Of a DNA stretch of 64,000 nucleotides, positions 1-64,000 are shown piece by piece. The DNA is from Acetobacterium sp. KB-1. Its GTDB lineage: Bacteria; Bacillota; Clostridia; Eubacteriales; Eubacteriaceae. Each line of letters starts with the position of its first letter. Position 1 is the stretch's first letter. The notes beneath the pieces were generated by a model. It was not told the origin of the DNA. It worked only from the letters and a program-made list of their open reading frames with translations, and did not search any database. The DNA lies in the NCBI RefSeq assembly GCF_003260995.1, contig NZ_CP030040.1, forward strand, positions 928,578-992,577. The letters run 5' to 3'. Position numbers and translations under genes: made by a program.

Positions 1-189
1 AACGGCATCCGGCCCAGAAATATCATACACCGGCGAACAATTTAAAAAGCAACCAAACCACGCTGATTCTCGACAGGCGAGCATTTCATCCTCACTGGAT
101 GTGAATGCATAGGGATAAATCCCGCCGTCTTTTCCCCAATTAATCAATACGGGGCAATCTTTATTTACTGCACTGTCAATTGTAAACAT
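1..189 (-). CDS. GcvT-like aminomethyltransferase, N-terminal fragment cut by window edge
   Basis: The reading frame starts at ATG 189-187 behind a strong AGGAGG site (about 196-201) and runs off the left edge, so only 63 residues are visible. The segment AWFGCLFN...SPVYDISGPDAV matches the start of glycine-cleavage T-protein/folate-dependent methyltransferase relatives, where the region just before and including the 'GPDA' motif follows an incoming-substrate loop. These enzymes transfer one-carbon units to or from tetrahydrofolate; acetogens use several paralogues for demethylation. It is divergent from the LysR gene on the right, which probably regulates it. The substrate cannot be inferred from this fragment. 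Confidence 0.6.
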   Translation of the reverse strand, partial: MFTIDSAVNKDCPVLINWGKDGGIYPYAFTSSEDEMLACRESAWFGCFLNCSPVYDISGPDAV

Positions 190-288
190 CGCACTTCCTC
201 CTAAAATTGTTTTTATCAAAGTAATTACCTTTTATGCTTTCATTATAGTGCTTTTTTTAATTCTTGAGAAATGCCAATATTAACGGGA

Positions 289-309
289 TTTATGTCAATA
301 AAGCATAAA
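289..309. promoter_or_regulatory. Candidate LysR operator in divergent intergenic region
   Basis: TTTATG (289-294) and CATAAA (304-309) form an interrupted dyad with a T-N11-A-like core, about 60 bases before the LysR start and 100 bases before the divergent GcvT-like gene. Position and form fit a LysR-type operator. Assignment is inference only. Confidence 0.35.
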
Positions 310-367
310 TAACTTGCCAGTGCACTTTTTTACTGATATATTCAAAATAAAAACTGGAGGTACCACT

Positions 368-1273
368 TTGAAACTGCACTATATTGAAGAGTATCTAAAA
401 CTGGCTGAGACGCTTAATTTTTCAAAGACAGCTGAAATAATGTATATTACCCAACCTGTTCTTAGTCGACACATTGCAATCGTTGAAGCAGAAATGGGAG
501 CCAAACTTTTGCAGCGCAATACCAGACATGTCGTACTCACTGAAGCAGGAAAAGTGGCATATGAAAATTTTACTGCTATGCTTACGCAATACCATATTGC
601 ACTTGAACAGATAAAACTTCTCACCTCCGGTCAATTAGGGAGCCTTAAAATCAGTAGTCCCTACTACTACACATCTGATTTTACCGAACCAATCGTCGAA
701 CGTTTCTCTTTGGCTTATCCAAAATGTGATGTGCAAATATTATCCTGTCAACCGATTGAAGGTCTTAAAAGTCTGCTGACGGGAAACAGCGATCTTTTTC
801 TCACAACTAACACTGGTTTGACGGCGAATAGCGAACTTCGGCAAATACCTTTTGCTTCTGAAATACTCGCTGTTTTACTTCCTTCTATGCATCCACTTGC
901 CAATCAGTCATTCATTAATCCGACAGATTTAGTCAACGAAACCTTTATTTTTTTAGACAACAACGCCGGATATCGAGATTTCAATGCTGAAATTCTCTCA
1001 ATCTTTGTTCGTTTCGGCATTTCGCCAAAAAAGACTATTTTCACACAACAAGTCGATACACTGGGTCTTGCTATCCGTAAAACTGGAGGCATCAGCATTA
1101 TGCCATATAGTGTACGTCATATGGATAGAGATTATATTAAAACTATTCCGCTTATAGGGCATGAATTTATCGTGAAAATGTGCTTATATTACCGCTATGA
1201 CAACTCAAACCCTCTTATTCATAACTTTATCCAAACCGCAATAAAAACTTTTCAAAACAAGGAAGAATCGTGA
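368..1273 (+). CDS. LysR family transcriptional regulator
   Basis: About 301 residues, the normal LysR length. The N-terminal winged helix-turn-helix reads LKLAETLNFSKTAEIMYITQP followed by LSRHIAIVEAEMGAKLLQR, the classic LysR DNA-binding pattern; the rest fits a periplasmic-binding-like effector domain (residues about 90-295). I chose the TTG start at 368 because CTGGAGG at 354-360 is correctly spaced and the protein then begins right before the HTH; an ATG at 314 would add 18 residues with no ribosome site. It is transcribed away from the GcvT-like gene, the usual arrangement for LysR control of a divergent target. Effector unknown. Confidence 0.88.
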   Translation: MKLHYIEEYLKLAETLNFSKTAEIMYITQPVLSRHIAIVEAEMGAKLLQRNTRHVVLTEAGKVAYENFTAMLTQYHIALEQIKLLTSGQLGSLKISSPYYYTSDFTEPIVERFSLAYPKCDVQILSCQPIEGLKSLLTGNSDLFLTTNTGLTANSELRQIPFASEILAVLLPSMHPLANQSFINPTDLVNETFIFLDNNAGYRDFNAEILSIFVRFGISPKKTIFTQQVDTLGLAIRKTGGISIMPYSVRHMDRDYIKTIPLIGHEFIVKMCLYYRYDNSNPLIHNFIQTAIKTFQNKEES

Positions 1274-1602
1274 GCCAAAAGAGCATCAATTTGGCGAAAA
1301 ATTCAAAAGTTATCCATACAATCCTTTTTAATACAACTTATTATTTTAAGCCATTGTTACACAAAAATTATATGACTTTCCTTGCATAAAAGGTTATTAA
1401 TGCCTATAATTTTTACATTTCATCACATAATAAGTGGTTTACTGTTTCGCGCGCTTTGCGTACGAAACAGACTCAAGTCTATAAGGAAAAAGACCCGGCA
1501 AAACCAGATCTTCCTCAGTATTTATCGCAATCTCTAAGTTGATTGGAGTTTCGCCAATCGTTCTTTGTTTTTCAAGCAATTAATCATTCGCTTCGTATGA
1601 AC
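1274..1602. other. Intergenic region with one hairpin
   Basis: No convincing gene in about 330 bases. An inverted repeat CTGTTTCG (1442-1449) / CGAAACAG (1463-1470) could form a hairpin about 170 bases after the LysR stop, but it lacks a clean T-tract. Nothing else recognised. Confidence 0.4.
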
Positions 1603-1839
1603 TTACTTTTCTTTGACCGGAAAAGTCAATGAAACATTAATCCATCCTAACACCCAGCCAAATAACCCCATTATTATAACCCATATCAGACTTGTGAAAA
1701 TAACCCAGTATGGGTTTTCAATTGGTCCGACCTTAGTGTAGTAACCGGCCGTAAAATATACCCCCAAAAATAAGCTGAGACCGTTAAATACAGCTAAACC
1801 ATGCTGGGACTTTATCCATCCAGTAACAAAGCAAAAACA
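1603..1839 (-). pseudogene. Small membrane protein, truncated by the IS
   Basis: The minus-strand frame encodes about 78 residues with two hydrophobic stretches (AVFNGLSLFLGVYF and VIFTSLIWVIIMGLFGWVLGW) and a charged end (PVKEK), so it looks like a membrane protein C-terminus. Its upstream part lies inside the IS left inverted repeat at 1840-1858, so the natural start is lost. The missing N-terminal part is not on the far side of the IS, where a UroD fragment lies instead, which implies a rearrangement rather than a simple insertion. Family not recognised. Confidence 0.5.
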
Positions 1840-1858
1840 TAAATAGGGCTTACTGAAC
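1840..1858 (+). repeat. IS left terminal inverted repeat
   Basis: TAAATAGGGCTTACTGAAC; pairs with the right end with two mismatches (positions 4 and 10). Confidence 0.75.
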
Positions 1859-1963
1859 AAATCAAAAATCGCTTAAATGCTGACTTTGAGGCATATTTTT
1901 AGTATAATAAGTGCAAAGATAATTACTTTTTTACCATAAAACCCTTGCAGATGGAGGTGCCTT

Positions 1964-3469
1964 ATGTATATCAGAAAGACGGACCAAATCAAGTTTTCGG
2001 ATGATTTCTTTCTTCCTTTCGGAGGAAAACTTAACAAAGACAACCGCTGGGTCAAACTGGCGGAGATGATTCCGTGGTCTGATTTTGAGGATGCCTACGC
2101 CAGGAACTTTAAATCTTCAACGAGAGGCGAAGAAGCGTTCTCAGTCCGGGTTGCTCTGGGAACACTGATTTTGCAGACCCGTTTAAAACTGGTTGATGCT
2201 GAAGTGCCGTTACAGGTGATGGAAAATCCCTATCTCCAGTATTTTCTGGGCTTTGACGGTTTTGAAGATACCCGCCCGCCATTTGATGCATCACTGATCA
2301 CGCACTTCAGAAAACGCTTTACGCCAGATATTCTCATGGAGATCAACAACATGATCGCCATGAAGGAGTTTGAAGCTGTAGAAGACAAAGGCGAGGATGA
2401 TGATCATCACGATGCCCCCGGCCCATCAGAACCATCCGATGAAGGAAGTCAAATCAGCTTTTCTAATATCCCGAAGAAAGGTAAACTGATTCTTGATGCA
2501 ACCTGTGCGCCAGGTGATATCCGCTTTCCCACCGATTTGCGTCTTCTCAATGAGGCACGTGAAAAACTTGAAATGATGATTGACGTTCTGCATACGCCGG
2601 ATATCGCTCTTGTTGCCAAACCCCGAACTTACCGCAATAGGGCCCGAAAAAACTATCTGTCCATCGAAAAGCAGCGCAAAAAGCGCAGCAAAACAGTCCG
2701 TAAAGCAATTCGAAAACAGCTGGGGTATGTGAAACGGGATCTGGAATACGTCGAGACTTACCTGAAAGACGCTGCCAGAGCCGAACTTCTGACAAAACGC
2801 CAGCACAGCGAACTCGAGACCATCCGAAAGCTTTATGAGCAACAGAACACCATGTATGAGACGAAAACGCACTCTGTCCCAAACCGGATTGTGAGCATCT
2901 CACAACCTCACATCCTGCCAATTTTCAGAGGAAAAGCCGGCTCAGACGTTGAGTTCGGGTGTAAAGTAATGACAAGCGTTGTTGACGGCTATACCTTCAT
3001 TGAGAAGCTTGACTTTGAGAGTTTCAATGAAGGAACTTTATTGCAGGAAGCGGTTTTATAATACCTGATGCGCTTTGGCTGTTATCCGGAGGCGGTGTTG
3101 GCAGATTCAATCTTTCGTAACCGTGAGAACCTGGCCTGGCTGAAGCTTCGGGGCATTCGAATCAGTGGCCCGAAGCTGGGGCGCAAACCGAAAGTGGTAT
3201 CTTCTGAAGTTAAGCAAGTGGAACGTGCCGATAATGGCGAGCGCAACACAATCGAAGGCTCTTATGGTGTCACTAAACGAAAATATGGCTTTGGCCTCGT
3301 CAGAACTAAACTTGAGGACACAACCAAAAGCGCCATTATTTTACAGTTTCTGGTAATGAATCTGAACCGGAGGATGCGGTTCTTTTTGTCTCAATTTTGG
3401 ATTCGTTTCATCGACTTAATGCAAGCTGTAAATTTGGTTGCTGGTTATGGATTTCAATCCGTTCAGTAA
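1964..3469 (+). pseudogene. IS5/IS1182-type DDE transposase, interrupted by one stop codon
   Basis: Starts at ATG 1964 after GATGGAGG and would encode about 501 residues, but TAA at 3059-3061 interrupts the frame; the same frame continues at once (YLMRFGCYPEAVLAD) to 3469. N-terminal DUF772-like DNA-binding region (residues about 40-130), then a DDE catalytic domain: first Asp in LILDATCAPGD, second in AVLADSIFRNREN, Glu in EGSYGVTKRKYG. A charged insert sits at residues 145-170. The catalytic residues are split across the stop, so without readthrough the enzyme is dead. Confidence 0.85.
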
Positions 3470-3479
3470 ACCCTACTTA
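3461..3479 (-). repeat. IS right terminal inverted repeat
   Basis: On the minus strand reads TAAGTAGGGTTTACTGAAC, matching the left end. It overlaps the last codons of the transposase. Confidence 0.75.
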
Positions 3480-3497
3480 AATCTCATGGCCCAGTCG

Positions 3498-4026
3498 TCA
3501 GGCTTCTTCAAAAAAACCTTGATGAGCCGCATTGGGCGTGCCTGGACACGAAATGTAAACCATATAGCGGCCATTTCCTGCATACTGATCAATGCAGCGT
3601 TTAGCTTCAGCTGCTCCCTTTTCGTAAGTAATATCCGTTGAAAAAATTGGTGACTGGGAGTCAGCCCCACCGTGAATAACAAACTCCGGATATTTCTGCT
3701 GGATGGCTCGAAAATTATTGGAAGGCTGAGCTGGGAAGAAACTCTGGATTCCAATCTCAACAAAATCATCAACCAGAAGATCCCATTTTTCACAAATATG
3801 TTGTTTTGCAATCATTCCGTTATCTTTGATCGCCTGAATAATTCTGGCATGATGTTCTTTAAACAGTTCTCGGTAGGTATTAGGTGAGATCATCGGACTG
3901 ATGACTGAAGCAATATCATCCATGTAGGTAAAAACATCAGGTATAAACTGAGCAGCTTGTGCTATTATGCGGTATTTAGAGATTTTGCGTAATGCCTTCA
4001 CTATTAATTGGTTTAAAACGCTTGCC
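3498..4026 (-). pseudogene. Uroporphyrinogen decarboxylase-family methyltransferase, C-terminal fragment
   Basis: About 170 residues match the C-terminal half of the UroD/MtaA/CmuA family (normally about 340 residues): DIASVISPMISPNTYRELF, then VEIGIQSFFPAQPS and FVIHGGADSQS, following the usual order of family blocks. In acetogens such proteins move methyl groups between methoxylated or methylated substrates, corrinoid proteins and folate. The 5' half is missing: the frame runs into the 3' end of the serine recombinase at about 4030, the apparent left edge of the prophage. The 3' end stops only 19 bases before the IS. It is a relic trapped between two mobile elements. Confidence 0.7.
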
Positions 4027-4032
4027 TTGCAA

Positions 4033-5643
4033 CTAAATATTTCCTTTCATTGGCCATTTTATCTCCGCTCCATCTTTAAACCGGAAATTGACTTCATCCT
4101 TGGAGAGAACAACCGTCTCTAAAATAGTCCGACGCCAGAGGGTTTCATCAAACTCTGAGAGAAGCTGATCCTGCTGTTCAAGGATATCCAGAAAGGCATG
4201 AATCTGGCTTTTTCGAGCTTTTCGTTTTCTGATTTCCTCGGATAATGCCATATGGCGATTGCGAAGTTTATCATAGCTCTCAGCATAAGCGTTATAGCGG
4301 CGCTGGTACTCATCTTGGTCCATCGCAATCCGTGTGTTTTCGTTGACAAAGGCATCAACCATCATTTCGATGGAGCTACAATCTTCATCAACTTGCTTCA
4401 GTTCTTCTTTTAAGTCCTGAGAATCGGTTAGCTTCTCAATCAAAAGGCGGTAATTCTCAAAAATCTCGGCTTTATTCTTGATGAGGTGATTCATGACCTC
4501 CACGAACAGTTTTTTAATGGTTTCATCGTACAAGTGCGGCGTGATACATTTATCTTTTTGTTTAAATTTTTGATTGCACTGCCAAACAATACGCTGATAT
4601 TTACTGCCAGCGTGCCAGACTTTACTGCCATATGCGCTGCCACAATCGCCACAAATAATTCGAGTGGAGAAGCAACTCTGACTACTTGTATAACCGCCTT
4701 TGGATTTTCTTCTGGCAAACTCCTCCTGCACCAAGCCAAAGGTTTCTGGGGGAATGATCGCTGGGTGGCTGTTTTCGACATAATACTGGGGAACTTCCCC
4801 TTCATTAGTCTTTGTTTTTTTAGTTAAAAAGTCCGTCGTATAGCGTTTTTGCAATATTGCATCGCCCTTGTACTTCTCATTTTGAAGGATGCTAATCACC
4901 GTTGATACTGACCATTTTTCTCTTTTTGTTGGGGTAAGGATTTTTAACGCCATCAATTTTTTGGCAATAGCTGAAGGGGTGTAGCCTTCCAGAAAGAGCT
5001 TATAAATAAGTCGTATGGTCGTTGCTTCTTCTTCAACTATTTGCGGAAGTCCATTCTCTCCTTTAACATATCCTAGGAAACTCTTGTAAGGTAAGGAAAT
5101 ATTTCCGTCTGAAAAGCTCTTTCGTTTCCCCCAAGTCACATTTTCGGATATTGAGCGGCTTTCGTCTTGAGCCAAGCTTGACATAATCGCGATTAATAGC
5201 TCCCCTTTGCTGTCGAGGGTATAAATATTTTCTTTCTCGAAGTAAATTTCGATATTTTTTTCTTTCAGTAATCGAACATTTGTCAGCGTGTCAACCGTAT
5301 TTCTGGCAAATCGTGAAACTGATTTAGTAACAATTAAATCGATCTTGCCATCCAGAGCATCTTTTATCATACGATTAAATCCATCTCGCCTTTTAGTGCT
5401 GGTTGCTGAAATACCCTCATCCGTATAGACTTCTACAAAATCCCACTCTTCTTTACCTTTGATATACTTGGTGTAATAATCAAGTTGAGCTTCAAAACTG
5501 CTTTGTTGTTCTTCTAAATTAGTGGATACTCTGGCGTATGCAGCCACCCGCTTTTTTCGGGAATTAACTTCTTCAATCTGATTGAATAACTCAGGTGTTG
5601 CCGGAATAACCGTTACTGATCTTACATTTCTTGCACCATTCAA
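4033..5643 (-). CDS. Large serine recombinase (second of tandem pair)
   Basis: 536 residues. N-terminal resolvase domain with the nucleophile Ser40 in AYARVST and conserved LIVTKSVSRFARN; then the Recombinase domain (about 185-290), a zinc ribbon (CGDCGSAYG...WQCNQ...KCITP) and a long coiled coil (about 395-490). The architecture is that of phage and conjugative-element integrases that join attP and attB through a covalent Ser-DNA link. Its start ATG overlaps the stop of the upstream recombinase (ATGA, 5640-5643), so the two are translationally coupled. The stop lies at the apparent left edge of the prophage. Confidence 0.93.
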   Translation of the reverse strand: MNGARNVRSVTVIPATPELFNQIEEVNSRKKRVAAYARVSTNLEEQQSSFEAQLDYYTKYIKGKEEWDFVEVYTDEGISATSTKRRDGFNRMIKDALDGKIDLIVTKSVSRFARNTVDTLTNVRLLKEKNIEIYFEKENIYTLDSKGELLIAIMSSLAQDESRSISENVTWGKRKSFSDGNISLPYKSFLGYVKGENGLPQIVEEEATTIRLIYKLFLEGYTPSAIAKKLMALKILTPTKREKWSVSTVISILQNEKYKGDAILQKRYTTDFLTKKTKTNEGEVPQYYVENSHPAIIPPETFGLVQEEFARRKSKGGYTSSQSCFSTRIICGDCGSAYGSKVWHAGSKYQRIVWQCNQKFKQKDKCITPHLYDETIKKLFVEVMNHLIKNKAEIFENYRLLIEKLTDSQDLKEELKQVDEDCSSIEMMVDAFVNENTRIAMDQDEYQRRYNAYAESYDKLRNRHMALSEEIRKRKARKSQIHAFLDILEQQDQLLSEFDETLWRRTILETVVLSKDEVNFRFKDGAEIKWPMKGNI

Positions 5644-6944
5644 TTTGCCATTCCCCTTTCCACTATCAGACTTTGTCGTTCTCTGGCTTCCTGTTTTTTC
5701 TTCTCATCCCAGCTTTCTTTTCTGGATTTATGACTCCAGGTTTTCTCTAAAATCTGGTTATCATTAAAGACAAAGAGTAGCTTGAAGTCATCCGGTACCC
5801 GTATTTCTTTAATCTTTTCGCTAAAGACCACTTCATCAAAATGATCCAATCCCAAAACTTCTGCAGAAACATCCATGAGAATCTCTTCTGGAATCTGAAT
5901 GGTATGGCATACTGATTTTCCAAAGTGCAAATAGGTTCGGCAATTCCAATAGGTGTAGCCATGGGTTACTTTCCGGTTATAATGTTTGCCACATTTATCG
6001 CAGACAATCTTTTGAGTAAAGGGATATACAGGCCTTTTCTTTTTACCAGAAGACTTTCTTCTGCTTGCAAGAATCTCTTGGGCTTTATCAAATGTCTCCT
6101 GATCGATAATGGATGGATGGGTGTTTTCTGCATAATACTTGGGTAGTTGGCCCCAATTAGTGACCAGTTTTTTAGATAAGTGGTCTGAAACGTATTTTTT
6201 CTGAGCAAGCGAGTTGCCAGCATACTTCTCGTTTTTTAATATTTCTCCAACTCTTTCAGGCGTCCATATGCCACCTCTGAGTTTTTCTACATCCATTTTT
6301 CTTAGCTTTTTAGCAATCAGATTGAAGCCCTTGCCACTCAGGTAGTCATCAAAAATCATGCATACTATTTCAGCCTGGTCCTCAGCAATCTCAATCCCAT
6401 CTCTACTAATCCGGTAACCGTACATGAATCTGAGATTAACCAGTTCGCCTTCCTGAAAGCCCTTTCTGATTCGCCATTTGCAGTTCTCGCTAACCTGAAG
6501 ACTTTCCGCCTGCGCAAAAGAAGCGAGGATAGTGAGCATCAACTCTCCATCCCCGCTTAAACTATAGATATTTTCTTTTTCAAAATAGACTTCAATGCCA
6601 AGACTGCTGAGCTCCCGGACTACTTCTAAAAGGGTTAACGTATTTCTGGCAAATCGTGAGATTGACTTGGTAATAATCAGGTCAATCTTATGATTTCTGC
6701 AATCAGCCAGAAGCTTTTGAAATTCTGCTCGCTTATCCTTGGTTCCAGTTGCGGCTTCATCTGCATAAACACCGACGTACTCCCAGCCTGGATGGTTTTG
6801 AATAAATTCACTGTAATGACTGATCTGAGTAGACAATGAATGAAGCATCGCATCTTTTCCGCTACTGACTCTGGCGTAAGCAGCTACCCGTTTTTTGTCT
6901 GGCAGTTTTAACACTGATGGTTCAATTTTAATAATTTTTCGCAT
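5640..6944 (-). CDS. Large serine recombinase (first of tandem pair)
   Basis: 434 residues with Ser27 in AYARVSSGKD as likely nucleophile, LIITKSISRFARNT, a Recombinase domain (about 155-265) and a zinc ribbon (CDKCGKHYN...WNCR...VCHTI). The coiled-coil region is shorter than in the downstream partner. ATG at 6944 follows AAAGGAGTGG. It forms an operon with two small genes on its 5' side and the second recombinase on its 3' side. Tandem recombinases of this type may act as hetero-oligomers, or one may handle excision; the sequence does not settle this. Confidence 0.92.
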   Translation of the reverse strand: MRKIIKIEPSVLKLPDKKRVAAYARVSSGKDAMLHSLSTQISHYSEFIQNHPGWEYVGVYADEAATGTKDKRAEFQKLLADCRNHKIDLIITKSISRFARNTLTLLEVVRELSSLGIEVYFEKENIYSLSGDGELMLTILASFAQAESLQVSENCKWRIRKGFQEGELVNLRFMYGYRISRDGIEIAEDQAEIVCMIFDDYLSGKGFNLIAKKLRKMDVEKLRGGIWTPERVGEILKNEKYAGNSLAQKKYVSDHLSKKLVTNWGQLPKYYAENTHPSIIDQETFDKAQEILASRRKSSGKKKRPVYPFTQKIVCDKCGKHYNRKVTHGYTYWNCRTYLHFGKSVCHTIQIPEEILMDVSAEVLGLDHFDEVVFSEKIKEIRVPDDFKLLFVFNDNQILEKTWSHKSRKESWDEKKKQEARERQSLIVERGMAN

Positions 6945-7008
6945 TATTCCACTCCTTTCCAGCTGTGATGTTACCTCGAATGTTGATACAAATCAAGTTA
7001 TTAAGCCA

Positions 7009-7164
7009 TTATAAGCTAGAAATGATGGGACAATATTTTTCAAGTAACCACTCTTTTATTTGCTTGAATTCATCATCGGTAAGCAGCCCTTCAGTCAACA
7101 ATACTTTTGAAATACTCATCGAAATGTGATAATTCTTTTCTTGCTCCAACTGTTCTTTTGTCAT
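7009..7164 (-). CDS. Small SHOCT-like protein
   Basis: 51 residues. The C-terminal part (LLTEGLLTDDEFKQIKEWLLEKY) fits the SHOCT pattern (short helix pair with 'G.LT..EF...K..LL'), often found at protein ends and in small mobile-element proteins. ATG 7164-7162 overlaps the stop of the HTH/zinc protein (ATGA), and the recombinase starts 65 bases downstream, so it belongs to the integration operon. Its role there is unknown; it could be a recombination directionality partner, but nothing in the sequence proves this. Confidence 0.7.
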   Translation of the reverse strand: MTKEQLEQEKNYHISMSISKVLLTEGLLTDDEFKQIKEWLLEKYCPIISSL

Positions 7165-7586
7165 TGATTACCTGGCCTTTCTCCAAATCGATGTTTGATA
7201 TAACAGTCATGACTGCAAAACTTGCGTTTAGTGTTTCCATAGCTTTTAAAGGTTTTTCCACATTCAAGGCAAACCTGGGAATAATAGGATTTTCGTTTGA
7301 TTTGTGATTCGTTGGTTTTCCACCAAAGCCTTCGACAGTTTTCAGAGCAAAACTTTTTATGCCTGCCTTTGGATTCCTGTTTGAATGGTTTACCGCATTG
7401 TTTGCAGGTATCTTTTTCATCTAGAACAGCTGTAGACTTTTTAATCATGTCTTTCCCTAGATTATGTCGCCGACAATAGGATTTGACGGTATTCTCTGAA
7501 AGATTAAGATCATCTGCAATCTTAGAATAACTGATTCCAAGAATACGAAGTTCGTGGATTTGGTCCTTTTGTTCATTTGTCATCAT
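7161..7586 (-). CDS. HTH and double zinc-knuckle protein of the recombinase operon
   Basis: 141 residues. Residues 8-42 form a sigma-region-4/resolvase-like HTH (LGISYSKIADDLNLSENTVKSYCRR). Two treble-clef-like zinc motifs follow: CKQCGKPF...KFCSENCRRLWW and CLECGKTF...KFCSHDCY. Such proteins are common just before serine recombinases in clostridial phages and transposons and probably bind DNA at att sites or control the operon. Two adjacent ATGs (7586 and 7583) are possible; the second is better spaced from GGGAGG. Function in excision or regulation is inference. Confidence 0.8.
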   Translation of the reverse strand: MMTNEQKDQIHELRILGISYSKIADDLNLSENTVKSYCRRHNLGKDMIKKSTAVLDEKDTCKQCGKPFKQESKGRHKKFCSENCRRLWWKTNESQIKRKSYYSQVCLECGKTFKSYGNTKRKFCSHDCYIKHRFGERPGNQ

Positions 7587-7596
7587 AAGCCTCCCA

Positions 7597-7632
7597 TAAA
7601 AAAAGAAGGCAGTGATTTAGTTATCACAACCT
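7597..7632 (-). terminator. Rho-independent terminator after holin
   Basis: Imperfect stem AGGTTGTGAT (7632-7623) / ATCACTGCCT (7616-7607) followed on the minus strand by a run of T. It closes the late operon just before the integration operon. Confidence 0.75.
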
Positions 7633-7644
7633 CCTAAAACGCTA

Positions 7645-8133
7645 TTACTTTGTATTATCTTCACCGTCTTCATTTTCATCAATTGTTTGGGCGCCTGTTT
7701 CATTCTCCATCTGGGTACGAATATTCTGGGTCAGTTTTTCTAGAAATGCTGGAAATTTGACGTTCATATCTTTCATATTTTCTAGAATGCTGATGATTTC
7801 ATTACAAATGAGCCAAACCGCGACAAAGGATGCGATGACAAAATTGACATGCGCATCTACACCAATATACTGACTGGCATAAAGAAGCGTGTAATCAAGA
7901 ATTGCCCCAACAGCAATCAGATAAAACAGACAGACTTTTTTCATAATTCCTCGAAATCCTTTATAACTAGAAACCTTGTCTCCCCGATACTTTGCGGCCA
8001 TCAACCCGGTCACATAATCGAATGATGCGAGGACAAACAGCAGTAAAACCGGAATGGCAAGAATTCCTAACCAGCCGGATAAAACGGTAAAAGCAAGTAC
8101 AACAACAACTTTCAACTTTTCTAAATATTCCAT
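7645..8133 (-). CDS. Phage holin (TcdE/holin_4_1 family)
   Basis: 162 residues with three to four hydrophobic helices (about 8-38, 66-86, 94-118) and the family signature SFDYVTGLMAAKYRG followed by SSYKGFRGIMKKVC. The C-terminus is acidic and hydrophilic. Holins of this family open the membrane at the end of the lytic cycle so endolysin reaches the wall; clostridial relatives also export toxins. Unusually the endolysin is not next door but about 16 kb away, before the large terminase. Confidence 0.9.
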   Translation of the reverse strand: MEYLEKLKVVVVLAFTVLSGWLGILAIPVLLLFVLASFDYVTGLMAAKYRGDKVSSYKGFRGIMKKVCLFYLIAVGAILDYTLLYASQYIGVDAHVNFVIASFVAVWLICNEIISILENMKDMNVKFPAFLEKLTQNIRTQMENETGAQTIDENEDGEDNTK

Positions 8134-8163
8134 TTTCTTTCTCCTTAAAATTATTTTCTATAT

Positions 8164-8187
8164 TTAAAAAAGAACCCGAAGGTTCTT
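8164..8187 (-). terminator. Terminator between adhesin gene and holin
   Basis: Perfect stem AAGAACC/GGTTCTT (8170-8187) with a CGA loop, then T-rich sequence on the minus strand. It overlaps the stop codon of the kelch-like gene, so holin may be expressed by readthrough or from its own promoter. Confidence 0.75.
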
Positions 8188-9499
8188 AAATTAAATTCCA
8201 CTGTTCATTATCATAATAGTAGGCTTCAACTTTTTGAGCCAAATTGTTCGAATTACCTTTAAATACATCCGAAACCGGCATTTTAAGTTCAATCCCGTTT
8301 TGATTAAATAACTCAACCTTCTTACCTGATCGTAAACTTGCAATCTGCAGATGGTTCTGCTCAAGCTCTACATCACAAGCCATTTTAACGACCTGGTTGG
8401 TCAGGTAATAGCCGCCGAATGATAAAACATCTGGACCATATGCGAGCATAAAACCCTGTCGATATCGCTGAACACTTTCAGTCGTAATGGTTGTCACTTC
8501 GCTTGTGACCGAATCAAATTTATAAATGCCATATTCATAAAATACATAAATATCTGTTCCAATACTGACCGCCTGACAATAAATAATGCTTGCAGGCATT
8601 GTTGCTACAGTCAGATAGGCCCCAGTTAATGTATCATATTTCACAATTTTGGTGGAAGTCGTGCCGTATCCACCACAAATAAAAATATCTGTTTCAATGA
8701 CAACACAGGACATCAAAGCACTATCACCATATGGCCATTCAGAAATTGCTGAGAATACTTTTGTTTCCATATCAAAGCAAAAAGCAGTTTCAACTATTGA
8801 TGAGGAACTTGTGGTCTGATAGCCTCCGAAGAAATATATTTTAGTCCCGACTGTTGCAAAGCCAAAGCCATGATAACCAAAGCCTTCATTAAGCGGAACT
8901 GTTAACCCGGTATCGCTTAAAGTGTTTGCGATCACATCAAAGCAATAAACTTTATTGGTAACACCAGAAGAATTCCGGCCACCGATCAGAAAAATTTCAT
9001 CGTCAAGTTGTCCGGTAGCGTGCTGGTAAATTCTATCGGTTGGCATACTGACACCGCTTGAAGTCGTCAGACAGGTGATCAGATCATAGATTAGAATTTC
9101 TGGACTCTCATCATATCCACCGAAAAGGTAGACTTTTTCATCAATTCTTTCTGCACTTAAATTCCGTCCACTGCAAATCACACTATCTGCTGTGGCGACA
9201 GGATTAACTAATGTTGCCTCATTTAAAACGGTACTGATATCGGTATTGATAATAATATTGGGTGGAAGCGAGGTTTTAACCCAAAGTTTTGTCAGATCTT
9301 CAGGAGCAGTGTCACCAAAGTGAATATTAAATTCAGCACTGGCATTGGTACCAATCTGTAAGCTGTCGATGATTCCAGAGTAGCTGCTTATAGGTGTTCC
9401 ATCAGGGATAGACTGACCTTTTCCGATCAAAGACGTTTTAATATTTGAAAGATCAGCAATTACCTGATTAATATTTTGACTTAAGGTATTACTCGCCAT
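8186..9499 (-). CDS. Kelch-repeat tail fibre / receptor-binding protein
   Basis: 437 residues. An N-terminal helical stretch (about 1-50; [22 protein letters not shown]) resembles phage baseplate-attachment regions. Residues about 105-380 hold repeated kelch blades with the pattern '..G..IYFFGGY....' ([45 protein letters not shown]), which predicts a beta-propeller. The C-terminal 50 residues ([14 protein letters not shown]) look like a tip domain. It overlaps the upstream collagen-like gene by 11 bases. Probably recognises the host surface. Confidence 0.75.
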
Positions 9500-10982
9500 T
9501 TAATGCTCCCTCCAGTTGGTCATTGAGTGTTCCAATTTGAGTTGTTATGGTTTCAAGGCCTGATTCAACTGTAGAAAGTCTGGTGCCAAGTGGGTCAAAC
9601 CATTCAGCTTTGTCTTCTTCCGTGAAATAGTCGACGCCTTTTACCGGCGAATAACCAGCTGGACCGGTATCACCCTGGTCCCCTTTTGGGCCTAATGCGC
9701 CGGTTTCACCCTGTGGACCAGCTTCACCGGTTAATCCTTGAAGTCCTTGTTCGCCTTGTGCACCATTTTCACCGGCAGGGCCTTGAATCCCAGGATCGCC
9801 TTGATCTCCTTTCGGCCCCTGTAATCCGGTTTCACCTTGTGGTCCAGTCACACCAGTTAAACCTTGGAGCCCTTGCTCTCCTTTTTCACCAGCAGGCCCT
9901 TGGATACCAGGATCACCCTGATCGCCTTTAGGCCCCTGTAAGCCCATTTCACCTTGTGGTCCAGTTTCACCAGTTAAGCCTTGAATTCCCGGATCACCTT
10001 TTTCTCCAGCAGGACCTTGAATACCGGGCTCACCCTGATCGCCTTGATCTCCTTTTGGACCCTGTAAGCCTGTTTCACCCTGCGGTCCAGTTTCACCTGT
10101 TAATCCTTGGAGCCCCTGAATCCCTTGGTCACCTTTTTCACCAATAGGACCTTGAACACCAGGCTCGCCTTGATCGCCTTTTGGGCCTTGAATCCCAGGT
10201 ACACCTTGCGGACCAGTTTCTCCGGTTAGTCCCTGTTGTCCCTGAATTCCCTGTTCGCCTTTCTCACCAGCAGGTCCTTGGATACCTGTATCTCCTTGAA
10301 CACCTTTGTCGCCTGTTGGACCTGTGGGACCTTGAATACCGGTCTCTCCTTGATCCCCTTTTGGACCTTGTGCACCAGTTTCTCCCGGTGGCCCTGTTGC
10401 ACCTGTTAATCCCTGAATTCCAGGATTTCCTTGAGGACCAGCTTCACCAGGCATCCCCTGTGGACCAGCATCGCCCTTTTCACCAATAAATTCTCCTGCG
10501 TCGGCGCGCTCTACAATGAGAAGTGCTTCTTCACTGGCTTGTTCTGCAGTTTCTGAAAGACTTAACATTTGCTGCTCCCATTGAGTCAGCAATGATGGAC
10601 CGATAAGTTCCTGGGATTCACCATTGATGGATTGTGTTATTTGAATCAAGCCCTTTGCGCTCTGCCAGACTGAAATGTCTGGATCTGTTTTACATTCTAA
10701 CTGGATTTCAAATGCCAATCGTCCAGAAAATTGAGTAACCGTAGCTGTTAAAAGCCATTTAAAACTGATCACATTATCTGAGATTTCTGGCCGCATCAGA
10801 ATCCGGTCAGTATGGCTGCCAATCTGAGTCTCGACATGAATATTGAAGTCTTCAACATTGAGTCCATCGTTTACTAAAGGGATCGAAAACTCTAGACACT
10901 GAACCTGATGATCATACTGGCTGATGCGAATGGCATCATAAATAAGTGCTTTATCTTTGATAGTAACTTTGTATATTTTCAT
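9489..10982 (-). CDS. Collagen-like tail fibre with BppU-type N-terminus
   Basis: About 497 residues. The first 130 residues ([17 protein letters not shown]...) resemble the BppU/upper-baseplate N-terminal domain, followed by a short coiled coil ([19 protein letters not shown]). Residues about 167-440 are Gly-X-Y triplets rich in GPQGE, GPKGD and GLTGE, so a trimeric collagen-type shaft is expected. The C-terminus ([18 protein letters not shown]...) is a common trimerisation/tip module plus coiled coil. I chose the ATG at 10982 because GGAGG is then nine bases upstream. It presumably carries the adhesins encoded on each side. Confidence 0.88.
9655..10484 (-). repeat. Gly-X-Y collagen-like repeat tract
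   Basis: About 275 codons of GXY triplets with a higher-order repeat: blocks of roughly 30-40 residues recur as [32 protein letters not shown]. The DNA copies are similar but not identical, which should allow copy-number change by recombination. Confidence 0.85.
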
Positions 10983-11005
10983 TTTCATCAACCTCCATTA
11001 TTCAT

Positions 11006-11971
11006 TTAATATTCCGGCCATTCCGGCCATTCAGTAACAGTTTCTACAACTTCCCAGTTTTTAATAGTAGCTATATTCAAATCACTCTGTGTAAGTTTTA
11101 AAAGATTAGTTGCTCCAAATCCGATTTGCAGTGTTTCCTGTCCGGTTCTATCCATTAATCCATGGAGGACATTTATTAAACTGGATTTTGTTAAGTTTGG
11201 GCAGGGAGTCAAATCAATTGCTACATTTATATTGACTAAATTGAGTTCTCTTAGTCTACTTGTGAAATCAAACATTCCTATTCCCCAATAAGCATTTTCT
11301 AAATCTAAATAAGGAACAGAAATCAATGAATAACATTCTGAAAAAATTGTTTCAATTCGATAGGCACTTAGCTTAAAATTAAATTCGTTGGGAATAGCTT
11401 GAAGTTTTTCGCAACCAATAAAAAATCCTCTCGGATATTCATCTAAGCTCGAATCGAAATACGGTGTTGCACCGTTTAACAAATCAAAATAGGCAATATC
11501 GGTCCACAGCAAGTTTGTCCATTCGAAATCAATGCCATCAAAGCAGTAATAACTTTCACCGGTTTCAAGTTCATGAGGGTACACATATGATTCGCTTGGA
11601 AAAAACATCGTCCAGACAACTTTTGTCTCGGGATATACTTCACTTTGACGACTATTTGAATAATCCCAAATATGATCAGCTGGTACATTATCCCAATTAA
11701 GCTCGTATGTGGAACCATCTGAAGTAACGACCGTTCCCACATCGAAAAATATGTCATTAACCAGATCTGTAGAATAATGCATTCTGAGATAACCGGATTG
11801 ACCGCCTGACAATGCTTCCCACTGGCTTCTGGCCCAGACCATATCTGCATTAGGCTGCCAGTGATATTCTTCTTCTGGCCAGACAATCCGCCCATTTATC
11901 ATGGCTTCAATAATGTTATGTCCATTGGCATATAGGCTTCCAATCTCACGGTTATTAAATCGTATTCCCAT
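11006..11971 (-). CDS. Phage minor structural protein with leucine-rich (BspA-like) C-terminus
   Basis: 321 residues. The first 35 residues (NNREIGSLYANGHNIIEAMINGRIVW) match the short N-terminal module of many Firmicutes phage tail-tip proteins. The centre is rich in Tyr, Trp and Ser. From about 200 it shows irregular leucine-rich repeats (CEKLQAIPNEFNF, CYSLISVPYLDL, RLRELNLVNI) and a capping segment (LTKSSLINVLHGLMDRTG) found in BspA-like surface proteins. Likely host adhesion. The gene lies between the tail endopeptidase-like protein and the collagen-like fibre. Confidence 0.7.
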   Translation of the reverse strand: MGIRFNNREIGSLYANGHNIIEAMINGRIVWPEEEYHWQPNADMVWARSQWEALSGGQSGYLRMHYSTDLVNDIFFDVGTVVTSDGSTYELNWDNVPADHIWDYSNSRQSEVYPETKVVWTMFFPSESYVYPHELETGESYYCFDGIDFEWTNLLWTDIAYFDLLNGATPYFDSSLDEYPRGFFIGCEKLQAIPNEFNFKLSAYRIETIFSECYSLISVPYLDLENAYWGIGMFDFTSRLRELNLVNINVAIDLTPCPNLTKSSLINVLHGLMDRTGQETLQIGFGATNLLKLTQSDLNIATIKNWEVVETVTEWPEWPEY

Positions 11972-11978
11972 CTTTGCC

Positions 11979-13112
11979 TCACTTAGAAACGTATTTTAAA
12001 TATAGGGTATTGTCTTCCATCACTTCCGGGTATTCTTCTACACAGACCCATTTGCCGTAATGTTCCGAAATATAAGTATCAACTGCTTCAGGCACAGTAT
12101 CATCCACGACTTCTTTGATTTCTTCATTCTTTAGCTTAGTGATAGTCGATTCAAAATCGGTTGAAATCCGGCCCAACTCAGCTACATTCTTTTCGGGGGA
12201 ATCCGGATAAGTAATCAGCTTAACAATCTGGTGTTCAATCTCAATCCCACGAATCCGGTCAATCAGCGTTACCTTATCACCAATGGAGATAGATAAATCT
12301 CCATATTGATCTGGCAAAAGACTGGCCAGATCGACAACTGATGCAGTATAAACCCGATTGGGAATTGATAAAGCTTCTATCTTTTTAGTAGCCGCAGCCA
12401 AGAGTTCTTCAGCTATTTCATAACGTGTATCAACCCATACATGTGTGATCACTTTGGAGGTATACTGGAAGTTGTCTACATAAGCGCGGCCAGAGTTAAT
12501 CTCTTCGAAAGTAAGACCTTCTTTGCCAAAGGCATAAAGGCGGGTCACCAGATCGCAGCTATCTCCTCTAAGCTCACATTCCTTGACGTTTAATTCATCG
12601 GAGAAATAAACCCCTTTATTGCTGTAACCAGAAATGGTAGTAACCTGGATATTTTTGCCAATACAATCGTATCTGAAAACTACTCCATAGGCCTTTTCTA
12701 CCTGCTCAAGCAGTTCCAGGGTTGTTCCGGATTCAAAAGAAAAGTTTTGAATTGTGGAAATATTAGCACCTGAAAAACTCCAACCGAGACTTCCCAGAAC
12801 TTGGCTTAAGACCATTGACAAAGTCGCATCTTCGATCAAGAAATTGTAATAACCGTCAACCGAAAGATCGGATAAATCCAGCTGGCAGCCAATAATAGTG
12901 GTTTGTCCACGTTCATCAATACTTTTGATCACATATCGGTTTTCGTCAGTCAGAATCAGATTTTCTTCAACCAGATATTTATAAAGGGGGTGTCTAATAT
13001 AAATTTCAAAAGAAAGGGTATCTTGACCGGTTTGAAGAAGCTCAGTGAGATACAATTCTCTATACTGGCTTAATTCTCCGATTAAGAGACCGCTTTGATT
13101 ATATAGATTCAT
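11979..13112 (-). CDS. Tail-associated protein (prophage endopeptidase tail family)
   Basis: 377 residues. Residues 1-330 follow the Prophage_tail/minor structural protein pattern (LYNQSGLLIGEL, EIYIRHPLYKYL, YVIKSID, GLTFEEINSG, GDKVTLIDRIRGIEIEHQIVKL), which builds the hub at the tail tip. In longer relatives a peptidase or fibre domain follows; here the protein ends soon after the hub, so the tip functions are spread over the next three genes. Position directly after the distal tail protein is standard for siphoviruses. Confidence 0.82.
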   Translation of the reverse strand: MNLYNQSGLLIGELSQYRELYLTELLQTGQDTLSFEIYIRHPLYKYLVEENLILTDENRYVIKSIDERGQTTIIGCQLDLSDLSVDGYYNFLIEDATLSMVLSQVLGSLGWSFSGANISTIQNFSFESGTTLELLEQVEKAYGVVFRYDCIGKNIQVTTISGYSNKGVYFSDELNVKECELRGDSCDLVTRLYAFGKEGLTFEEINSGRAYVDNFQYTSKVITHVWVDTRYEIAEELLAAATKKIEALSIPNRVYTASVVDLASLLPDQYGDLSISIGDKVTLIDRIRGIEIEHQIVKLITYPDSPEKNVAELGRISTDFESTITKLKNEEIKEVVDDTVPEAVDTYISEHYGKWVCVEEYPEVMEDNTLYLKYVSK

Positions 13113-13122
13113 AAATTGCTCC

Positions 13123-13503
13123 TTAGGTCACTGAAAGTATTAGGCAATCAAATGTAAAAATAGCGCTGTAATGATGTGTTGAGATGGCTGATATTTGAGT
13201 GCCAATTAACATACAGTCAAACTGTCTGCCATCAAGTAAATGATTATTGATGGTGATCACACACTTCTTAAGCACCTTTTTAAGGGCTTCAATATCCGAA
13301 AGCTTGGCATTCTTAAAATAACAGACCAATGTGAGCTGACTAAAATCTTCTTTTGAATCAAAGTAGATAGGAAGGTCTGCATTTTCTGGCCAGAAGTATG
13401 AAGGTTTGTAATCACCCGGTGCATACTGGGAACTGGCATAGGAAGCGTTGAAACTTTCCAGTAAAACGGCTCCACTACTATTTTCAATTTCACAAACAGC
13501 CAT
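13123..13503 (-). CDS. Small distal tail protein (Dit-like position)
   Basis: 126 residues, mostly beta-strand by appearance (SQLTLVCYFKNA, CVITINNHLLDGRQFDCMLIG, SAIFTFDCLILSV). It starts where the tape-measure stop ends (TGATG overlap) and precedes the tail hub gene, the place of the distal tail protein. Classical Dit proteins are about twice as long; this may be only the N-terminal ring domain. Assignment rests mainly on position. Confidence 0.6.
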   Translation of the reverse strand: MAVCEIENSSGAVLLESFNASYASSQYAPGDYKPSYFWPENADLPIYFDSKEDFSQLTLVCYFKNAKLSDIEALKKVLKKCVITINNHLLDGRQFDCMLIGTQISAISTHHYSAIFTFDCLILSVT

Positions 13504-15794
13504 CAGATTTTACCTCCCCGTAAACTAAATGCCAGGTCTTTAGAAACAATTGGGGTCAAGGAATGGCCAACGGCTTTTTTATCCAGTTCAACAGTCGTGT
13601 AAATATAGATGGGTGGAACATTCCCTGCGCCAGTCGCTTCAATTGCCTGACTGGTTGACCTGCTTGATCCGGTTTGCATATTGACATCCAAAGTGGTCGG
13701 GACGGCCTGAAGCATATCAGTTGCAACTTTATCCATAGCATTCACAAAACCGATGCCAACACCTGCCCCCATATTTTCACCAATGTCCTCAAAGACGGTT
13801 GACGGAGAATGAATGCCTAAAAGATCTTTGACATTGTCGACCACCCCGCCAAAGAAACCTTTTACTTTTTCTTTAATCCATTGCCCCATTGAGACAATCC
13901 CGTTCCATAAACCTTTAACCAGGTTAATGCCAACATCATAAATGGCTTCAACGGCCTGACCAAATCCTTTTACCAAAGCAATGATAATCTGTGGTAAGGC
14001 TTCGATGAGTTTGGGAATGGCTGTAATCAGGCCTGTAATTAAGGCGATGATCAGGTTAATTCCTGTTTCAATCACCAGAGGAAGGTTGGAAACAAAATAG
14101 TTGATAAAAGATTCAATCAGCTGCGGCAGCGCTTCAATTAAAATCGGTAAGGCATTAATCAATCCCTGTGCCAAACCAGTGATGAGGGCTAAGGCTGCTT
14201 CAAGCAGTAAGCCAGCATTATCAATCAGGGTTTGGGCCATCAGCATGACACATTCAACAATCTCAGGTACTAGCTCCGGCAGCGCCTGAGCAATCCCCTC
14301 AATTAAGGTTGCAACCATCACCATAGCGCTTTCAAGAATTGCTGGCAGATTATCAAGAATCCCCTGAACCAGTGAGAGGACTAGTTGGAGTGCCCCATCC
14401 GTTAGCTGTGGAAGAGCTTCTAATAAACCTTCGAGTAATGTAAAAATAAGTTGATTGGCGGTATCGATGAGCATTGGCAGGTTCTCAAGCATTGCTCCTC
14501 CAATGGCTCCAACAATCTCCATGCCAACCTCAATGACCTGAGGCATATTCTGCAGAAACATATTTGCCAGTCCGCCGACCGTCTCGCCGATCACTTCAGA
14601 AATTTTATCAAAATCGCCACCCGCTTCCTGGAGTCCTTTGGTAAATTCACCAAGAAGGGTAACGCCATCGTCAGCAAGGAGTTGCAGTTGTGGAAGTAGG
14701 ACTGTCCCAAGCGCGTTTTTAGCAGCTGAACTGCCAGCGTTCAAGCGCTGCAGAGTATCATCAAATTTGCCAAGCTGAGCAATGGTTTCATCACTCATCA
14801 CAGCCCCCATTTGTTTGGCTTCATCGGTTAGTTCAGCAATACCAGCTGAGCCTTGAGCAATCAGGGGATTTAATTCCTGGGCGGATCGTCCAAAAATCTC
14901 CATGGCCAGAGCATCACGCTCAGCACCTTCTTCCATTCGGCCAAGCGCATCGATTGTTTCCCAATAGACATCTTCACCGTTTCGAAGCGTCCCATCGGCG
15001 TTTGATACAGAAACACCCAAACGTTCATAAGCAGCAATCATATCTGCAGAACCATCCCGGGCTGAAGACATGGACCTTGTTTGTTTGGCCATGGAGCCGG
15101 TCAGAGTTTCCATGGAAACATCCACCAGTTCAGCCGCATACTGATAGGCCTGAAGGCTCTCAACCGATACCCCGGCAACAGTAGAAGTGGTGATCATTTC
15201 ATCAGCATAAGCAGCAGCACCGACAGTCATATCCGTTAGGGATTTAGCAGAAGAAACCGCCGCCGCGCCAACGGCGACAAAAGCTGATCCCATGGCAATG
15301 CCAACCCCTTTTAGGATCCCGCCGAGCGAACTAAATTTATTTGAAGAATTATCGGCCTGGTTACCTGCCCGGTCAATGGCCTTTTCAAATTGACCAGCTT
15401 GGCGCTCGGCATCATTAAAGCCATCTTCAAGCCCATCCAGGGCTTTTTCATTTTTGTTGACTTCATTTTCAAGCTTATTGAGATGGGCCTTGGCGTTATT
15501 AAGCTGAATCACCCAGTTTTGTGTCCGGCGATCATTTTCACCAAAGGAGGTAGCAGCATTATCAAGTGCCTTTTCAAGGGTTTTGATCTTGTCCTTTTGG
15601 GCATCAATGGCTTTATTTAGCTGTTCATTTCTGGCGGTTACTGCTTCAAGGCTCTGATCCTGTTTATCAAACTGGGATTCCATCAGTTTCATTTCGCTGC
15701 CTAAAACTTTGAATGTTCGATTGATATCCTGCAGCGCATTCTTAAATTCTTTTTCGCCTTCAATGCCAATTTTCAAGCCGAAATTATCTGCCAA
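13503..15794 (-). CDS. Tail tape-measure protein
   Basis: 763 residues with TTG start at 15794 and AGGAGG nine bases upstream. Residues 1-150 are coiled coil (NKAIDAQKDKIKTLEKALDNAATS). Two hydrophobic glycine/alanine-rich segments follow (about 160-185), then long repeats of amphipathic leucine/alanine helices (about 400-640; 'ALPQLIE', 'NLPMLID' units). The C-terminal motif LLGIHSPSTVFEDIGENMGAG is a hallmark of this family. The length of this protein sets tail length; at about 0.15 nm per residue it suggests a tail of roughly 110-120 nm. Confidence 0.93.
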   Translation of the reverse strand: MADNFGLKIGIEGEKEFKNALQDINRTFKVLGSEMKLMESQFDKQDQSLEAVTARNEQLNKAIDAQKDKIKTLEKALDNAATSFGENDRRTQNWVIQLNNAKAHLNKLENEVNKNEKALDGLEDGFNDAERQAGQFEKAIDRAGNQADNSSNKFSSLGGILKGVGIAMGSAFVAVGAAAVSSAKSLTDMTVGAAAYADEMITTSTVAGVSVESLQAYQYAAELVDVSMETLTGSMAKQTRSMSSARDGSADMIAAYERLGVSVSNADGTLRNGEDVYWETIDALGRMEEGAERDALAMEIFGRSAQELNPLIAQGSAGIAELTDEAKQMGAVMSDETIAQLGKFDDTLQRLNAGSSAAKNALGTVLLPQLQLLADDGVTLLGEFTKGLQEAGGDFDKISEVIGETVGGLANMFLQNMPQVIEVGMEIVGAIGGAMLENLPMLIDTANQLIFTLLEGLLEALPQLTDGALQLVLSLVQGILDNLPAILESAMVMVATLIEGIAQALPELVPEIVECVMLMAQTLIDNAGLLLEAALALITGLAQGLINALPILIEALPQLIESFINYFVSNLPLVIETGINLIIALITGLITAIPKLIEALPQIIIALVKGFGQAVEAIYDVGINLVKGLWNGIVSMGQWIKEKVKGFFGGVVDNVKDLLGIHSPSTVFEDIGENMGAGVGIGFVNAMDKVATDMLQAVPTTLDVNMQTGSSRSTSQAIEATGAGNVPPIYIYTTVELDKKAVGHSLTPIVSKDLAFSLRGGKI

Positions 15795-15850
15795 TATTGA
15801 TCACCTCCTGATTTTGGGCGTAAAAAAAACATCAATTCGATGGTAATTCA

Positions 15851-16437
15851 CTAAATTTCTGGAATAATTTCATCAATGGTCCATTCTCGTTGAGGCTTCT
15901 TGATTCCTAGGAACTGCTTGTGGCAGGTCCACAAATCGAGTAGCTGCCCCAAAGGCATCAGCCATACTTCATTTTCAGTACGGTTTAGATGCACCGTGCC
16001 ATAATATAAAAGTCGAGTAAATAAAACTTCATCATCTACTCGACTTTGGCGTTTTTTAATTGTCCACCATCCGCTATGGGTGTTTCGCTTTCGATATTTC
16101 TTTTAGTTCCTTTAACCATGGCTTCGGTAATCGCATTTTTATAATCAGAAAGCTCCAAGGGTGTGGTTAAAAGTTCAACAGTTTCTTCAGTCAGTAAGGA
16201 TCTCTTATCTTCATTCTGAAGATTGTGAATCAGGATACTCTGATTAGCCAGCAAAGTGATCAGCCAAATGACTTCATCTAATGCCATCTCAAAGTTTTCT
16301 GATTTCATCAGGGTTTCTCCAAGATTTGCAAGACCACCATAGCGTTTGGCGATTTCCTTGGTTGCTTTGGTAGTAAATGTCAGTGGATAGTCGACACCGC
16401 CAATTCTAACTACCGCACTTCTATCATCGTTTATCAT
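15851..16437 (-). CDS. Tail assembly chaperone gpGT made by -1 frameshift
   Basis: The gpG frame (from 16437) would shift to the -1 frame at AAAAAAC (16057-16051) and continue to TAG 15853-15851. The extension adds about 61 residues (SRVDDEVLFTRLLYYGTVHL..., NEVWLMPLGQLLDLWTCHKQF, KPQREWTIDEIIPEI), a C-terminal pattern typical of gpT-like extensions in clostridial phages. gpG and gpGT together coat and fold the tape-measure protein before tail polymerisation. The frameshift region has no independent start codon with a ribosome site, so the extension is reached only by slippage. Confidence 0.85.
16009..16057 (-). promoter_or_regulatory. Programmed -1 frameshift signal (slippery heptamer plus stem-loop)
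   Basis: The heptamer A-AAA-AAC (16057-16051) is in the correct phase (TTA AAA AAC). Three bases later a perfect 11-bp stem AAAGTCGAGTA (16047-16037) / TACTCGACTTT (16019-16009) with a 17-base loop includes the gpG stop codon. Such a stem pauses the ribosome and raises slippage. The spacer is shorter than the usual 5-9 bases, but partial melting of the AT base would extend it. Confidence 0.85.
16036..16437 (-). CDS. Tail assembly chaperone gpG
   Basis: 133 residues. Starts VVRIGGVDYPLTFTTKATKEIAKRYGGLANL, a typical gpG-family opening, with a helical centre (FEMALDEVIWLITLLANQSIL). Start ATG overlaps the stop of the major tail protein (ATGA). It is the short product of the frameshifting gene described above and lies between the major tail protein and the tape measure, the invariant place for this gene. 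Confidence 0.85.
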   Translation of the reverse strand: MINDDRSAVVRIGGVDYPLTFTTKATKEIAKRYGGLANLGETLMKSENFEMALDEVIWLITLLANQSILIHNLQNEDKRSLLTEETVELLTTPLELSDYKNAITEAMVKGTKRNIESETPIADGGQLKNAKVE

Positions 16438-17012
16438 CCTTCAGTTCCTCCAATACTTGCCATAGTATCCAACCAGGTTTTGGCTTCAGCTTCCGTTGGA
16501 AAGGTTGCTTCTTCTTTCCAGACATCCAAAACATTGGTTGAGATGGTACCTTCAATAGTCGGTGTCTGAAAGTTAATGGATTCTCCACGGGTTTCCATAC
16601 TTTCTGAAGGCACACCAAACTTCACTTTAGTCAGCCAGATGGCTCGAAAGCCACGAACATTATTTTTAATACTGGTGGCATAAAAGCCAACCCCCACAAA
16701 AGATCCATCATCCGATCCTTTTGAGGTCAATTGCTTATTCGTCGTTGAATCAATGGTTGACAGGGTGTGTCCAAGAATCAAAGCCCTTGTTTCATAGTCC
16801 AGATGATCCCCATTAAGGGTCAATTTTCCGGATTTGAATTCTTTGATATTCTCAATGATACGATCATCACCACGCAGCACCCCTTCATTAATCTCGATGT
16901 TCATTTCAGCCTTGATCGCATAAGCCATTACACGGCCATCTGAATAGGTAGCAGCGGATTCTGTTTCAGTCAGCTTTGAACAAATGAGATATTTTAGTCC
17001 AATTTGTGCCAT
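16434..17012 (-). CDS. Major tail protein (phi13 type)
   Basis: 192 residues; IGLKYLICSKLTE at the start and IKAEMNIEINEGVLRGDDRI are characteristic of the phi13-type tail-tube protein, whose hexameric rings stack to form the tube. The C-terminal part (EATFPTEAEAKTWLDTMASI) is a small helical appendage. Position between tail terminator and gpG supports the call. Confidence 0.88.
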   Translation of the reverse strand: MAQIGLKYLICSKLTETESAATYSDGRVMAYAIKAEMNIEINEGVLRGDDRIIENIKEFKSGKLTLNGDHLDYETRALILGHTLSTIDSTTNKQLTSKGSDDGSFVGVGFYATSIKNNVRGFRAIWLTKVKFGVPSESMETRGESINFQTPTIEGTISTNVLDVWKEEATFPTEAEAKTWLDTMASIGGTEG

Positions 17013-17356
17013 TAGTTTTCCTCCAATTCATAATCTTTTGCCACATCAATGGCATAATGATAATAGCCGGTGTCATCTTCATGCCCGACATAATGCCGAC
17101 TGGTAATGACAAAGTCAGATGCCAAAAGGCTTTTTAAGAGCCGGTTTTTTAATGCATTGTAATTCTCCTTGCAAAAAATGGAAATGCGCACCTCCTCAAT
17201 GGTTCGAAGCGGCTTATCATCTCCGAATAAGGTAAAATCATCTGTAAGTGGGGTAACGACCAGATATTCATATGGCGCTTCATTAGAAAATTTCCCGGTT
17301 TCAGCCGAGATGTTAAGATCACTAAAAATCTGGTTTAGTTCTATCAGCGCATTCAT
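17012..17356 (-). CDS. Tail completion / terminator protein
   Basis: 114 residues. LIELNQIFSDL...PYEYLVVTPLTDDFTLFGDDKP and the segment IEEVRISIFCKENYNALKNRL match the small tail-terminator family that caps the tail tube and joins it to the head. It overlaps the HK97 gp10-like gene by four bases upstream and abuts the major tail gene downstream. Confidence 0.72.
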   Translation of the reverse strand: MNALIELNQIFSDLNISAETGKFSNEAPYEYLVVTPLTDDFTLFGDDKPLRTIEEVRISIFCKENYNALKNRLLKSLLASDFVITSRHYVGHEDDTGYYHYAIDVAKDYELEEN

Positions 17357-17784
17357 GGCTTTGACACCTCACTTTCAAGTTTATTTTTCATGGCTTCAAT
17401 GCAGGCTTTGCGGGATTTTGATTTGGCTGGTTTTAAAAAGGGTTTAGGCGGCTGCCCACTTTTTCCGAACTCCAAAATATTAGCAATCTTAGCATTGCTT
17501 TCGCCATCGGTTCTAGGTTCTGAGAAACCGATTTTTAAGTTGTAATCCCCTTGATGGTCTTTCTTGACCGGTGACATCCCCAGTGCTTTTTCCAGTTCTC
17601 CGGTTGCTCGACTCTTTTGTTTGACTTCATCGCCTACAACCGCACTGAGGTTTTGTTTGACTTTTTCAAGCACGACTTCCCCACCGGCTTCTAAAACTTC
17701 TGGCAGAATTTCATCTGTTTTTTCTGCCAGCTTGGAAACCTTTAACAGAAAATCTTCCGGCATTTTAAGTTCAATTTTAGCCAC
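17353..17784 (-). CDS. HK97 gp10-like head-tail joining protein
   Basis: 143 residues. Contains EAGGEVVLEKVKQNLSAVV and, near the end, IANILEFGKSGQPPKPFLKPA, the signature of the HK97 gp10 family (tail-completion or head-tail joining protein). Overlaps both neighbours by 4-8 bases. Confidence 0.85.
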   Translation of the reverse strand: MAKIELKMPEDFLLKVSKLAEKTDEILPEVLEAGGEVVLEKVKQNLSAVVGDEVKQKSRATGELEKALGMSPVKKDHQGDYNLKIGFSEPRTDGESNAKIANILEFGKSGQPPKPFLKPAKSKSRKACIEAMKNKLESEVSKP

Positions 17785-18109
17785 TTACTTCCACCTTTTC
17801 ACACAGGACTTCCAGATACATCCCTCGACCTTTCACGTTTTCTACTGAAATAATGTTGTACCGACCGCTTTCACAGGCAATTATCATATTGGTTGTTACC
17901 GTAAGACTCGGAATAGCCCTGAATCGAAAAAGTGCTGAAGCTTTCGAGAATACTGCCCGATTTTTCCAGCTTTCATTCCCATTACGATCTTCTTTGTAAG
18001 CTCTAACTGATGAAACGATTGTTTCACCGGTTGTTGCAAAACCTTGTTCATCTTTAATGGGTTCAAGAGTAATCAGATCAATTTGGGTTTTCATTTTTCC
18101 AAAACTCAT
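17777..18109 (-). CDS. Head-tail adaptor (SPP1 gp16-like stopper)
   Basis: 110 residues, beta-rich, starting MSFGKMKTQIDLI and containing AVFSKASALFRFRAIPSLTVTTNMIIA, the usual form of the phage head-tail joining (H_T_join) family that plugs the connector after packaging. Position between the gp6-like connector and gp10-like protein is standard. Confidence 0.82.
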   Translation of the reverse strand: MSFGKMKTQIDLITLEPIKDEQGFATTGETIVSSVRAYKEDRNGNESWKNRAVFSKASALFRFRAIPSLTVTTNMIIACESGRYNIISVENVKGRGMYLEVLCEKVEVSG

Positions 18110-18110
18110 C

Positions 18111-18416
18111 CTACACCTTCCAGTCTTTATTGAGATCCAAAAGCCGATTCACAACCATCCATACCTGATTACTGGCCTGGATATTATCAGAAAAAAATCC
18201 GGCGGTGCTGCCATCCCGGCTCTCGTAGAAATGAGATGACAACATAATGACCGCCCGTTCAGTGGTAGGATGCATATCGTTTTGCGAATAATAACCATCT
18301 TCTTTTTTTTGATAGCTTTCTGCATATGATACCGCGGTCAAAATCAGTTCTTCCAGCAGGGCATCATCTTCATCATGTTCAAGTATCAGATTGGCTTTAA
18401 CTTTTTCTAACAGCAT
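18111..18416 (-). CDS. Head-tail connector (gp6-like, DNA packaging)
   Basis: 101 residues, helical: LEKVKANLILEHDEDDALLEELILTAVSYAESY is the hallmark of the gp6/gp15-like connector that forms a ring under the portal. MHPTTERAVIMLSSHFYESRDG is also typical. It lies three to five genes after the portal, as expected. Confidence 0.88.
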   Translation of the reverse strand: MLLEKVKANLILEHDEDDALLEELILTAVSYAESYQKKEDGYYSQNDMHPTTERAVIMLSSHFYESRDGSTAGFFSDNIQASNQVWMVVNRLLDLNKDWKV

Positions 18417-18432
18417 CCATCCACCTCAATTC

Positions 18433-18645
18433 TTATTCCGTTTTCATTAGGCCGGCTGATTTTAGTTTTGATAGCAGAGCATTAAAATCCGTTACCAACT
18501 CTGTGACAGTTGCAGCAGTACTGTCTGCCTGAAAATCAGCCTGGGGCATTCCCAATAAAAGAGCACCTTCTTTGATTTCGAGGGTACCGCCAATGACGGT
18601 CTTTGCGCCGCCCTGCTCAGTATAGTTTTTAGTTGTATAGCTCAT
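18433..18645 (-). CDS. Head fibre protein-like (Phage_fiber_2)
   Basis: 70 residues. YTEQGGAKTVIGGTLEIKEGA is the repeat-like opening of small 'head fibre' proteins found just after capsid genes in Firmicutes phages; the C-terminal part is a short helix (VTELVTDFNALLSKLKSAG). Probably decorates the capsid. The gap to the capsid gene is only three bases. Confidence 0.72.
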   Translation of the reverse strand: MSYTTKNYTEQGGAKTVIGGTLEIKEGALLLGMPQADFQADSTAATVTELVTDFNALLSKLKSAGLMKTE

Positions 18646-18648
18646 TTT

Positions 18649-19857
18649 TTACGCCTTCTGTTTCAAGATTTTAATGGCTTCAGGAAGAATCAGTTTCCCG
18701 TCCACTCGCTGGGTAGCCATGAATCCTACCTGTCCGGTGGTGGCATAAAGTTCATTAAGTCGTTTGAATGAACGACCCTGACGATCGGCTACCCAGTAAT
18801 AACTAAAGTCCCCGAAAGCGATAGTCTTTGCGCCAGCTGCAATGGTGGGAACATAGGACGATGTTTTAACTGGGCTATTAAGAATGGTATCCGGTGTACC
18901 GGCAGTGATTGATGGTTGCCAGATATAATTGCCATTCCCGTCTTTCAGTTTTCGAATGGCTTTGATGGTAGCATCATTTAAAATGAAGTTTGCGTTTTTT
19001 CGGTACGGGGATTTAAGCGAATAATAGAGATCCATGATCTCATCAACGGTGATGGCTGTTGCGCTGGCAGCGGTTACCCCTTCCTCTGCGCCACCTGTCG
19101 CATTAAAAATCCCGGTTGGTTTACCAAGGCCATCGCCAATAAAGAAAGCTTCTTCTTCCTTTGCCCCAATTCGTCGTGAAAACTCCTTGGCGATGTAGGA
19201 TTCCAGGTTAAAGACGGAATCATTCAGGAGTTCTTCAGACACTTTAAGCAATGTTCCCAGCTTATAAGCACTGATGGAAACCTGTCCAAAAGAATCATCA
19301 CTCTCTGGAGTTGCCCCTTCTTCTTCAATCCACGATGCGGATCCTTTTGAAGCAACAACTGGGATTTTACGATCTCCGCTGGCAGTAGTAATCACTTTGG
19401 CCAGGGTTCTGAAAATATTTTCTTCTTCCAAACCTTCCACCAGGGTCCGTTCGAATTCATCTGGAACCAGATATCCCCCTTCACTGTCACTCCCAATTTG
19501 CAATGCGTTAGAGATTTCAAAGCTCAGGCTTTTATTGCGCATGGCATTCCAGAAGGACTGTGAATACTCATCACTACCCCGTCCGGTTTTGGCTTCAGGA
19601 AGTCCTGCAGGTTTTTCGGTAATTGGGGTATTAATCGGCTTGGCAAACTCTAGATCCATGGCCTGTTGACGCTCAAGGCGGTCAATTTCTTTTCCCAGAT
19701 TTACAACATCCGTTTCCATTTTTTCATAGATTTCAATATCAGCAGCAGCTAATAAGCCGTCCTGATTTCTTTTTTCATCCAGGAATTTCTTTGCATCTTC
19801 CCAGATTTTGGCTCGATTCTCACGTAATTCTAAAATTTTATTCATGGTTTCCTCCAT
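18649..19857 (-). CDS. Major capsid protein, HK97 fold
   Basis: 402 residues. The first about 100 residues are a coiled-coil delta/scaffold region (ILELRENRAKIWEDAKKFLDEKRNQDG...LGKEIDRLERQQA) likely removed by the upstream protease; the mature part starts near SLSFEISNALQIGSDSEGGY-LVPDEFE, the standard N-arm, followed by the A- and P-domain features (AFFIGDGLGKPTGIF, IAFGDFSYYWVADRQG). The Phage_capsid family forms the icosahedral shell. Confidence 0.95.
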   Translation of the reverse strand: MEETMNKILELRENRAKIWEDAKKFLDEKRNQDGLLAAADIEIYEKMETDVVNLGKEIDRLERQQAMDLEFAKPINTPITEKPAGLPEAKTGRGSDEYSQSFWNAMRNKSLSFEISNALQIGSDSEGGYLVPDEFERTLVEGLEEENIFRTLAKVITTASGDRKIPVVASKGSASWIEEEGATPESDDSFGQVSISAYKLGTLLKVSEELLNDSVFNLESYIAKEFSRRIGAKEEEAFFIGDGLGKPTGIFNATGGAEEGVTAASATAITVDEIMDLYYSLKSPYRKNANFILNDATIKAIRKLKDGNGNYIWQPSITAGTPDTILNSPVKTSSYVPTIAAGAKTIAFGDFSYYWVADRQGRSFKRLNELYATTGQVGFMATQRVDGKLILPEAIKILKQKA

Positions 19858-20544
19858 TTATTTGATTAAATTTAGTCTTTTTTCAAAGATATCAACCGGT
19901 ATTCCTACTTCTTTTTGGGGTTTTGGTATCAACTTTTCGATCAAGGAATTGGTCACTGCCTGTCTTGAAAAGCTGTAATTCTCGACATTTTCGTATACTT
20001 CCCGTTCATCAAAGAGCATTTCATCGGCAAAGCCAAGCTCTAAGGCTTTATTGGCATTGAGCCAGGTTTCACCGTCCATTAATTTAGAGAGTTTCTCTCT
20101 GGTTTGGCCAGTTTTTAACTCATATGCATTGATGATACTTTCCTTCACTTCATCAAGCATCTGAATGGCCTTTTTCATTTCCGCACTGTCACCAATGGCC
20201 ACTGTTAAAGGGTTGTGAATCATCATCAGGCTGGTAGGTGATACTTTAACGGTTGTCCCAGCCATGGCGATCACTGATGCCGCACTGGCTGCAATCCCAT
20301 CAATTTTGACCGTCACATTGCCCTTATAATCCATCAGCATATTATAGATCTGACTGGCTGCGATGCAATCACCACCAGGACTATTGATCCAAATATCAAT
20401 ATCTCCCTGGCCAGACATTAATTCGTTTTTAAACTGCTGCGGGGTAACGTCGTCATCAAACCAGCTTTCTTCCGCGATTGCCCCATTTAAATATAGGGTT
20501 CTTTGTTCATCTTCATTTTTAATCCAGTTCCAGAATTTCTTCAT
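19858..20544 (-). CDS. ClpP-like prohead protease
   Basis: 228 residues from ATG 20544, chosen because GTGAGGAAAC precedes it; a longer frame from 20583 has no ribosome site. Shows the ClpP fold: INSPGGDCIAASQIYN, nucleophile Ser in GIAASAASVIAMAG, His in LMMIHNP, and ETWLNANKALELGFADE. It trims the capsid delta domain during head maturation. It overlaps the portal gene by 26 bases and abuts the capsid gene. Confidence 0.93.
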   Translation of the reverse strand: MKKFWNWIKNEDEQRTLYLNGAIAEESWFDDDVTPQQFKNELMSGQGDIDIWINSPGGDCIAASQIYNMLMDYKGNVTVKIDGIAASAASVIAMAGTTVKVSPTSLMMIHNPLTVAIGDSAEMKKAIQMLDEVKESIINAYELKTGQTREKLSKLMDGETWLNANKALELGFADEMLFDEREVYENVENYSFSRQAVTNSLIEKLIPKPQKEVGIPVDIFEKRLNLIK

Positions 20545-21763
20545 TTGTTTCCTCACTTTCTGTATTAGCAAAGGCACCAGCATCTTGGAGTTTTGTCATG
20601 GCACCGTTAATTAGGTATAAGTCTCCACCCAGTTCTTCTGGGATATGATTTAAGTTTTCAAGTTCCCGGATATCATTGGCAGAGAGCCAACCGTTTTGTC
20701 GGCCTGTCGCATAACCAGCCATTCGGGATTCATAGTCCCCACGTAAAAGCCCATCCACAGAAAAGCGAATAAAATATTTCTGCTTATCCGTTTCACTGAG
20801 TAGTGCTTTCTGCATGGATTGTTCCCAGCGAATCACCCAGGGATCCAGGGTGTACTTCACGAATTCAAGAGATTGCTGTTCAATATTTGAGAAACTGGAC
20901 TTCTCCAGATCTCCAATCATATGGGGTGGGATTCTAAAAATACGGGCGATTTCATTTAGTTGAAATTTCCGGGTTTCTAGAAACTGTGCCTGTTCTGGAG
21001 GAATTCCGATCGGAGTAAAGCGCATCCCCTCCTCCAGTACAGCAATCCGATGTGCATTGCCTGATCCCTGATAAACCGCATTCCAACTTTCTCGGACACG
21101 CTTAGGATCTTTAACAACTCCCGGATGTTCAAGAACGCCTCCGGGATTGGCTCCGTTGGCAAAGAAGGATGAGCCATACTCTTCAGTGGCAATAGCCATT
21201 CCAATGGCATTTTTAGCCATGGCAATCGGTGAATAACCGATGAGACCATCAAAACCAAGGCCAGGGATATGAAGCACCATTTCTTTAGCAAGCACCACTT
21301 CCCCTTTGTCACTCTGATATTTGTAGAAAAGCTCTCCATTGACAGCTCGATCGACCGTCATTTTACTTGGTAATAAGGGATACAACCCCATAACCTGTCC
21401 ACGGCCATTGCGAATGATCTGGGCATAGGCATTGCCCCATAATAAAAGATGACTCATCAGTGTTTCTCGAAACACGAAGGAAGTCATCTCTGGATTTGGT
21501 TCGTTGTATAATAATTGGTATAAGGGGTGGTTCATAGCCTTTTGTTTACCTACATCAGTGTACTCAAAAGTATGAAGCGGCAGACTGGCGATTGTTTCAG
21601 CCAGGATCCGCACGCAGGAATACACGGCTGTTGTTTGCATCGCTGTTCGTTCATTGACATTTTTTCCGGCAGTGGTTCCACCAAAGAAAAAACTGAAGGG
21701 ATTGTTATCAAGATAATTCTTTGGTTTATCTCGTGAATGGAATAGATCTCTTAATCGACTCAT
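20519..21763 (-). CDS. Portal protein (HK97 family)
   Basis: 414 residues. NVNERTAMQTTAVYSCVRILAETIASLPLH and GLIGYSPIAMAKNAIGMAIATEEYGSSFFANGANPGGVLEHPG are textbook HK97-type portal segments. The dodecameric portal is the DNA channel and docks TerL. The C-terminus overlaps the protease start. A terminator and an inserted gene (21829-22608) separate it from the large terminase. Confidence 0.95.
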   Translation of the reverse strand: MSRLRDLFHSRDKPKNYLDNNPFSFFFGGTTAGKNVNERTAMQTTAVYSCVRILAETIASLPLHTFEYTDVGKQKAMNHPLYQLLYNEPNPEMTSFVFRETLMSHLLLWGNAYAQIIRNGRGQVMGLYPLLPSKMTVDRAVNGELFYKYQSDKGEVVLAKEMVLHIPGLGFDGLIGYSPIAMAKNAIGMAIATEEYGSSFFANGANPGGVLEHPGVVKDPKRVRESWNAVYQGSGNAHRIAVLEEGMRFTPIGIPPEQAQFLETRKFQLNEIARIFRIPPHMIGDLEKSSFSNIEQQSLEFVKYTLDPWVIRWEQSMQKALLSETDKQKYFIRFSVDGLLRGDYESRMAGYATGRQNGWLSANDIRELENLNHIPEELGGDLYLINGAMTKLQDAGAFANTESEETNEEILELD

Positions 21764-21785
21764 TGTTCCTCCTTAAAATGGGCAT

Positions 21786-21810
21786 TAAAAAAGCACCTCT
21801 TGTGAGATGC
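21786..21810 (-). terminator. Terminator after the inserted gene
   Basis: Stem GCATCTC (21810-21804) / GAGGTGC (21799-21793) followed by TTTTTT on the minus strand. Almost the same hairpin occurs at 25372-25396. It lies upstream of the portal, so transcription of head genes must read through it or be protected. Confidence 0.75.
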
Positions 21811-21828
21811 ATTGAAATGATCTATCAG

Positions 21829-22608
21829 TTATTTAATTTGTTCTTTAATATCTTCATATGCAAATAATGGTATATCGTATAAATCTCCAAAATTTTCATA
21901 GATAAGTTTCGATGCTTTCAGAATGCTTTTGGTTGAATTAATTACTGGTAAATAAAAACCTATTTCTTTGGCAGTAACAACTACTCTTTTATCTGGAACA
22001 CAACAATATTCGCCAGGTATATTTAAAAAAATATTTTGACATCTTAATTCTCTCAAAATTAGCGGTACTTTTATTTTCATTCTTTTTTCACCATATCCTA
22101 GCCCTTTTATTTCACTGATATACATAATGAACGGTAAATAATTATTTTTTCGATTAGCTCCTTCCAAATTTAATATTATTTCATCCCAGTGTTCAACTAT
22201 CACTTCAATGCTTGCAAAAATATCTGATCTAAAAGACACCTTTTTTCTTGGAACAACGCCTGTACAAGATTGTATCGTTTTTTTTGCGTTTTCTTTACAG
22301 TGAGTTGTTTCATACAAAACAAGTTCTTTATCTTTCCAGATGTTTGGAATATCGAGTTTATTTGCTTTTAGATAAGTTGTAAAAAAAGCAGCATTCTCCC
22401 AATTGGTTGATCTTGACCAAAATGATGCAAGAATAAACAACAGAAAGAGATCGTTTTCCTTAGACAAATCAAGAAACATATTTTTTTCAGCGTTTATTGA
22501 AATTCTGAAATCAGATGTCCAACCTCTGTATTTATTATCTTCTGTCAAATTGATATAAGGAATATGATTCTTGTTATTAATTACGGCCTCTATTAATTTA
22601 TCCTTCAT
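21829..22608 (-). CDS. Unknown cargo protein (moron) between TerL and portal
   Basis: 259 residues, no family recognised. ATG 22608 follows TTAGGAG; a GTG lies one codon earlier. It is notably more AT-rich than its neighbours, rich in Asn, Lys and Ile, and has no signal peptide or membrane segment. Two aromatic/hydrophobic stretches (FLLFILASFWSRSTNW, LRELRCQNIFLNIPGEYCC) give it a globular look; the second faintly recalls helix-hairpin-helix glycosylases, but this is too weak to name. It has its own promoter (22651-22680) and terminator (21786-21810) and interrupts the terminase-portal pair, the signature of a lysogeny-expressed cargo gene. A phage-exclusion role is a guess. Confidence 0.7.
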   Translation of the reverse strand: MKDKLIEAVINNKNHIPYINLTEDNKYRGWTSDFRISINAEKNMFLDLSKENDLFLLFILASFWSRSTNWENAAFFTTYLKANKLDIPNIWKDKELVLYETTHCKENAKKTIQSCTGVVPRKKVSFRSDIFASIEVIVEHWDEIILNLEGANRKNNYLPFIMYISEIKGLGYGEKRMKIKVPLILRELRCQNIFLNIPGEYCCVPDKRVVVTAKEIGFYLPVINSTKSILKASKLIYENFGDLYDIPLFAYEDIKEQIK

Positions 22609-22650
22609 CACTTCTCCTAAAATTTAGAAATAGAAATTTCTTTTAATTTT

Positions 22651-22680
22651 ATCATATGCTCGTATAGTCGTAAATGTAAA
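22651..22680 (-). promoter_or_regulatory. Sigma-A-type promoter of the cargo gene
   Basis: On the minus strand TTTACA (22680-22675), an 18-base spacer and TATGAT (22656-22651) lie about 40 bases before the start codon. Five of six bases match each consensus box. Confidence 0.65.
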
Positions 22681-22731
22681 TACCGCTTATCGTGATTATT
22701 GCAGCAAAACTATCAACCGTTTTAATTAATA

Positions 22732-24333
22732 TTACAGTATTAGAATCCCTCGCTCATCATAAACACTTCCACAAGTAACTCCACCATTTCTTATTGCCCG
22801 ATCCAGTGCCATAATCGTTGCTACTGCACCATCAATTCGTTCGGTGGACTTTTCTTTATCCGGTTTGATGTTTCCAGCTGGATCAGTTCTTACAAAAATA
22901 TTATCCATCATCCACCTCAAGACTGGATGCCCCCCATGGGAAATGTTCTCCTCCAAGGTAAGTTTCATCAACTCTTTGGTTGGAGGTGACATATCTTTGA
23001 AACCCTGTCCGAAGGGAACGACTGTAAATCCTAAACCTTCTAAATTTTGCACCATCTGAACTGCACCCCAACGATCAAATGCGATTTCTCTGATGTTATA
23101 CTTGGTTCCCAATTCTTCGATAAAGTTTTCGATAAAACCGTAATGAACCACGTTTCCTTCAGTGGTCTGGATATGGCCCTGCTTTTCCCACACATCATAA
23201 GGCACATGATCCCGTCTGACTCGCTGTTCAATATTTTCTTCCGGTATCCAAAAGAAAGGCATAATGACATACTTTTCACCATCGTATTTGGGTGGAAAAA
23301 CCAAAACAAAAGCCGTGATATCAATGGAGCTGGAAAGATCTAAGCCACCATAACATTCTCGACCGATTAGTACATCCGGATCAATTTCTTCATCGCACAA
23401 ATCCCATTTTTCCATGGGCATCCACCTGACAGATTGTTTGACCCATTGATTAAGACGAAGCTGTCGAAAGAGGTTTTCTTCAGCAGGATTAGCTTTGGCA
23501 TTATCACAGGCAATCTGAATTTTCTCAATATCAACCGTAATCCCCATTGAAGGATTAGCCTTCTCCCAAACTTTTGGATCCGTCCAATCCTCATTTTCAC
23601 CAGCACCATAAATAACTGGATAAAAGGTTGGATCAATCTTTCTTCCCGCTAAAATATCTTCAGCCTTCTGATGCACTTCCCAACAAATCGAATGGCGATC
23701 TGTTCCAGCAGTGGTTATTAAAAAATACAAGGGTTGTTTTCTGGCATCCCCGGAACCATGCAGCATAACATCATAAAGATTTCGGTTTGGCTGCGCATGC
23801 AACTCATCAAATACAACACCATGCACATTTAGTCCGTGTTTTGTATACGCCTCAGCAGACAATACCTGGTAGAAACTGCCAAGTGGTTTATAAATAAGTC
23901 TCTTTTGAGAAAGAACTGGTTTGATCCGCGATTTGAGCGCCGGACACTGTTCCACCATATCAACGGCTACATCAAAAACGATGGAAGCCTGCTGTCTGTC
24001 AGAAGCACAGCCGTAAATTTCACCACCATGTTCAAAATCACCGCAAGTTAATAATAGTGCGACAGCGGCAGCAAGCTCAGATTTGCCTTGTTTTTTGGCT
24101 ATCTCGATATAAGCGGTATTAAACTGCCTGGCCTGATTGGGTTTAATCATGCCAAAGACATCCCGAATGATCTGTTCCTGCCAATCGATCAGTTCAAAGG
24201 ACTGACCATGCCATTGACCTTTGGTGTGCTTTAAGCAGTTGATAAAAGAAACCGCCAAATCAGCGCGGCTTTGATCATAAATCGATGTTGATTTTTTAAA
24301 TGGGCTTTCCTGATAGATTTCCAGTGGCCGCAT
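22732..24333 (-). CDS. Terminase large subunit
   Basis: 533 residues. ATPase domain with a Walker A-like loop AKKQGKSE (about 80-86) and Walker B GVVFDELHA (about 172-180), then a coupling motif LITTAGTDRHS. The nuclease domain begins at about 310 with GGLDLSSSIDITAF (first metal-binding Asp) and continues through IAFDRWGA and RIDGAVATIMALDRA. This motor cuts concatemers and pumps DNA into the head through the portal. Terminase_1-type, consistent with the P27-type small subunit at 28026. Confidence 0.95.
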   Translation of the reverse strand: MRPLEIYQESPFKKSTSIYDQSRADLAVSFINCLKHTKGQWHGQSFELIDWQEQIIRDVFGMIKPNQARQFNTAYIEIAKKQGKSELAAAVALLLTCGDFEHGGEIYGCASDRQQASIVFDVAVDMVEQCPALKSRIKPVLSQKRLIYKPLGSFYQVLSAEAYTKHGLNVHGVVFDELHAQPNRNLYDVMLHGSGDARKQPLYFLITTAGTDRHSICWEVHQKAEDILAGRKIDPTFYPVIYGAGENEDWTDPKVWEKANPSMGITVDIEKIQIACDNAKANPAEENLFRQLRLNQWVKQSVRWMPMEKWDLCDEEIDPDVLIGRECYGGLDLSSSIDITAFVLVFPPKYDGEKYVIMPFFWIPEENIEQRVRRDHVPYDVWEKQGHIQTTEGNVVHYGFIENFIEELGTKYNIREIAFDRWGAVQMVQNLEGLGFTVVPFGQGFKDMSPPTKELMKLTLEENISHGGHPVLRWMMDNIFVRTDPAGNIKPDKEKSTERIDGAVATIMALDRAIRNGGVTCGSVYDERGILIL

Positions 24334-24368
24334 AAAACTTAACTCCTTTCCTCAGAATAAGATTTTTA

Positions 24369-25331
24369 TCAGTTGAAATAAGCTAAAATTCCCTCCAGTA
24401 TGCCATGGGCTTCCAGTTCTGCACCGCCATTATTGAAGAAATGACAGTCAATTGGTGCGGTGGCAAACATAGCTTCTGTGATAACTGCTGGCATATTAGA
24501 ATACGTGACATCGGAATCATCCCTTTGAACGATTCCCCGATTGGATAATCCCATCTGGTTACACATTCCATTCAACACCAGCTGGGAAAGTTTTAAACCT
24601 TCTGTACTGCCGGGATAACAAATGACCAGTGTTCCGCTGGCATTGAAATCAGATGCGCCATTGTGATGAATGCTGACAAAAATATCCGCATTGTTTTGAT
24701 TGGCAATGACAGGTCGATCACTTAAAGCCATCCATCGATCATCGGTTCGGGTATAAACAACCTTGAAACCACGCTCTTGAAGGAGTTGGCCTAATCGCAA
24801 GCTGACAACCAGGTTCATATCTTTCTCCTGCAGATCACCACAGGCTCCCGGGTCTGATCCACCATGGCCAGGATTGATACACACAATTTTGCCGTTCCCA
24901 TTAGCAACTGGATTGGGATTTGATATAGGCGCGGCAGCAGGTATTTGATTTTGATACGCGATACCTTCCAATCCTAAAGCTTTAAGGGTTTCATTGCCGA
25001 CAATACAATCAACGATCAAACCTTTGTCCTTTTGAAATGCTGACATCGCAACTAATGTTTCATTTCCGATTGCACCATCAACGGCTACCGGATAACCATT
25101 TTTGTTCAGCGCTTCCTGGATCGATTTAATTTCACTCATTAGAGCAGTATCAGACTGATCGCCATAGATGCCATCCTGTGCCAGACCATGGTAGGCCTGA
25201 AGGGCCAGCACCGCCTTTTGGGTTAGACTCCCAAAGTCGCCATCAACTTCTCCGGCATCATAGGCGCAGAAGTTTAAATCCCGTTGTAATTGGGCAACTT
25301 CACTGCCCATACTTCCAATTTTTAAAAACAT
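24369..25331 (-). CDS. Endolysin: N-acetylmuramoyl-L-alanine amidase with two peptidoglycan-binding domains
   Basis: 320 residues from ATG 25331 (GAGGAAAGG upstream). Residues 1-60 and 65-125 are two PG_binding_1 repeats (LQRDLNFCAYDAGEVDGDFGSLTQKAV; IQEALNKNGYPVAVDGAIGNETLVA). The C-terminal Amidase_3 domain (about 150-318) shows zinc ligands in INPGHGG, the Glu in LQEKDMN and SIHHNG, and the catalytic Glu in ITEAMF. There is no signal peptide, so export depends on holin. Lying before the large terminase instead of next to the holin is unusual. Confidence 0.92.
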   Translation of the reverse strand: MFLKIGSMGSEVAQLQRDLNFCAYDAGEVDGDFGSLTQKAVLALQAYHGLAQDGIYGDQSDTALMSEIKSIQEALNKNGYPVAVDGAIGNETLVAMSAFQKDKGLIVDCIVGNETLKALGLEGIAYQNQIPAAAPISNPNPVANGNGKIVCINPGHGGSDPGACGDLQEKDMNLVVSLRLGQLLQERGFKVVYTRTDDRWMALSDRPVIANQNNADIFVSIHHNGASDFNASGTLVICYPGSTEGLKLSQLVLNGMCNQMGLSNRGIVQRDDSDVTYSNMPAVITEAMFATAPIDCHFFNNGGAELEAHGILEGILAYFN

Positions 25332-25371
25332 CGTTCTTTCCTTTCCTCGTTGGCCGCAAAAAATGGGCAAC

Positions 25372-25396
25372 AAAAAAGCACCTCATCATGAGCTGC
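25372..25396 (-). terminator. Terminator before the endolysin
   Basis: Stem GCAGCTCAT/ATGAGGTGC (25396-25388 and 25386-25378) with one loop base, then TTTTTTG on the minus strand. It separates the DUF6900-like gene from the endolysin. Nearly identical to the hairpin at 21786-21810. Confidence 0.7.
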
Positions 25397-25467
25397 AGTA
25401 AAAATTTTGTATTCTGTTTATAAATCTGTACGAGAAAAAGGCCCTTTATCGCCCTTTTCAAAAGCTT

Positions 25468-25662
25468 TTAATTCATTTTCTTACCGTATTCAAAGGCCTG
25501 AATCAAAACTTCTTTAAGACCCCAAACTGAAATGTCCAGGAAATCTTCATGATCGCTGTGCCTTGTTTCAAGGTCTCCTCTTTGTTCAATACTGTAAAAT
25601 GCTTCCTTGGCAATTTCCAAAAGCGCTTCGTAATCTTTCTTGCTAATTTTTTGTTCCTGCAT
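25468..25662 (-). CDS. DUF6900-like small protein
   Basis: 64 residues from ATG 25662. The pattern LLEIAKEAFYSIEQRGDLETRHSDHEDFLDISVWGLKEVLIQAFEYGKK agrees with the DUF6900 family (small acidic proteins in phages and conjugative elements; function unknown). Runs of this family are shown here in pieces: LETRHSD, DFLDISVW, EVLIQAFEYG. It ends the early part of the packaging cluster and is followed by a terminator. Confidence 0.6.
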   Translation of the reverse strand: MQEQKISKKDYEALLEIAKEAFYSIEQRGDLETRHSDHEDFLDISVWGLKEVLIQAFEYGKKMN

Positions 25663-25744
25663 GGCGTTGGCCCCTTTTTTTATTGTGTACATATTAGCTC
25701 TATGTCACACTAATAGCAAGTTATATACACAAAATAGCGTAGAA

Positions 25745-26413
25745 TCAGATGTCGTCTTTTTTAGTACCGTGTTTAAAAGCAGAACTGCCAGATAAGTTTG
25801 AAAGTAAAATCTTCCGGGTTGTTTTATACTCATCCCCAATAAAGCCAAGCCGCAGCAGGAAACAACGAAAAGCATATTTTTCATTTTCAACTGTTTTGAC
25901 GGTTGCTGAAATGCGCTTTTGATTCTTGGCCATATCACAAATGGCTGCAATAAATTGTGTGTAAGCTTTGATGGCATCGGGTTCAGCATTTGCTGAGAAC
26001 CAAGGGAATCGAAGGGTATCCGGTGTTTTTTCGAGGTGTAATGAATCGCCGCCAAGGGCTTTTTTAATCAAATGGCATTTACTAATAATCAGGTTTTCAA
26101 GGTTATGAATCGCTTCATCCGTAAATCCTTCTTTTGGAATTTCAATGATGAGTTCGTCATCTTCTTCATCCGGAGTTTCTGGAGTTTCAAAAGTAAATCC
26201 CTTTGATTGTAAGCTTTCTAGTAAACTCTCACTTGCAGACTTTTCAATACTTTCAGAAATAATTAATCCTCCCTGTTTGTCAACTTCAAAATCGCCAATA
26301 GTGTACGAGAAGCTTGGTGTTCCTAGATAGATAGGTTTTGTCTCAAGGATTTCTCCAATAGCAGCGATTAGCGCTTTACGATCACTATCGATTAACTGGA
26401 ATCTTCTGGTCAT
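25745..26413 (-). CDS. Conserved phage protein ('virulence-related' family)
   Basis: 222 residues. RFQLIDSDRKALIAAIGEIL and YLGTPSFSYTIGDFEVDKQG-L match a protein common in clostridial prophages that databases often label 'virulence-related' without evidence. An acidic linker (ETPDEEDDELIIEIP) is followed by a helical C-terminal domain. It precedes the small DUF6900-like gene and overlaps the upstream gene by four bases. Molecular role unknown; not a toxin on any visible evidence. Confidence 0.65.
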   Translation of the reverse strand: MTRRFQLIDSDRKALIAAIGEILETKPIYLGTPSFSYTIGDFEVDKQGGLIISESIEKSASESLLESLQSKGFTFETPETPDEEDDELIIEIPKEGFTDEAIHNLENLIISKCHLIKKALGGDSLHLEKTPDTLRFPWFSANAEPDAIKAYTQFIAAICDMAKNQKRISATVKTVENEKYAFRCFLLRLGFIGDEYKTTRKILLSNLSGSSAFKHGTKKDDI

Positions 26414-26616
26414 GATCGTTCACCGTTTTGAGGGGCTTTTGAAAGAATTTGAAATCTTTTTTCTTCGATGAGGTCTTGCAGTTCGTCAGGTCCGTAAATT
26501 AATACCTGGTCACTGGCTCCACTTGTTTCGGCTAAAACTAAATCTTTACCCCAGAGTCCAATAATCTGATAAGTTTTCTTTCCATCTCCAGTCATTAATA
26601 ATGTACCTTTTTTCAT
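26410..26616 (-). CDS. Small phage protein, unknown
   Basis: 68 residues from ATG 26616 (AGGAGA upstream; an ATG at 26622 overlaps the ribosome site). GTLLMTGDGKKTYQIIGLWGKDLVLAET suggests a small beta-barrel (SH3- or OB-like). The stop overlaps the next start (ATGA-type). No family recognised. Confidence 0.6.
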   Translation of the reverse strand: MKKGTLLMTGDGKKTYQIIGLWGKDLVLAETSGASDQVLIYGPDELQDLIEEKRFQILSKAPQNGERS

Positions 26617-26693
26617 GATCATTCTCCTTAGTGTAGTTTTTGTTGTGTCTATATATCACTGAAAAGGTCTATAATAGCAAGCTATATTTCACA

Positions 26694-28010
26694 TTAATCC
26701 TTATTTTTTTTGCCTTTCTGAATATCATTAACGGTTCCGTCTTGAAAAGAAAACTCTTCTGAATCTTGATTATAAAGCGCAGAGCAATCAAGGGTCTTTC
26801 CATTTCTGATGACTTTGATATCATCAGTATTCCCTTTTAGTGCTGCATATCGTTTGACAATTACCGAGGCATATTTGGGATCCATCTCCATCAAATACCC
26901 TGTTCGGTTCATCTGTTCAGCTGCGATTAGGGTTGAACCGCTTCCACCAAATAAGTCCAGCACGATTCCGTTTTCTTGGGATGAAAGTCCCATTGGATAA
27001 CCAATCAGAGGAAGCGGTTTCGTCGTCGGATGTAGTTTTGATTTTGTCGGTTTGTCAAATTCCCATACGGTTGTCTGTTTACGGTCGCCATAAAATTTGT
27101 GTTTTGATGTATCTTTGAATGCGTAAATAACTGGTTCATGGCGCATCTGAAAATCCATCCGACCAATCACCAGCGCATTTTTGACCCAGATACAGGTTGT
27201 CGAATAGTGAAAGCCAGCATTGACTGTGGCATTAAAGAAGTTAACTTTTTCGGCATCCGAGTGAAAAATATAAATCGGGGACCCATCAGCAAGATGTTGA
27301 TATGCATTTGTAAGTGCGTCTAAAAGAAATTGATAAAACTTTTCGCTGTCGGACCAGCTGTCATTCATAATTTTCATCCCGGTCCCGCCCTGGTAACTGC
27401 AGTTGTATGGTGGATCGGTAATACACAGATTTGCTTTTTTACCATCCATAAGTGTAGCTACATCCTCATACTTTGTTGAATCTCCACATAAAAGGCGGTG
27501 ACGACCCAACAACCAGACATCGCCGGGTTCTACAAAACTTTGTCCATCCAGCGCTTCATCAACATCAAAATCATCCTCCTGAATTTCTTCATCATTTTCG
27601 CTTTTGAACAAATCCGCAATTTCATCTTCCTCAAAACCGGTAAGGGATACATCGAAATCGGCCCCCTGCAAAGATTCAATTCCAATTCTTAAAAGTTCTT
27701 CATCCCAGCCAGCGTCCTGAGCAAATCGGTTGTCAGCAATGATGTAGGCTTTCTTCTGAGCTTCAGTCAGATGATCAACGCGTACGCAGGGTACTTCAGT
27801 AATACCTTCTTCCTGAGCAGCCATCACTCTGCCGTGTCCGGCAATTATCCCGTGATTGCTATCAATGATAACTGGATTAATAAATCCAAACTCCCGGAGA
27901 GAGGAACGAAGCTTATTAATTTGTTCAGTTGAATGCGTCCGAGCATTATTCACGTAAGGGACCAGTTTATTGGTTTCTACCATTTGCATTTCAGTTATTG
28001 TTTTTTTCAT
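26694..28010 (-). CDS. Phage DNA methyltransferase with ParB-like N-terminal domain
   Basis: 438 residues. Residues 1-100 are a ParB/Srx-type domain (NKLVPYVNNARTHSTEQINKL..., GIIAGHGRVMAA). The C-terminal domain is a beta-class amino-methyltransferase: catalytic DPPYNCSY (about 196) precedes the AdoMet motif LDLFGGSGSTLIAAEQ (about 350), predicting N6-adenine or N4-cytosine methylation. Such phage enzymes may protect virion DNA from host restriction or mark DNA during packaging; its place among terminase genes suits both. Confidence 0.92.
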   Translation of the reverse strand: MKKTITEMQMVETNKLVPYVNNARTHSTEQINKLRSSLREFGFINPVIIDSNHGIIAGHGRVMAAQEEGITEVPCVRVDHLTEAQKKAYIIADNRFAQDAGWDEELLRIGIESLQGADFDVSLTGFEEDEIADLFKSENDEEIQEDDFDVDEALDGQSFVEPGDVWLLGRHRLLCGDSTKYEDVATLMDGKKANLCITDPPYNCSYQGGTGMKIMNDSWSDSEKFYQFLLDALTNAYQHLADGSPIYIFHSDAEKVNFFNATVNAGFHYSTTCIWVKNALVIGRMDFQMRHEPVIYAFKDTSKHKFYGDRKQTTVWEFDKPTKSKLHPTTKPLPLIGYPMGLSSQENGIVLDLFGGSGSTLIAAEQMNRTGYLMEMDPKYASVIVKRYAALKGNTDDIKVIRNGKTLDCSALYNQDSEEFSFQDGTVNDIQKGKKNKD

Positions 28011-28025
28011 TGGATCACCACCTTT

Positions 28026-28562
28026 TTATTTCCGGCCTGACAGTAGGCGCTCCATCATATCATCATGGGGAGTTCCACCGCTGTAGGCAACGGAGCAATT
28101 TTCTTTTACGACCTGGTGTATCTGATACCAGATCTGATTGGACTGCTTTAAATACTGCTGGGACATGGAAACGTAGGGACTGGCAATGGCATTACCAGTT
28201 GTAGGGTGCTTGGCTAGAAATCCATATTCAGAAATACATTCTTCACACTGGATCCAGCGGGAAACGCTCATGGCGTACTGCTCAATCAGATGCCTGCTAA
28301 CCAGTTGATCACATTCCCGTTCTTTCAGCCATAGATAGATTTCGTTGAAGATTTCTTCTGCACACAGGTTTTTACCATTTTTCTGGGTCGCTTTCAGGTA
28401 TTCTTTCACCGGCGGAACATCGGCTCCAATAAAAGAGGCAGGCTCGGGTAGCACCATTGCGCCATCCAGCCTGCCATCGCTTATTTTTTCTGTAAGAGCC
28501 TTTGATTTCCGCCCGGCCCCAATTCGAGCTCCGCCGCGGTTTGTCCCGTCCTTTGCCATCAT
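28026..28562 (-). CDS. Terminase small subunit (P27 family)
   Basis: About 178 residues from ATG 28562 (CAGGTG upstream); 28559 is an alternative. The basic GARIGAGRKSKAL start and the core PPVKEYLKATQKNG..., LVSRHLIEQYAMSVSRWIQCEEC and TGNAIASPYVSMSQQYLKQSNQIWYQIHQVV are characteristic of P27 small terminases, which recognise the packaging site and load TerL. It is separated from TerL by the methyltransferase and endolysin cluster, which is not common. Confidence 0.9.
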   Translation of the reverse strand: MMAKDGTNRGGARIGAGRKSKALTEKISDGRLDGAMVLPEPASFIGADVPPVKEYLKATQKNGKNLCAEEIFNEIYLWLKERECDQLVSRHLIEQYAMSVSRWIQCEECISEYGFLAKHPTTGNAIASPYVSMSQQYLKQSNQIWYQIHQVVKENCSVAYSGGTPHDDMMERLLSGRK

Positions 28563-28599
28563 TTTCACCTGCCTTTTTCTTTCAGGGGTTAATACCCCC

Positions 28600-28650
28600 T
28601 TTGATTTCCGTTTTTTTCGCGCGTGCCCCCCTGCCCGTTGCATTTGCAAC
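28600..28650. other. Candidate cos/packaging region
   Basis: Between HNH and small terminase lies a GC-rich stretch on the minus strand (CAGGGGGGCACGCGCG) next to the 14-base dyad GTTGCA-AA-TGCAAC and a second hairpin AGGGG/CCCCT at 28583-28600. In HK97-like phages with HNH next to TerS, cos lies in this neighbourhood. Speculative. Confidence 0.3.
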
Positions 28651-28655
28651 ACGTT

Positions 28656-29030
28656 TTAGCGATTTTGCACCCCCCATCGGCCGCCTTCTCTGGCGGTTAT
28701 GGTTGAGTGACAACTGCTACATAGGGACATAAGATTCTTCTCATCGTGGGTACCACCTTTTGACAGGGGCTTGATGTGATGAACTTCTTGTGCCGGGGTT
28801 AGCCGTCCTTCTTTTATACACTGCTCACAGAGCGGATTGTTTTTAATGTATTTGTTTCTGATTTTCTTCCAGGCCCAGCCGTAGCGTTTCCGTGTTTCTG
28901 GATCGCGGTCGTACTTATTGTATTGTTGGTCATACAATTTTTGATGCTTCTCACAAAATCGTCCGTCCGTTAATTCACCACAACCAGGATGACTGCAAGG
29001 GCGCTTTGGTTTTCTTGGTATGATCATCAC
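28656..29030 (-). CDS. HNH endonuclease (packaging-associated)
   Basis: 124 residues. N-terminal zinc knuckle (CSHPGCGEL...FCEKH), then the HNH domain: CEQCIKEGRLTPAQEVHHIKPLSKGG, followed by NLMSLCSSCHSTITAREGG. HNH proteins next to terminase help TerL cut cos DNA in HK97-like phages. ATG at 29030. Confidence 0.93.
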   Translation of the reverse strand: MMIIPRKPKRPCSHPGCGELTDGRFCEKHQKLYDQQYNKYDRDPETRKRYGWAWKKIRNKYIKNNPLCEQCIKEGRLTPAQEVHHIKPLSKGGTHDEKNLMSLCSSCHSTITAREGGRWGVQNR

Positions 29031-29043
29031 CTCATTTTTTTCA

Positions 29044-29079
29044 ATAAAAAAGTCCTGCTGGATTGTTCCAACAAGACTT
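29044..29079 (-). terminator. Terminator or attenuator before HNH
   Basis: Stem AAGTCTTGTTGGA (29079-29067) / TCCAGCAGGACTT (29062-29050), two mismatches, then TTTTTTATTG on the minus strand. It lies just after the putative late promoter, so late transcription may need antitermination. Confidence 0.75.
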
Positions 29080-29103
29080 TGCTTATTTTGATATATTTTC
29101 TCT

Positions 29104-29152
29104 AGTATAATAATAACACATTACCCCCGTGGACATCCACTGATATCCACGG
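29104..29152 (-). promoter_or_regulatory. Candidate activator-dependent late promoter
   Basis: On the minus strand TATACT (29109-29104) is a good -10 box with no matching -35 box. An 11-bp dyad CCGTGGATATC/GATGTCCACGG (one mismatch; 29152-29127), containing two GTGGATRTC copies, is centred near -42 from the expected start. This is where a class II activator would bind; the DUF1492 regulator is encoded just upstream. Inference. Confidence 0.45.
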
Positions 29153-29158
29153 CACATT

Positions 29159-29593
29159 TTAAATTTTTGTAATTTTTTTTGGTATTTTTATATGATCTAT
29201 TGCCAAATCATGCCATCGACGGATGGTACGCTCATTAACACCCATGACTTCCCCGATTTTAGCCCAAGTAAAGTTGTGAACATAACGATAATGCAAAACC
29301 ATTTGTTCATCCATGTTGCTGACACTTTCAATTACCTGTGGAACTTCTTTTTTGTATGCCACGAGTAAATCGATATCGGCGTTGATCTCATTTTCAAGAT
29401 CAATGATCTTAATAACAATATCCTCCATCCGGTGTGTTTTTCTCGAAGGACTGCCAGGCATATCGCTGATCGTACTGGTCGCTTTGCAGGCAAGCGAGTG
29501 GAGTGTATCAACCTGTTCAATTTTACTATTGATACGCTCATCTAAGCGATAAGACTGTCCCAAGTATTCTTTTGCCGTCATTACCTCATTCAT
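29159..29593 (-). CDS. DUF1492/ArpU-like late transcription regulator
   Basis: 144 residues from ATG 29593, with GAGGAGG nine bases upstream. Helical N-terminal region (KEYLGQSYRLDERINSKIEQVDTLHSLACKATSTISD), then a sigma-region-4-like HTH: VLHYRYVHNFTWAKIGEVMGVNERTIRRWHDLAIDHI, listed here as YVHNFTWAKIGEVMG and NERTIRRWHD. These proteins sit at the end of early operons and switch on late genes. Followed directly by a candidate target promoter. Confidence 0.85.
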   Translation of the reverse strand: MNEVMTAKEYLGQSYRLDERINSKIEQVDTLHSLACKATSTISDMPGSPSRKTHRMEDIVIKIIDLENEINADIDLLVAYKKEVPQVIESVSNMDEQMVLHYRYVHNFTWAKIGEVMGVNERTIRRWHDLAIDHIKIPKKITKI

Positions 29594-29849
29594 AATCGTT
29601 GACCTCCTCATTGAGTTTTTTAATCAGCATCTCAGGTGGAATATCTGTAATAGCTGAATATAAGCTACTCCTAAAAAATCTCTCCACCTCTCGTTTGGTA
29701 TACTTTGAGACTTCATCCTCTGGGAATTTTGTCAATTTCTTCAATGCTTTGCGATAATCTCTAACCGCTTGTAGAATAATGCCATTGCCAAGTTCCCGAT
29801 ATATTTCTTCTTCATTAGCAGGTTGAACGTTTTTCTGGGCGACATACAT
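29586..29849 (-). CDS. Small conserved phage protein, unknown
   Basis: 87 residues from ATG 29849 (GGAGGTACAAACTC upstream). Helical; ends EMLIKKLNEEVNDYE. It overlaps the 3' end of the helicase gene and the 5' end of the DUF1492 gene. Common in this position in clostridial phages but of unknown role. Confidence 0.65.
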   Translation of the reverse strand: MYVAQKNVQPANEEEIYRELGNGIILQAVRDYRKALKKLTKFPEDEVSKYTKREVERFFRSSLYSAITDIPPEMLIKKLNEEVNDYE

Positions 29850-31221
29850 GAGTTTGTACCTCCAATCTATCAAATCCAATTCTGGCTTTCACCGCTTCAA
29901 TCAACGATGATTGTTGAATATCCTTGTTTTTTAAAGCTTTTATGACATCTTCATCGTGGGTCCCTTTTGTTATAATGTGTTGAATCACCACGGTATTCTT
30001 TTGTCCTTGCCGCCAAAGTCTTGCATTGAGCTGCTGGTATAGCTCAAGCGACCAGGTTAATCCAAACCAGACAATCGTCGACCCACCCTCCTGAAGATTT
30101 AATCCGTGACCGGCAGATGCCGGGTGAATCAGTGCCACTGGTATTTTCCCAGCATTCCAATCTGCTATATCCTGTGACGAATCAATGCATCTGGCATTAA
30201 ATCGTTTAAGAATTCGACTTTTATCATGTTTGTACCAATAGGCCACCAACAAGGGCTTCTCATTGGCAGACTCAATCAAATCTTCCAATGCATCCAGCTT
30301 TCTCTGATGTATCTCTAAAATGCGATCATCATCTCCATAAACCGCGCCATTAGCCATCTGTAAAAGCTTTCCTGTAAGCGAAGCGGCATTGGCTGCGGTT
30401 ATTTCTCCATCCGGCAGTTGCAATACGAGATCTTTTTTTAGTTCCTCATATTTTTTCGATTCTTCTTTAGACAGTACAACCTCTGTCTGCGTACTGATCA
30501 GTTCAGGCATTTGAAGATAGTCATTGGATTTCATGGAAATGGTAATGTCAGAGATTTTTTCATATATCTGCTGTTCGGCATTCGGCAGTGGCTTGTAGCT
30601 GTAAATAATTTGACCATTTCGCTTATCCGGTGAGAAATAGGCAGTTCGGTACTGGCCAATAAATCTGCCAAGCCGAACACCCATATCTAACAGTTTAAAC
30701 TCTGCAAATAAATCCATTAGCCCATTACTGCTTGGGGTTCCTGTCAGACCCACTATTCGTTTCACCTTTGGTCTAGCTTTCATCAAAGACTTAAACCGCT
30801 TGGATTGATGGTTTTTAAAAGACGAAAGCTCGTCCACAACCACCATATCAAAATCAAAGGAAAGACCACTTTTTTCAATCAGCCATTGTACATTTTCCCG
30901 GTTGATAATATAAATATCTGCCTGTGCTCTGAGAGCTGCCAATCTTTCAGCTTCCGTTCCAACTGCTACGGAATATTTCAGCATATGCAAGTGTTCCCAT
31001 TTTTTGATTTCAGAACCCCACTGGATTTTTGCTATTCTAAGTGGTCCTATAATCAAAATTTTATGAACCTCAAAGCTGTCAAACAGTAAATCATTTATAG
31101 CAGTAAGGGTAATCACTGTCTTACCTCAACCCAAGCCCATATCAAGGAGGACAGCAGAAATCTTACGGCTCTTAATATAATCGACTACGTAATTCTGGTA
31201 ATCATGTGGTATGAACTTCAT
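29815..31221 (-). pseudogene. SNF2-type DNA helicase with in-frame TGA in Walker A
   Basis: The gene starts at ATG 31221, overlapping the VRR-NUC stop (ATGA), and reads FIPHDYQNYVVDYIKSRK then LLDMGLG, TGA (31128-31126), GKTVITLTAI. Compared with the normal DMGLGKT loop there are six extra bases (GGTTGA or an equivalent register). Everything after is open to 29815 and shows VVDELSSFKN, LTGTPSSNG and the C-terminal helicase motifs HPASAGHGLNLQEGG and QLNARLWRQGQ. A GTG at 31116 could start a product without Walker A. As read, the helicase is inactive; a sequence error is possible. Confidence 0.85.
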
Positions 31222-31505
31222 TCGGCATCACCTCCAATCTCATCAAGCATTTCTCCAATCTGTTTCTCATCATCCAACACATACACTCGAAAGCCGAGTT
31301 GCTGTAACATACCATGCCTTGCCAGCTGCAATGGTCGTGGCTTTTCTCCAGATGCTTTTACCTCTACAAAGGCAATCCTTCCAAAAGGAAGAAGCACCAA
31401 ACGGTCTGGCATACCATCGAAACCTGGTGAAGTCAACTTGGGGCAAATCCCATCATTCTTTTTAACCGCCTTTACAAGTTTTTGTTCAATCGTTTTTTCT
31501 CGCAT
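31218..31505 (-). CDS. VRR-NUC domain nuclease
   Basis: 95 residues covering one VRR-NUC domain: SPGFDGMPDRLVLLPFGRIAFVEVKASGEKPRPLQLARH, with the metal-binding Asp (PDRL), Glu and Lys (VEVK) and Gln (LQ) of the PD-(D/E)XK fold. Phage forms pair with the SNF2-type helicase directly downstream and are thought to be structure-specific nucleases in replication or recombination. Confidence 0.9.
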   Translation of the reverse strand: MREKTIEQKLVKAVKKNDGICPKLTSPGFDGMPDRLVLLPFGRIAFVEVKASGEKPRPLQLARHGMLQQLGFRVYVLDDEKQIGEMLDEIGGDAE

Positions 31506-31729
31506 TTTTACTCCTGTTCCAGGTACTCAAAAATCCCTATACGCGCGAATACGCGGGATTTTTTGCTATATACTCTCTATTACTACAATTTCATATTTAA
31601 TATAATTATTAAGAACACAGGCACAAAAGCAGTAAAATTGGCTACCGCCCGCGCCCCTGAGGTGTTCCTCAATCTGTTCCTGTCTGCCTTTTTCGGAACA
31701 GAAGAAAAGATGAGGAACAGTTCCGAAAA

Positions 31730-34078
31730 TTACAGTTTTTGGGGAACATCGCCAGGAACACATTTAGGAACAAAAATATATTGTGGTCCATACATTGGCA
31801 ACCTGGTTTTATTCGGCATACGCTCCCAACCAAGCTTGATTAGAATTGCAGCAATGGCATTAGAATCTGCACGTCCAATATTGGCTCTTTCTTTACCAAA
31901 ACACTCACACCAGATTTCCATACTGCTGACCTGATTTCTCTGTACCGTGCCTCTTTTACCGATTTCACCCAGTTCATTCCCACTTAAGAAATTCCTGCGT
32001 TCAAATAAATCCATATCATCCCAGCTATCTGTGAGTAATGTATCAAGATATTCCCGCACCAATCCCTCACGTTCATCTGACTCCAGAGCTGCTCGCTGCT
32101 CATCTTTTGCCATTCTCTCTTCCTCCGGTGTCAGGTAAAGTTTTTCACCAGCTTCGACCATTTTCAAAACCTCTGCCCAGATTTGCTGTACATCATATAC
32201 AGTCAATTCCCATGAATGTTTTTTCCCACTGCCAGGCGTCTTAACTGGCCAAAATCGTCTATTTCCCGTAGTATCGCGAAGATACCCGGACTCAGCGTTC
32301 GTCGTTCCAATAAAAATACACTGCCGCGGATGTGGTGTTGCTCTCTTACCAAACGCTGCCCTGTAAATATCATTTTGCCTAGAGATAAATGAGCGCAGTG
32401 TTTCTACTTCTGCTTTGCGAAGTCCAGCCAGCTCTCCAATTTCCAATATCCAATATCCTTGCAGTTTTTCTGCTGCTGTTTTATCTTTTGTGTCATTGAG
32501 ACTTAATGAGTCAGAAAACCACTCACCGCCTAGCAGCGAAATCAATGTGCTTTTTCCAATGCCCTGCGGACCATTCAATACGATCATACTGTCAAACTTG
32601 CATCCGGGATCCAAAACTCTTTTGACTGCTCCACAAAAGGATTTTCTAGTAACAGCACGTACATATTTGTTGTCAACAGCACCGAGATAATCAATTAATA
32701 TAGTGTCTACTCGTTGTTCACCGTCCCAATCAGGGAGTGCACTCAGAAACTCTCGAATAGGATGGTAGGAACGGTCGTCCGTTACCTTTGTTACTGCGAT
32801 CTTATAATTTCTATCCGAGAATGTACCGTAGTTTGTATCAATGTAGCTGATTAACTGAGCATCATCTGCATCTCTCCAGTATTTTGATGGATGCTTCCAT
32901 GGTACCTCACCTTTAATTTCCATCCCATCAAGTTGCTGATTAAATACAATGGCGCGAAGATTATCATCATTTTTAAGAATTAAAGTCAGATTTTGAAGAG
33001 TATTGCAGAGATTACCATTCTTTTCACGCTGAAGTCCTTTCGTCCAGTCCTCAAACTCCTGACTTGCTTTTACCTGCTTTTCCTTTAAAAGCTGCTCATT
33101 AATTCTGTCCTTACATAGCCAAAATTTTACAGCTTCGGTATAGGATTTTTTATCATCCAAATCACCGAATTGATGAACTCGAATTAAATCAAATGCATTA
33201 CAAAGCTTCCCTCCCGCCGGATCTGTTGCATGGTGGCTGTATGCAAACTTATCTTCATAGATGACAACGCCTGCAGAACCTTCTCCGGGAATATAATCAT
33301 ATCTTCCTGATCCATCTGCTGTTGGAGTATAAACATCTGAAAGATAATTCTCCATGACCTCCTGTACCGTATAGCATCGACATACTGCTCCAACCACACC
33401 GTCCTTTTCGAGCGGATCTTTCTGCTGTTTCACATTGTGGTCAGTTGCCTTGCTTTCTTTTGGTGTCGTGGGCAGCAGAGAACAGTCCCTCCAATTGGGG
33501 TGTTTTGCAAAAATATCATCGGGGTTAAGCCAATCACCATCCATCTCACCAAACAGGTACTCTCCATTGGAAGGACTGGTTGGCCAATACATCAGCTGAT
33601 GTGGGGAGAATGAGCATGGGTCAAGCATGGTAATGAACCCATTATCCTGGGCATAATATCTCGCCGCTGCATTGAACTCATCGGGTGTCATATCACGGCT
33701 AACTGGAATAATCATTCTCGCTCTCGGATTATCTGCCCTATGACTGTGGGTGGTGTAATAGCAGCCCTTGTTATGCACCTTACTGCTAATGTCCCTTAAA
33801 AAAGCGACTTCAATGCTGTCAAGATCATAGACCAGCATTGAACGGCACGCCACCTTGTTTGCCTGTCTGCGGTTGCCGCTCAAATGACCCGCCACAAAAC
33901 CGCCCTTGTCCTTAATATCATCACGCTGACCCTTGGGGAGTTTCGGATATTCCTCTGCCGTTTCCGATGTATAAATCGGACTGCGCAGCCTGTCACACAA
34001 TTCATCAAATTTTATGGTCTTGTTCGACCAGAACTTCGCTCTCCTGCTGTTTCCATATGCAATATTTAAATCACGCAT
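31730..34078 (-). CDS. VapE-family primase-helicase
   Basis: 782 residues. N-terminal DUF3854/archaeo-eukaryotic primase-like region (LVYDLDSIEV, PRARMIIPVSRDM) and a C-terminal virulence-associated E helicase domain with Walker A LNGPQGIGKSTLI (about 505) and Walker B-like LEIGELAGLRKAEVE. TTNAESGYLRDTTGNRRFWPV is characteristic of the family. It provides primer synthesis and unwinding for phage replication. Start ATG overlaps the stop of the upstream gene. The 224 bases after its stop hold no recognised gene. Confidence 0.92.
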   Translation of the reverse strand: MRDLNIAYGNSRRAKFWSNKTIKFDELCDRLRSPIYTSETAEEYPKLPKGQRDDIKDKGGFVAGHLSGNRRQANKVACRSMLVYDLDSIEVAFLRDISSKVHNKGCYYTTHSHRADNPRARMIIPVSRDMTPDEFNAAARYYAQDNGFITMLDPCSFSPHQLMYWPTSPSNGEYLFGEMDGDWLNPDDIFAKHPNWRDCSLLPTTPKESKATDHNVKQQKDPLEKDGVVGAVCRCYTVQEVMENYLSDVYTPTADGSGRYDYIPGEGSAGVVIYEDKFAYSHHATDPAGGKLCNAFDLIRVHQFGDLDDKKSYTEAVKFWLCKDRINEQLLKEKQVKASQEFEDWTKGLQREKNGNLCNTLQNLTLILKNDDNLRAIVFNQQLDGMEIKGEVPWKHPSKYWRDADDAQLISYIDTNYGTFSDRNYKIAVTKVTDDRSYHPIREFLSALPDWDGEQRVDTILIDYLGAVDNKYVRAVTRKSFCGAVKRVLDPGCKFDSMIVLNGPQGIGKSTLISLLGGEWFSDSLSLNDTKDKTAAEKLQGYWILEIGELAGLRKAEVETLRSFISRQNDIYRAAFGKRATPHPRQCIFIGTTNAESGYLRDTTGNRRFWPVKTPGSGKKHSWELTVYDVQQIWAEVLKMVEAGEKLYLTPEEERMAKDEQRAALESDEREGLVREYLDTLLTDSWDDMDLFERRNFLSGNELGEIGKRGTVQRNQVSSMEIWCECFGKERANIGRADSNAIAAILIKLGWERMPNKTRLPMYGPQYIFVPKCVPGDVPQKL

Positions 34079-34481
34079 GATTGATTACCTCCTTCAAATC
34101 ACTGCTAAAATAACGCAGTTTGATATTTTTTCTTCGGGCTCTTTTTATTTCAGAATCCATTCCGTCTGATATGATTTCTCCGAACACCCACACCTCACTG
34201 CAATGGTCCATCAGCACATTCCCAAAATGCAGGCCCAGTTCTCGCTCCGTCAAGTCATTATCATTAAGAAACTGCGGAAACAGCAAATGCGGTGTAATTG
34301 GTATACATCCCTGCTCTACAACGAACCGGCTGTACTTTCGTGCATTTTCAATGTTCCGGGCAACATCCCCAGAAAAAGGGGAGCATACATACACCATCTG
34401 TCTGTACGCTCTTGATGGTTTTTCAAGACTGGTTAAACCACCGTAAATAGTCGGATCAGGATTGCCTTCGCGGCTATACAT
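34071..34481 (-). CDS. DUF4406/nucleoside deoxyribosyltransferase-like protein
   Basis: 136 residues from ATG 34481, which overlaps the previous stop by eight bases. MVYVCSPFSGDVARNIENARKYSRFVV, PITPHLLFPQFLND and CSEVWVFGEIISDGMDSEIKRAR follow the pattern of the nucleoside 2-deoxyribosyltransferase fold (DUF4406/DUF7768). Might act on nucleotide pools or modified nucleosides during replication; substrate unknown. A longer frame from 34643 has no support. Confidence 0.75.
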   Translation of the reverse strand: MYSREGNPDPTIYGGLTSLEKPSRAYRQMVYVCSPFSGDVARNIENARKYSRFVVEQGCIPITPHLLFPQFLNDNDLTERELGLHFGNVLMDHCSEVWVFGEIISDGMDSEIKRARRKNIKLRYFSSDLKEVINHA

Positions 34482-34698
34482 GCTCACACCCACAAGCCCT
34501 TCCTCTCTTCCATTCTTTGCTGCAGTTGTCACAAAGTACGGATGTACCAAAAAGGTCAATCTCCCCATCGGCAAACACATTGGCCAAGTCGACCTGGACC
34601 TCCGAGCCACAGTGCGGGCAGCGACAGAAAACATTCTCATCATTTATTTCAATGGAAACCTCTATCGCATCGTTTAACTGTTCTTTCACATAAAACAT
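34474..34698 (-). CDS. Small zinc-ribbon protein
   Basis: 74 residues with two Cys pairs (CRCPHCGSEV...LCDNCSKEW) and a short Cys-rich end (RACGCEHV), predicting a zinc ribbon. In the replication operon between the GIY-YIG-like and DUF4406-like genes. Function unknown. Confidence 0.7.
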   Translation of the reverse strand: MFYVKEQLNDAIEVSIEINDENVFCRCPHCGSEVQVDLANVFADGEIDLFGTSVLCDNCSKEWKRGRACGCEHV

Positions 34699-34699
34699 T

Positions 34700-35278
34700 T
34701 TATTTGTCCTCCTCTAATCTGGTTTTGTTAATCTTCATAAATGCATTTAAAAATTCTGCTGTGAACATACCAAAATCTTCTGATTCAAACCAGATCTTCC
34801 CGTTCTCGTCTTTATAAATAGCAATATCTGCATCATTAAGAGCTTCATAAAACTCGAATAATTCAGTGTACTGGGGGCAGAAACAAGAAATTAGTTCTGC
34901 CATATCTGGGGATTCGCTTTGTTGCTTTGAATTAATATCTCCTCTGCTTTCTGCAACCTCCTCTGCAACAACTACTGCAGTTTCAAATGGTATTGAAAAC
35001 CATTCGGAAATTATTTTTTCACAACGCATTCTTCTATGCACTTCACACTCCACTTGATAACTATTTTGAAATGGCCCCAACAGCCGCTTCCTCAAAATTT
35101 TAAAGCCTCCAGCTCTCTCCAAAACTTTTATTCGTTCCTCTGGCATTACCGACACACCAACCTTCACGCGGTTCTGCTCTTTTTCAATGATGTATATCCA
35201 TTGTTTAGGCGCAATCATTTTGGTGGGTGATTTGTCAGCAAAAATTCCGTATTCATCTTTAGGTATCAATTCTTTCAT
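34700..35278 (-). CDS. T5orf172/GIY-YIG-like domain protein
   Basis: 192 residues from ATG 35278 behind GGAGG. Residues 25-110 fit the T5orf172 (MUG113) domain, a GIY-YIG-related nuclease fold: WIYIIEKEQNRVKVGVSVMPEERI, then the catalytic-region EVHRRMRCEKIISEWFSIP. The C-terminal part is acidic. It may be a nuclease of the replication module or a former homing enzyme. The 250 bases before it contain a hairpin (35304-35338) but no gene. Confidence 0.75.
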   Translation of the reverse strand: MKELIPKDEYGIFADKSPTKMIAPKQWIYIIEKEQNRVKVGVSVMPEERIKVLERAGGFKILRKRLLGPFQNSYQVECEVHRRMRCEKIISEWFSIPFETAVVVAEEVAESRGDINSKQQSESPDMAELISCFCPQYTELFEFYEALNDADIAIYKDENGKIWFESEDFGMFTAEFLNAFMKINKTRLEEDK

Positions 35279-35303
35279 TGAAATACCTCCGTTCATAAAA
35301 GTA

Positions 35304-35338
35304 GGGTTTTGCCCTCTAATAGTCAAAGGACAAAACCC
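35304..35338 (-). promoter_or_regulatory. Leader hairpin before the T5orf172 gene
   Basis: Stem GGGTTTTG (35338-35331) / CAAAACCC (35311-35304), 26 bases before the start codon. Could be a transcription terminator for the polymerase remnant or a translation control element; the T-tract is weak. Confidence 0.45.
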
Positions 35339-35528
35339 AATGTTTTAAGAACCATTTTTCTAATCTTTTTGAAAAAAATTTATGAAATCAAATTTTGGCC
35401 AAGTGCTTCATCAGCTGATGACCATATTTCTTTTGCTATCTTTACGGATCACATATTTGTGATTCGTTACATCCCAATTTTTCAGAGAGAATTAATCTCC
35501 ACCTATTAGCCTAGGGAGGTTTTAAAAG

Positions 35529-36222
35529 TTAATCTTTTTGATAAAACTGACATTCGTAACCATCGGCTCGCAGTAACAAGCCTTTTGCCCAGGGTGGTGT
35601 TCTTGCCATTTGCTCGCAAACAGCAGAAAGTGACATGCGCATATCCGCCTCAATAATTATTTCATCATGGACATGAGCTACAATGAAGCAGCTCTTTAAT
35701 GTCTCCATAGCAAAGCATAAAATGTCTCGGCTAATTGCCTGAACGATATTTTCAACAAATTTCGGACCATAGCTTTCAATCCGCTCCCATTTCTTTGTGC
35801 CGCCCACCCCTTCATAGGAAACAGACTCGCCACCAAAGCGGTTCTCCCCAATTCGAGGCTTTACATAAGCCAGTTTTCTGCCAGAAGGAAGGGTGATAAA
35901 TAGAAAGCCACTTTGATAAGAAAAGTAAATACCGTGAGTTTCTGATGTCGTTTTTTGTTTGATACATTCTTTTACAACTCGATCCACGGCCCACCAGAAA
36001 CGAACGATATTTGGATTAGCCTGACGCCAGGCATCAACCAGTGGCTTTAACTCATCCTCCTGCATACCGGATTCTAGAGCTCCCATTGCCTTTAGCGCTC
36101 CGACTGATCCGCCATACCCACAGTTGTGGACGAGTTTTCCCGATACGGTAAAACGGTGATGTGGTCCGGCATTTCGTATGTCATAAAGTCGAGCCTTGCA
36201 CTGATTAATTTCCAATTTTTCC
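35529..36222 (-). pseudogene. DNA polymerase A family, C-terminal fragment preceded by intein C-terminus
   Basis: From Cys at 36122-36120 onward the frame encodes about 197 residues of phage family A polymerase: CGYGGSVGALKAMGAL (finger O-helix side), YGPKFVENIVQAISRDIL and the motif C HVHDEIIIEA with its catalytic Asp. Directly before the Cys is a typical intein end: YDIRNAGPHHRFTVSGKLVHN, with the penultimate His and terminal Asn needed for splicing. The N-terminal two thirds of the polymerase, and the intein N-terminal splicing block, are absent from the window. The frame upstream of about 36222 joins an HNH frame only after a one-base shift. Confidence 0.8.
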
Positions 36223-37321
36223 TTTTTTCGAATACTGCTGTTTCGGCATCCTGAATTATTTCGTCCCTGCTTAATCCCACAGATAATTTTCGGACAACCA
36301 CATTTCTTACGTAAGGCCAATATTCCTGAGAAAAATGACTGAGAACCGTACATCTTTTGTTTCTGTTGTTCTCTAAATGTGTTACAAAACGGAGATTGCC
36401 AGGTGCATAATCCAGATTGTTGTTTATCCGATCGATTTCCAACTCTTTTGGTGGTAAGCCAAATGTTTTTATTAAATAAAGACCAGCTTCGGTAACACTT
36501 GTAAAAGCAAATTTTATTCCTCTCGCACCGTAATTGTGATAACCTCCATCGTTTGGATTTTCGCAACGTTGTTTTGCTGCCGCAAGTCTTCGATCCAACC
36601 AGAGCGGAATCTGCCTTGGTTGAGAACAACTTTGACAACCTCTCGATTTCCCGCTTTTTAAACTGGAATACAGCTGCCACTGAATGCTTCCGCACCCTGT
36701 ACACTGGGTCAGCACATAACAATGATTCATTTTTTTGTTCCAACGTTTCTCGGATGAAATAATCTTCACCCAACCGAATTGTTGTCCCACCATCTCCGGT
36801 TTGTATGAGATGTGCGCCGCTGGCGGCGGCGATTCCAAATTGTATCGGCTGCGATTGTTCTTACGCTTATTGACACCTTTTTGGCTCATACCAATAGCTT
36901 GTCCAATTTCCGCTTCACTATGGTCATGACTGTACATTTCCATAATGGTTCGATCAATTTCTTCCAATTCATCGAGCGCCTTATGCAGCTCATCAATCAT
37001 GACCTGCTTCATAACATTTGCTTCAAGGTCATAGGTATCAGCGGTTTCGTACTCAGTTTCCTCGTACATTTTATCCAGTGAAGGCATTGGCTCCTGACGC
37101 TGTTCACGCTTATCCTCGCGCCAAATCGGACGCATATACTCGTAATACTGCTCCTTAGTTACGGAAATCATAATCACCTTCTTGCGTTTGTTCCCAATTT
37201 TCGTCCAAACCACATCCGATGGGTTAATGCCGAAATCTTTAATGGTTTCTGCTGTTACTTCCATTGGGATGTAATACTGTTTACTGTCGTTGTTTGTCTG
37301 TAGATTTTCACTTTTGTCCAT
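36092..37321 (-). CDS. Chimeric ORF: sigma-like protein fused to HNH homing endonuclease
   Basis: About 409 residues from ATG 37321 (AAGGAGG upstream). Residues 1-160 resemble the phage/ICE sigma-70-like family (YYIPMEVTAETI, VTKEQYYEYMRPIWRE, IDRTIMEMYSHDHSEAEIGQAIGMSQKGVNKRKN). The family normally ends with about 15 more residues; here it breaks off after NKRKN and changes to an AP2/HNH endonuclease (VGQQFGWVKIISSEK, CTGCGSIQWQLYSSLKSG, AKQRCENPNDGGYHNYGARGI, ELEIDRINNNLDYAPGNLRF). The last about 45 residues are out of frame with the intein C-terminus; one base added in the run of six A at 36228-36223 would restore it. Most likely a deletion product. Confidence 0.7.
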   Translation of the reverse strand: MDKSENLQTNNDSKQYYIPMEVTAETIKDFGINPSDVVWTKIGNKRKKVIMISVTKEQYYEYMRPIWREDKREQRQEPMPSLDKMYEETEYETADTYDLEANVMKQVMIDELHKALDELEEIDRTIMEMYSHDHSEAEIGQAIGMSQKGVNKRKNNRSRYNLESPPPAAHISYKPEMVGQQFGWVKIISSEKRWNKKMNHCYVLTQCTGCGSIQWQLYSSLKSGKSRGCQSCSQPRQIPLWLDRRLAAAKQRCENPNDGGYHNYGARGIKFAFTSVTEAGLYLIKTFGLPPKELEIDRINNNLDYAPGNLRFVTHLENNRNKRCTVLSHFSQEYWPYVRNVVVRKLSVGLSRDEIIQDAETAVFEKRKNWKLISARLDFMTYEMPDHITVLPYRENSSTTVGMADQSER

Positions 37322-37329
37322 TGTGATGA

Positions 37330-37510
37330 TCCTCCTTCGATCTGAAAATCGAAGTGAGAATCCACGCAGGACTTCCCATAATAATTGGCCATAAGAATGA
37401 ATCCTCACTTCTTAAATGGCCAACCGCTCCCAGTGGGTTGACTGTAATTTTGTGTCCGTTTCGCTGCTCTGGGCACCGCTGATCAGGCGATGAACATTGA
37501 AACGGGGTTT
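37330..37510 (-). ncRNA. Possible structured leader RNA upstream of the sigma-like gene
   Basis: No credible gene in about 240 bases. Several pairings occur: CCGTTTC (37505-37499 on the minus strand) with GAAACGG (37462-37456), CAACC with GGTTG (37440-37421), GGCCAT with ATGGCC (37421-37416 and 37392-37387), and CTCACTTC with GAAGTGAG overlapping the previous pair. The last two exclude each other, as in a switch. I cannot assign a known RNA family. Confidence 0.35.
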
Positions 37511-37559
37511 ATAAATGAAGTTGCATATTTTCCATGAATCTTAGCAGTTTTGGGCAAAA

Positions 37560-37608
37560 TAAAAAGCCGGATGACTACAAAACTTTCGTTTCGTAAATCA
37601 TCCGGCTA
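37560..37608 (-). terminator. Terminator after the small basic protein gene
   Basis: Perfect 10-bp stem AGCCGGATGA/TCATCCGGCT (37565-37574 and 37598-37607) with T-rich sequence on the minus-strand 3' side. Confidence 0.8.
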
Positions 37609-37646
37609 TTTGGTAGCTCATATTGACTCCGTTGCTCGGTATGAAT

Positions 37647-37802
37647 TTATTGACTTATTTTTTTTTTCGATGACGGTCTTGTCTGTGATAATGCACTCCC
37701 AGCCACTAATTTGGTCTTTGAACTGGTTCTACCATCTCTTAAAAGAGAAGACGCTTTGCGCGCAACTGAGGAGGATGTTTGCTTACTATTACGCTTAGCC
37801 AC
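37647..37802 (-). CDS. Small basic phage protein, conserved, unknown
   Basis: 51 residues from GTG 37802 (AAGGAGG upstream). AKRNSKQTSSSVARKASSLL and VAGSALSQT form a recognisable small basic Ser/Lys-rich protein widespread in Firmicutes phages and ICEs. No known function; perhaps nucleic-acid binding. Followed by a strong terminator. Confidence 0.7.
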   Translation of the reverse strand: MAKRNSKQTSSSVARKASSLLRDGRTSSKTKLVAGSALSQTRPSSKKKISQ

Positions 37803-37837
37803 GATAATCACCTCCTTATCTAATCTCATAGCAACAA

Positions 37838-37990
37838 CTAGGATACTTTGAGTTCTGATTTTACGTTACAGGGAACTGTAACAAATTTTCTGCAATGTGG
37901 ACATTTAAGAGTCACTTCAACATTTTCTTTAGGGATATTAGATATATCGAAGGCTCTGCGGCCACAGTTAGGACATTTCATTTTCTTCAT
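37838..37990 (-). CDS. Small zinc-ribbon protein (Com-like)
   Basis: 50 residues from ATG 37990 (AAGGAGG upstream). Two Cys pairs: MKCPNCGRRAFDIS and LKCPHCRKFV, the form of Com-type phage zinc-finger proteins that control translation in other phages. The candidate operator at 38014-38036 lies 24 bases upstream, so it is probably under repressor control as an early gene. Confidence 0.72.
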   Translation of the reverse strand: MKKMKCPNCGRRAFDISNIPKENVEVTLKCPHCRKFVTVPCNVKSELKVS

Positions 37991-38013
37991 AGGCATTCCT
38001 CCTTATCGCAATA

Positions 38014-38036
38014 TAGCTACTCCGCTTATATGCGAA
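38014..38036. promoter_or_regulatory. Candidate repressor operator, early gene
   Basis: TAGCTACTCCGCTTAT with flanking TCGCA and TGCGA arms, closely matching the site at 39221-39243 and lying just before the zinc-ribbon gene. A TATAAG -10-like box (38030-38025) overlaps it. Confidence 0.55.
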
Positions 38037-38077
38037 GTTTAATTGCTTAAAATTTGTGTTTATAATTGAAGCATTTC

Positions 38078-38794
38078 CTATTGTAGTAAATGCCCCAATT
38101 CAATTAGTCTTATTTCAGTAGATTGTTTTGAGACCTGAAAGAAATCAGCGATCTGCTCTATAATCCAACGTCTAGGCGATAAGAGATTTGCTGCAATAAA
38201 AGGATTTTCATTACTCTCTGCCAGTTTTCTGTCGAATACGATTTCTACCATATCTTTAGGCATAAGTATACGTGGCGCAATTCCATTTGCTTGCCATTCC
38301 ATCCAATCTTCATCGGTCCATTCAGCACTGTAATCATCGTTCTTAATGTCAACCGGACATCGAAAGGCAACAGCGGTGTTTCCTTCAATAACACTCGCTA
38401 AAATGTGATAATTCCTATGTTTGACCCAATGAACACATTCATGGGCAACGGTATTTCGTTTGCTGCCAAGATTACGAAGTGTAAGAGTATCTGGGTCAAT
38501 AATCATTGTCCCCGGCTTAACTCTTACTTCTCTATATTCATCGTTATCACGTTCATAGATTTCAGCCAATCCTCCAGTGAAGCACATCTGTCCCAATATA
38601 CTGAAATCTTCAGTGAGACGTCTTTCAACGACTGTAAGTCCCAGCTTCTTTTTTGCAATCTCTTCAATCGGTACCGCCATCGGTATCACGAGCGCTTCTG
38701 GATAGTAAGTTGACAGGAATTTCGTGGCCTCTTGATCAAATTCAGCCTTGCTTATACGAGGTACATAATCTTTTAGATTTCCATTTGAAGGCAT
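38078..38794 (-). CDS. ImmA/IrrE family metallopeptidase
   Basis: 238 residues from ATG 38794 (AAGGAGTG upstream). Zinc-peptidase motif HECVH at about 118-122 in RNTVAHECVHWVKH, with a supporting Glu in DWMEWQANGIAPRILMP. Such enzymes cleave phage or ICE repressors after DNA damage and so trigger induction. The C-terminal part (PRRWIIEQIADFFQVSKQSTEIRL) is a winged-helix-like tail. It is encoded directly after the XRE repressor, its likely substrate. Confidence 0.9.
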   Translation of the reverse strand: MPSNGNLKDYVPRISKAEFDQEATKFLSTYYPEALVIPMAVPIEEIAKKKLGLTVVERRLTEDFSILGQMCFTGGLAEIYERDNDEYREVRVKPGTMIIDPDTLTLRNLGSKRNTVAHECVHWVKHRNYHILASVIEGNTAVAFRCPVDIKNDDYSAEWTDEDWMEWQANGIAPRILMPKDMVEIVFDRKLAESNENPFIAANLLSPRRWIIEQIADFFQVSKQSTEIRLIELGHLLQ

Positions 38795-38798
38795 AGAT

Positions 38799-39182
38799 TC
38801 ACTCCTTGTCGTCCATTTCTTCAACAATTCTTTTCCAAAAATCGTCTCCTAGTTTCTTATCATTCGCTCTTCTTAAAGCAACTCTTACATGTGGGATCTC
38901 CTCATCCATGATGTAATTCGGCAGATCAGGAGCTGCTTCATTACGTTCCCGACCAGCAAGATCAAACATTTCTGCTCTTTCCTCTGGAGATAGATTAAGT
39001 ACATTAGCAATCTTCTCAAGTAATTTCATCTCGGGGGGATTCCGTCTCCCTTTAATGATATCTGAGAGATATGTTGCTGTCATTTCCATCGCTTTTGCGA
39101 TATCCTTCAATAGGATATCTCCACCATCAGCCGCACGTCCTCGACGTTTTATATCAATGAATTTTCCGAATTCACCAGCCAT
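38799..39182 (-). CDS. XRE family prophage repressor
   Basis: 127 residues. HTH at about 22-75: DILLKDIAKAMEMTATYLSDIIKGRRNPPEMKLLEKIANVLNLS (recognised as an XRE domain with AMEMTATYLSDI as the helix-turn-helix). The C-terminal part is acidic and may contain the site cut by ImmA. It follows a promoter whose -10 box overlaps a palindrome (39228-39243), so it probably represses itself. Confidence 0.88.
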   Translation of the reverse strand: MAGEFGKFIDIKRRGRAADGGDILLKDIAKAMEMTATYLSDIIKGRRNPPEMKLLEKIANVLNLSPEERAEMFDLAGRERNEAAPDLPNYIMDEEIPHVRVALRRANDKKLGDDFWKRIVEEMDDKE

Positions 39183-39220
39183 ACTTTAGCCCTCCTTTCA
39201 AAATAATGCATTTCGCATAT

Positions 39221-39266
39221 TAGCTACTACGCTTATTAGCGTATCACAATATCATTCTTATGTCAA
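39221..39266 (-). promoter_or_regulatory. Repressor promoter with overlapping operator
   Basis: On the minus strand TTGACA (39266-39261), a 17-base gap and TACGCT (39243-39238). The perfect palindrome TACGCT-TATT-AGCGTA (39228-39243) covers the -10 box, and TAGCTACTACGCTTAT (39221-39236) repeats the 38014 site. Confidence 0.65.
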
Positions 39267-39337
39267 GCTAAAAACAGTCGCAGCTGATTTATCAGTGCGA
39301 CTGTAAATATTTCTCTTTTAATGGTCCATGCGGATAA

Positions 39338-39721
39338 CTACTCAGTTGAAGATTTTAAATATATAAACGACTGAGGAGCATATTTAATTCCATAGTCCGA
39401 AAGCTTCCTGGGCTCATCATAAGCTTCTACATTTTTAAGCTTATATGCGACCGCTTTCTTTTTACCTTTATAATAGGCACGGAAAAAATTATAAGTTATT
39501 CCAGAGAACTCCTTGGTCTGTTTCCAAACTTCATTTTTATCATCTTCGATAATTTCATCAATCTCGGCTTCGGCTACTACCATTTTGTGTGGAGCCGTCG
39601 CATATATTATGATCTTATCAATCTCTGGTTTACATCGTACCTTTCTAAATTCAAAGTGCTTTTTTCCACTGAGAATGTTTTGAACATGCTCAGGATTAAT
39701 TGATAATAACATTTGACACAT
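39338..39721 (-). CDS. ASCH domain protein of the kinase/GNAT/ASCH cassette
   Basis: 127 residues from ATG 39721, eight bases after GGGAGGG. LLSINPEHVQNILSGKKHFEFRKVRCKPEIDKIIIYATAPHKMVV is a clear ASCH (PUA-like) opening; the conserved 'G.K..E.R' strand and the 'iyatap...vvaea' strand are present. ASCH domains bind RNA or modified nucleotides, and one bacterial form is a ribonuclease. Its start overlaps the GNAT stop by 26 bases. Role in the cassette unknown. Confidence 0.8.
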   Translation of the reverse strand: MCQMLLSINPEHVQNILSGKKHFEFRKVRCKPEIDKIIIYATAPHKMVVAEAEIDEIIEDDKNEVWKQTKEFSGITYNFFRAYYKGKKKAVAYKLKNVEAYDEPRKLSDYGIKYAPQSFIYLKSSTE

Positions 39722-40790
39722 CGATTTCGCCCTCCCTTAGTATAACGTCGAGTTGCTCAGGTGTTAACCGAGCGGTTGTTGGATACGAGTCTGGCCAAAG
39801 ACCATTATTCTTTAACCACATCCAATTAACATTATTTCCGGCTCCAAAAAAGCCGTAATACAACATCTCTACTACAACTAGATTTCGTTCATTATTATAT
39901 TTAACTCGAATTTCATTTTCATCAAAAACTGATTTATTATTAATTCGGTTTAGTAATTCTTCTAATTTAATATTAAAACGGTAATTTTCCTTCACGACTA
40001 TTACATCAGAGACAATGGCATAAGAAGTAACACAAGATTTATATCCTTTTGGTCCAGAACCAGTATATTTTCGATAAATAAGAATGGGTTCACCTACACG
40101 GTAAGGTAATCGACTGGTTGGAGAACCAATATAAATTTTTGTTAATCCATTCGCCACAGCAAGGCCAACTTGCTCTTGAAGTGTATTCTTCAATTCAGAG
40201 TAAGGAAATAAAGTGTCATGATAAACATCTTCGACGATCAGATAGCCAGCATTTCGAAACTCCGGATCAATAAACGGAAATGACTTATACGGATCACTAT
40301 AATCTACTTTATCTCTGCTTTTTACATATACACACTCATCATTCAGATTATGTCCTGCCAATTTAAAACCAAAACGTTCTAACTGGATGATTAACAAATC
40401 ATGCTTTTCGAACACCGTTACATAAATTTCATCCACCATAGATTGTTGCCATTTCCAAAGAGCTAACCCAATAGCACCTTCGCCAAGACGTTGTCCGCGG
40501 AATCGCTCGGCTAGACGAAGTGTACTGATTTTGACTCTCGGCTTTGCAGGAAGAACTTCTTCAATCATTTCAATTGATTCATTTTCTTCCTTGAGGCAAA
40601 CGAATGCGCCTAAACCTTCCTCGTCATCGAACACAAGTGCAGTTGAACCAGCATCAGATTTCTTTTGGAACCATTTTGCAAAACCAATATTAACCATATC
40701 CTCTGGATAGTCTTCCTTGAGGGTATCAAAAAATGGATCGCATAAATCTAATTCAGAGAACTTTTTAAACGTAAACTTACCCGCCATCAT
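39696..40790 (-). CDS. GNAT acetyltransferase fused to PUA/EVE-like domain
   Basis: 364 residues. Residues about 50-150 form a GNAT fold; the acetyl-CoA loop is RFRGQRLGEGAIGLALW, followed by EIYVTVFEKHDLLIIQLERFGFKLAG. Residues about 175-330 form a second domain (VGEPILIYRKYTGSGPKGYKSCVTSYAIV) resembling EVE/PUA-type nucleic-acid binders. It overlaps both neighbours (14 and 26 bases), so the three proteins are probably made together. It may modify an RNA or translation target, as GNAT toxins do, but no catalytic target can be read from the sequence. Confidence 0.72.
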   Translation of the reverse strand: MMAGKFTFKKFSELDLCDPFFDTLKEDYPEDMVNIGFAKWFQKKSDAGSTALVFDDEEGLGAFVCLKEENESIEMIEEVLPAKPRVKISTLRLAERFRGQRLGEGAIGLALWKWQQSMVDEIYVTVFEKHDLLIIQLERFGFKLAGHNLNDECVYVKSRDKVDYSDPYKSFPFIDPEFRNAGYLIVEDVYHDTLFPYSELKNTLQEQVGLAVANGLTKIYIGSPTSRLPYRVGEPILIYRKYTGSGPKGYKSCVTSYAIVSDVIVVKENYRFNIKLEELLNRINNKSVFDENEIRVKYNNERNLVVVEMLYYGFFGAGNNVNWMWLKNNGLWPDSYPTTARLTPEQLDVILREGEIDVSNVIIN

Positions 40791-41316
40791 TTTTCCTTCC
40801 TATATTCTCTCGCAAAAAGTCAACCGTTCTATCTAAATCATCAACACCAGAGGAAACCAGCAAAGGAATCTCAAGCGTTTTAGCGATTTCAGATGCGAAG
40901 GTGATTTCTTCTTCTTGAAATTTTTCTAATTCATTTAGATTAAAACTTCTATCATCACGTTGCTTTCGTCTCTCTGCAATTATTTCTGGCTTTTCAGTAA
41001 GTAGGACGATTGCCTCTGGACGTAATAAATAGAAAGTTTCTTCAGGAATGCGTGTTACCCGACCCCGCCCATTCAGTAAGCAAAAGTGGCCATCAAGAAG
41101 ATATTGTTTTCCTGATGAATTCAGGTCATTTATAGCCGTCAATAAGTATTGTTGATTATCATCAATGTCAGGAATCAATTTATCACTCGAGAAAGAAGAC
41201 ATTTTTTGTTTCGCGATCAGTCCGCTTGCTGAATGAGTTTCGATAAAAAGTACGGTTCTAACATGCTCACAAAAGAACGATTTTCCGACACCATGTATTC
41301 CCCCGATAAAAATCAT
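40777..41316 (-). CDS. P-loop nucleotide kinase/ATPase, first gene of cassette
   Basis: 179 residues from ATG 41316 behind GGAGG. Walker A GGIHGVGKSFF at 5-15; DGHFCLLNGRG fits the acceptor-side Asp of AAA_18/adenylate kinase-like enzymes; LLTEKPEIIAERRKQRDDRSF resembles a LID arginine cluster. The fold predicts phosphorylation of a small molecule or use as a sensor ATPase. It heads the operon kinase-GNAT-ASCH and diverges from the XRE/SNF2/type III genes across a 164-base intergenic region. Confidence 0.75.
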   Translation of the reverse strand: MIFIGGIHGVGKSFFCEHVRTVLFIETHSASGLIAKQKMSSFSSDKLIPDIDDNQQYLLTAINDLNSSGKQYLLDGHFCLLNGRGRVTRIPEETFYLLRPEAIVLLTEKPEIIAERRKQRDDRSFNLNELEKFQEEEITFASEIAKTLEIPLLVSSGVDDLDRTVDFLRENIGRKNDGG

Positions 41317-41480
41317 TAGAATATCCTCCATTGATGTTACAATATCACTTTCATCAAAATAAATCAAGAGAAACCTTCACCTATTCCTGTGATCGCTTGT
41401 GTTATTCTTGCTATTTCATTTTTTATCTGCTATGCTTTTACCGTATGAAAATATTTATTAAACCGAATGAGGTGAGCGAT

Positions 41481-41684
41481 ATGGCTATCAGTTACAAAAA
41501 ATTATGGAAACTTCTTATCGACAAAGACTTGAAAAAAAAAGATCTCCAGAAAATGGCAGGTATTAGTTCGGCCTCAATTACAAAGCTCGGTAAAAATGAA
41601 AATGTGAACACAGAGATTATTGAAAAAATATGTAAGGCACTTAATTGTGATATTGCTGACATCATGGAAATAGTCAATGATTAA
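41481..41684 (+). CDS. XRE-type regulator of the defence operon
   Basis: 67 residues from ATG 41481 (GAGGTGAG upstream). Single Cro/C1 HTH (KLLIDKDLKKKDLQKMAGISSASITKL, ALNCDIADIMEIV), the small YozG-like type with no effector domain. It is the first plus-strand gene and lies next to the divergent cassette promoter, so it may control both operons, as C-proteins do in restriction systems. A longer frame from 41331 has no ribosome site. Confidence 0.85.
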   Translation: MAISYKKLWKLLIDKDLKKKDLQKMAGISSASITKLGKNENVNTEIIEKICKALNCDIADIMEIVND

Positions 41685-41710
41685 AAGCTATAGGAAATGG
41701 AGATTAATTT

Positions 41711-44554
41711 ATGGGGAGATATACACCACACCAAACCCGTTATTTTGCTGAACAGATTATGCTGAAACGTCCGCAATCGGGTATTGACGGACTTGCCTCT
41801 TCCATGTCAGGCGTAAAAGTTGACCTAAATCCTCATCAGGTTGATGCGGCATTGTTCGCTTTGAAATCGCCCCTTTCTAATGGATCTCTTTTGGCGGATG
41901 AGGTTGGCTTGGGAAAAACAATTGAAGCTGGTTTGGTCCTTGCACAATTTTGGTCGGAGCGCAAACGTCGCATTTTACTAATTGTTCCGGCATCACTACG
42001 CACACAATGGCGAGCCGAACTCGATGAAAAATTTTATATAAAATCTACTATACTTGAATCCACAAAATTTAATAAACTAAAGAAGTCAGGTGTACTTAAC
42101 CCTTTCGAGATTAAGGATGAAGTCGTGATCTGCTCTTATAATTTTGCATCATTAAAAGAGAATGAAGTTTACGCAACTTCTTGGGATCTCGTTATTATTG
42201 ATGAAGCACATCGCCTCCGAAATGTTTATAAATCGAGTAATATCATGGGTAAACGCCTAAAACGAGCCCTCTCTGGCAAACGAAAACTATTACTCACCGC
42301 TACTCCTCTTCAAAACAATCTGATGGAATTATACGGCTTAGTTAGTATTATTGATGAACATGTTTTTGGTGATGCTCGGACCTTTAGAGATATGTATGTA
42401 TCTGTTTCTAATGAGGAGATTAGAAATCTCGCTTTAAGGACTCGCTTGAGACAGTTTTGCAAGCGTACTCTGCGCAATCAAGTAACGGAGTATGTCAATT
42501 ACACAAATCGTATCGCTATTTTGCAGGAATATACCCCGACCGACGATGAGGAAAAGTTATACAATCTAGTTTCTTCCTATTTGCAGACCGAAAGGCTCTT
42601 TGCTCTTCCTCAAGGACAGCGAGCACTGATAACTCTAGTATTAAGAAAACTTCTTGCGTCATCTTCTTTCGCTATTTCCGGCACCTTGAACTCCTTGATA
42701 GATCGCCTGGAAGCTCTCCTAAAAGGTTTAGATACCCAACTTGAATTCAAGGATGATTATGATACCTTTGATGAGTTGGTCGAGGAACAAGAAGAATCCG
42801 ACAATCTTCTACTCGCAGACCTCGAACAGGATCGTGCCTCTGTTTCTCAAGAGCTTGACAAACTGAGAGGATTTGCAGAACTAGCTAAAAGTATTACTAA
42901 TAATTCAAAAGGTGATAATCTACTGATTGCACTACAAAAAGGTTTTGATGAAACCGAAAAACGTGGAGGTCAGCGCAAAGCTGTTATTTTTACAGAATCA
43001 CGACGAACTCAAGAATACCTACTAAATCTTTTGTCAAACCATGGATATTCTGACGATATCGTATTCTTGAATGGTACAAATAATGATGCAATATCTAGAC
43101 GCATTTATACAGAATGGAAAGATCGGCACAAACATGATGGTATCATTTCAGGCTCACGTCAAGCTGATATGAAAACGGCTGTTGTAGAAGAATTTCGTGA
43201 TAGGGCAAGTATTTTGATTGGAACTGAAGCTGCCGCAGAGGGTATTAATCTTCAGTTTTGCAGTTTAATTGTTAATTATGACCTACCTTGGAACCCACAG
43301 CGTATCGAACAGCGTATTGGCCGATGTCATCGTTATGGGCAGAAAAACGATGTTGTCGTCATAAATTTTTTGAATAGAAATAATGCTGCCGATGTCCGGG
43401 TCTTTGAACTCCTTGACCAAAAATTTCGACTTTTTAGTGGCTTGTTTGGCTCTTCAGATGATGTTCTAGGTTCAATTGAATCAGGAATTGATTTTGAAAA
43501 ACGCATTGCAAGAATATATCAGACCTGTAAATCTACAGATGAGATACAAGGAGAATTTGATCAACTCCAGAAAGAATTGTCCGAGCACATTAACGAAAAG
43601 ATAATGGCGGCTCGGCAGTCCATTCTTGAAAATTTTGATGAAGAGGTCGCCGCTCGTCTCAAGGGTTGCCAAGAAGACACTCTTGCTGGGTTAGATAAAT
43701 TCACCCGATGGCTATGCAACTTTTTTATTATGAAAGGTGCAGAGCGGGTTAAGCCACTGGATCAATGGCGTTTTTCCTATCGATTGAACGGATCAGAGGA
43801 AACCTATAATGTACAATGGAAAGATGCGGAACGGCAAGGTGACATATTTTTGAGACGTGAGGATCCAATGTGTCAACAATGGCTTTCAGAAGCCATTGCA
43901 ACTACATTACCGCTTGTAACGATCCGTTTTGATCATACTAATTCACCTGATCATCATATTAGTTTTTTAGAGAAACACCCAAACTTATCTGGTGTTCTTT
44001 CTGTAGACAAGCTAATTTATAGTGGCTTTGACACTGAAGAACATTTAATTATATCTATTGTTACTGACGACGGTACGCTAATTGATGATGACATGATTAA
44101 CCGCATCATGGAACTGCCATCCGAAATTACTGATGAACCAGTAAATGAGATTTTAGATTTAGATACTCTTCGAAAAGCTAATACTGAGATGCAAAAATTT
44201 GAAATTGAAAGGATTAACAAAGAATACTTTTTAGCGGAATGTGAAAAACTTGATGCCTTCAGTGAAGATCTTAAGGAAGGAATACAGAGAGAACTTAAGG
44301 ATCTTAATAAAGAAATCAAAGAAAAAAAGCGAATTTTCAAAGCAAGTACTGATAAGACATTGGCTGAAATGTTAGAAATGAAAGAAGAAGTAACTCATCT
44401 AGAAGAAAAACGAAAGAAACTGCGTCGCGAGATTTATGATCGTGAAGATGAAATTGACACACAAAACGAACGACTGCAAGAAGAAATTCGAGCAAAATTG
44501 GAAGGCGCGGCTGCTTTAGAACATATTATGACTATCTCTTTTGAGATTGTGTAA
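41711..44554 (+). CDS. SNF2/RapA-like helicase with C-terminal coiled coil
   Basis: 947 residues. Motif I DEVGLGKT (63-70), motif II IIDEAH (about 162-167), motif III LLTATPLQNN, and motifs V/VI GTEAAAEGINLQF and QRIEQRIGRCHRYGQ (about 505-545), all intact. A long insertion lies between the two RecA lobes, and a strongly charged coiled coil spans about 830-925. Similar SNF2 proteins appear in DISARM (DrmD), but DrmA, DrmB and DrmC are missing here. The methyltransferase starts 17 bases downstream, so it probably works with the type III enzyme as a translocase. Confidence 0.9.
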   Translation: MGRYTPHQTRYFAEQIMLKRPQSGIDGLASSMSGVKVDLNPHQVDAALFALKSPLSNGSLLADEVGLGKTIEAGLVLAQFWSERKRRILLIVPASLRTQWRAELDEKFYIKSTILESTKFNKLKKSGVLNPFEIKDEVVICSYNFASLKENEVYATSWDLVIIDEAHRLRNVYKSSNIMGKRLKRALSGKRKLLLTATPLQNNLMELYGLVSIIDEHVFGDARTFRDMYVSVSNEEIRNLALRTRLRQFCKRTLRNQVTEYVNYTNRIAILQEYTPTDDEEKLYNLVSSYLQTERLFALPQGQRALITLVLRKLLASSSFAISGTLNSLIDRLEALLKGLDTQLEFKDDYDTFDELVEEQEESDNLLLADLEQDRASVSQELDKLRGFAELAKSITNNSKGDNLLIALQKGFDETEKRGGQRKAVIFTESRRTQEYLLNLLSNHGYSDDIVFLNGTNNDAISRRIYTEWKDRHKHDGIISGSRQADMKTAVVEEFRDRASILIGTEAAAEGINLQFCSLIVNYDLPWNPQRIEQRIGRCHRYGQKNDVVVINFLNRNNAADVRVFELLDQKFRLFSGLFGSSDDVLGSIESGIDFEKRIARIYQTCKSTDEIQGEFDQLQKELSEHINEKIMAARQSILENFDEEVAARLKGCQEDTLAGLDKFTRWLCNFFIMKGAERVKPLDQWRFSYRLNGSEETYNVQWKDAERQGDIFLRREDPMCQQWLSEAIATTLPLVTIRFDHTNSPDHHISFLEKHPNLSGVLSVDKLIYSGFDTEEHLIISIVTDDGTLIDDDMINRIMELPSEITDEPVNEILDLDTLRKANTEMQKFEIERINKEYFLAECEKLDAFSEDLKEGIQRELKDLNKEIKEKKRIFKASTDKTLAEMLEMKEEVTHLEEKRKKLRREIYDREDEIDTQNERLQEEIRAKLEGAAALEHIMTISFEIV

Positions 44555-44571
44555 AATACGGAGGTTATACG

Positions 44572-46308
44572 ATGCAAAGACTTGAATTAACATGGATTGG
44601 AAAAGGCGAAGAACCAAAGGTAGAACCTCGTATTCTTCTTCACGATTCATCAAAAGATTACGGCGACTCTGATACTGATAATATTTTAATACACGGAGAC
44701 AATCTGCTGGCTTTAAAAGCTTTAGAACAACAGTATTCGGGTCAAGTGAAATGTATCTACATCGACCCACCTTATAACACAGGTGAAGCATTTGATGAAT
44801 ATGATGATAACTTGGAGCATTCTATTTGGCTACATTTAATGTATAGTCGACTAAGCTTGCTGAAAAATTTACTGTCTGAGGACGGGGTTATTTTCGTACA
44901 GCTAAATGATGAAGAAATGAATTACTGTAAAGTCATAATGGATGAAATTTTTGGACGCAAAAATTTCATTAATTTAGTTGCCGTCAAAACCAAGAATTCT
45001 TCTGGTGCAAGTGGAGGCGGAGAAGATAGAAAGTTAAAGAAAAATATTGAATTTATTTTGTGCTATGGGAACCCAATGTTTAAGAAGTTTAATCCGGTGT
45101 ATACAACAACAGAACTCTCGAAATATTTGGAAAACATGCGTGAAAATGGAGTAAGTTTCAAGTATACAATGGTATTTACTAATCTTGGTGAGCGCACTTA
45201 CTATAAAACAATTATGGATGGCAGTGGAAATGACATTGTTATTTATGCTCATTCTGGATATGAGACGAAAAGTGTACGTCAGCTTGCTAAAGAAGATGAT
45301 ATTTCTGAAATTGAAGCATTTAACAAGTATTATGAGTATGTATGTACTACCGAAAACGCACAGACTTCTATTAGATCACGAGTCCAAGAAGCGACAGATA
45401 CTGAGGATAATTTGTATTCTATTGATTATTATCCTGTATCTGGACGCAATAAAGGAAAACTGACTACCGTTCATTTTGTCGGAAGAAACAAACGTCTTGT
45501 AAGTTGGTTTAAAAATGTATGTGTGAAGGAACGCGGATATATTTTTAAAAAAGAAAAAGTTGGTTCTCTTTGGAATGATCTTAACTGGAATAATGTTAAT
45601 CGAGAGGGTGGTGTCGTTTTCTCAGGGGGAAAGAAACCGGAAGTTTTGATCCAAAGAATTCTTGAATTAGCCACTGAACCGGGAGACATCGTGCTAGATA
45701 GTTTTTTAGGCTCAGGTACAACCGCTGCTGTGGCTTTAAAGATGAGACGTCGTTGGATTGGTATAGAAATGGGTAATCATGCGTATACCTTATGTCAACC
45801 AAGACTAAATAGTATTATAAACGGAACTGACGATACGGGGATCTCAAAAGATGCAGATTGGCAAGGTGGCAGTGGTTACAAGTTTTACGAACTTGCTCCT
45901 ACATTGATTATCAAGGATGGTCACGGCAATCCCGTCTTCTCTGATAAGTACAATGTGGAAATGTTAGTCGCTGCGGTCGCAAAACTAAACGGCTTTATCT
46001 ATTCGCCCGATGTTGAATGTTTCTGGAAACAGGGCATCTCACAGGGGAATAGCTATATTTATGTTACCACTCAATACCTTACAGCTAAAGAATTAGACGA
46101 CATCGCCCGCGACATGCCAGAATTTGAAAAGTTACTCATATGCGCACCAGCATTCGATACTGGACTTAGTAAACGCTACGAAAACATCGATGTGCGCAAA
46201 ATCCCGCAGTCTTTGCTTTCAAAATGCGAATACGGTGTGGAAAGCTATAACTTGAACATCGTAAATCCACCAGAGTTCAACGAGGAGGAATGTGATGATG
46301 TTGAATAG
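44572..46308 (+). CDS. mod: Type III restriction-modification methyltransferase (Mod)
   Basis: 578 residues; ATG follows ACGGAGG. DPPYNTG (65-71) precedes the AdoMet motif LDSFLGSGTTAAVAL (about 378), the beta-class order of type III Mod enzymes, which methylate adenine on one strand. The centre (about 125-340) is the target-recognition region. It carries GDNLLALKALEQQYSG and SEDGVIFVQLNDEE, typical of the family. Overlaps the Res gene by 14 bases. Recognition sequence cannot be predicted. Confidence 0.93.
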   Translation: MQRLELTWIGKGEEPKVEPRILLHDSSKDYGDSDTDNILIHGDNLLALKALEQQYSGQVKCIYIDPPYNTGEAFDEYDDNLEHSIWLHLMYSRLSLLKNLLSEDGVIFVQLNDEEMNYCKVIMDEIFGRKNFINLVAVKTKNSSGASGGGEDRKLKKNIEFILCYGNPMFKKFNPVYTTTELSKYLENMRENGVSFKYTMVFTNLGERTYYKTIMDGSGNDIVIYAHSGYETKSVRQLAKEDDISEIEAFNKYYEYVCTTENAQTSIRSRVQEATDTEDNLYSIDYYPVSGRNKGKLTTVHFVGRNKRLVSWFKNVCVKERGYIFKKEKVGSLWNDLNWNNVNREGGVVFSGGKKPEVLIQRILELATEPGDIVLDSFLGSGTTAAVALKMRRRWIGIEMGNHAYTLCQPRLNSIINGTDDTGISKDADWQGGSGYKFYELAPTLIIKDGHGNPVFSDKYNVEMLVAAVAKLNGFIYSPDVECFWKQGISQGNSYIYVTTQYLTAKELDDIARDMPEFEKLLICAPAFDTGLSKRYENIDVRKIPQSLLSKCEYGVESYNLNIVNPPEFNEEECDDVE

Positions 46309-49042
46309 TAATGCGAAATATATTAATAACCGTCTTGCCTTGCGTCCTCCTCAGAAAGAGAGCTTAGAGCGATTTCAACAGATTTGCGAAATTCTTTCTC
46401 TTTCAAAGGAATCAGAATTAGATATCGAACTGAGAAAAATCAAAGAGATATTCCCTACTCTGACTTCATTTGAACGCGATTTTCCTTCAATTTGTTTTGC
46501 GCTTGCTACAGGTATAGGGAAAACTAGATTAATGGGCGCCTTCATTGCCTATCAATACTATGAAAAAGGCATAAAAAATTTTTTCGTTTTGGCACCTAAT
46601 CTCACTATTTATAACAAGCTAAAGAAAGACTTGGGTGATCCGTCAAGCGGAAAATATGTTTTTGCTGGTTTAGACAAGTTTGTAACGCCTCCTCGTATCA
46701 TAGACGGAGACAACTATGCCGAATTTAGACAAGGCAAATTTGGTGTAAACGAGGTTATTATTAACATTTTCAATATTTCAAAGTTAAATTCCGAAAGTAA
46801 AACGGCAAACGGCAAGCCTGCTCGTATTAAGCGTCTAACTGAAGTTCTAGGAGAGTCGTATTTTTCTTATTTGCAAAACTTACCCGATCTCTGTGTTCTG
46901 ATGGATGAAAGTCATCATTACCACGCTGACCGTAGCTTTGATGTCATTAATGAGCTAAAACCAGTGTTAGGGATAGAACTCACAGCTACACCGCAAATAC
47001 AAAAGGGCACACGGAAAATCGATTTCAAAAATGTAGTTTATGAATATTCCCTTGCTCATGCCTTAAACGACGGTCTTTACGTTAAAGTGCCAGTTGTATT
47101 CACCAGAAAGGACTTCCGTCCGGAAGAATATACTCCAGAGCAACTTGATCATGAAAAATTAAACGATGGCATTCGACTGCATGAAGAAACAAAAAACCGT
47201 CTGGATGTTTATTCTAGAAGTACGGGCAAAACACTCGTTAAACCTTTTGTACTAGTTGTTGCGAAAGACATGGATCACTCTCGCCAAATTCGTGAATACT
47301 TGACTTCACCCGATTTCTTTCGTGGTTATTATAAAGACAAAGTATTGGAAATTAACTCAGCTCAACGAGGTGCTGAAAAAAATGAAAACATTGAACTACT
47401 TTTATCCTTAGAGAATCCCGAAAATCATATCGAAATTGTAGTCCATGTTAATATGCTTAAAGAAGGTTGGGACGTAACTAATCTATATACTATCATTCCT
47501 CTTCGGGCTTCTGCATCCGAAACCCTTACTGAACAAACAATTGGACGAGGCCTCCGTTTACCTTATGGACAAAGAACGGATGTTGATGAGGTTGACCGGT
47601 TATCAATTGTAAGTCATGATCGTTATGAAGACATTGTGCGACTTGCCAATAATCCAGATTCTTTGGTGCGACGTGTTTTTTATATCGATCAGAATGAGTC
47701 GAAAAATGAAGAACAACGTGAAACTGTAGAACTTCCAAGTACTTATGATGAGATAACGCAATCCTCGAGCTTTACTGAACAGCTGATTTTTACCATTCGG
47801 GAAACAGCTAGTCAGAACTATACTACTAGCAAGACTCCTGAACAAACCGTTCAGGTAGCTCGATTTGTTGCACACCTTGCGTCCAAATCAGTTATTGAAC
47901 TCGGAAAACAAGTTAAAACTTTTGATGCAACTAAGGACGAGGAAATAATGCATATGGTTCGCTCAAGTATCGTTGGTGAAACCATCCGCCAATTCCCGAC
48001 ATTCAAACTTAAACATGAGGATCTGGAAGTTGTAGTCGGTACTGCCATAGAAACCTGTGTACAAACACTTACTGACAAAGTAATTCCTATTCCACAAGGT
48101 GTAGTTCAACCTTTCACCGAGGTCAAACACGGATTCTATGACTTTACCTTGGATACTCGGAGTTTAGGATGGCACCCCTCCGATGATACACTTATCGGTA
48201 CTGAGCTACAGGACGGTGGTGAGACTTTCGAATACGAGACAGATCTCGCATTATTCCCCAAGGCCGATACAGTTGAAAATGAGATCGTACGACATATCAT
48301 CGTTCATGACAATATTGATTATAGTAGTTGCTCGGATCTCATTTATTCACTTATTGCTGATGCTAAACAGCACTTTTTGTCGTACTTAAATGCTGAAGAA
48401 ACGGAAAAGGTTATGCGTAATCGGCAACGAAGCCTATCTGAAACCATATATACCCAGATGAATCAGCATTTTTATAAAGAAGAAACGAGCTATCAAGCTT
48501 CCGGTATGAGACCCTTTACAAGAATAGAATCTGGTTTCGGGGGTAAATTTAAATCCGATGATCTCTATGATTTGCGTGCGGATATGCCTGCCTCCGACGT
48601 TAAATCAAAGGTGTTTAAAGGTTTTAATAAGGCCTGCCATACATTATACAAATTTGATAGCAACACAGAGCGTGTTTTCGCCATTGTCCTCGAGAACGAT
48701 ACGGCTGTATTAAAATGGCTGCGTCCCAGCGCAAAGCAATTTAACATCTACTACGGGCCTAGCGGGGCGAATAAATATGAACCGGACTTCATCGTTGAAA
48801 CAGCAGAGAGTATCTATATGGTGGAAACAAAAGCTTCAAACGAAATAAGTAGCAAGGTTGTAAAAGAAAAGACCATTGCCGCGATTGAATATTGTCGTGC
48901 AGTTTCGGAGTGGAATTCTAGGAACGGCGGTAAACAATGGATTTATGCTCTAGTATCACATGACCAGGTTCGTTTACAATCTAGTTTCATGTATCTGATG
49001 AAAAATCACGTAAGGCCTGAACAACTGATGCTGGAGTTGTAG
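46295..49042 (+). CDS. res: Type III restriction endonuclease (Res)
   Basis: About 915 residues. GAGGAGG (46282-46288) is best placed for ATG 46295 or 46298; GTG 46292 is also possible. Helicase motifs: Walker A ATGIGKT (72-78), DESH in LMDESHHYHA, LTATPQI and EQTIGRGLRLPYG. The C-terminal nuclease shows PDFIVETAESIYMVETK, the PD-(D/E)XK core. With Mod it forms a complex that moves along DNA and cuts after meeting a second unmodified site. All key residues are present, so it should be active. Confidence 0.93.
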   Translation: MMLNSNAKYINNRLALRPPQKESLERFQQICEILSLSKESELDIELRKIKEIFPTLTSFERDFPSICFALATGIGKTRLMGAFIAYQYYEKGIKNFFVLAPNLTIYNKLKKDLGDPSSGKYVFAGLDKFVTPPRIIDGDNYAEFRQGKFGVNEVIINIFNISKLNSESKTANGKPARIKRLTEVLGESYFSYLQNLPDLCVLMDESHHYHADRSFDVINELKPVLGIELTATPQIQKGTRKIDFKNVVYEYSLAHALNDGLYVKVPVVFTRKDFRPEEYTPEQLDHEKLNDGIRLHEETKNRLDVYSRSTGKTLVKPFVLVVAKDMDHSRQIREYLTSPDFFRGYYKDKVLEINSAQRGAEKNENIELLLSLENPENHIEIVVHVNMLKEGWDVTNLYTIIPLRASASETLTEQTIGRGLRLPYGQRTDVDEVDRLSIVSHDRYEDIVRLANNPDSLVRRVFYIDQNESKNEEQRETVELPSTYDEITQSSSFTEQLIFTIRETASQNYTTSKTPEQTVQVARFVAHLASKSVIELGKQVKTFDATKDEEIMHMVRSSIVGETIRQFPTFKLKHEDLEVVVGTAIETCVQTLTDKVIPIPQGVVQPFTEVKHGFYDFTLDTRSLGWHPSDDTLIGTELQDGGETFEYETDLALFPKADTVENEIVRHIIVHDNIDYSSCSDLIYSLIADAKQHFLSYLNAEETEKVMRNRQRSLSETIYTQMNQHFYKEETSYQASGMRPFTRIESGFGGKFKSDDLYDLRADMPASDVKSKVFKGFNKACHTLYKFDSNTERVFAIVLENDTAVLKWLRPSAKQFNIYYGPSGANKYEPDFIVETAESIYMVETKASNEISSKVVKEKTIAAIEYCRAVSEWNSRNGGKQWIYALVSHDQVRLQSSFMYLMKNHVRPEQLMLEL

Positions 49043-49106
49043 TTAAGAAAAAATTCATTCAAAGCTTTATGAGGTTATATTAATTATGATTATGGAGAAT
49101 TGATTT

Positions 49107-49943
49107 ATGGCAAAAATCACAGATATTGAAAAGGGTGCGTTCCTAAGCTTATTTAATCGCGGTGGTTATGTACTTAATTTTTCTACGGATTCATTCGATG
49201 TGTTCACACAAAAAAGTGTTGGTCGTGCTTTATGCAACTACTATGGATTATCGAAAGGAAAATCTTTAACTACTTATGTTAATGAAGCCGGTGAAAGTGA
49301 CGTAATTAAGCTATTTAAGGATCTGCTTAAATATTATGAAAACAACTATCAATCTGAGATAAATGATGAAGATTTTTATTGTAGTGGATCAAAGAAAGAA
49401 TATCAAACACATTATAAAGAATGCTTAACGATCATGCATAGAATTGAAGACAACATAACTTCATTTAAAGATGCTGGAAATGTATTAAAAGAGAAATTTT
49501 CAAGTGATTACATTTCTATGCAAATCGACTGTATGCTAAAAATGCAATATGAAAATCCAACAGAAGCTATCGGAAAGTCAAAAGAATTTATTGAAAGCTG
49601 CTGTAAAACCATACTTGAAGGAGGCGAAAAAACTATTGAAAAAGATTGGAGTGTTAGTCAATTAGTTAAAGCAACTATGAAGTTCCTGGAGATCGCCACT
49701 GATAATGTCGATGACAACACGTCTGAAAGTAAAACAGTTAAAGCGATTTTAGGGAATCTTCATGGAATAGCTGGAAATATCGCTGAGCTAAGAAATGCAT
49801 ACGGAAGCGGCCATGGCAAAAGCGCTAGTTACATAGGATTAACTGTACGCCATGCAAAATTGGCTGTTGGGGGAAGTATTACTCTTGTTAACTACTTGTG
49901 GGATACTTATGAGTGGAGAAAAGAAAAGGGACGTATAAATTAG
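49107..49943 (+). CDS. Abortive-infection (Abi_C) domain protein
   Basis: 278 residues; ATG follows TGGAGA. The C-terminal about 110 residues match Abi_C: KATMKFLEIATDN..., VKAILGNLHGIAGNIAELRNAYGSGHG, LTVRHAKLAVGGSITLVNYLWDTY, with the diagnostic YGSGHG and RHAKLAV. N-terminal part unknown. It is the last plus-strand gene, 64 bases after Res, and probably part of the same operon. Such proteins accompany restriction systems, perhaps as a backup that stops growth of infected cells. Confidence 0.82.
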   Translation: MAKITDIEKGAFLSLFNRGGYVLNFSTDSFDVFTQKSVGRALCNYYGLSKGKSLTTYVNEAGESDVIKLFKDLLKYYENNYQSEINDEDFYCSGSKKEYQTHYKECLTIMHRIEDNITSFKDAGNVLKEKFSSDYISMQIDCMLKMQYENPTEAIGKSKEFIESCCKTILEGGEKTIEKDWSVSQLVKATMKFLEIATDNVDDNTSESKTVKAILGNLHGIAGNIAELRNAYGSGHGKSASYIGLTVRHAKLAVGGSITLVNYLWDTYEWRKEKGRIN

Positions 49944-50002
49944 AGTTAAAGCTCCTATTGGAAGAAAAAATTGTTAGGAGTGGATTTCATAAATTTCCAA
50001 AA

Positions 50003-50067
50003 TGCACACCCCTATTAAAAAATGCACCCTTTTGCACACCCCTACTCTGTAGAAAATATTTTCTACA
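50003..50067. repeat. Direct repeats and perfect 20-bp palindrome next to ssrA
   Basis: TGCACACCCCTA occurs at 50003-50014 and 50033-50044, with a partial copy TGCACCC at 50023-50029. A perfect palindrome TGTAGAAAAT/ATTTTCTACA fills 50048-50067. This non-coding junction separates the last defence gene from the ssrA terminator. It may be an integration-end, iteron or protein-binding site. Confidence 0.6.
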
Positions 50068-50168
50068 CATGGAATTTGAATATAGGTTTCGACTTTCAAA
50101 TCTTTTATTTTCATCAAAATTTCATCAGCTCTGAAACCCCTTTGTAAAGCCATTTGAACCACAAAACA

Positions 50169-50197
50169 AAAGGCCACCTCATCACAAGGTGGCCTTT
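50169..50197 (-). terminator. ssrA terminator
   Basis: Perfect stem AAAGGCCACC/GGTGGCCTTT (50169-50178 and 50188-50197) with TTTTGTTTTG on the minus strand, 28 bases after ssrA. It marks where native host DNA resumes. Confidence 0.85.
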
Positions 50198-50224
50198 AAT
50201 GGTATTAATTTCTACGTACTATTT

Positions 50225-50623
50225 TGGTGGAGGCGAGGGGAGTCGAACCCCTGTCCGAAAATCCATTCACAGGAGCTTCTCCGAGTGCAGTCATTGTTTA
50301 TTTTCTCATTCCCCTCATTCTCCAATGACATAGAAAAAGAGGAACCAGCCTCTTGATCGTTAATGGTGCGAGACACTACCAAAAACGGTTCCCTGCTTCA
50401 ATGAACGCCTTAAGCCAAAACCACAGGTTGAGATGGGAGGCGTGCAGCATTAATTATGCTGCGAAGTCTTAGTATTAAACTTTAGAGCGTATTACGCTGC
50501 TAAAGCTAACCCGTAACTTTTTTCTGTTTTTGCGTTTATATTTATGCGCCATTTTTAACGATGATTGGCAACATCGACTCGCTACTCAAGCTTCAAAACC
50601 CCCGTCGAAACCAGTACGCCCCC
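50225..50623 (-). ncRNA. ssrA: tmRNA (ssrA)
   Basis: 5' end GGGGGCGTACTGG with TTCGACGGGGG; 3' end CAGGGGTTCGACTCCCCT-CGCCTCCACCA with encoded CCA (50227-50225). The acceptor stem pairs GGGGGCG with CGCCTCC. The tag frame at 50533-50492 reads AKTEKSYGLALAA then TAA, so stalled products get the -ALAA degradation signal. About 399 nt, slightly longer than usual. The 3' end faces the mobile region; ssrA 3' ends are frequent integration targets, but no duplicate of this end was found in the window. Confidence 0.96.
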
Positions 50624-50633
50624 AAATAATTAA

Positions 50634-51092
50634 CTAGCCATTATGCCGCATACTTTTTTGAATCCGTCGGTCAGAATCCCGCTCGGCAATGGCGTGTCGC
50701 TTATCATAAAGCTTCTTGCCTTTGGCCAAAGCCAGTTCCATTTTAACCCGACCATCTTTAAAGTAAAGCGTCAGTGGCACCAGAGTGTAGCCTTCCCGTT
50801 GCTTCAGCCCAACCAGTTTTCTAATCTGCTGTTTATGCATCAGGAGCTTACGAATGCGCAAAGGATCTTTATTATAAATATTCCCCTGCTCATAAGGATC
50901 AATATGCATCTGATAAACGAAAATCTCGCCATTATAGATATCGGCAAAACTTTCCTTCAGGCTGACTTTTCCGCCTCGGATGGATTTCACTTCCGTCCCG
51001 GCCAAAACCAGACCCACCTCATAGGTATCTTCAATGGCAAAATCATGACGTGCTTTTCTATTTTTGGCCACAATTTTAATATTTTCTCCCAT
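50634..51092 (-). CDS. smpB: SsrA-binding protein SmpB
   Basis: 152 residues from ATG 51092 (AGAGGAG upstream). [27 protein letters not shown] and [20 protein letters not shown] are family signatures; the C-terminal basic tail enters the ribosomal A site with tmRNA. It lies ten bases before ssrA, so the pair is adjacent and probably co-transcribed, as in many Firmicutes. Confidence 0.97.
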
Positions 51093-51144
51093 GTGCAACT
51101 CCTCTGTTCTTAGCTAGTTTTTTATTATAGCATAGTTTTCTTAA

Positions 51145-53277
51145 TTATTCAACAGGTTCAAAATCGATTTGTTTGGAACTCACGTCGGCCTTTGCCACTT
51201 TTATTCTGATTTCCTGGCCTAGTCTGAATATTTTTCCCCGATGCTCTCCAATATGCTGATGGAGTTCAGGGTCATAGTTGTAGAAATCATCTTTTAGATC
51301 CTGGAGCCGGACTAACCCTTCGATGGTATTTTCCAGTTCAACAAAAAAACCGAAGGAGGTAACGCCACTGATTCGACCGGTAAATTCTTCCTCCAGGTGC
51401 CGCGTCATATATTCGGTCATCTTGAGCTTGGTAATTTCCCGTTCAATGTTTTCGGAGCGACGCTCTGTTTCCGAGGCTTGTTTAGCAACAGATTCAATGT
51501 TCGCTTCCAGATAATCCAGGGACTTTTTGTTAATTTTACCGGCAATTGCCTTCGCTAAATAGCGATGGACAAACAAATCCGGGTAGCGCCTTATCGGTGA
51601 AGTAAAGTGAGTATAGAAGCTTGCTCCCAGGGCATAATGGCCCAGATTGTGTCCCTCATAAACAGCCTGTTGCATGGTTCGGAGCATCAGCAAGGTGATG
51701 ACCCGCTCTTCATTTTTACCGGCAATATTGGTAACCAGTTGCTGGAAATCGTGGCCCGATGGGACCTGATCATCGTTTTTTCCCAGTTTAAACCCATATC
51801 GATTGATAAAGGTTCGAAAAGCTGCCAGTTTTTCCGGATGCGGCTCGGGATGGTTTCTAAAAATAAAAGGGGCATCCAGTTTGGATACATGTTCAGCAAT
51901 GGTTTCATTACAGACCAGCATAAACTCTTCAATAATACGATGCGATATTAGTCGTTCATCAATGATGACCTCCTCCGGAAAACCGAGTTTATCCAATATA
52001 ATCTTGGCTTCAGGAAAGTCAAAATTGATGGCGCCCCGATTTAGCCGGCGTTTCACACGCAGAATTTCGTGGAGTTCCTCCATTAAGACCAGATCCGATC
52101 GAAACGGTTTTAGATCAGCCGCCTTATCGATTCGATCTTCCAGTAAGGCATCGACTTTTTTATAAGTCATCCGGGCTTTGGAACAGATTACTGATTTAAA
52201 AATATCATAATCCACCACCTGACCGTTTTTGTCGATTTCCATTTCACAACTGAAGGTTAGCCGGTCCTTGTTTGGCACCAGACTACAGACGTCATTAGAA
52301 AGTTTAAAAGGCAACATCGGGACCACCCGATCGACCACATAGACGCTGGTACCACGATCCAATGCAGATTTATCAATCTCACTGCCCTGTCGGACATAAT
52401 GGCTGACATCGGCAATATGAACGCTTAGTACAAAGTTACCATTTTTCTTTTTCCGGATCGATACCGCGTCATCATAGTCCTTGGCATCATCACCATCAAT
52501 GGTAAAGATCTGCTCGTCCCGGAGATCTTTTCGCTTTTTTAGTTCTTCAGAGCCAATCCGGTCATTTATCTGATTCGTTTCCCGCTCCACATCCGTTGTA
52601 AAATCCATGGGGATATCATATCCTTTCAATACAGAAAGAATGTCAATACCCGGTTCATCTTCATTTCCCAAAATTTCCAGGATTTCTCCTTCCGGATTTT
52701 TTCCCACATCCGACCACGAGACAATCTGGGCAACCACCTTATCACCGTTAATCGCCTTCTTACCCCGGCGTTCGGGAATAAAAATGTCCTTACAAAGGCG
52801 ATCATTATCCGGTACTACAAAACCGAAGCCCTTGCCCTTTTCATAACGTCCAATAATTTTTTTATGACCCCGGTCAATGATTTCCACCACTTCCCCTTCT
52901 GGTCTTTTATCCCCCGGTTTGGAGGTAAGTCGCACCCAGACCGTGTCCATATCCAGAGCACCATGGAGATACTTTTCAGGAATAAACACATCTTCAGAAA
53001 AAATAGTATAGTCAGGAATAACAAAACCAAAACCACGCTGATTGCCGCGAAGGACTCCTACAATTTTGGGGCAATCATCGGTTTTCTGATAGCACCCGTT
53101 ACTATCTTTTTCAACTTTAGCTTTTATTTCAAGCTCTTTCAGGACATGAGACAGCATCTGTCGATCCTTCTTTTTTGAAAGACCGATAAAGTCCGACAAT
53201 TGATCAAAGGTCATATTCCGATATTTTTTGTCATTCATTAAACGTCTAACAATCCGTTTTAATTCTTTGGTTTTCAT
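51145..53277 (-). CDS. rnr: Ribonuclease R
   Basis: 710 residues from ATG 53277 (GGAGAAAAT upstream). N-terminal helix-turn-helix, two cold-shock domains (GVLRGNQRGFGFVIPD; IIGRYEKGKGFGFVVPD), RNB catalytic domain with DGDDAKDYDDAVSI (metal-binding Asp cluster) and a C-terminal S1 domain (EEFTGRISGVTSFGFFVEL). A 3'-5' exoribonuclease; it degrades structured RNA and also the faulty mRNA released by tmRNA, which explains its link with smpB/ssrA. Confidence 0.96.
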   Translation of the reverse strand: MKTKELKRIVRRLMNDKKYRNMTFDQLSDFIGLSKKKDRQMLSHVLKELEIKAKVEKDSNGCYQKTDDCPKIVGVLRGNQRGFGFVIPDYTIFSEDVFIPEKYLHGALDMDTVWVRLTSKPGDKRPEGEVVEIIDRGHKKIIGRYEKGKGFGFVVPDNDRLCKDIFIPERRGKKAINGDKVVAQIVSWSDVGKNPEGEILEILGNEDEPGIDILSVLKGYDIPMDFTTDVERETNQINDRIGSEELKKRKDLRDEQIFTIDGDDAKDYDDAVSIRKKKNGNFVLSVHIADVSHYVRQGSEIDKSALDRGTSVYVVDRVVPMLPFKLSNDVCSLVPNKDRLTFSCEMEIDKNGQVVDYDIFKSVICSKARMTYKKVDALLEDRIDKAADLKPFRSDLVLMEELHEILRVKRRLNRGAINFDFPEAKIILDKLGFPEEVIIDERLISHRIIEEFMLVCNETIAEHVSKLDAPFIFRNHPEPHPEKLAAFRTFINRYGFKLGKNDDQVPSGHDFQQLVTNIAGKNEERVITLLMLRTMQQAVYEGHNLGHYALGASFYTHFTSPIRRYPDLFVHRYLAKAIAGKINKKSLDYLEANIESVAKQASETERRSENIEREITKLKMTEYMTRHLEEEFTGRISGVTSFGFFVELENTIEGLVRLQDLKDDFYNYDPELHQHIGEHRGKIFRLGQEIRIKVAKADVSSKQIDFEPVE

Positions 53278-53293
53278 ATTTTCTCCGATCACC

Positions 53294-55939
53294 TTAAATT
53301 TTTTTTCGCAATTGATCAATCACAATCATGACTTCCATAGGGCTCATTTCGTCGATTTTCATTTCTCTGATTACCCCCAGGGCCGCTTCTTCTTCCGCAG
53401 TCATGCCCTTGGTCACATCAAAAAAGTTTAGTTGGGCACCTTTTCCACCCTCTAAAACAGTAGGTTCTTTCACCAGCAGCTCCTGCCGGTAGGTATCTTC
53501 CCCCGATTCCAGGTGACCCAGAATTTCCTGGGCCCGCCTGGTTACCCCCACCGGAAAACCGGCCAGCTTGGCCACCTCAATACCATAGCTCTGGTCGGCT
53601 GGTCCAGGGATTATTTTTCGTAAGAAGATCACCCCATCCGGGGTATCCTTGAGCCGGATGCTGAAATTTTTAATCCCGGGCTTTAGGGTCTCCAGTTCAG
53701 TGAGTTCATGATAATGAGTGGCAAACAGGGTTTTAGCCCCAATGCTGTCCTGGTTATGGAGATATTCCACCACCGCCCAAGCAATGCTGATGCCATCAAA
53801 GGTGGAGGTACCCCGGCCGATTTCATCCAGAATCACCAGACTGCGACTGGTGGCATTTTTTAAAATATTGGCCACCTCAGTCATTTCTACCATAAAGGTA
53901 CTCTGACCGCTGGCCAGATCATCACTGGCGCCGACCCGAGTGAAAATCCGGTCGACCACCCCAATAGCGGCGGCATCCGCCGGGACAAAGGAGCCAATCT
54001 GGGCCATCAGGGTAATGATCGCCACCTGGCGGATAAAGGTGGACTTCCCGGCCATATTCGGCCCGGTGATGATCAGCATCCGCTGATCATCCTGATTGAG
54101 GGTGCAATCATTGCCGATAAAAAAATTGGTCCCAATCATATCCTCCACCACTGGATGTCGACCGTTTTGGATCAGCAGGGTGTTGTCTTCAGTAATTTCC
54201 GGGCAAACGTAGCGATTCTGCAAAGCCACGGTGGCTAGCGAATAAATAGCGTCCAACTCCGCTACTTCTCTAGCTTTCTGTTGAATTCTGGGGATCTCTG
54301 CAAGCAGACCGTCCCGGATTTCCGAAAACACTTGGGTTTCACAGCGGAGTAAGCCCTCCTGGGCACCGAGAATTTTGTTTTCCATCTCTTTTAGCTCCGG
54401 GGTAAAGTACCGCTCGGCATTAGCCAGGGTCTGTTTGCGAATATAGTCTTCCGGCACCTGATCAAAATTACTTTTGGTTACCTCAATAAAATACCCAAAA
54501 ATCCGATTATATTTCACCTTCAGATTTTTAATTCCGGTGCGCTCCCGTTCCCGACATTCCAGATCGCGAATCCAGTCCTGACCCTTTTCAGCAGCTTCCC
54601 GAAATTCGTCAATTTCCTGATGATAACCAGTTTTGATCACATGACCATCCTTAAGAACCAGCGGGGCCTGGTCATCGATGGCTTTTTCAATGTGCTCCCA
54701 GACATCATTGAGCAAGTCATTCGTGTCAAACAGACTGCGCAATTGCTGTGAGCCCAACAGCTCCACAAAATCGCGAATCAGAGGCAGCGCCCCCAGTGAT
54801 TGTTTAAGTGCCAATAGATCCCGTGGGTTGATGGTCCCAAAGGATAGCTTGCCGCAGAGCCGTTCCAGATCATAAACCTTGGTCATCATGCTTTTAAAGG
54901 CAGGCAAATGGGCTGCATTATTGTAAAAAGCCGACACGCCACCCTGTCGGGCAAGAATACTGTCGCGATTTAAAAGCGGCGCTTCGACCCAGCGCCGCAG
55001 GGTTCGCCCCCCCATGGCAGTGACGGTTTTATCCAGCACCCCTAACAGGCTACCTTTTTTTTCCAGAGTTCTAAGCGTCTGGGTCAGCTCCAAATTGCGC
55101 CGAGTGGATAAATCCAGCACCATATAATCCTTACTGTTGTAATAACGAATGGTTTTAATATGAGTCAGGGCCCGTTTCTGGGTTTCATCCAGATAGAGCA
55201 ACAAGGCCCCGGCAGCGGCGATGGCATGATCCCGGCGTTCCAGATCCAGGGCACCGAGGGCAAAGACCTCAAACTGATCGATAATCCGTGTACTGCCGTT
55301 TTTGACCGAAAAGTATTTTTCCGGATAAAGACTGGCCAGAATCCCAAAACTGTTTTCGATCATCGCCAGTGCTTGGGAATCTTTAAACAAAGCCGGATTA
55401 AGAATCACCTCGGCCGGTAATAATCGACCGATTTCGTCGGACAGCTGAGACAGCCATTGCTCCCGGGTTTTAGCCTCGATCTGGGTAACATAAAAATCCC
55501 CGGTCGAGACATCCAGACTGGCCAGTCCCAGGGTATTGTTTTCCAGAAAGAGAGCCATCAGATAATTGTTTTTCTTTGATTCCAGTAATTTTCCTTCGGA
55601 AATGGTACCCGGAGAAATGACCCGAATAATTTCCCGACGGACGATCCCTTTGGCTTCCTTGGGGTCTTCCATCTGCTCGCAGATAGCTACCTTGTAGCCT
55701 TTTTCCACCAGCCGGGTAATATAATTCTGGGCGGCATGATGGGGTACCCCACACATCGGAGCCCGTTCTTCCAGCCCGCAATCCCGACCAGTAAGAGCTA
55801 TTTCTAACTCCCGGGAAGCTGTTAGAGCATCGTCAAAAAACATTTCATAAAAGTCGCCCATACGAAAGAAAAGGAGGGCATCAGGAACCTCCTCATGAAT
55901 TTGCAGGTATTGGGTCATCATCGGTGTGAGCTGCGCCAT
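53294..55939 (-). CDS. mutS: DNA mismatch repair protein MutS
   Basis: 881 residues from ATG 55939 (GGAGGACACCG upstream). Mismatch-binding FYEMF in LLFFRMGDFYEMFFDD; Walker A GPNMAGKST; signature RVGASDDLASGQSTFMVEM; Walker B LVILDEIGRGTSTFDG; all intact. Its start overlaps the miaB 3' end by 47 bases. No mutL follows within the window; rnr does. Full length and probably active. Confidence 0.97.
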   Translation of the reverse strand: MAQLTPMMTQYLQIHEEVPDALLFFRMGDFYEMFFDDALTASRELEIALTGRDCGLEERAPMCGVPHHAAQNYITRLVEKGYKVAICEQMEDPKEAKGIVRREIIRVISPGTISEGKLLESKKNNYLMALFLENNTLGLASLDVSTGDFYVTQIEAKTREQWLSQLSDEIGRLLPAEVILNPALFKDSQALAMIENSFGILASLYPEKYFSVKNGSTRIIDQFEVFALGALDLERRDHAIAAAGALLLYLDETQKRALTHIKTIRYYNSKDYMVLDLSTRRNLELTQTLRTLEKKGSLLGVLDKTVTAMGGRTLRRWVEAPLLNRDSILARQGGVSAFYNNAAHLPAFKSMMTKVYDLERLCGKLSFGTINPRDLLALKQSLGALPLIRDFVELLGSQQLRSLFDTNDLLNDVWEHIEKAIDDQAPLVLKDGHVIKTGYHQEIDEFREAAEKGQDWIRDLECRERERTGIKNLKVKYNRIFGYFIEVTKSNFDQVPEDYIRKQTLANAERYFTPELKEMENKILGAQEGLLRCETQVFSEIRDGLLAEIPRIQQKAREVAELDAIYSLATVALQNRYVCPEITEDNTLLIQNGRHPVVEDMIGTNFFIGNDCTLNQDDQRMLIITGPNMAGKSTFIRQVAIITLMAQIGSFVPADAAAIGVVDRIFTRVGASDDLASGQSTFMVEMTEVANILKNATSRSLVILDEIGRGTSTFDGISIAWAVVEYLHNQDSIGAKTLFATHYHELTELETLKPGIKNFSIRLKDTPDGVIFLRKIIPGPADQSYGIEVAKLAGFPVGVTRRAQEILGHLESGEDTYRQELLVKEPTVLEGGKGAQLNFFDVTKGMTAEEEAALGVIREMKIDEMSPMEVMIVIDQLRKKI

Positions 55940-57311
55940 CGGTGTCCTCCTGTGTCGTTTTTTTGCCATCGAGACTAAAGGTTTTGGCAGCAGTGATCTT
56001 GACCATCACCTGCTTGCCGATATCTGCTGGATCACCGGGAAAATTGACCAGTTTGCCAGTCCGGGTTCGGCCGGTCATCCGCTCGGGGTTGTTGCGGCTA
56101 GGTTCTTCGACCAGCACTTCCACCACCTGATCAAGATAGGTCTGATTGATATCGTGACTGATCTGATGAAGCACTTCCAAACAGCGGTTGATTCGGTCAT
56201 GTTTAACCGCATCGGCAATCTGGTTTCCCATCGTAGCCGCCGGAGTACCGGTGCGAATCGAATATAAAAAGGTAAAAGCCGAATCAAATTGACAAAGCTC
56301 AATGACTTTGAGGGTTTCCAAAAAGTCCGCTTCGGTTTCACCGGGAAAGCCGACAATCAGATCGGTCGTAATCGCTACGCCGGGGATTTTTTCCCGTACT
56401 GCCTTAACCCGATTTAGTATATCGGCCTGACTATATTTGCGGTTCATCGCCTTTAAGATTCGAGTGCTGCCGGATTGGATCGGCAGATGAATATAATTGC
56501 AGACCTTATCGCTGGCGGCAATGGCATCAATAACCGCATCAGTAAGATCTTTGGGATGAGAAGTCATAAAGCGAATTCGCTTGAGGTTTTCAATGGTATT
56601 GAGTTGCCTAAGCAGACTGGCGAAATTGACCGCTTCTCCAAGATCATTGCCATAAGAATTGACATTTTGTCCTAACAAGGTTACCTCAACACAACCGTCG
56701 GCCACCAGAGCTTTAACCTCATCAAAAATTTTATCGGGCTGGCGGCTTACTTCCCGGCCCCGGGTGTAAGGCACAATACAATAGGTGCAGAAATTGTTGC
56801 AGCCGTTCATGATCGTCACAAAACCCTTAAAGGGATATTTGCGGTCGACCGGCAGATCTTCCACAATGGTGTCTGAATCATCCCAGACTTCTACTAGCCG
56901 TTTACCGTTGACCATGTAGTTATTAAGCAACTCCGGAAACTGGTGAAGATTATGGGTACCGAAAACCAGATCTACCTGGGGATACTTGGTGACAATCTGA
57001 TTGACGATTTCCGGCTGCTGCATCATACAGCCACAGACGGCCAGAATTAAATCCGGATTGATTTTTTTGACGGTTTTATAGGCGCCGATATTGCCAAATA
57101 CCCGTTCATCGGCGTTTTCCCGAATCGAACAGGTATTAAGGATTACCAGGCCAGCTTTATTTACATCCATTTCTTCCACGTAGCCTAGAGCTTTTAACAT
57201 CCCGGATATTTTTTCCGAGTCGTTTTCATTCATCTGGCATCCGAAGGTAAAAATACGAAAAGTACGGGAGGGGTTGTTTATGATTCGTTTTGCAGGTTTT
57301 TTTTTGCTCAT
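55893..57311 (-). CDS. miaB: tRNA methylthiotransferase MiaB
   Basis: 472 residues. N-terminal UPF0004 domain with Cys in FGCQMNENDSE, LNTCSIRENA and AVCGCMMQQ; radical SAM motif GCNNFCTYCIVPYTRGRE (CxxxCxxC); C-terminal TRAM domain (MTGRTRTGKLVNFPG). It adds the 2-methylthio group to i6A37 of tRNAs. The last about 20 residues are an acidic tail overlapping mutS. The miaB-mutS order is standard in clostridia. Confidence 0.96.
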   Translation of the reverse strand: MSKKKPAKRIINNPSRTFRIFTFGCQMNENDSEKISGMLKALGYVEEMDVNKAGLVILNTCSIRENADERVFGNIGAYKTVKKINPDLILAVCGCMMQQPEIVNQIVTKYPQVDLVFGTHNLHQFPELLNNYMVNGKRLVEVWDDSDTIVEDLPVDRKYPFKGFVTIMNGCNNFCTYCIVPYTRGREVSRQPDKIFDEVKALVADGCVEVTLLGQNVNSYGNDLGEAVNFASLLRQLNTIENLKRIRFMTSHPKDLTDAVIDAIAASDKVCNYIHLPIQSGSTRILKAMNRKYSQADILNRVKAVREKIPGVAITTDLIVGFPGETEADFLETLKVIELCQFDSAFTFLYSIRTGTPAATMGNQIADAVKHDRINRCLEVLHQISHDINQTYLDQVVEVLVEEPSRNNPERMTGRTRTGKLVNFPGDPADIGKQVMVKITAAKTFSLDGKKTTQEDTDGAAHTDDDPIPANS

Positions 57312-57379
57312 GCTATTTTGTTTCTCCTAAGATCTGACTAAATTAATAATTATTACTGTTTAAATTTCCATGGCACTGT

Positions 57380-58573
57380 TTAGATATCTAATTCATCCTC
57401 ATTGGGAACATAGTGATTATGATCAATGGTAACAACGGCGTGATAAGTCGGATTTATTTTGTAAATTTCATTGGAGATCATCAAGGTCAATTCTTCATCA
57501 CTCCACTCAACATCAAAGGGTACCACTACGTCAAAAATAAGATTCGAGTGATCAAATCCCCAAACCACCCGAAAATCGTGGATGTGAATGTCTGGTAAAA
57601 GTGTTTCAATGGTCTGTTCCACCTGTTCTTTTAACGCATTAGTTCTTTCATCGGTGATCACTACCGGATCTAGATGAATAATCAGATTGATGTCCATATC
57701 CTTTAGAACGTCCCGCTCAATTTTATCAATCACACTGTGGCTAATCAGACAGTCCAATTCTGCCGGTACCTCGCAATGAACCGAGGCATAGGTTTTACTT
57801 TCGCCGTAGCTATGGATAATCAAATCATGCAGCCCAATGATATGCTCATAGCTAAGAATCTTTTTGTAGATCTGATCCACCAGTTCATTGGATGGGGCCG
57901 TTCCCAGTAGCGGGCTGATGGTTTCTTTAATCAGATTGATGCCGCTGATAATAATAAACACGGCCACCACCAACCCCATATAGCCATCCAAATCAAAGCC
58001 GGTTAAGTAAGTGACAATGGTCGCTACCAAGACGGCGGAGGTCGCCATAATATCATTGCGACTATCAATTGCAGTGGCCATCAGGGTCAGTGAATTAATG
58101 GTTTTCCCGATTTTTCGATAAAACAAACATTGCCAGACCTTGATTAAAATCGCCACGATCAAAACGACCACGCTAATGATATTAAATTGAGGGAGTTCCG
58201 GATGGATAATTTTATCAAACGAGCTCTGAATCAGCTGAAGCCCTAAAAAAAGAATAATAAACGAAACTACCAGACCGGAAATATACTCCATTCGCTGATG
58301 ACCAAAAGGATGGTCGGCATCCGCCGGTTTGCCGGACAGTTTAAATCCCAGCAAGGTTACCAGTGAAGATCCGGAATCTGACAAATTGTTGACTGCATCA
58401 GCGGTGATCGAAATGCTGTTAAACAGCAGGCCCACGGCTATTTTAATGATGAACAGGAGTAGATTTGACCCAATACCCATGATGCTAGCCAATTTGCCGT
58501 AATTTTCCCGGACTCTGGAATTACTGGTATTTTCGAAGTTTTTTATCAGTTTTCGTATTACTATGTTTGTCAC
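57380..58573 (-). CDS. Cation diffusion facilitator family transporter
   Basis: 397 residues with GTG start at 58573. Six membrane helices; metal sites ADAVNNLSDSGSS (helix II) and DSRNDIMATSAV (helix V), and HPFGHQRMEY between helices. The C-terminal cytosolic domain (about 215-310) is followed by an extra tail with DIHIHDFRVVWG and HAVVTIDHNHYVP, a second domain found in clostridial members. Exports divalent metals such as Zn, Mn or Fe in exchange for protons; the exact ion cannot be read. Confidence 0.92.
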   Translation of the reverse strand: MTNIVIRKLIKNFENTSNSRVRENYGKLASIMGIGSNLLLFIIKIAVGLLFNSISITADAVNNLSDSGSSLVTLLGFKLSGKPADADHPFGHQRMEYISGLVVSFIILFLGLQLIQSSFDKIIHPELPQFNIISVVVLIVAILIKVWQCLFYRKIGKTINSLTLMATAIDSRNDIMATSAVLVATIVTYLTGFDLDGYMGLVVAVFIIISGINLIKETISPLLGTAPSNELVDQIYKKILSYEHIIGLHDLIIHSYGESKTYASVHCEVPAELDCLISHSVIDKIERDVLKDMDINLIIHLDPVVITDERTNALKEQVEQTIETLLPDIHIHDFRVVWGFDHSNLIFDVVVPFDVEWSDEELTLMISNEIYKINPTYHAVVTIDHNHYVPNEDELDI

Positions 58574-58689
58574 AAGCCATTACCTTTCTGGTTTAGTTTA
58601 TTTCCATCCGGTCACCGGGACCATCAAAATTTACTTAATTATCTATTTAATCATTATAACCTAAAATCATCAAATCACAAACCAAAGCG

Positions 58690-58722
58690 AAAAAAATCCT
58701 GGTCTGACCAGGATTTTTTTTC
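58690..58722 (-). terminator. Terminator after nnr
   Basis: AAAATCCTGGTC and GACCAGGATTTTTTTT form a strong symmetric hairpin (58695-58715), able to work in both directions; it separates nnr from the transporter gene. Confidence 0.88.
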
Positions 58723-58732
58723 ATTTCGTCAC

Positions 58733-60226
58733 TTATTTCAAAACATACTTTAAGGATTCAATGATGCTGTGAGCGGTCAGGGTACTTTGACCATAGTGTT
58801 CGGCATAATAATCCCCGGCCTTACCGTGATAAAACACCCCGGCCCGGGCAGCTTCAAACAGATCCACGTTTTGCCCGGCAATGCCGGCGATCATCCCAGC
58901 CAGTACATCGCCGCTACCGCCAGTGGCCATCCCCGGATTACCGGTAGAATTAAACCATATTTCGCCATTGGTTCCAAACACCATGGTCCGATAGCCTTTT
59001 AAAACCACCACGACATGGTATTCCATGGCGAATTTCTGACCATATCCAACGGGGTCTTTTAGTATCTCTTCCCGGGGCACATCGATGAGCTTGGAGAACT
59101 CGGCAAAATGGGGGGTAATAACCACCGGAGTTCGGGATTCTTTTAAAGTATCCACTATCACAGCCAGATGATGAAGACCATCGGCGTCAATCACCACTGG
59201 CAGACTGCCTTCTAGTAAATGCTCCAAAATAAAACTATAATTTTTTGCCCGGCCAATTCCCGGTCCGATTAAGATCACCTTTTTTCGGTCATTTTTAATA
59301 TCTTCGGATGTAATATTACAGTCATAGGTTTTAACCAAAGCTTCTGCCGGTGCCCGAGCCACTACCGGAATATAGATATCATGAGGAACATAACAGGTAA
59401 CCAGTCCGCCGCCGCTTTTTAAAGCGCCTTCCACCGAAAGAATACCAGCGCCACTCATACCCTTTGATCCGGCAATCACAACAACCGAGCCATAGTCATA
59501 TTTATGGGTATTCTTTTTTCGCTTTTGGGGAAATTTCAGATCATTTTCCTGGGTATAGTATTTTTCATTGGGGATGCTGTTTTCATCAATTCCGATGTCA
59601 ATCAGAACCGTTTCCCCAGCATAGTCAGGACCGTCATTTAACAGACATCCCGTTTTATAATTTTGAATGACAATGGTTTTGTCCGCAAAAATTGCGTTGC
59701 CAATCGTCAGGCCAATATCCCCTCGTAAACCCGACGGGATATCAATGGCTACAATTTTTTTCTCGAAACCATTAATCAGGTCAAATATTTTGTGATACTT
59801 CTCTGGCATTTCTTTTTCTGCCAAACCGGTTCCGAAAATCGCATCGACAACCAGGGTGGCACGTTTTAATATTAGACTGAGATCCTCTAAATCCGAATTA
59901 TTTTGAATCAATCGGATTGGTATATTCTTATCGTCCAGCTGTTTCAGGCAGATCAGACTGTCTTCAGACAACTTTGCTTCGGTTTCTGTTAAAAAAAGAT
60001 GCACCGCGAAGCCCTCTTCAATCAGTAACCGGCCAATAACCAAACCGTCACCACCGTTGTTACCTGGTCCGCAAAGAACAATAACTTGAGCATCAGCGTC
60101 AAGCTCTGTCTTGATAATTTCGGCACATCCGTGACCTGCTCGTTCCATTAACTCAACGCCAGGTGTACCAGCTGCAATAGTATGGCGATCCATAACGGCC
60201 ATTTCTTTTGGTGTTACAACTTTCAT
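58733..60226 (-). CDS. nnr: Bifunctional NAD(P)H-hydrate epimerase / ADP-dependent dehydratase
   Basis: 497 residues from ATG 60226 (GAGGAAGG upstream). N-terminal YjeF epimerase (about 1-215): VLCGPGNNGGDGLVIGRLL and DAIFGTGL. C-terminal ribokinase-like dehydratase (about 225-495): GSKGMSGAGILSVEGALKSGGGLVT, VIDADGLHHLAV and NPGMATGGSGDVLAGMIAG. Repairs hydrated NADH and NADPH back to the active forms. Stand-alone gene with its own terminator. Confidence 0.95.
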   Translation of the reverse strand: MKVVTPKEMAVMDRHTIAAGTPGVELMERAGHGCAEIIKTELDADAQVIVLCGPGNNGGDGLVIGRLLIEEGFAVHLFLTETEAKLSEDSLICLKQLDDKNIPIRLIQNNSDLEDLSLILKRATLVVDAIFGTGLAEKEMPEKYHKIFDLINGFEKKIVAIDIPSGLRGDIGLTIGNAIFADKTIVIQNYKTGCLLNDGPDYAGETVLIDIGIDENSIPNEKYYTQENDLKFPQKRKKNTHKYDYGSVVVIAGSKGMSGAGILSVEGALKSGGGLVTCYVPHDIYIPVVARAPAEALVKTYDCNITSEDIKNDRKKVILIGPGIGRAKNYSFILEHLLEGSLPVVIDADGLHHLAVIVDTLKESRTPVVITPHFAEFSKLIDVPREEILKDPVGYGQKFAMEYHVVVVLKGYRTMVFGTNGEIWFNSTGNPGMATGGSGDVLAGMIAGIAGQNVDLFEAARAGVFYHGKAGDYYAEHYGQSTLTAHSIIESLKYVLK

Positions 60227-60317
60227 TTCCTTCCTCTTTTCCCATGTGTGAAAATAATCGAATGATTAATTGTCATTATATCAAATAGAAACCTTTTGTA
60301 AACCGTAAGACGAAAAA

Positions 60318-60339
60318 AGCCGCCAATTAATTGACGGCT
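60318..60339 (-). terminator. Terminator after peptidoglycan-binding protein gene
   Basis: AGCCGTCAATT/AATTGGCGGCT stem (one mismatch, no free loop beyond the centre) followed by TTTTTTCG on the minus strand, just after the stop at 60362. Confidence 0.8.
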
Positions 60340-60361
60340 AAATGTTTAAATTTAATTTTAA

Positions 60362-61054
60362 CTAATTTTTTTGTCTTAATGCGTCCAATGCTTTGACCGT
60401 TTTGGCATCCATTTTTCCGTTTTCAGTAAGACCATTGGCTTTTTGAAAAGCCTTTACTGCCGTTTCTGTGGCATCATCAAAGGTTCCGGTTGCCGACTCG
60501 GCCGCCAGATAGTTTTGCGCTACTAAAATCTGCTGATAGGTTTGTAGCACTTTGCCGCTATCACCTTTTTCGAATTTAATATCTTCTGCTACCAGAGAAA
60601 TAATGGTAGACCGATCCAAATTACCGGTTTGTTCCAGACCCTTCATGGCCTGATACGTTTTTAACGCAGTCTGTACGTCTTCAGTTAATTGATTTGACGG
60701 CTGACTGATTAAGAAACCAAGCGAATACAAAATTTGCTGATATTCCTGGATTTCATCATTGGTATCCCCGAGCTTATACTCGGTAATAACAATGGTTGTT
60801 CCGTCATCAGTTTTTATTTCAGTTGTTTTCTGATCCTCATCCGTTTTATCCTTATTGACGGTCAGTTTTGCCGGCTTCATACCAACAGCGATGGAATAAA
60901 CATCAGAAATCCCTTTTTCTTCCATCGAAAGCTGGTCAGCGGCCGAATATACATCCTCAATAACAAAGGATGAGGTTAAAAAAATGAGAAAAATTGTAAA
61001 GACAATGTAAAGAATCACATCTTTAAACCGTTTGAATGGGGTTCGTTTATTCAT
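60362..61054 (-). CDS. Membrane-anchored protein with two peptidoglycan-binding domains
   Basis: 230 residues from ATG 61054, overlapping the yebC stop by eight bases. One N-terminal membrane helix ([20 protein letters not shown], 15-34), a linker of about 60 residues, then two PG_binding_1 units ([15 protein letters not shown]...[25 protein letters not shown]...[10 protein letters not shown]). No catalytic domain is present. Probably sits on the outer face of the membrane and binds cell wall. Translational coupling to yebC is probably incidental. Confidence 0.8.
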
Positions 61055-61784
61055 CTGCCTCACCTGTCCAGTTGTGCCATACTGCCTGAACATCTTCGTT
61101 GTCATCAAACATGTCGATCATTTTCAACATCTTTTTGATTTCGCTGGCATCTGTGAGTTCTACTTCAGTCGATGGAATCATGGCAATTTCTGCCGAAGCC
61201 AGTTCGTATCCTTCTTGCTTCAAAGCATCACATACCTGGCCAAAATCGATCGGTTCAGTGCTGATTTCATAACCTTCTTCAGAACTTTCAATATCTTCTG
61301 CTCCCGCATCCAGGGCTAGCATCATCAGCGATTCTTCATCAAAGCGATCTGTTTTTTCAATAAAGATCTGCCCTTTTTTGGTAAACAGGAACCCCACGCA
61401 ACCACTGGTTCCCAAATTTCCGCCATTTTTATCAAAAGCATGACGTACATCCCCAGCCGTCCGATTTTTATTATCGGTCAACGTCTCGACAATCACCGCA
61501 ACGCCACCCGGTCCATAGCCTTCGTAGCTTATTTCTTCATAGACACTACCTTGTAATTCCCCGGCACCCTTTTTAACTGCCCGGTCAATGTTCTCGTTGG
61601 GCATATTGGCAGCCTTCGCTTTTACGATGGCTTCTTTCAATTTTGCATTCATATCCGGATCGCTGCCGCCCTCTCGGGATGCAACCGCAATATATTTCGC
61701 TAACTTGGTAAAGATTTGACCACGTTTCGCATCTGCTTTTCCTTTTTTGTGTTTAATAGTCGACCATTTCGAATGTCCTGACAT
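61047..61784 (-). CDS. yebC: YebC/PmpR family protein
   Basis: 245 residues from ATG 61784 (AAGGAGG upstream). [21 protein letters not shown] and [31 protein letters not shown] are diagnostic. Long described as a transcription regulator; recent work links YebC to translation of proline-rich stretches. Full length. Confidence 0.95.
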
Positions 61785-61867
61785 CGACAACCTCCTTGAT
61801 AATTATAACATTTACAATGTGCTATTATAACATATTGTCCTTTTTTAACAAACATGTTTTTTATTTC

Positions 61868-62671
61868 TTAAACCTCAGACTCAATCAAATTCACTTCCGA
61901 TTCCAGTTCTTTTCTTAAAAGTATCAATTGAATCAGATCTTCCTGAGCAAAAAGATCATCAAAAATCTTCTCGTAACGAGATGCTTTCTCCCCATGATTC
62001 AATTTATATAAATGCCCAATGTTGTCAAGAATACTGGTAACTAAGCTCGATTTCAGGCCAAACAACCGCTGAGCGCTTTGAATTTCTTCGCGAATTGATG
62101 CCATTTCCCGATCCACCTCGTTCACCGCATTGGCGGCATTGATTAGTCTCTCTTTAATTTCTTCCGGAATGTTTTCCTTGTATTTATAATTTAAGGAATG
62201 TTCAATAACAGACCAAAAATTCATAGCCAGGGTGCGAATCTGAATCTCAACTAAAACCGATTGACTTCCTGACATGCAAAAAACAGGGTACCGGATAATC
62301 AAGTGATAGCTCTTATATCCGCTGGCCTTGGCTTCACTGAGATAATCTTTTACCTTAACGACTTCCATATCACAATTAGTTCTTTTTCTGATCAGTTCCA
62401 CAACTTCGTAAATATCAGCTTCAAACTGACACATGATCCGAATCCCGGCGATATCCTGAATGGTTTCTTCTAGGGCTTCGATATCAACACCATATTTATT
62501 AATTTTTTCCAGAATACTAGCTACACTCTTCACCCGGCCATAAACGGACTCGATGGGTGAATATTCTCCGATTTTTTCGTACTGCTCTTTTAAACTTGAA
62601 AATTTTAAGACGATCTCATCCACAGCCTGATGATATGGAATCAGAAATTCCTGCCAATATTTTGTTCCCAA
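61868..62671 (-). CDS. Small alarmone synthetase (RelQ/RelP-like)
   Basis: 267 residues, TTG start at 62671 (AGAGGTAAAG upstream). Synthetase domain only: YGRVKSVASILEKI, IAGIRIMCQF (Mg-binding region), GYKSYHLIIRYPV and VEIQIRTLAMNFWS. There is no hydrolase, TGS or ACT domain, so it makes (p)ppGpp but does not degrade it. A helical C-terminal tail supports tetramer formation in relatives. It starts six bases after the radical SAM gene ends, so the two are co-transcribed. Confidence 0.9.
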   Translation of the reverse strand: MGTKYWQEFLIPYHQAVDEIVLKFSSLKEQYEKIGEYSPIESVYGRVKSVASILEKINKYGVDIEALEETIQDIAGIRIMCQFEADIYEVVELIRKRTNCDMEVVKVKDYLSEAKASGYKSYHLIIRYPVFCMSGSQSVLVEIQIRTLAMNFWSVIEHSLNYKYKENIPEEIKERLINAANAVNEVDREMASIREEIQSAQRLFGLKSSLVTSILDNIGHLYKLNHGEKASRYEKIFDDLFAQEDLIQLILLRKELESEVNLIESEV

Positions 62672-62676
62672 GGACT

Positions 62677-63612
62677 TTACCTCTTATTATTCATCCCAGA
62701 AATTTTTCTTCCCTGGTAATTATTTTCATACTTCATATGAGCCTCAAGCTCATCTTTAATTTTCCACCAACTTGTGTTCCAATTGGTAATGACCGAATCT
62801 TCTTTTGGTACCCGACCAATCAGCCGTTGAATGACAATTTCCGGATTTAAATATTCCAGAAATAGAATGGCCCGGGTAATGTAATCTTCTTTTGTTAAAA
62901 GCGTCACTTGCTTTTGATCATACCAATGCTTTAGAAGGGTGTTTTTTTCAATATACAGACTGTGACATTTAACGAAATCGGTTCCTTTATCAGATAGGAC
63001 TTGGGCACCTTTAGTAACGTCTTCCTCACTGTCCCAGGGTAAATCCAGAATCATATGGGTGCAGCTTAACAGACCTGCCGCCTTGATCCGATCGATAGCC
63101 TGATTATAGTCAGCCAAAGTGTGTCCACGATTAATAATTTTCAGGGTTTCTTCATTAACACTTTGCAACCCCAATTCAATGGTCACTTCGACGGCGTCAT
63201 CTTTTTTTACTTTTTCTAGAAATTTCAGTTGTTCGTCGGTGATGCAGTCCGGCCTGGTTGAAATAGAAATTTCGACCACATCCGGGCGGATCGCTTCAAT
63301 AATCCATTTTTTAAAATCTGAAAATTCACAATAAGTATTTGAAAAACTCTGGAAATAGGGGATGAATTTTTTTGCATGATATCGTTTTCCGATATACGCC
63401 GTATTTCTTTCAATTTGCTCAGTAACGGATAGCAAATCGGACAGGGTTTCGTTTCCCCCACCTTTGGCCCCGCAATAGACACAGCCACCGCTGCCTTTAG
63501 AACCATCACGGTTGGGACAGGTAACTGGAATATTAACCGGAATTTTATAGACTTTTTCACCATATCGTTCTTTTAGCCAGACTGAATAGATATTATACAG
63601 ATTTTCTGTCAT
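62677..63612 (-). CDS. Radical SAM protein, TIGR01212/YhcC family
   Basis: 311 residues. Cluster-binding region CPNRDGSKGSGGCVYCGAKG (Cys at about 32, 44 and 47), then VEVTIELGLQSVNEETLKIINRGHT and HMILDLPWDSEEDV, hallmarks of the family. Substrate is unknown; relatives are ascribed to tRNA or redox functions without firm proof. Followed by the alarmone synthetase in the same operon. Confidence 0.88.
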   Translation of the reverse strand: MTENLYNIYSVWLKERYGEKVYKIPVNIPVTCPNRDGSKGSGGCVYCGAKGGGNETLSDLLSVTEQIERNTAYIGKRYHAKKFIPYFQSFSNTYCEFSDFKKWIIEAIRPDVVEISISTRPDCITDEQLKFLEKVKKDDAVEVTIELGLQSVNEETLKIINRGHTLADYNQAIDRIKAAGLLSCTHMILDLPWDSEEDVTKGAQVLSDKGTDFVKCHSLYIEKNTLLKHWYDQKQVTLLTKEDYITRAILFLEYLNPEIVIQRLIGRVPKEDSVITNWNTSWWKIKDELEAHMKYENNYQGRKISGMNNKR

Positions 63613-63642
63613 TTTTTTACAATTTTCCTCAACAAGATTAAA

Positions 63643-63679
63643 CAGACGAACCTTCTTGATTTTTAATCAGGTTCGTCTG
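63643..63679 (-). terminator. Hairpin between partial gene and radical SAM gene
   Basis: Perfect 10-bp stem CAGACGAACC/GGTTCGTCTG (63643-63652 and 63670-63679) just after the stop of the next gene. T-run on the minus strand is short; probable terminator. Confidence 0.65.
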
Positions 63680-63686
63680 AAATTTA

Positions 63687-64000
63687 TTATATTAATTTTG
63701 TAACACATTCTGGTAGTTCTTCTTTTTCGCAACTTAAACTGAGCACGAATCTTATGTCATGTTTTTCATTAAGCTGTTGTATTTTACTGACGATTGCACA
63801 AATGTCTTCTGCTGTTTGATAGTTAATCAGTCTTAATGTGTTATCAATAAAGACAATCTTTACATCATAATTCTCTGCAATAACCCCGCTGATAAAACCA
63901 AAAAGTTGATCTGTTCCGACAATGCCAAACTCCTCCAAGTTTGTAAATCTGATTTTAGTATCTACTTTTACTCGATATTTGTCTCTGTCGTTAAGAAAAA
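63687..64000 (-). CDS. Partial unknown protein (C-terminal part)
   Basis: The frame is open to the window edge, so the start lies outside or at an internal TTG (63938). About 104 residues are visible: FLNDRDKYRVKVDTKIRF, FGIVGTDQLFGFISGVIAENYDVKIVFIDNTLRLINYQTAEDICAIV in outline, and HDIRFVLSLSC. The alternating hydrophobic strands and VFIDN recall RecA/KaiC-like ATPase C-terminal parts (DUF835-like), but this is weak. Confidence 0.55.
   Translation of the reverse strand, partial: FLNDRDKYRVKVDTKIRFTNLEEFGIVGTDQLFGFISGVIAENYDVKIVFIDNTLRLINYQTAEDICAIVSKIQQLNEKHDIRFVLSLSCEKEELPECVTKLI

What the first reader, a model, noticed from the sequence alone, without database searches (positions are those of the whole stretch)
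35529..37321. Polymerase remnant with an intein C-terminus, joined to an HNH enzyme and a sigma-like protein
Seen: an intact-looking intein end (RFTVSGKLVHN followed by Cys, 36122-36120) precedes the last ~197 residues of a family A phage polymerase. Upstream is an AP2/HNH homing-type endonuclease, one frame off; one extra A in the run at 36223-36228 would join them. Further upstream the frame becomes a sigma-like protein that breaks after NKRKN. The polymerase N-terminal two thirds, the intein N-block and the usual DUF2800/DUF2815 genes are missing. Either a deletion of several kb, or the N-half is encoded elsewhere and works by trans-splicing.
Basis: partly seen in the sequence, partly recalled or inferred. 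Interest (0 to 1): 0.66.

Follow-up and report, generated by a model that had tools for sequence, protein, structure and literature searches.

The report
Intein hiding an out-of-frame endonuclease
A broken phage DNA polymerase gene in this genome leads to a family of inteins (protein inserts that cut themselves out) whose DNA also encodes a DNA-cutting enzyme in a different reading frame, so two proteins share one stretch and ordinary annotation misses the second.

Summary
The frame offset is native, not damage: in all 28 other loci with a full HNH at this intein site (22 distinct sequences) HNH lies in the same +1 frame and the intein/polymerase frame stays open across it. Over 23 distinct sequences that frame has 0 stops where synonymous shuffling predicts about 220. 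HNH is under purifying selection; an ATG inside the intein N-part, usually behind GAGGT/GGAGG, is present in 28 of 28. The overlapped linker is predicted disordered between two HINT halves. The same design occurs at three further intein sites of phage polymerases. The window copy is a deletion derivative: about 4.2 kb removed the sigma tail, DUF2800, an ssDNA-binding gene, polymerase N-part and intein residues 1-64. No N-half lies elsewhere in the one-contig genome, so trans-splicing is not supported. Splicing, translation and homing are inferred. A 2025 paper describes hidden out-of-frame HNH, not in an intein; a preprint on non-canonical phage inteins could not be read.

The parts
36857..37321 (-). 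Sigma-like protein, N-part; last ~12 residues replaced at the joint
   Evidence: Complete homologue in L008 3549-4049; Sigma70_r4_2 29.0 bits there, 24.8 here
36855..36857 (-). Deletion joint; CAA shared by both flanks
   Evidence: L008 match ends at CAA 4004-4006, L009 match begins at CAA 5012-5014
36092..36856 (-). AP2/HNH-type endonuclease frame, own start deleted, now in frame with the sigma-like gene (fused frame 36092-37321, 409 aa)
   Evidence: PHROGs 374 and 3377 HNH endonuclease; alignment A1, 97% to L088; L007 identical
36212..36790 (-). Dual-coding core: 193 HNH codons over an open polymerase/intein frame
   Evidence: 0 stops in the polymerase frame, 17.0 expected; third frame 13, 12.8 expected
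36123..36857 (-). Intein remnant in the polymerase frame, residues 65-309 of 309; catalytic C1, T55, H58 deleted, H308 N309 kept
   Evidence: Alignment A2 and relatives
35529..36122 (-). Family A phage DNA polymerase, last 197 residues, starting at the +1 Cys
   Evidence: PHROGs 10285 E 1.1e-83; tblastn to phage DNA polymerases

Best explanation
Undeleted relatives carry a 309-residue intein in a phage family A DNA polymerase. In the polymerase frame it is two HINT halves (about residues 1-93 and 280-309) joined by a ~186-residue linker without predicted structure. The DNA of that linker encodes, in the +1 frame, an HNH endonuclease that most likely starts at an ATG with its own ribosome site inside the intein N-part and stops near the intein end (from 50 nt before to 31 nt after). 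The whole precursor is translated; the intein should splice itself out and take the meaningless linker with it, while HNH is made separately and should drive homing into intein-less polymerase genes. Shown here: both frames kept, selection on HNH, stop-avoidance in the polymerase frame, conserved start signals, invariant splicing residues, predicted HINT fold. Inferred: splicing, translation of HNH, cleavage, homing. The window copy is a dead derivative: one ~4.2 kb deletion took the polymerase N-part, intein residues 1-64 and the HNH start, and joined the sigma-like gene in frame to HNH.
For: All 31 full HNH matches (28 other loci, 3 copies of the window's) among 177 loci are in relative frame 1, none in another frame. 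Polymerase-frame stops: 0 against 182.6 expected in 19 distinct sequences and 0 against 37.0 in 4 more; third frame 232 against 214.8; 8 free-standing HNH genes show no avoidance, 210 against 205.2. Changes fall at HNH codon position 3: 1491, 1196, 3204 for positions 1, 2, 3 over 28 pairs. ATG in 28 of 28; GAGGT/GGAGG in 14 of 16 distinct starts, 5.1 expected. C1, T55, H58, H308, N309 invariant in 27 of 27. Model: confident at 1-93 and 280-309, below pLDDT 50 at 94-279; 28 of 29 PDB matches are intein/HINT structures. Same design at three further sites. Deletion.
Against: No experiment: neither splicing nor HNH translation is shown. The start-signal test is significant only taken together: single-locus duplex energies reach p 0.04-0.44, and HNH-less inteins also keep ATG in 9 of 10 and the ribosome core in 6 of 10 against 3.3 expected. 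A TTG at codon 22 or 23 is an alternative start in nearly every locus. Best Foldseek E for the intein is 2.4e-3, none at 0.001 or below; profile search of PDB finds nothing. The HNH model has no usable PDB match, so HNH rests on PHROGs profiles. The sequences share ancestry and are not independent trials. Reads over the joint were not available.
Confidence: 0.87

Rival explanations
1. Frame-error decay: intein and HNH were one protein and the one-frame offset is a lesion of this copy.
For: HNH and intein C-part are one frame apart and the A-run lies near the change.
Against: Same offset in 28 of 28 other loci, both frames kept; intein exactly 309 aa in the 26 where its start was found by motif.
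Confidence: 0.02
2. Split intein: the N-half is encoded elsewhere and the polymerase forms by trans-splicing.
For: C-part and +1 Cys are intact.
Against: No N-half in the own genome (one contig, 99.99% complete) with a Pol+intein protein query; phrog_17 gives host PolI, the window piece and one E 2.6e-14 match to positions 663-831 in a 1428-aa frame that I did not identify. The polymerase remnant has no start of its own near the joint, and relatives are contiguous.
Confidence: 0.02
3. HNH is reached by ribosomal frameshifting from the polymerase frame instead of its own start, giving a Pol-N/intein-N/HNH fusion.
For: HNH is entirely inside the precursor frame; no start codon at the VG..GW segment in some loci (L035, L078).
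Against: ATG in 28 of 28 and ribosome core in 14 of 16 against 5.1 expected. No frameshift signal was searched for.
Confidence: 0.12
4. It is a group I intron with an ORF, as deposited for Sodalis phage SO-1.
For: SO-1 record calls gp38/gp39 a type I self-splicing intron.
Against: No intron family match in 7 loci, SO-1 included, at E up to 1; open host frame; invariant intein residues.
Confidence: 0.02
5. The window deletion is an assembly collapse.
For: Reads were not available; L007 is identical over 13,785 bases but may come from the same sequencing.
Against: Single-contig genome; flanks share only CAA, too short to collapse an assembly.
Confidence: 0.05
6. The sigma-HNH fusion is a functioning new protein.
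For: One open frame of 409 aa with the sigma gene's own start; HNH changes against L088 mostly at codon position 3 (2, 4, 25).
Against: No other locus with the fusion except the identical L007 and own-genome copies; the change pattern may predate the deletion.
Confidence: 0.06

Closest known systems
ShiLan-type hidden HNH insertion (Arsenault, Gosselin, Gogarten 2025, PMC11855218; parts 1-4 of 6 read)
   Same: Out-of-frame HNH in a phage gene, host frame left open, patchy distribution, annotation misses it.
   Different: There in a methylase, with no splicing domain; no ribosome site found. Here inside an intein with invariant splicing residues and a ribosome-site-like start, at four polymerase sites.
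Full-length inteins with an endonuclease domain (general knowledge)
   Same: Splicing halves flanking a homing endonuclease region; HNH+, HNH-less and empty alleles all seen.
   Different: The endonuclease is in another reading frame, not a domain of the intein protein.
Jerseyvirus intein-containing DNA polymerase (record HE775250)
   Same: Same gene, adjacent insertion site, intein recognised by the depositors.
   Different: Record says splicing domains only; the out-of-frame HNH is not annotated there.
Sodalis phage SO-1 gp38/gp39
   Same: The overlapping ORF was deposited.
   Different: Described as a type I self-splicing intron; no intron model match here.
Split inteins with a free-standing endonuclease gene between the halves (recalled)
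   Same: Endonuclease encoded apart from the splicing protein.
   Different: Here the precursor is one continuous frame in the relatives.

Membership tests
Intein (undeleted relatives) | Cys1, block B TxxH, C-terminal HN and +1 Cys | tested here: met
   C1, T55, H58, H308, N309 invariant in 27 of 27; +1 Cys in the loci classed
Intein (undeleted relatives) | HINT fold | tested here: met
   28 of 29 PDB matches are intein/HINT, best E 2.4e-3, prob 1.00; model confident only at 1-93 and 280-309
Intein (undeleted relatives) | In-frame insertion in a conserved protein site, with empty alleles | tested here: met
   ELA^CGYGG; intein-less polymerases are most of 177 loci, also in the same genus
Intein (undeleted relatives) | Protein splicing | not testable with these tools
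   Needs experiment
Intein (window copy) | Cys1 and TxxH | tested here: not met
   Residues 1-64 deleted
HNH homing endonuclease | HNH family profile | tested here: met
   PHROGs 374 E 6.6e-21 for L009; no Pfam or NCBIfam match; no PDB match
HNH homing endonuclease | Cleavage of the empty allele | not testable with these tools
   Needs experiment
ShiLan-type hidden HNH insertion | HNH out of frame, host frame open | tested here: met
ShiLan-type hidden HNH insertion | No splicing domain | tested here: not met
   Splicing residues and HINT fold present
Split intein | N-half encoded elsewhere | tested here: not met
   Own genome
Group I intron | Rfam intron match | tested here: not met
   0 intron matches in 7 loci, E up to 1

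The most novel reading that the evidence does not exclude
Out-of-frame nesting is a recurrent strategy, not an accident. HNH endonucleases have settled in overlapping frames inside inteins at four or more sites of phage family A polymerases, in two relative frames. The intein disposes of the shadow peptide by splicing; an internal ribosome site sets endonuclease output apart from the polymerase; and since an indel in HNH also breaks the polymerase, the overlap shields the selfish gene from indel decay (26 of 26 measured inteins are exactly 309 aa), though not from nonsense changes (L131).
Probability: 0.55. Interest if true: 0.75.

Novelty: new variant of a known kind. Interest (0 to 1): 0.62.

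Why it matters
Inteins are usually described as one protein with a splicing part and an endonuclease part. Here the two share DNA but not a reading frame, so surveys by protein sequence will take such elements for endonuclease-free. It gives the 'hidden HNH' idea of 2025 a setting in which the shadow peptide can be removed, names a concrete start site so that the open question of how such enzymes are translated can be tested, and suggests compact dual-coding inteins. It also reaches much-studied phages: 163 phage records match the Jerseyvirus HNH at 80% identity or more (host frame tested in phi135, Ent1 and SO-1 only).

Tried and rejected
Trans-splicing N-half: phrog_17, Pfam DNA_pol_A and a whole Pol+intein protein against the own genome; host PolI, the window remnant, and weak or unidentified matches only. 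Frame-error reading: rejected. Group I intron. Structural identity of HNH: no usable PDB match by sequence or fold. Intein profile against PDB sequences: none. A first motif for the intein start failed on all loci and was redone.

Literature: ten searches. PMC11855218: parts 1-4 of 6 read. PMC12613952: passages only, the same kind in a methylase. PMC8425127: passages only, inteins in Jersey-like phages, nothing on overlap. All other papers: listings only. The preprint 10.1101/2025.01.02.630785 is not held; PMC11855218 cites it for overlapping frames in actinobacteriophages, so out-of-frame inteins may already be described there.

Rows dropped: 31 loci gave 19 distinct regions; 8 were identical copies and 4 (L149, L156, L157, L165) failed a motif and were tested. 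In one search the three own copies (start deleted), L036 and L053 were skipped. HNH was sought with one query (L009), so a distant HNH type in a short intein would be missed.

Full report
WHAT IS IN THE WINDOW. On the minus strand a sigma-like gene starts at ATG 37321 and runs in frame into an HNH endonuclease frame that ends at 36092. One frame off, the polymerase frame is open from 36860 to the stop ending at 35529. It reads an intein up to VHN (36123) and then, from Cys 36122-36120, the last 197 residues of a family A phage polymerase. The setting is a prophage with integrase, tail, tape-measure, head, portal and terminase genes and a primase/helicase-like gene.

RELATIVES. The polymerase C-part found 340 viral loci of which 80 were kept and 278 genome loci of which 80 were kept. 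The nearest named ones are Acetobacterium (90-94%). I classed 177 loci by frame: 44 end in HN before the +1 Cys. Thirty-one carry a full HNH match; three of these are the window's own copies, and the 31 hold 23 distinct HNH regions. All are in relative frame 1, and no HNH match, full or partial, is in another frame. In 26 of the other 28 the intein start was found by motif, and the intein is 309 residues in all 26. The two without the motif are L120, whose polymerase frame is interrupted upstream although its HNH region equals that of L010, which is open, and L149, whose N-part is visible by eye. Twelve HNH-less inteins measure 121-168 aa. Hosts include Acetobacterium, Lachnospiraceae, Selenomonas, Streptococcus and Gardnerella. 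In the phage collection the seven HNH matches with 99-100% coverage (six Streptococcus phages, one Gardnerella phage) lie under features named only DNA polymerase.

BOTH FRAMES ARE KEPT. With the HNH protein and its codon usage fixed and synonymous codons shuffled, the polymerase frame should hold 5 to 17 stops per sequence; it holds none. Over 19 distinct sequences, the window's own included, 0 against 182.6; over the 4 first dropped, 0 against 37.0. The third frame is as expected (232 against 214.8). Eight free-standing HNH genes show no avoidance (210 against 205.2 in the same offset, 105 against 102.4 in the other). Changes between relatives fall mostly at HNH codon position 3, which is polymerase position 1: 1491, 1196 and 3204 at positions 1, 2, 3 over 28 pairs; HNH stays 57-80% identical, the shadow peptide 26-45%. 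So selection keeps the HNH sequence, and keeps the polymerase frame open but not its sequence. One locus, L131, has a stop in HNH while the polymerase frame stays open. Shared ancestry means these totals are not independent trials.

HOW HNH IS PROBABLY MADE. In 28 of 28 other loci with HNH an ATG in the HNH frame lies inside the intein N-part, codon 49 (27, L156). Of 16 distinct start regions 14 have GAGGT or GGAGG shortly upstream against 5.1 expected from synonymous recoding; mean duplex energy with the 16S end is -15.3 against -11.0. HNH-less inteins have 6 of 10 against 3.3, ATG in 9 of 10, and -11.6 against -9.9. Single loci are not convincing (p 0.04-0.44), and TTG at codon 22 or 23 is an alternative start. 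HNH stops from 50 nt before to 31 nt after the intein end.

HOW THE INTEIN PROBABLY WORKS. C1, T55, H58, H308 and N309 are invariant in 27 of 27 aligned inteins. The L009 model is confident at residues 1-93 and 280-309 and below pLDDT 50 at 94-279, the stretch over HNH. Of 29 PDB matches 28 are intein/HINT structures, best E 2.4e-3. The simplest reading is that the shadow linker is tolerated because it is spliced away. Splicing itself is inferred.

NOT ONE SITE ONLY. Salmonella phages phi135 and Ent1, Sodalis SO-1 and Pseudomonas MR14 have an intein at GKA or GKV^CEL with HNH in relative frame 2 and 0 host-frame stops: 4.9 expected, p 0.001; 4.5, p 0.001; 4.2, p 0.0025; 2.6, p 0.023. Caulobacter RLK and APSE-3 have an intein before CENVVQA/CENICQA with HNH in relative frame 1 and 0 stops: 5.1, p 0.0015; 6.4, p 0.001. 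That makes four sites and two relative frames, seen in seven examples beyond the window's family. The Ent1 record labels its intein 'encoding splicing domains' only. I did not survey inteins of other genes, where in-frame HNH inteins may be common.

WHAT HAPPENED IN THE WINDOW. L008 has the complete sigma-like gene, DUF2800 (E 2.2e-162), Enc34_ssDNA-bd (the family I knew as DUF2815; E 4.4e-74) and an intein-less polymerase. L009, L087 and L088 match the intein side at 88-90%. The joint is CAA at 36857-36855, present on both sides. From L008 4007-8003 plus L009 4820-5011 the loss is about 4.19 kb. It took intein residues 1-64 and the HNH start and put the sigma-like frame in frame with HNH. L007 is identical over 13,785 bases across the joint but may be the same sequencing. 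In the same genus G015 and G004 hold complete Pol+intein frames, while G012, G016 and a second G004 locus are intein-less. Nothing in the own genome could supply an N-half.

NOVELTY. PMC11855218 (parts 1-4 of 6 read) describes an out-of-frame HNH insert in a phage methylase, neither intein nor intron, and leaves its translation open. In ten searches of the held papers I found no report of an out-of-frame HNH inside an intein. The preprint 10.1101/2025.01.02.630785, on non-canonical architecture of actinobacteriophage inteins, was not readable here and may hold one. I rate this a new variant of a known kind.

Noticed in passing
window 41711-49042: SNF2 helicase (PADLOC DrmD E 3.6e-203) next to a type III methyltransferase and type III restriction enzyme: a defence locus beside the prophage.
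   Followed up: partly
window 39696-40790: Match to candidate defence family PDC-M11A, E 1.4e-65.
   Followed up: no
window 34700-35326: Small protein with MUG113/T5orf172 (GIY-YIG-like) matches and a PHROGs homing endonuclease match right after the polymerase remnant.
   Followed up: no
L012 5364-8633: This polymerase seems to carry a second, upstream intein (GRW^CLTGDHEVLT...) besides an HNH-less one at the window's site; seen by eye.
   Followed up: no
[quoted passage not shown]
   Followed up: partly
L197 2513-3409: PHROGs 93, named 'endonuclease', matches the polymerase-frame reading of the Jerseyvirus intein (E 4.2e-190), while the true HNH frame matches PHROGs 374: a family name that may rest on the shadow frame.
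   Followed up: no
L131 5255-5479: HNH frame stops after 75 codons while the polymerase frame stays open: an endonuclease in decay inside an open intein.
   Followed up: partly
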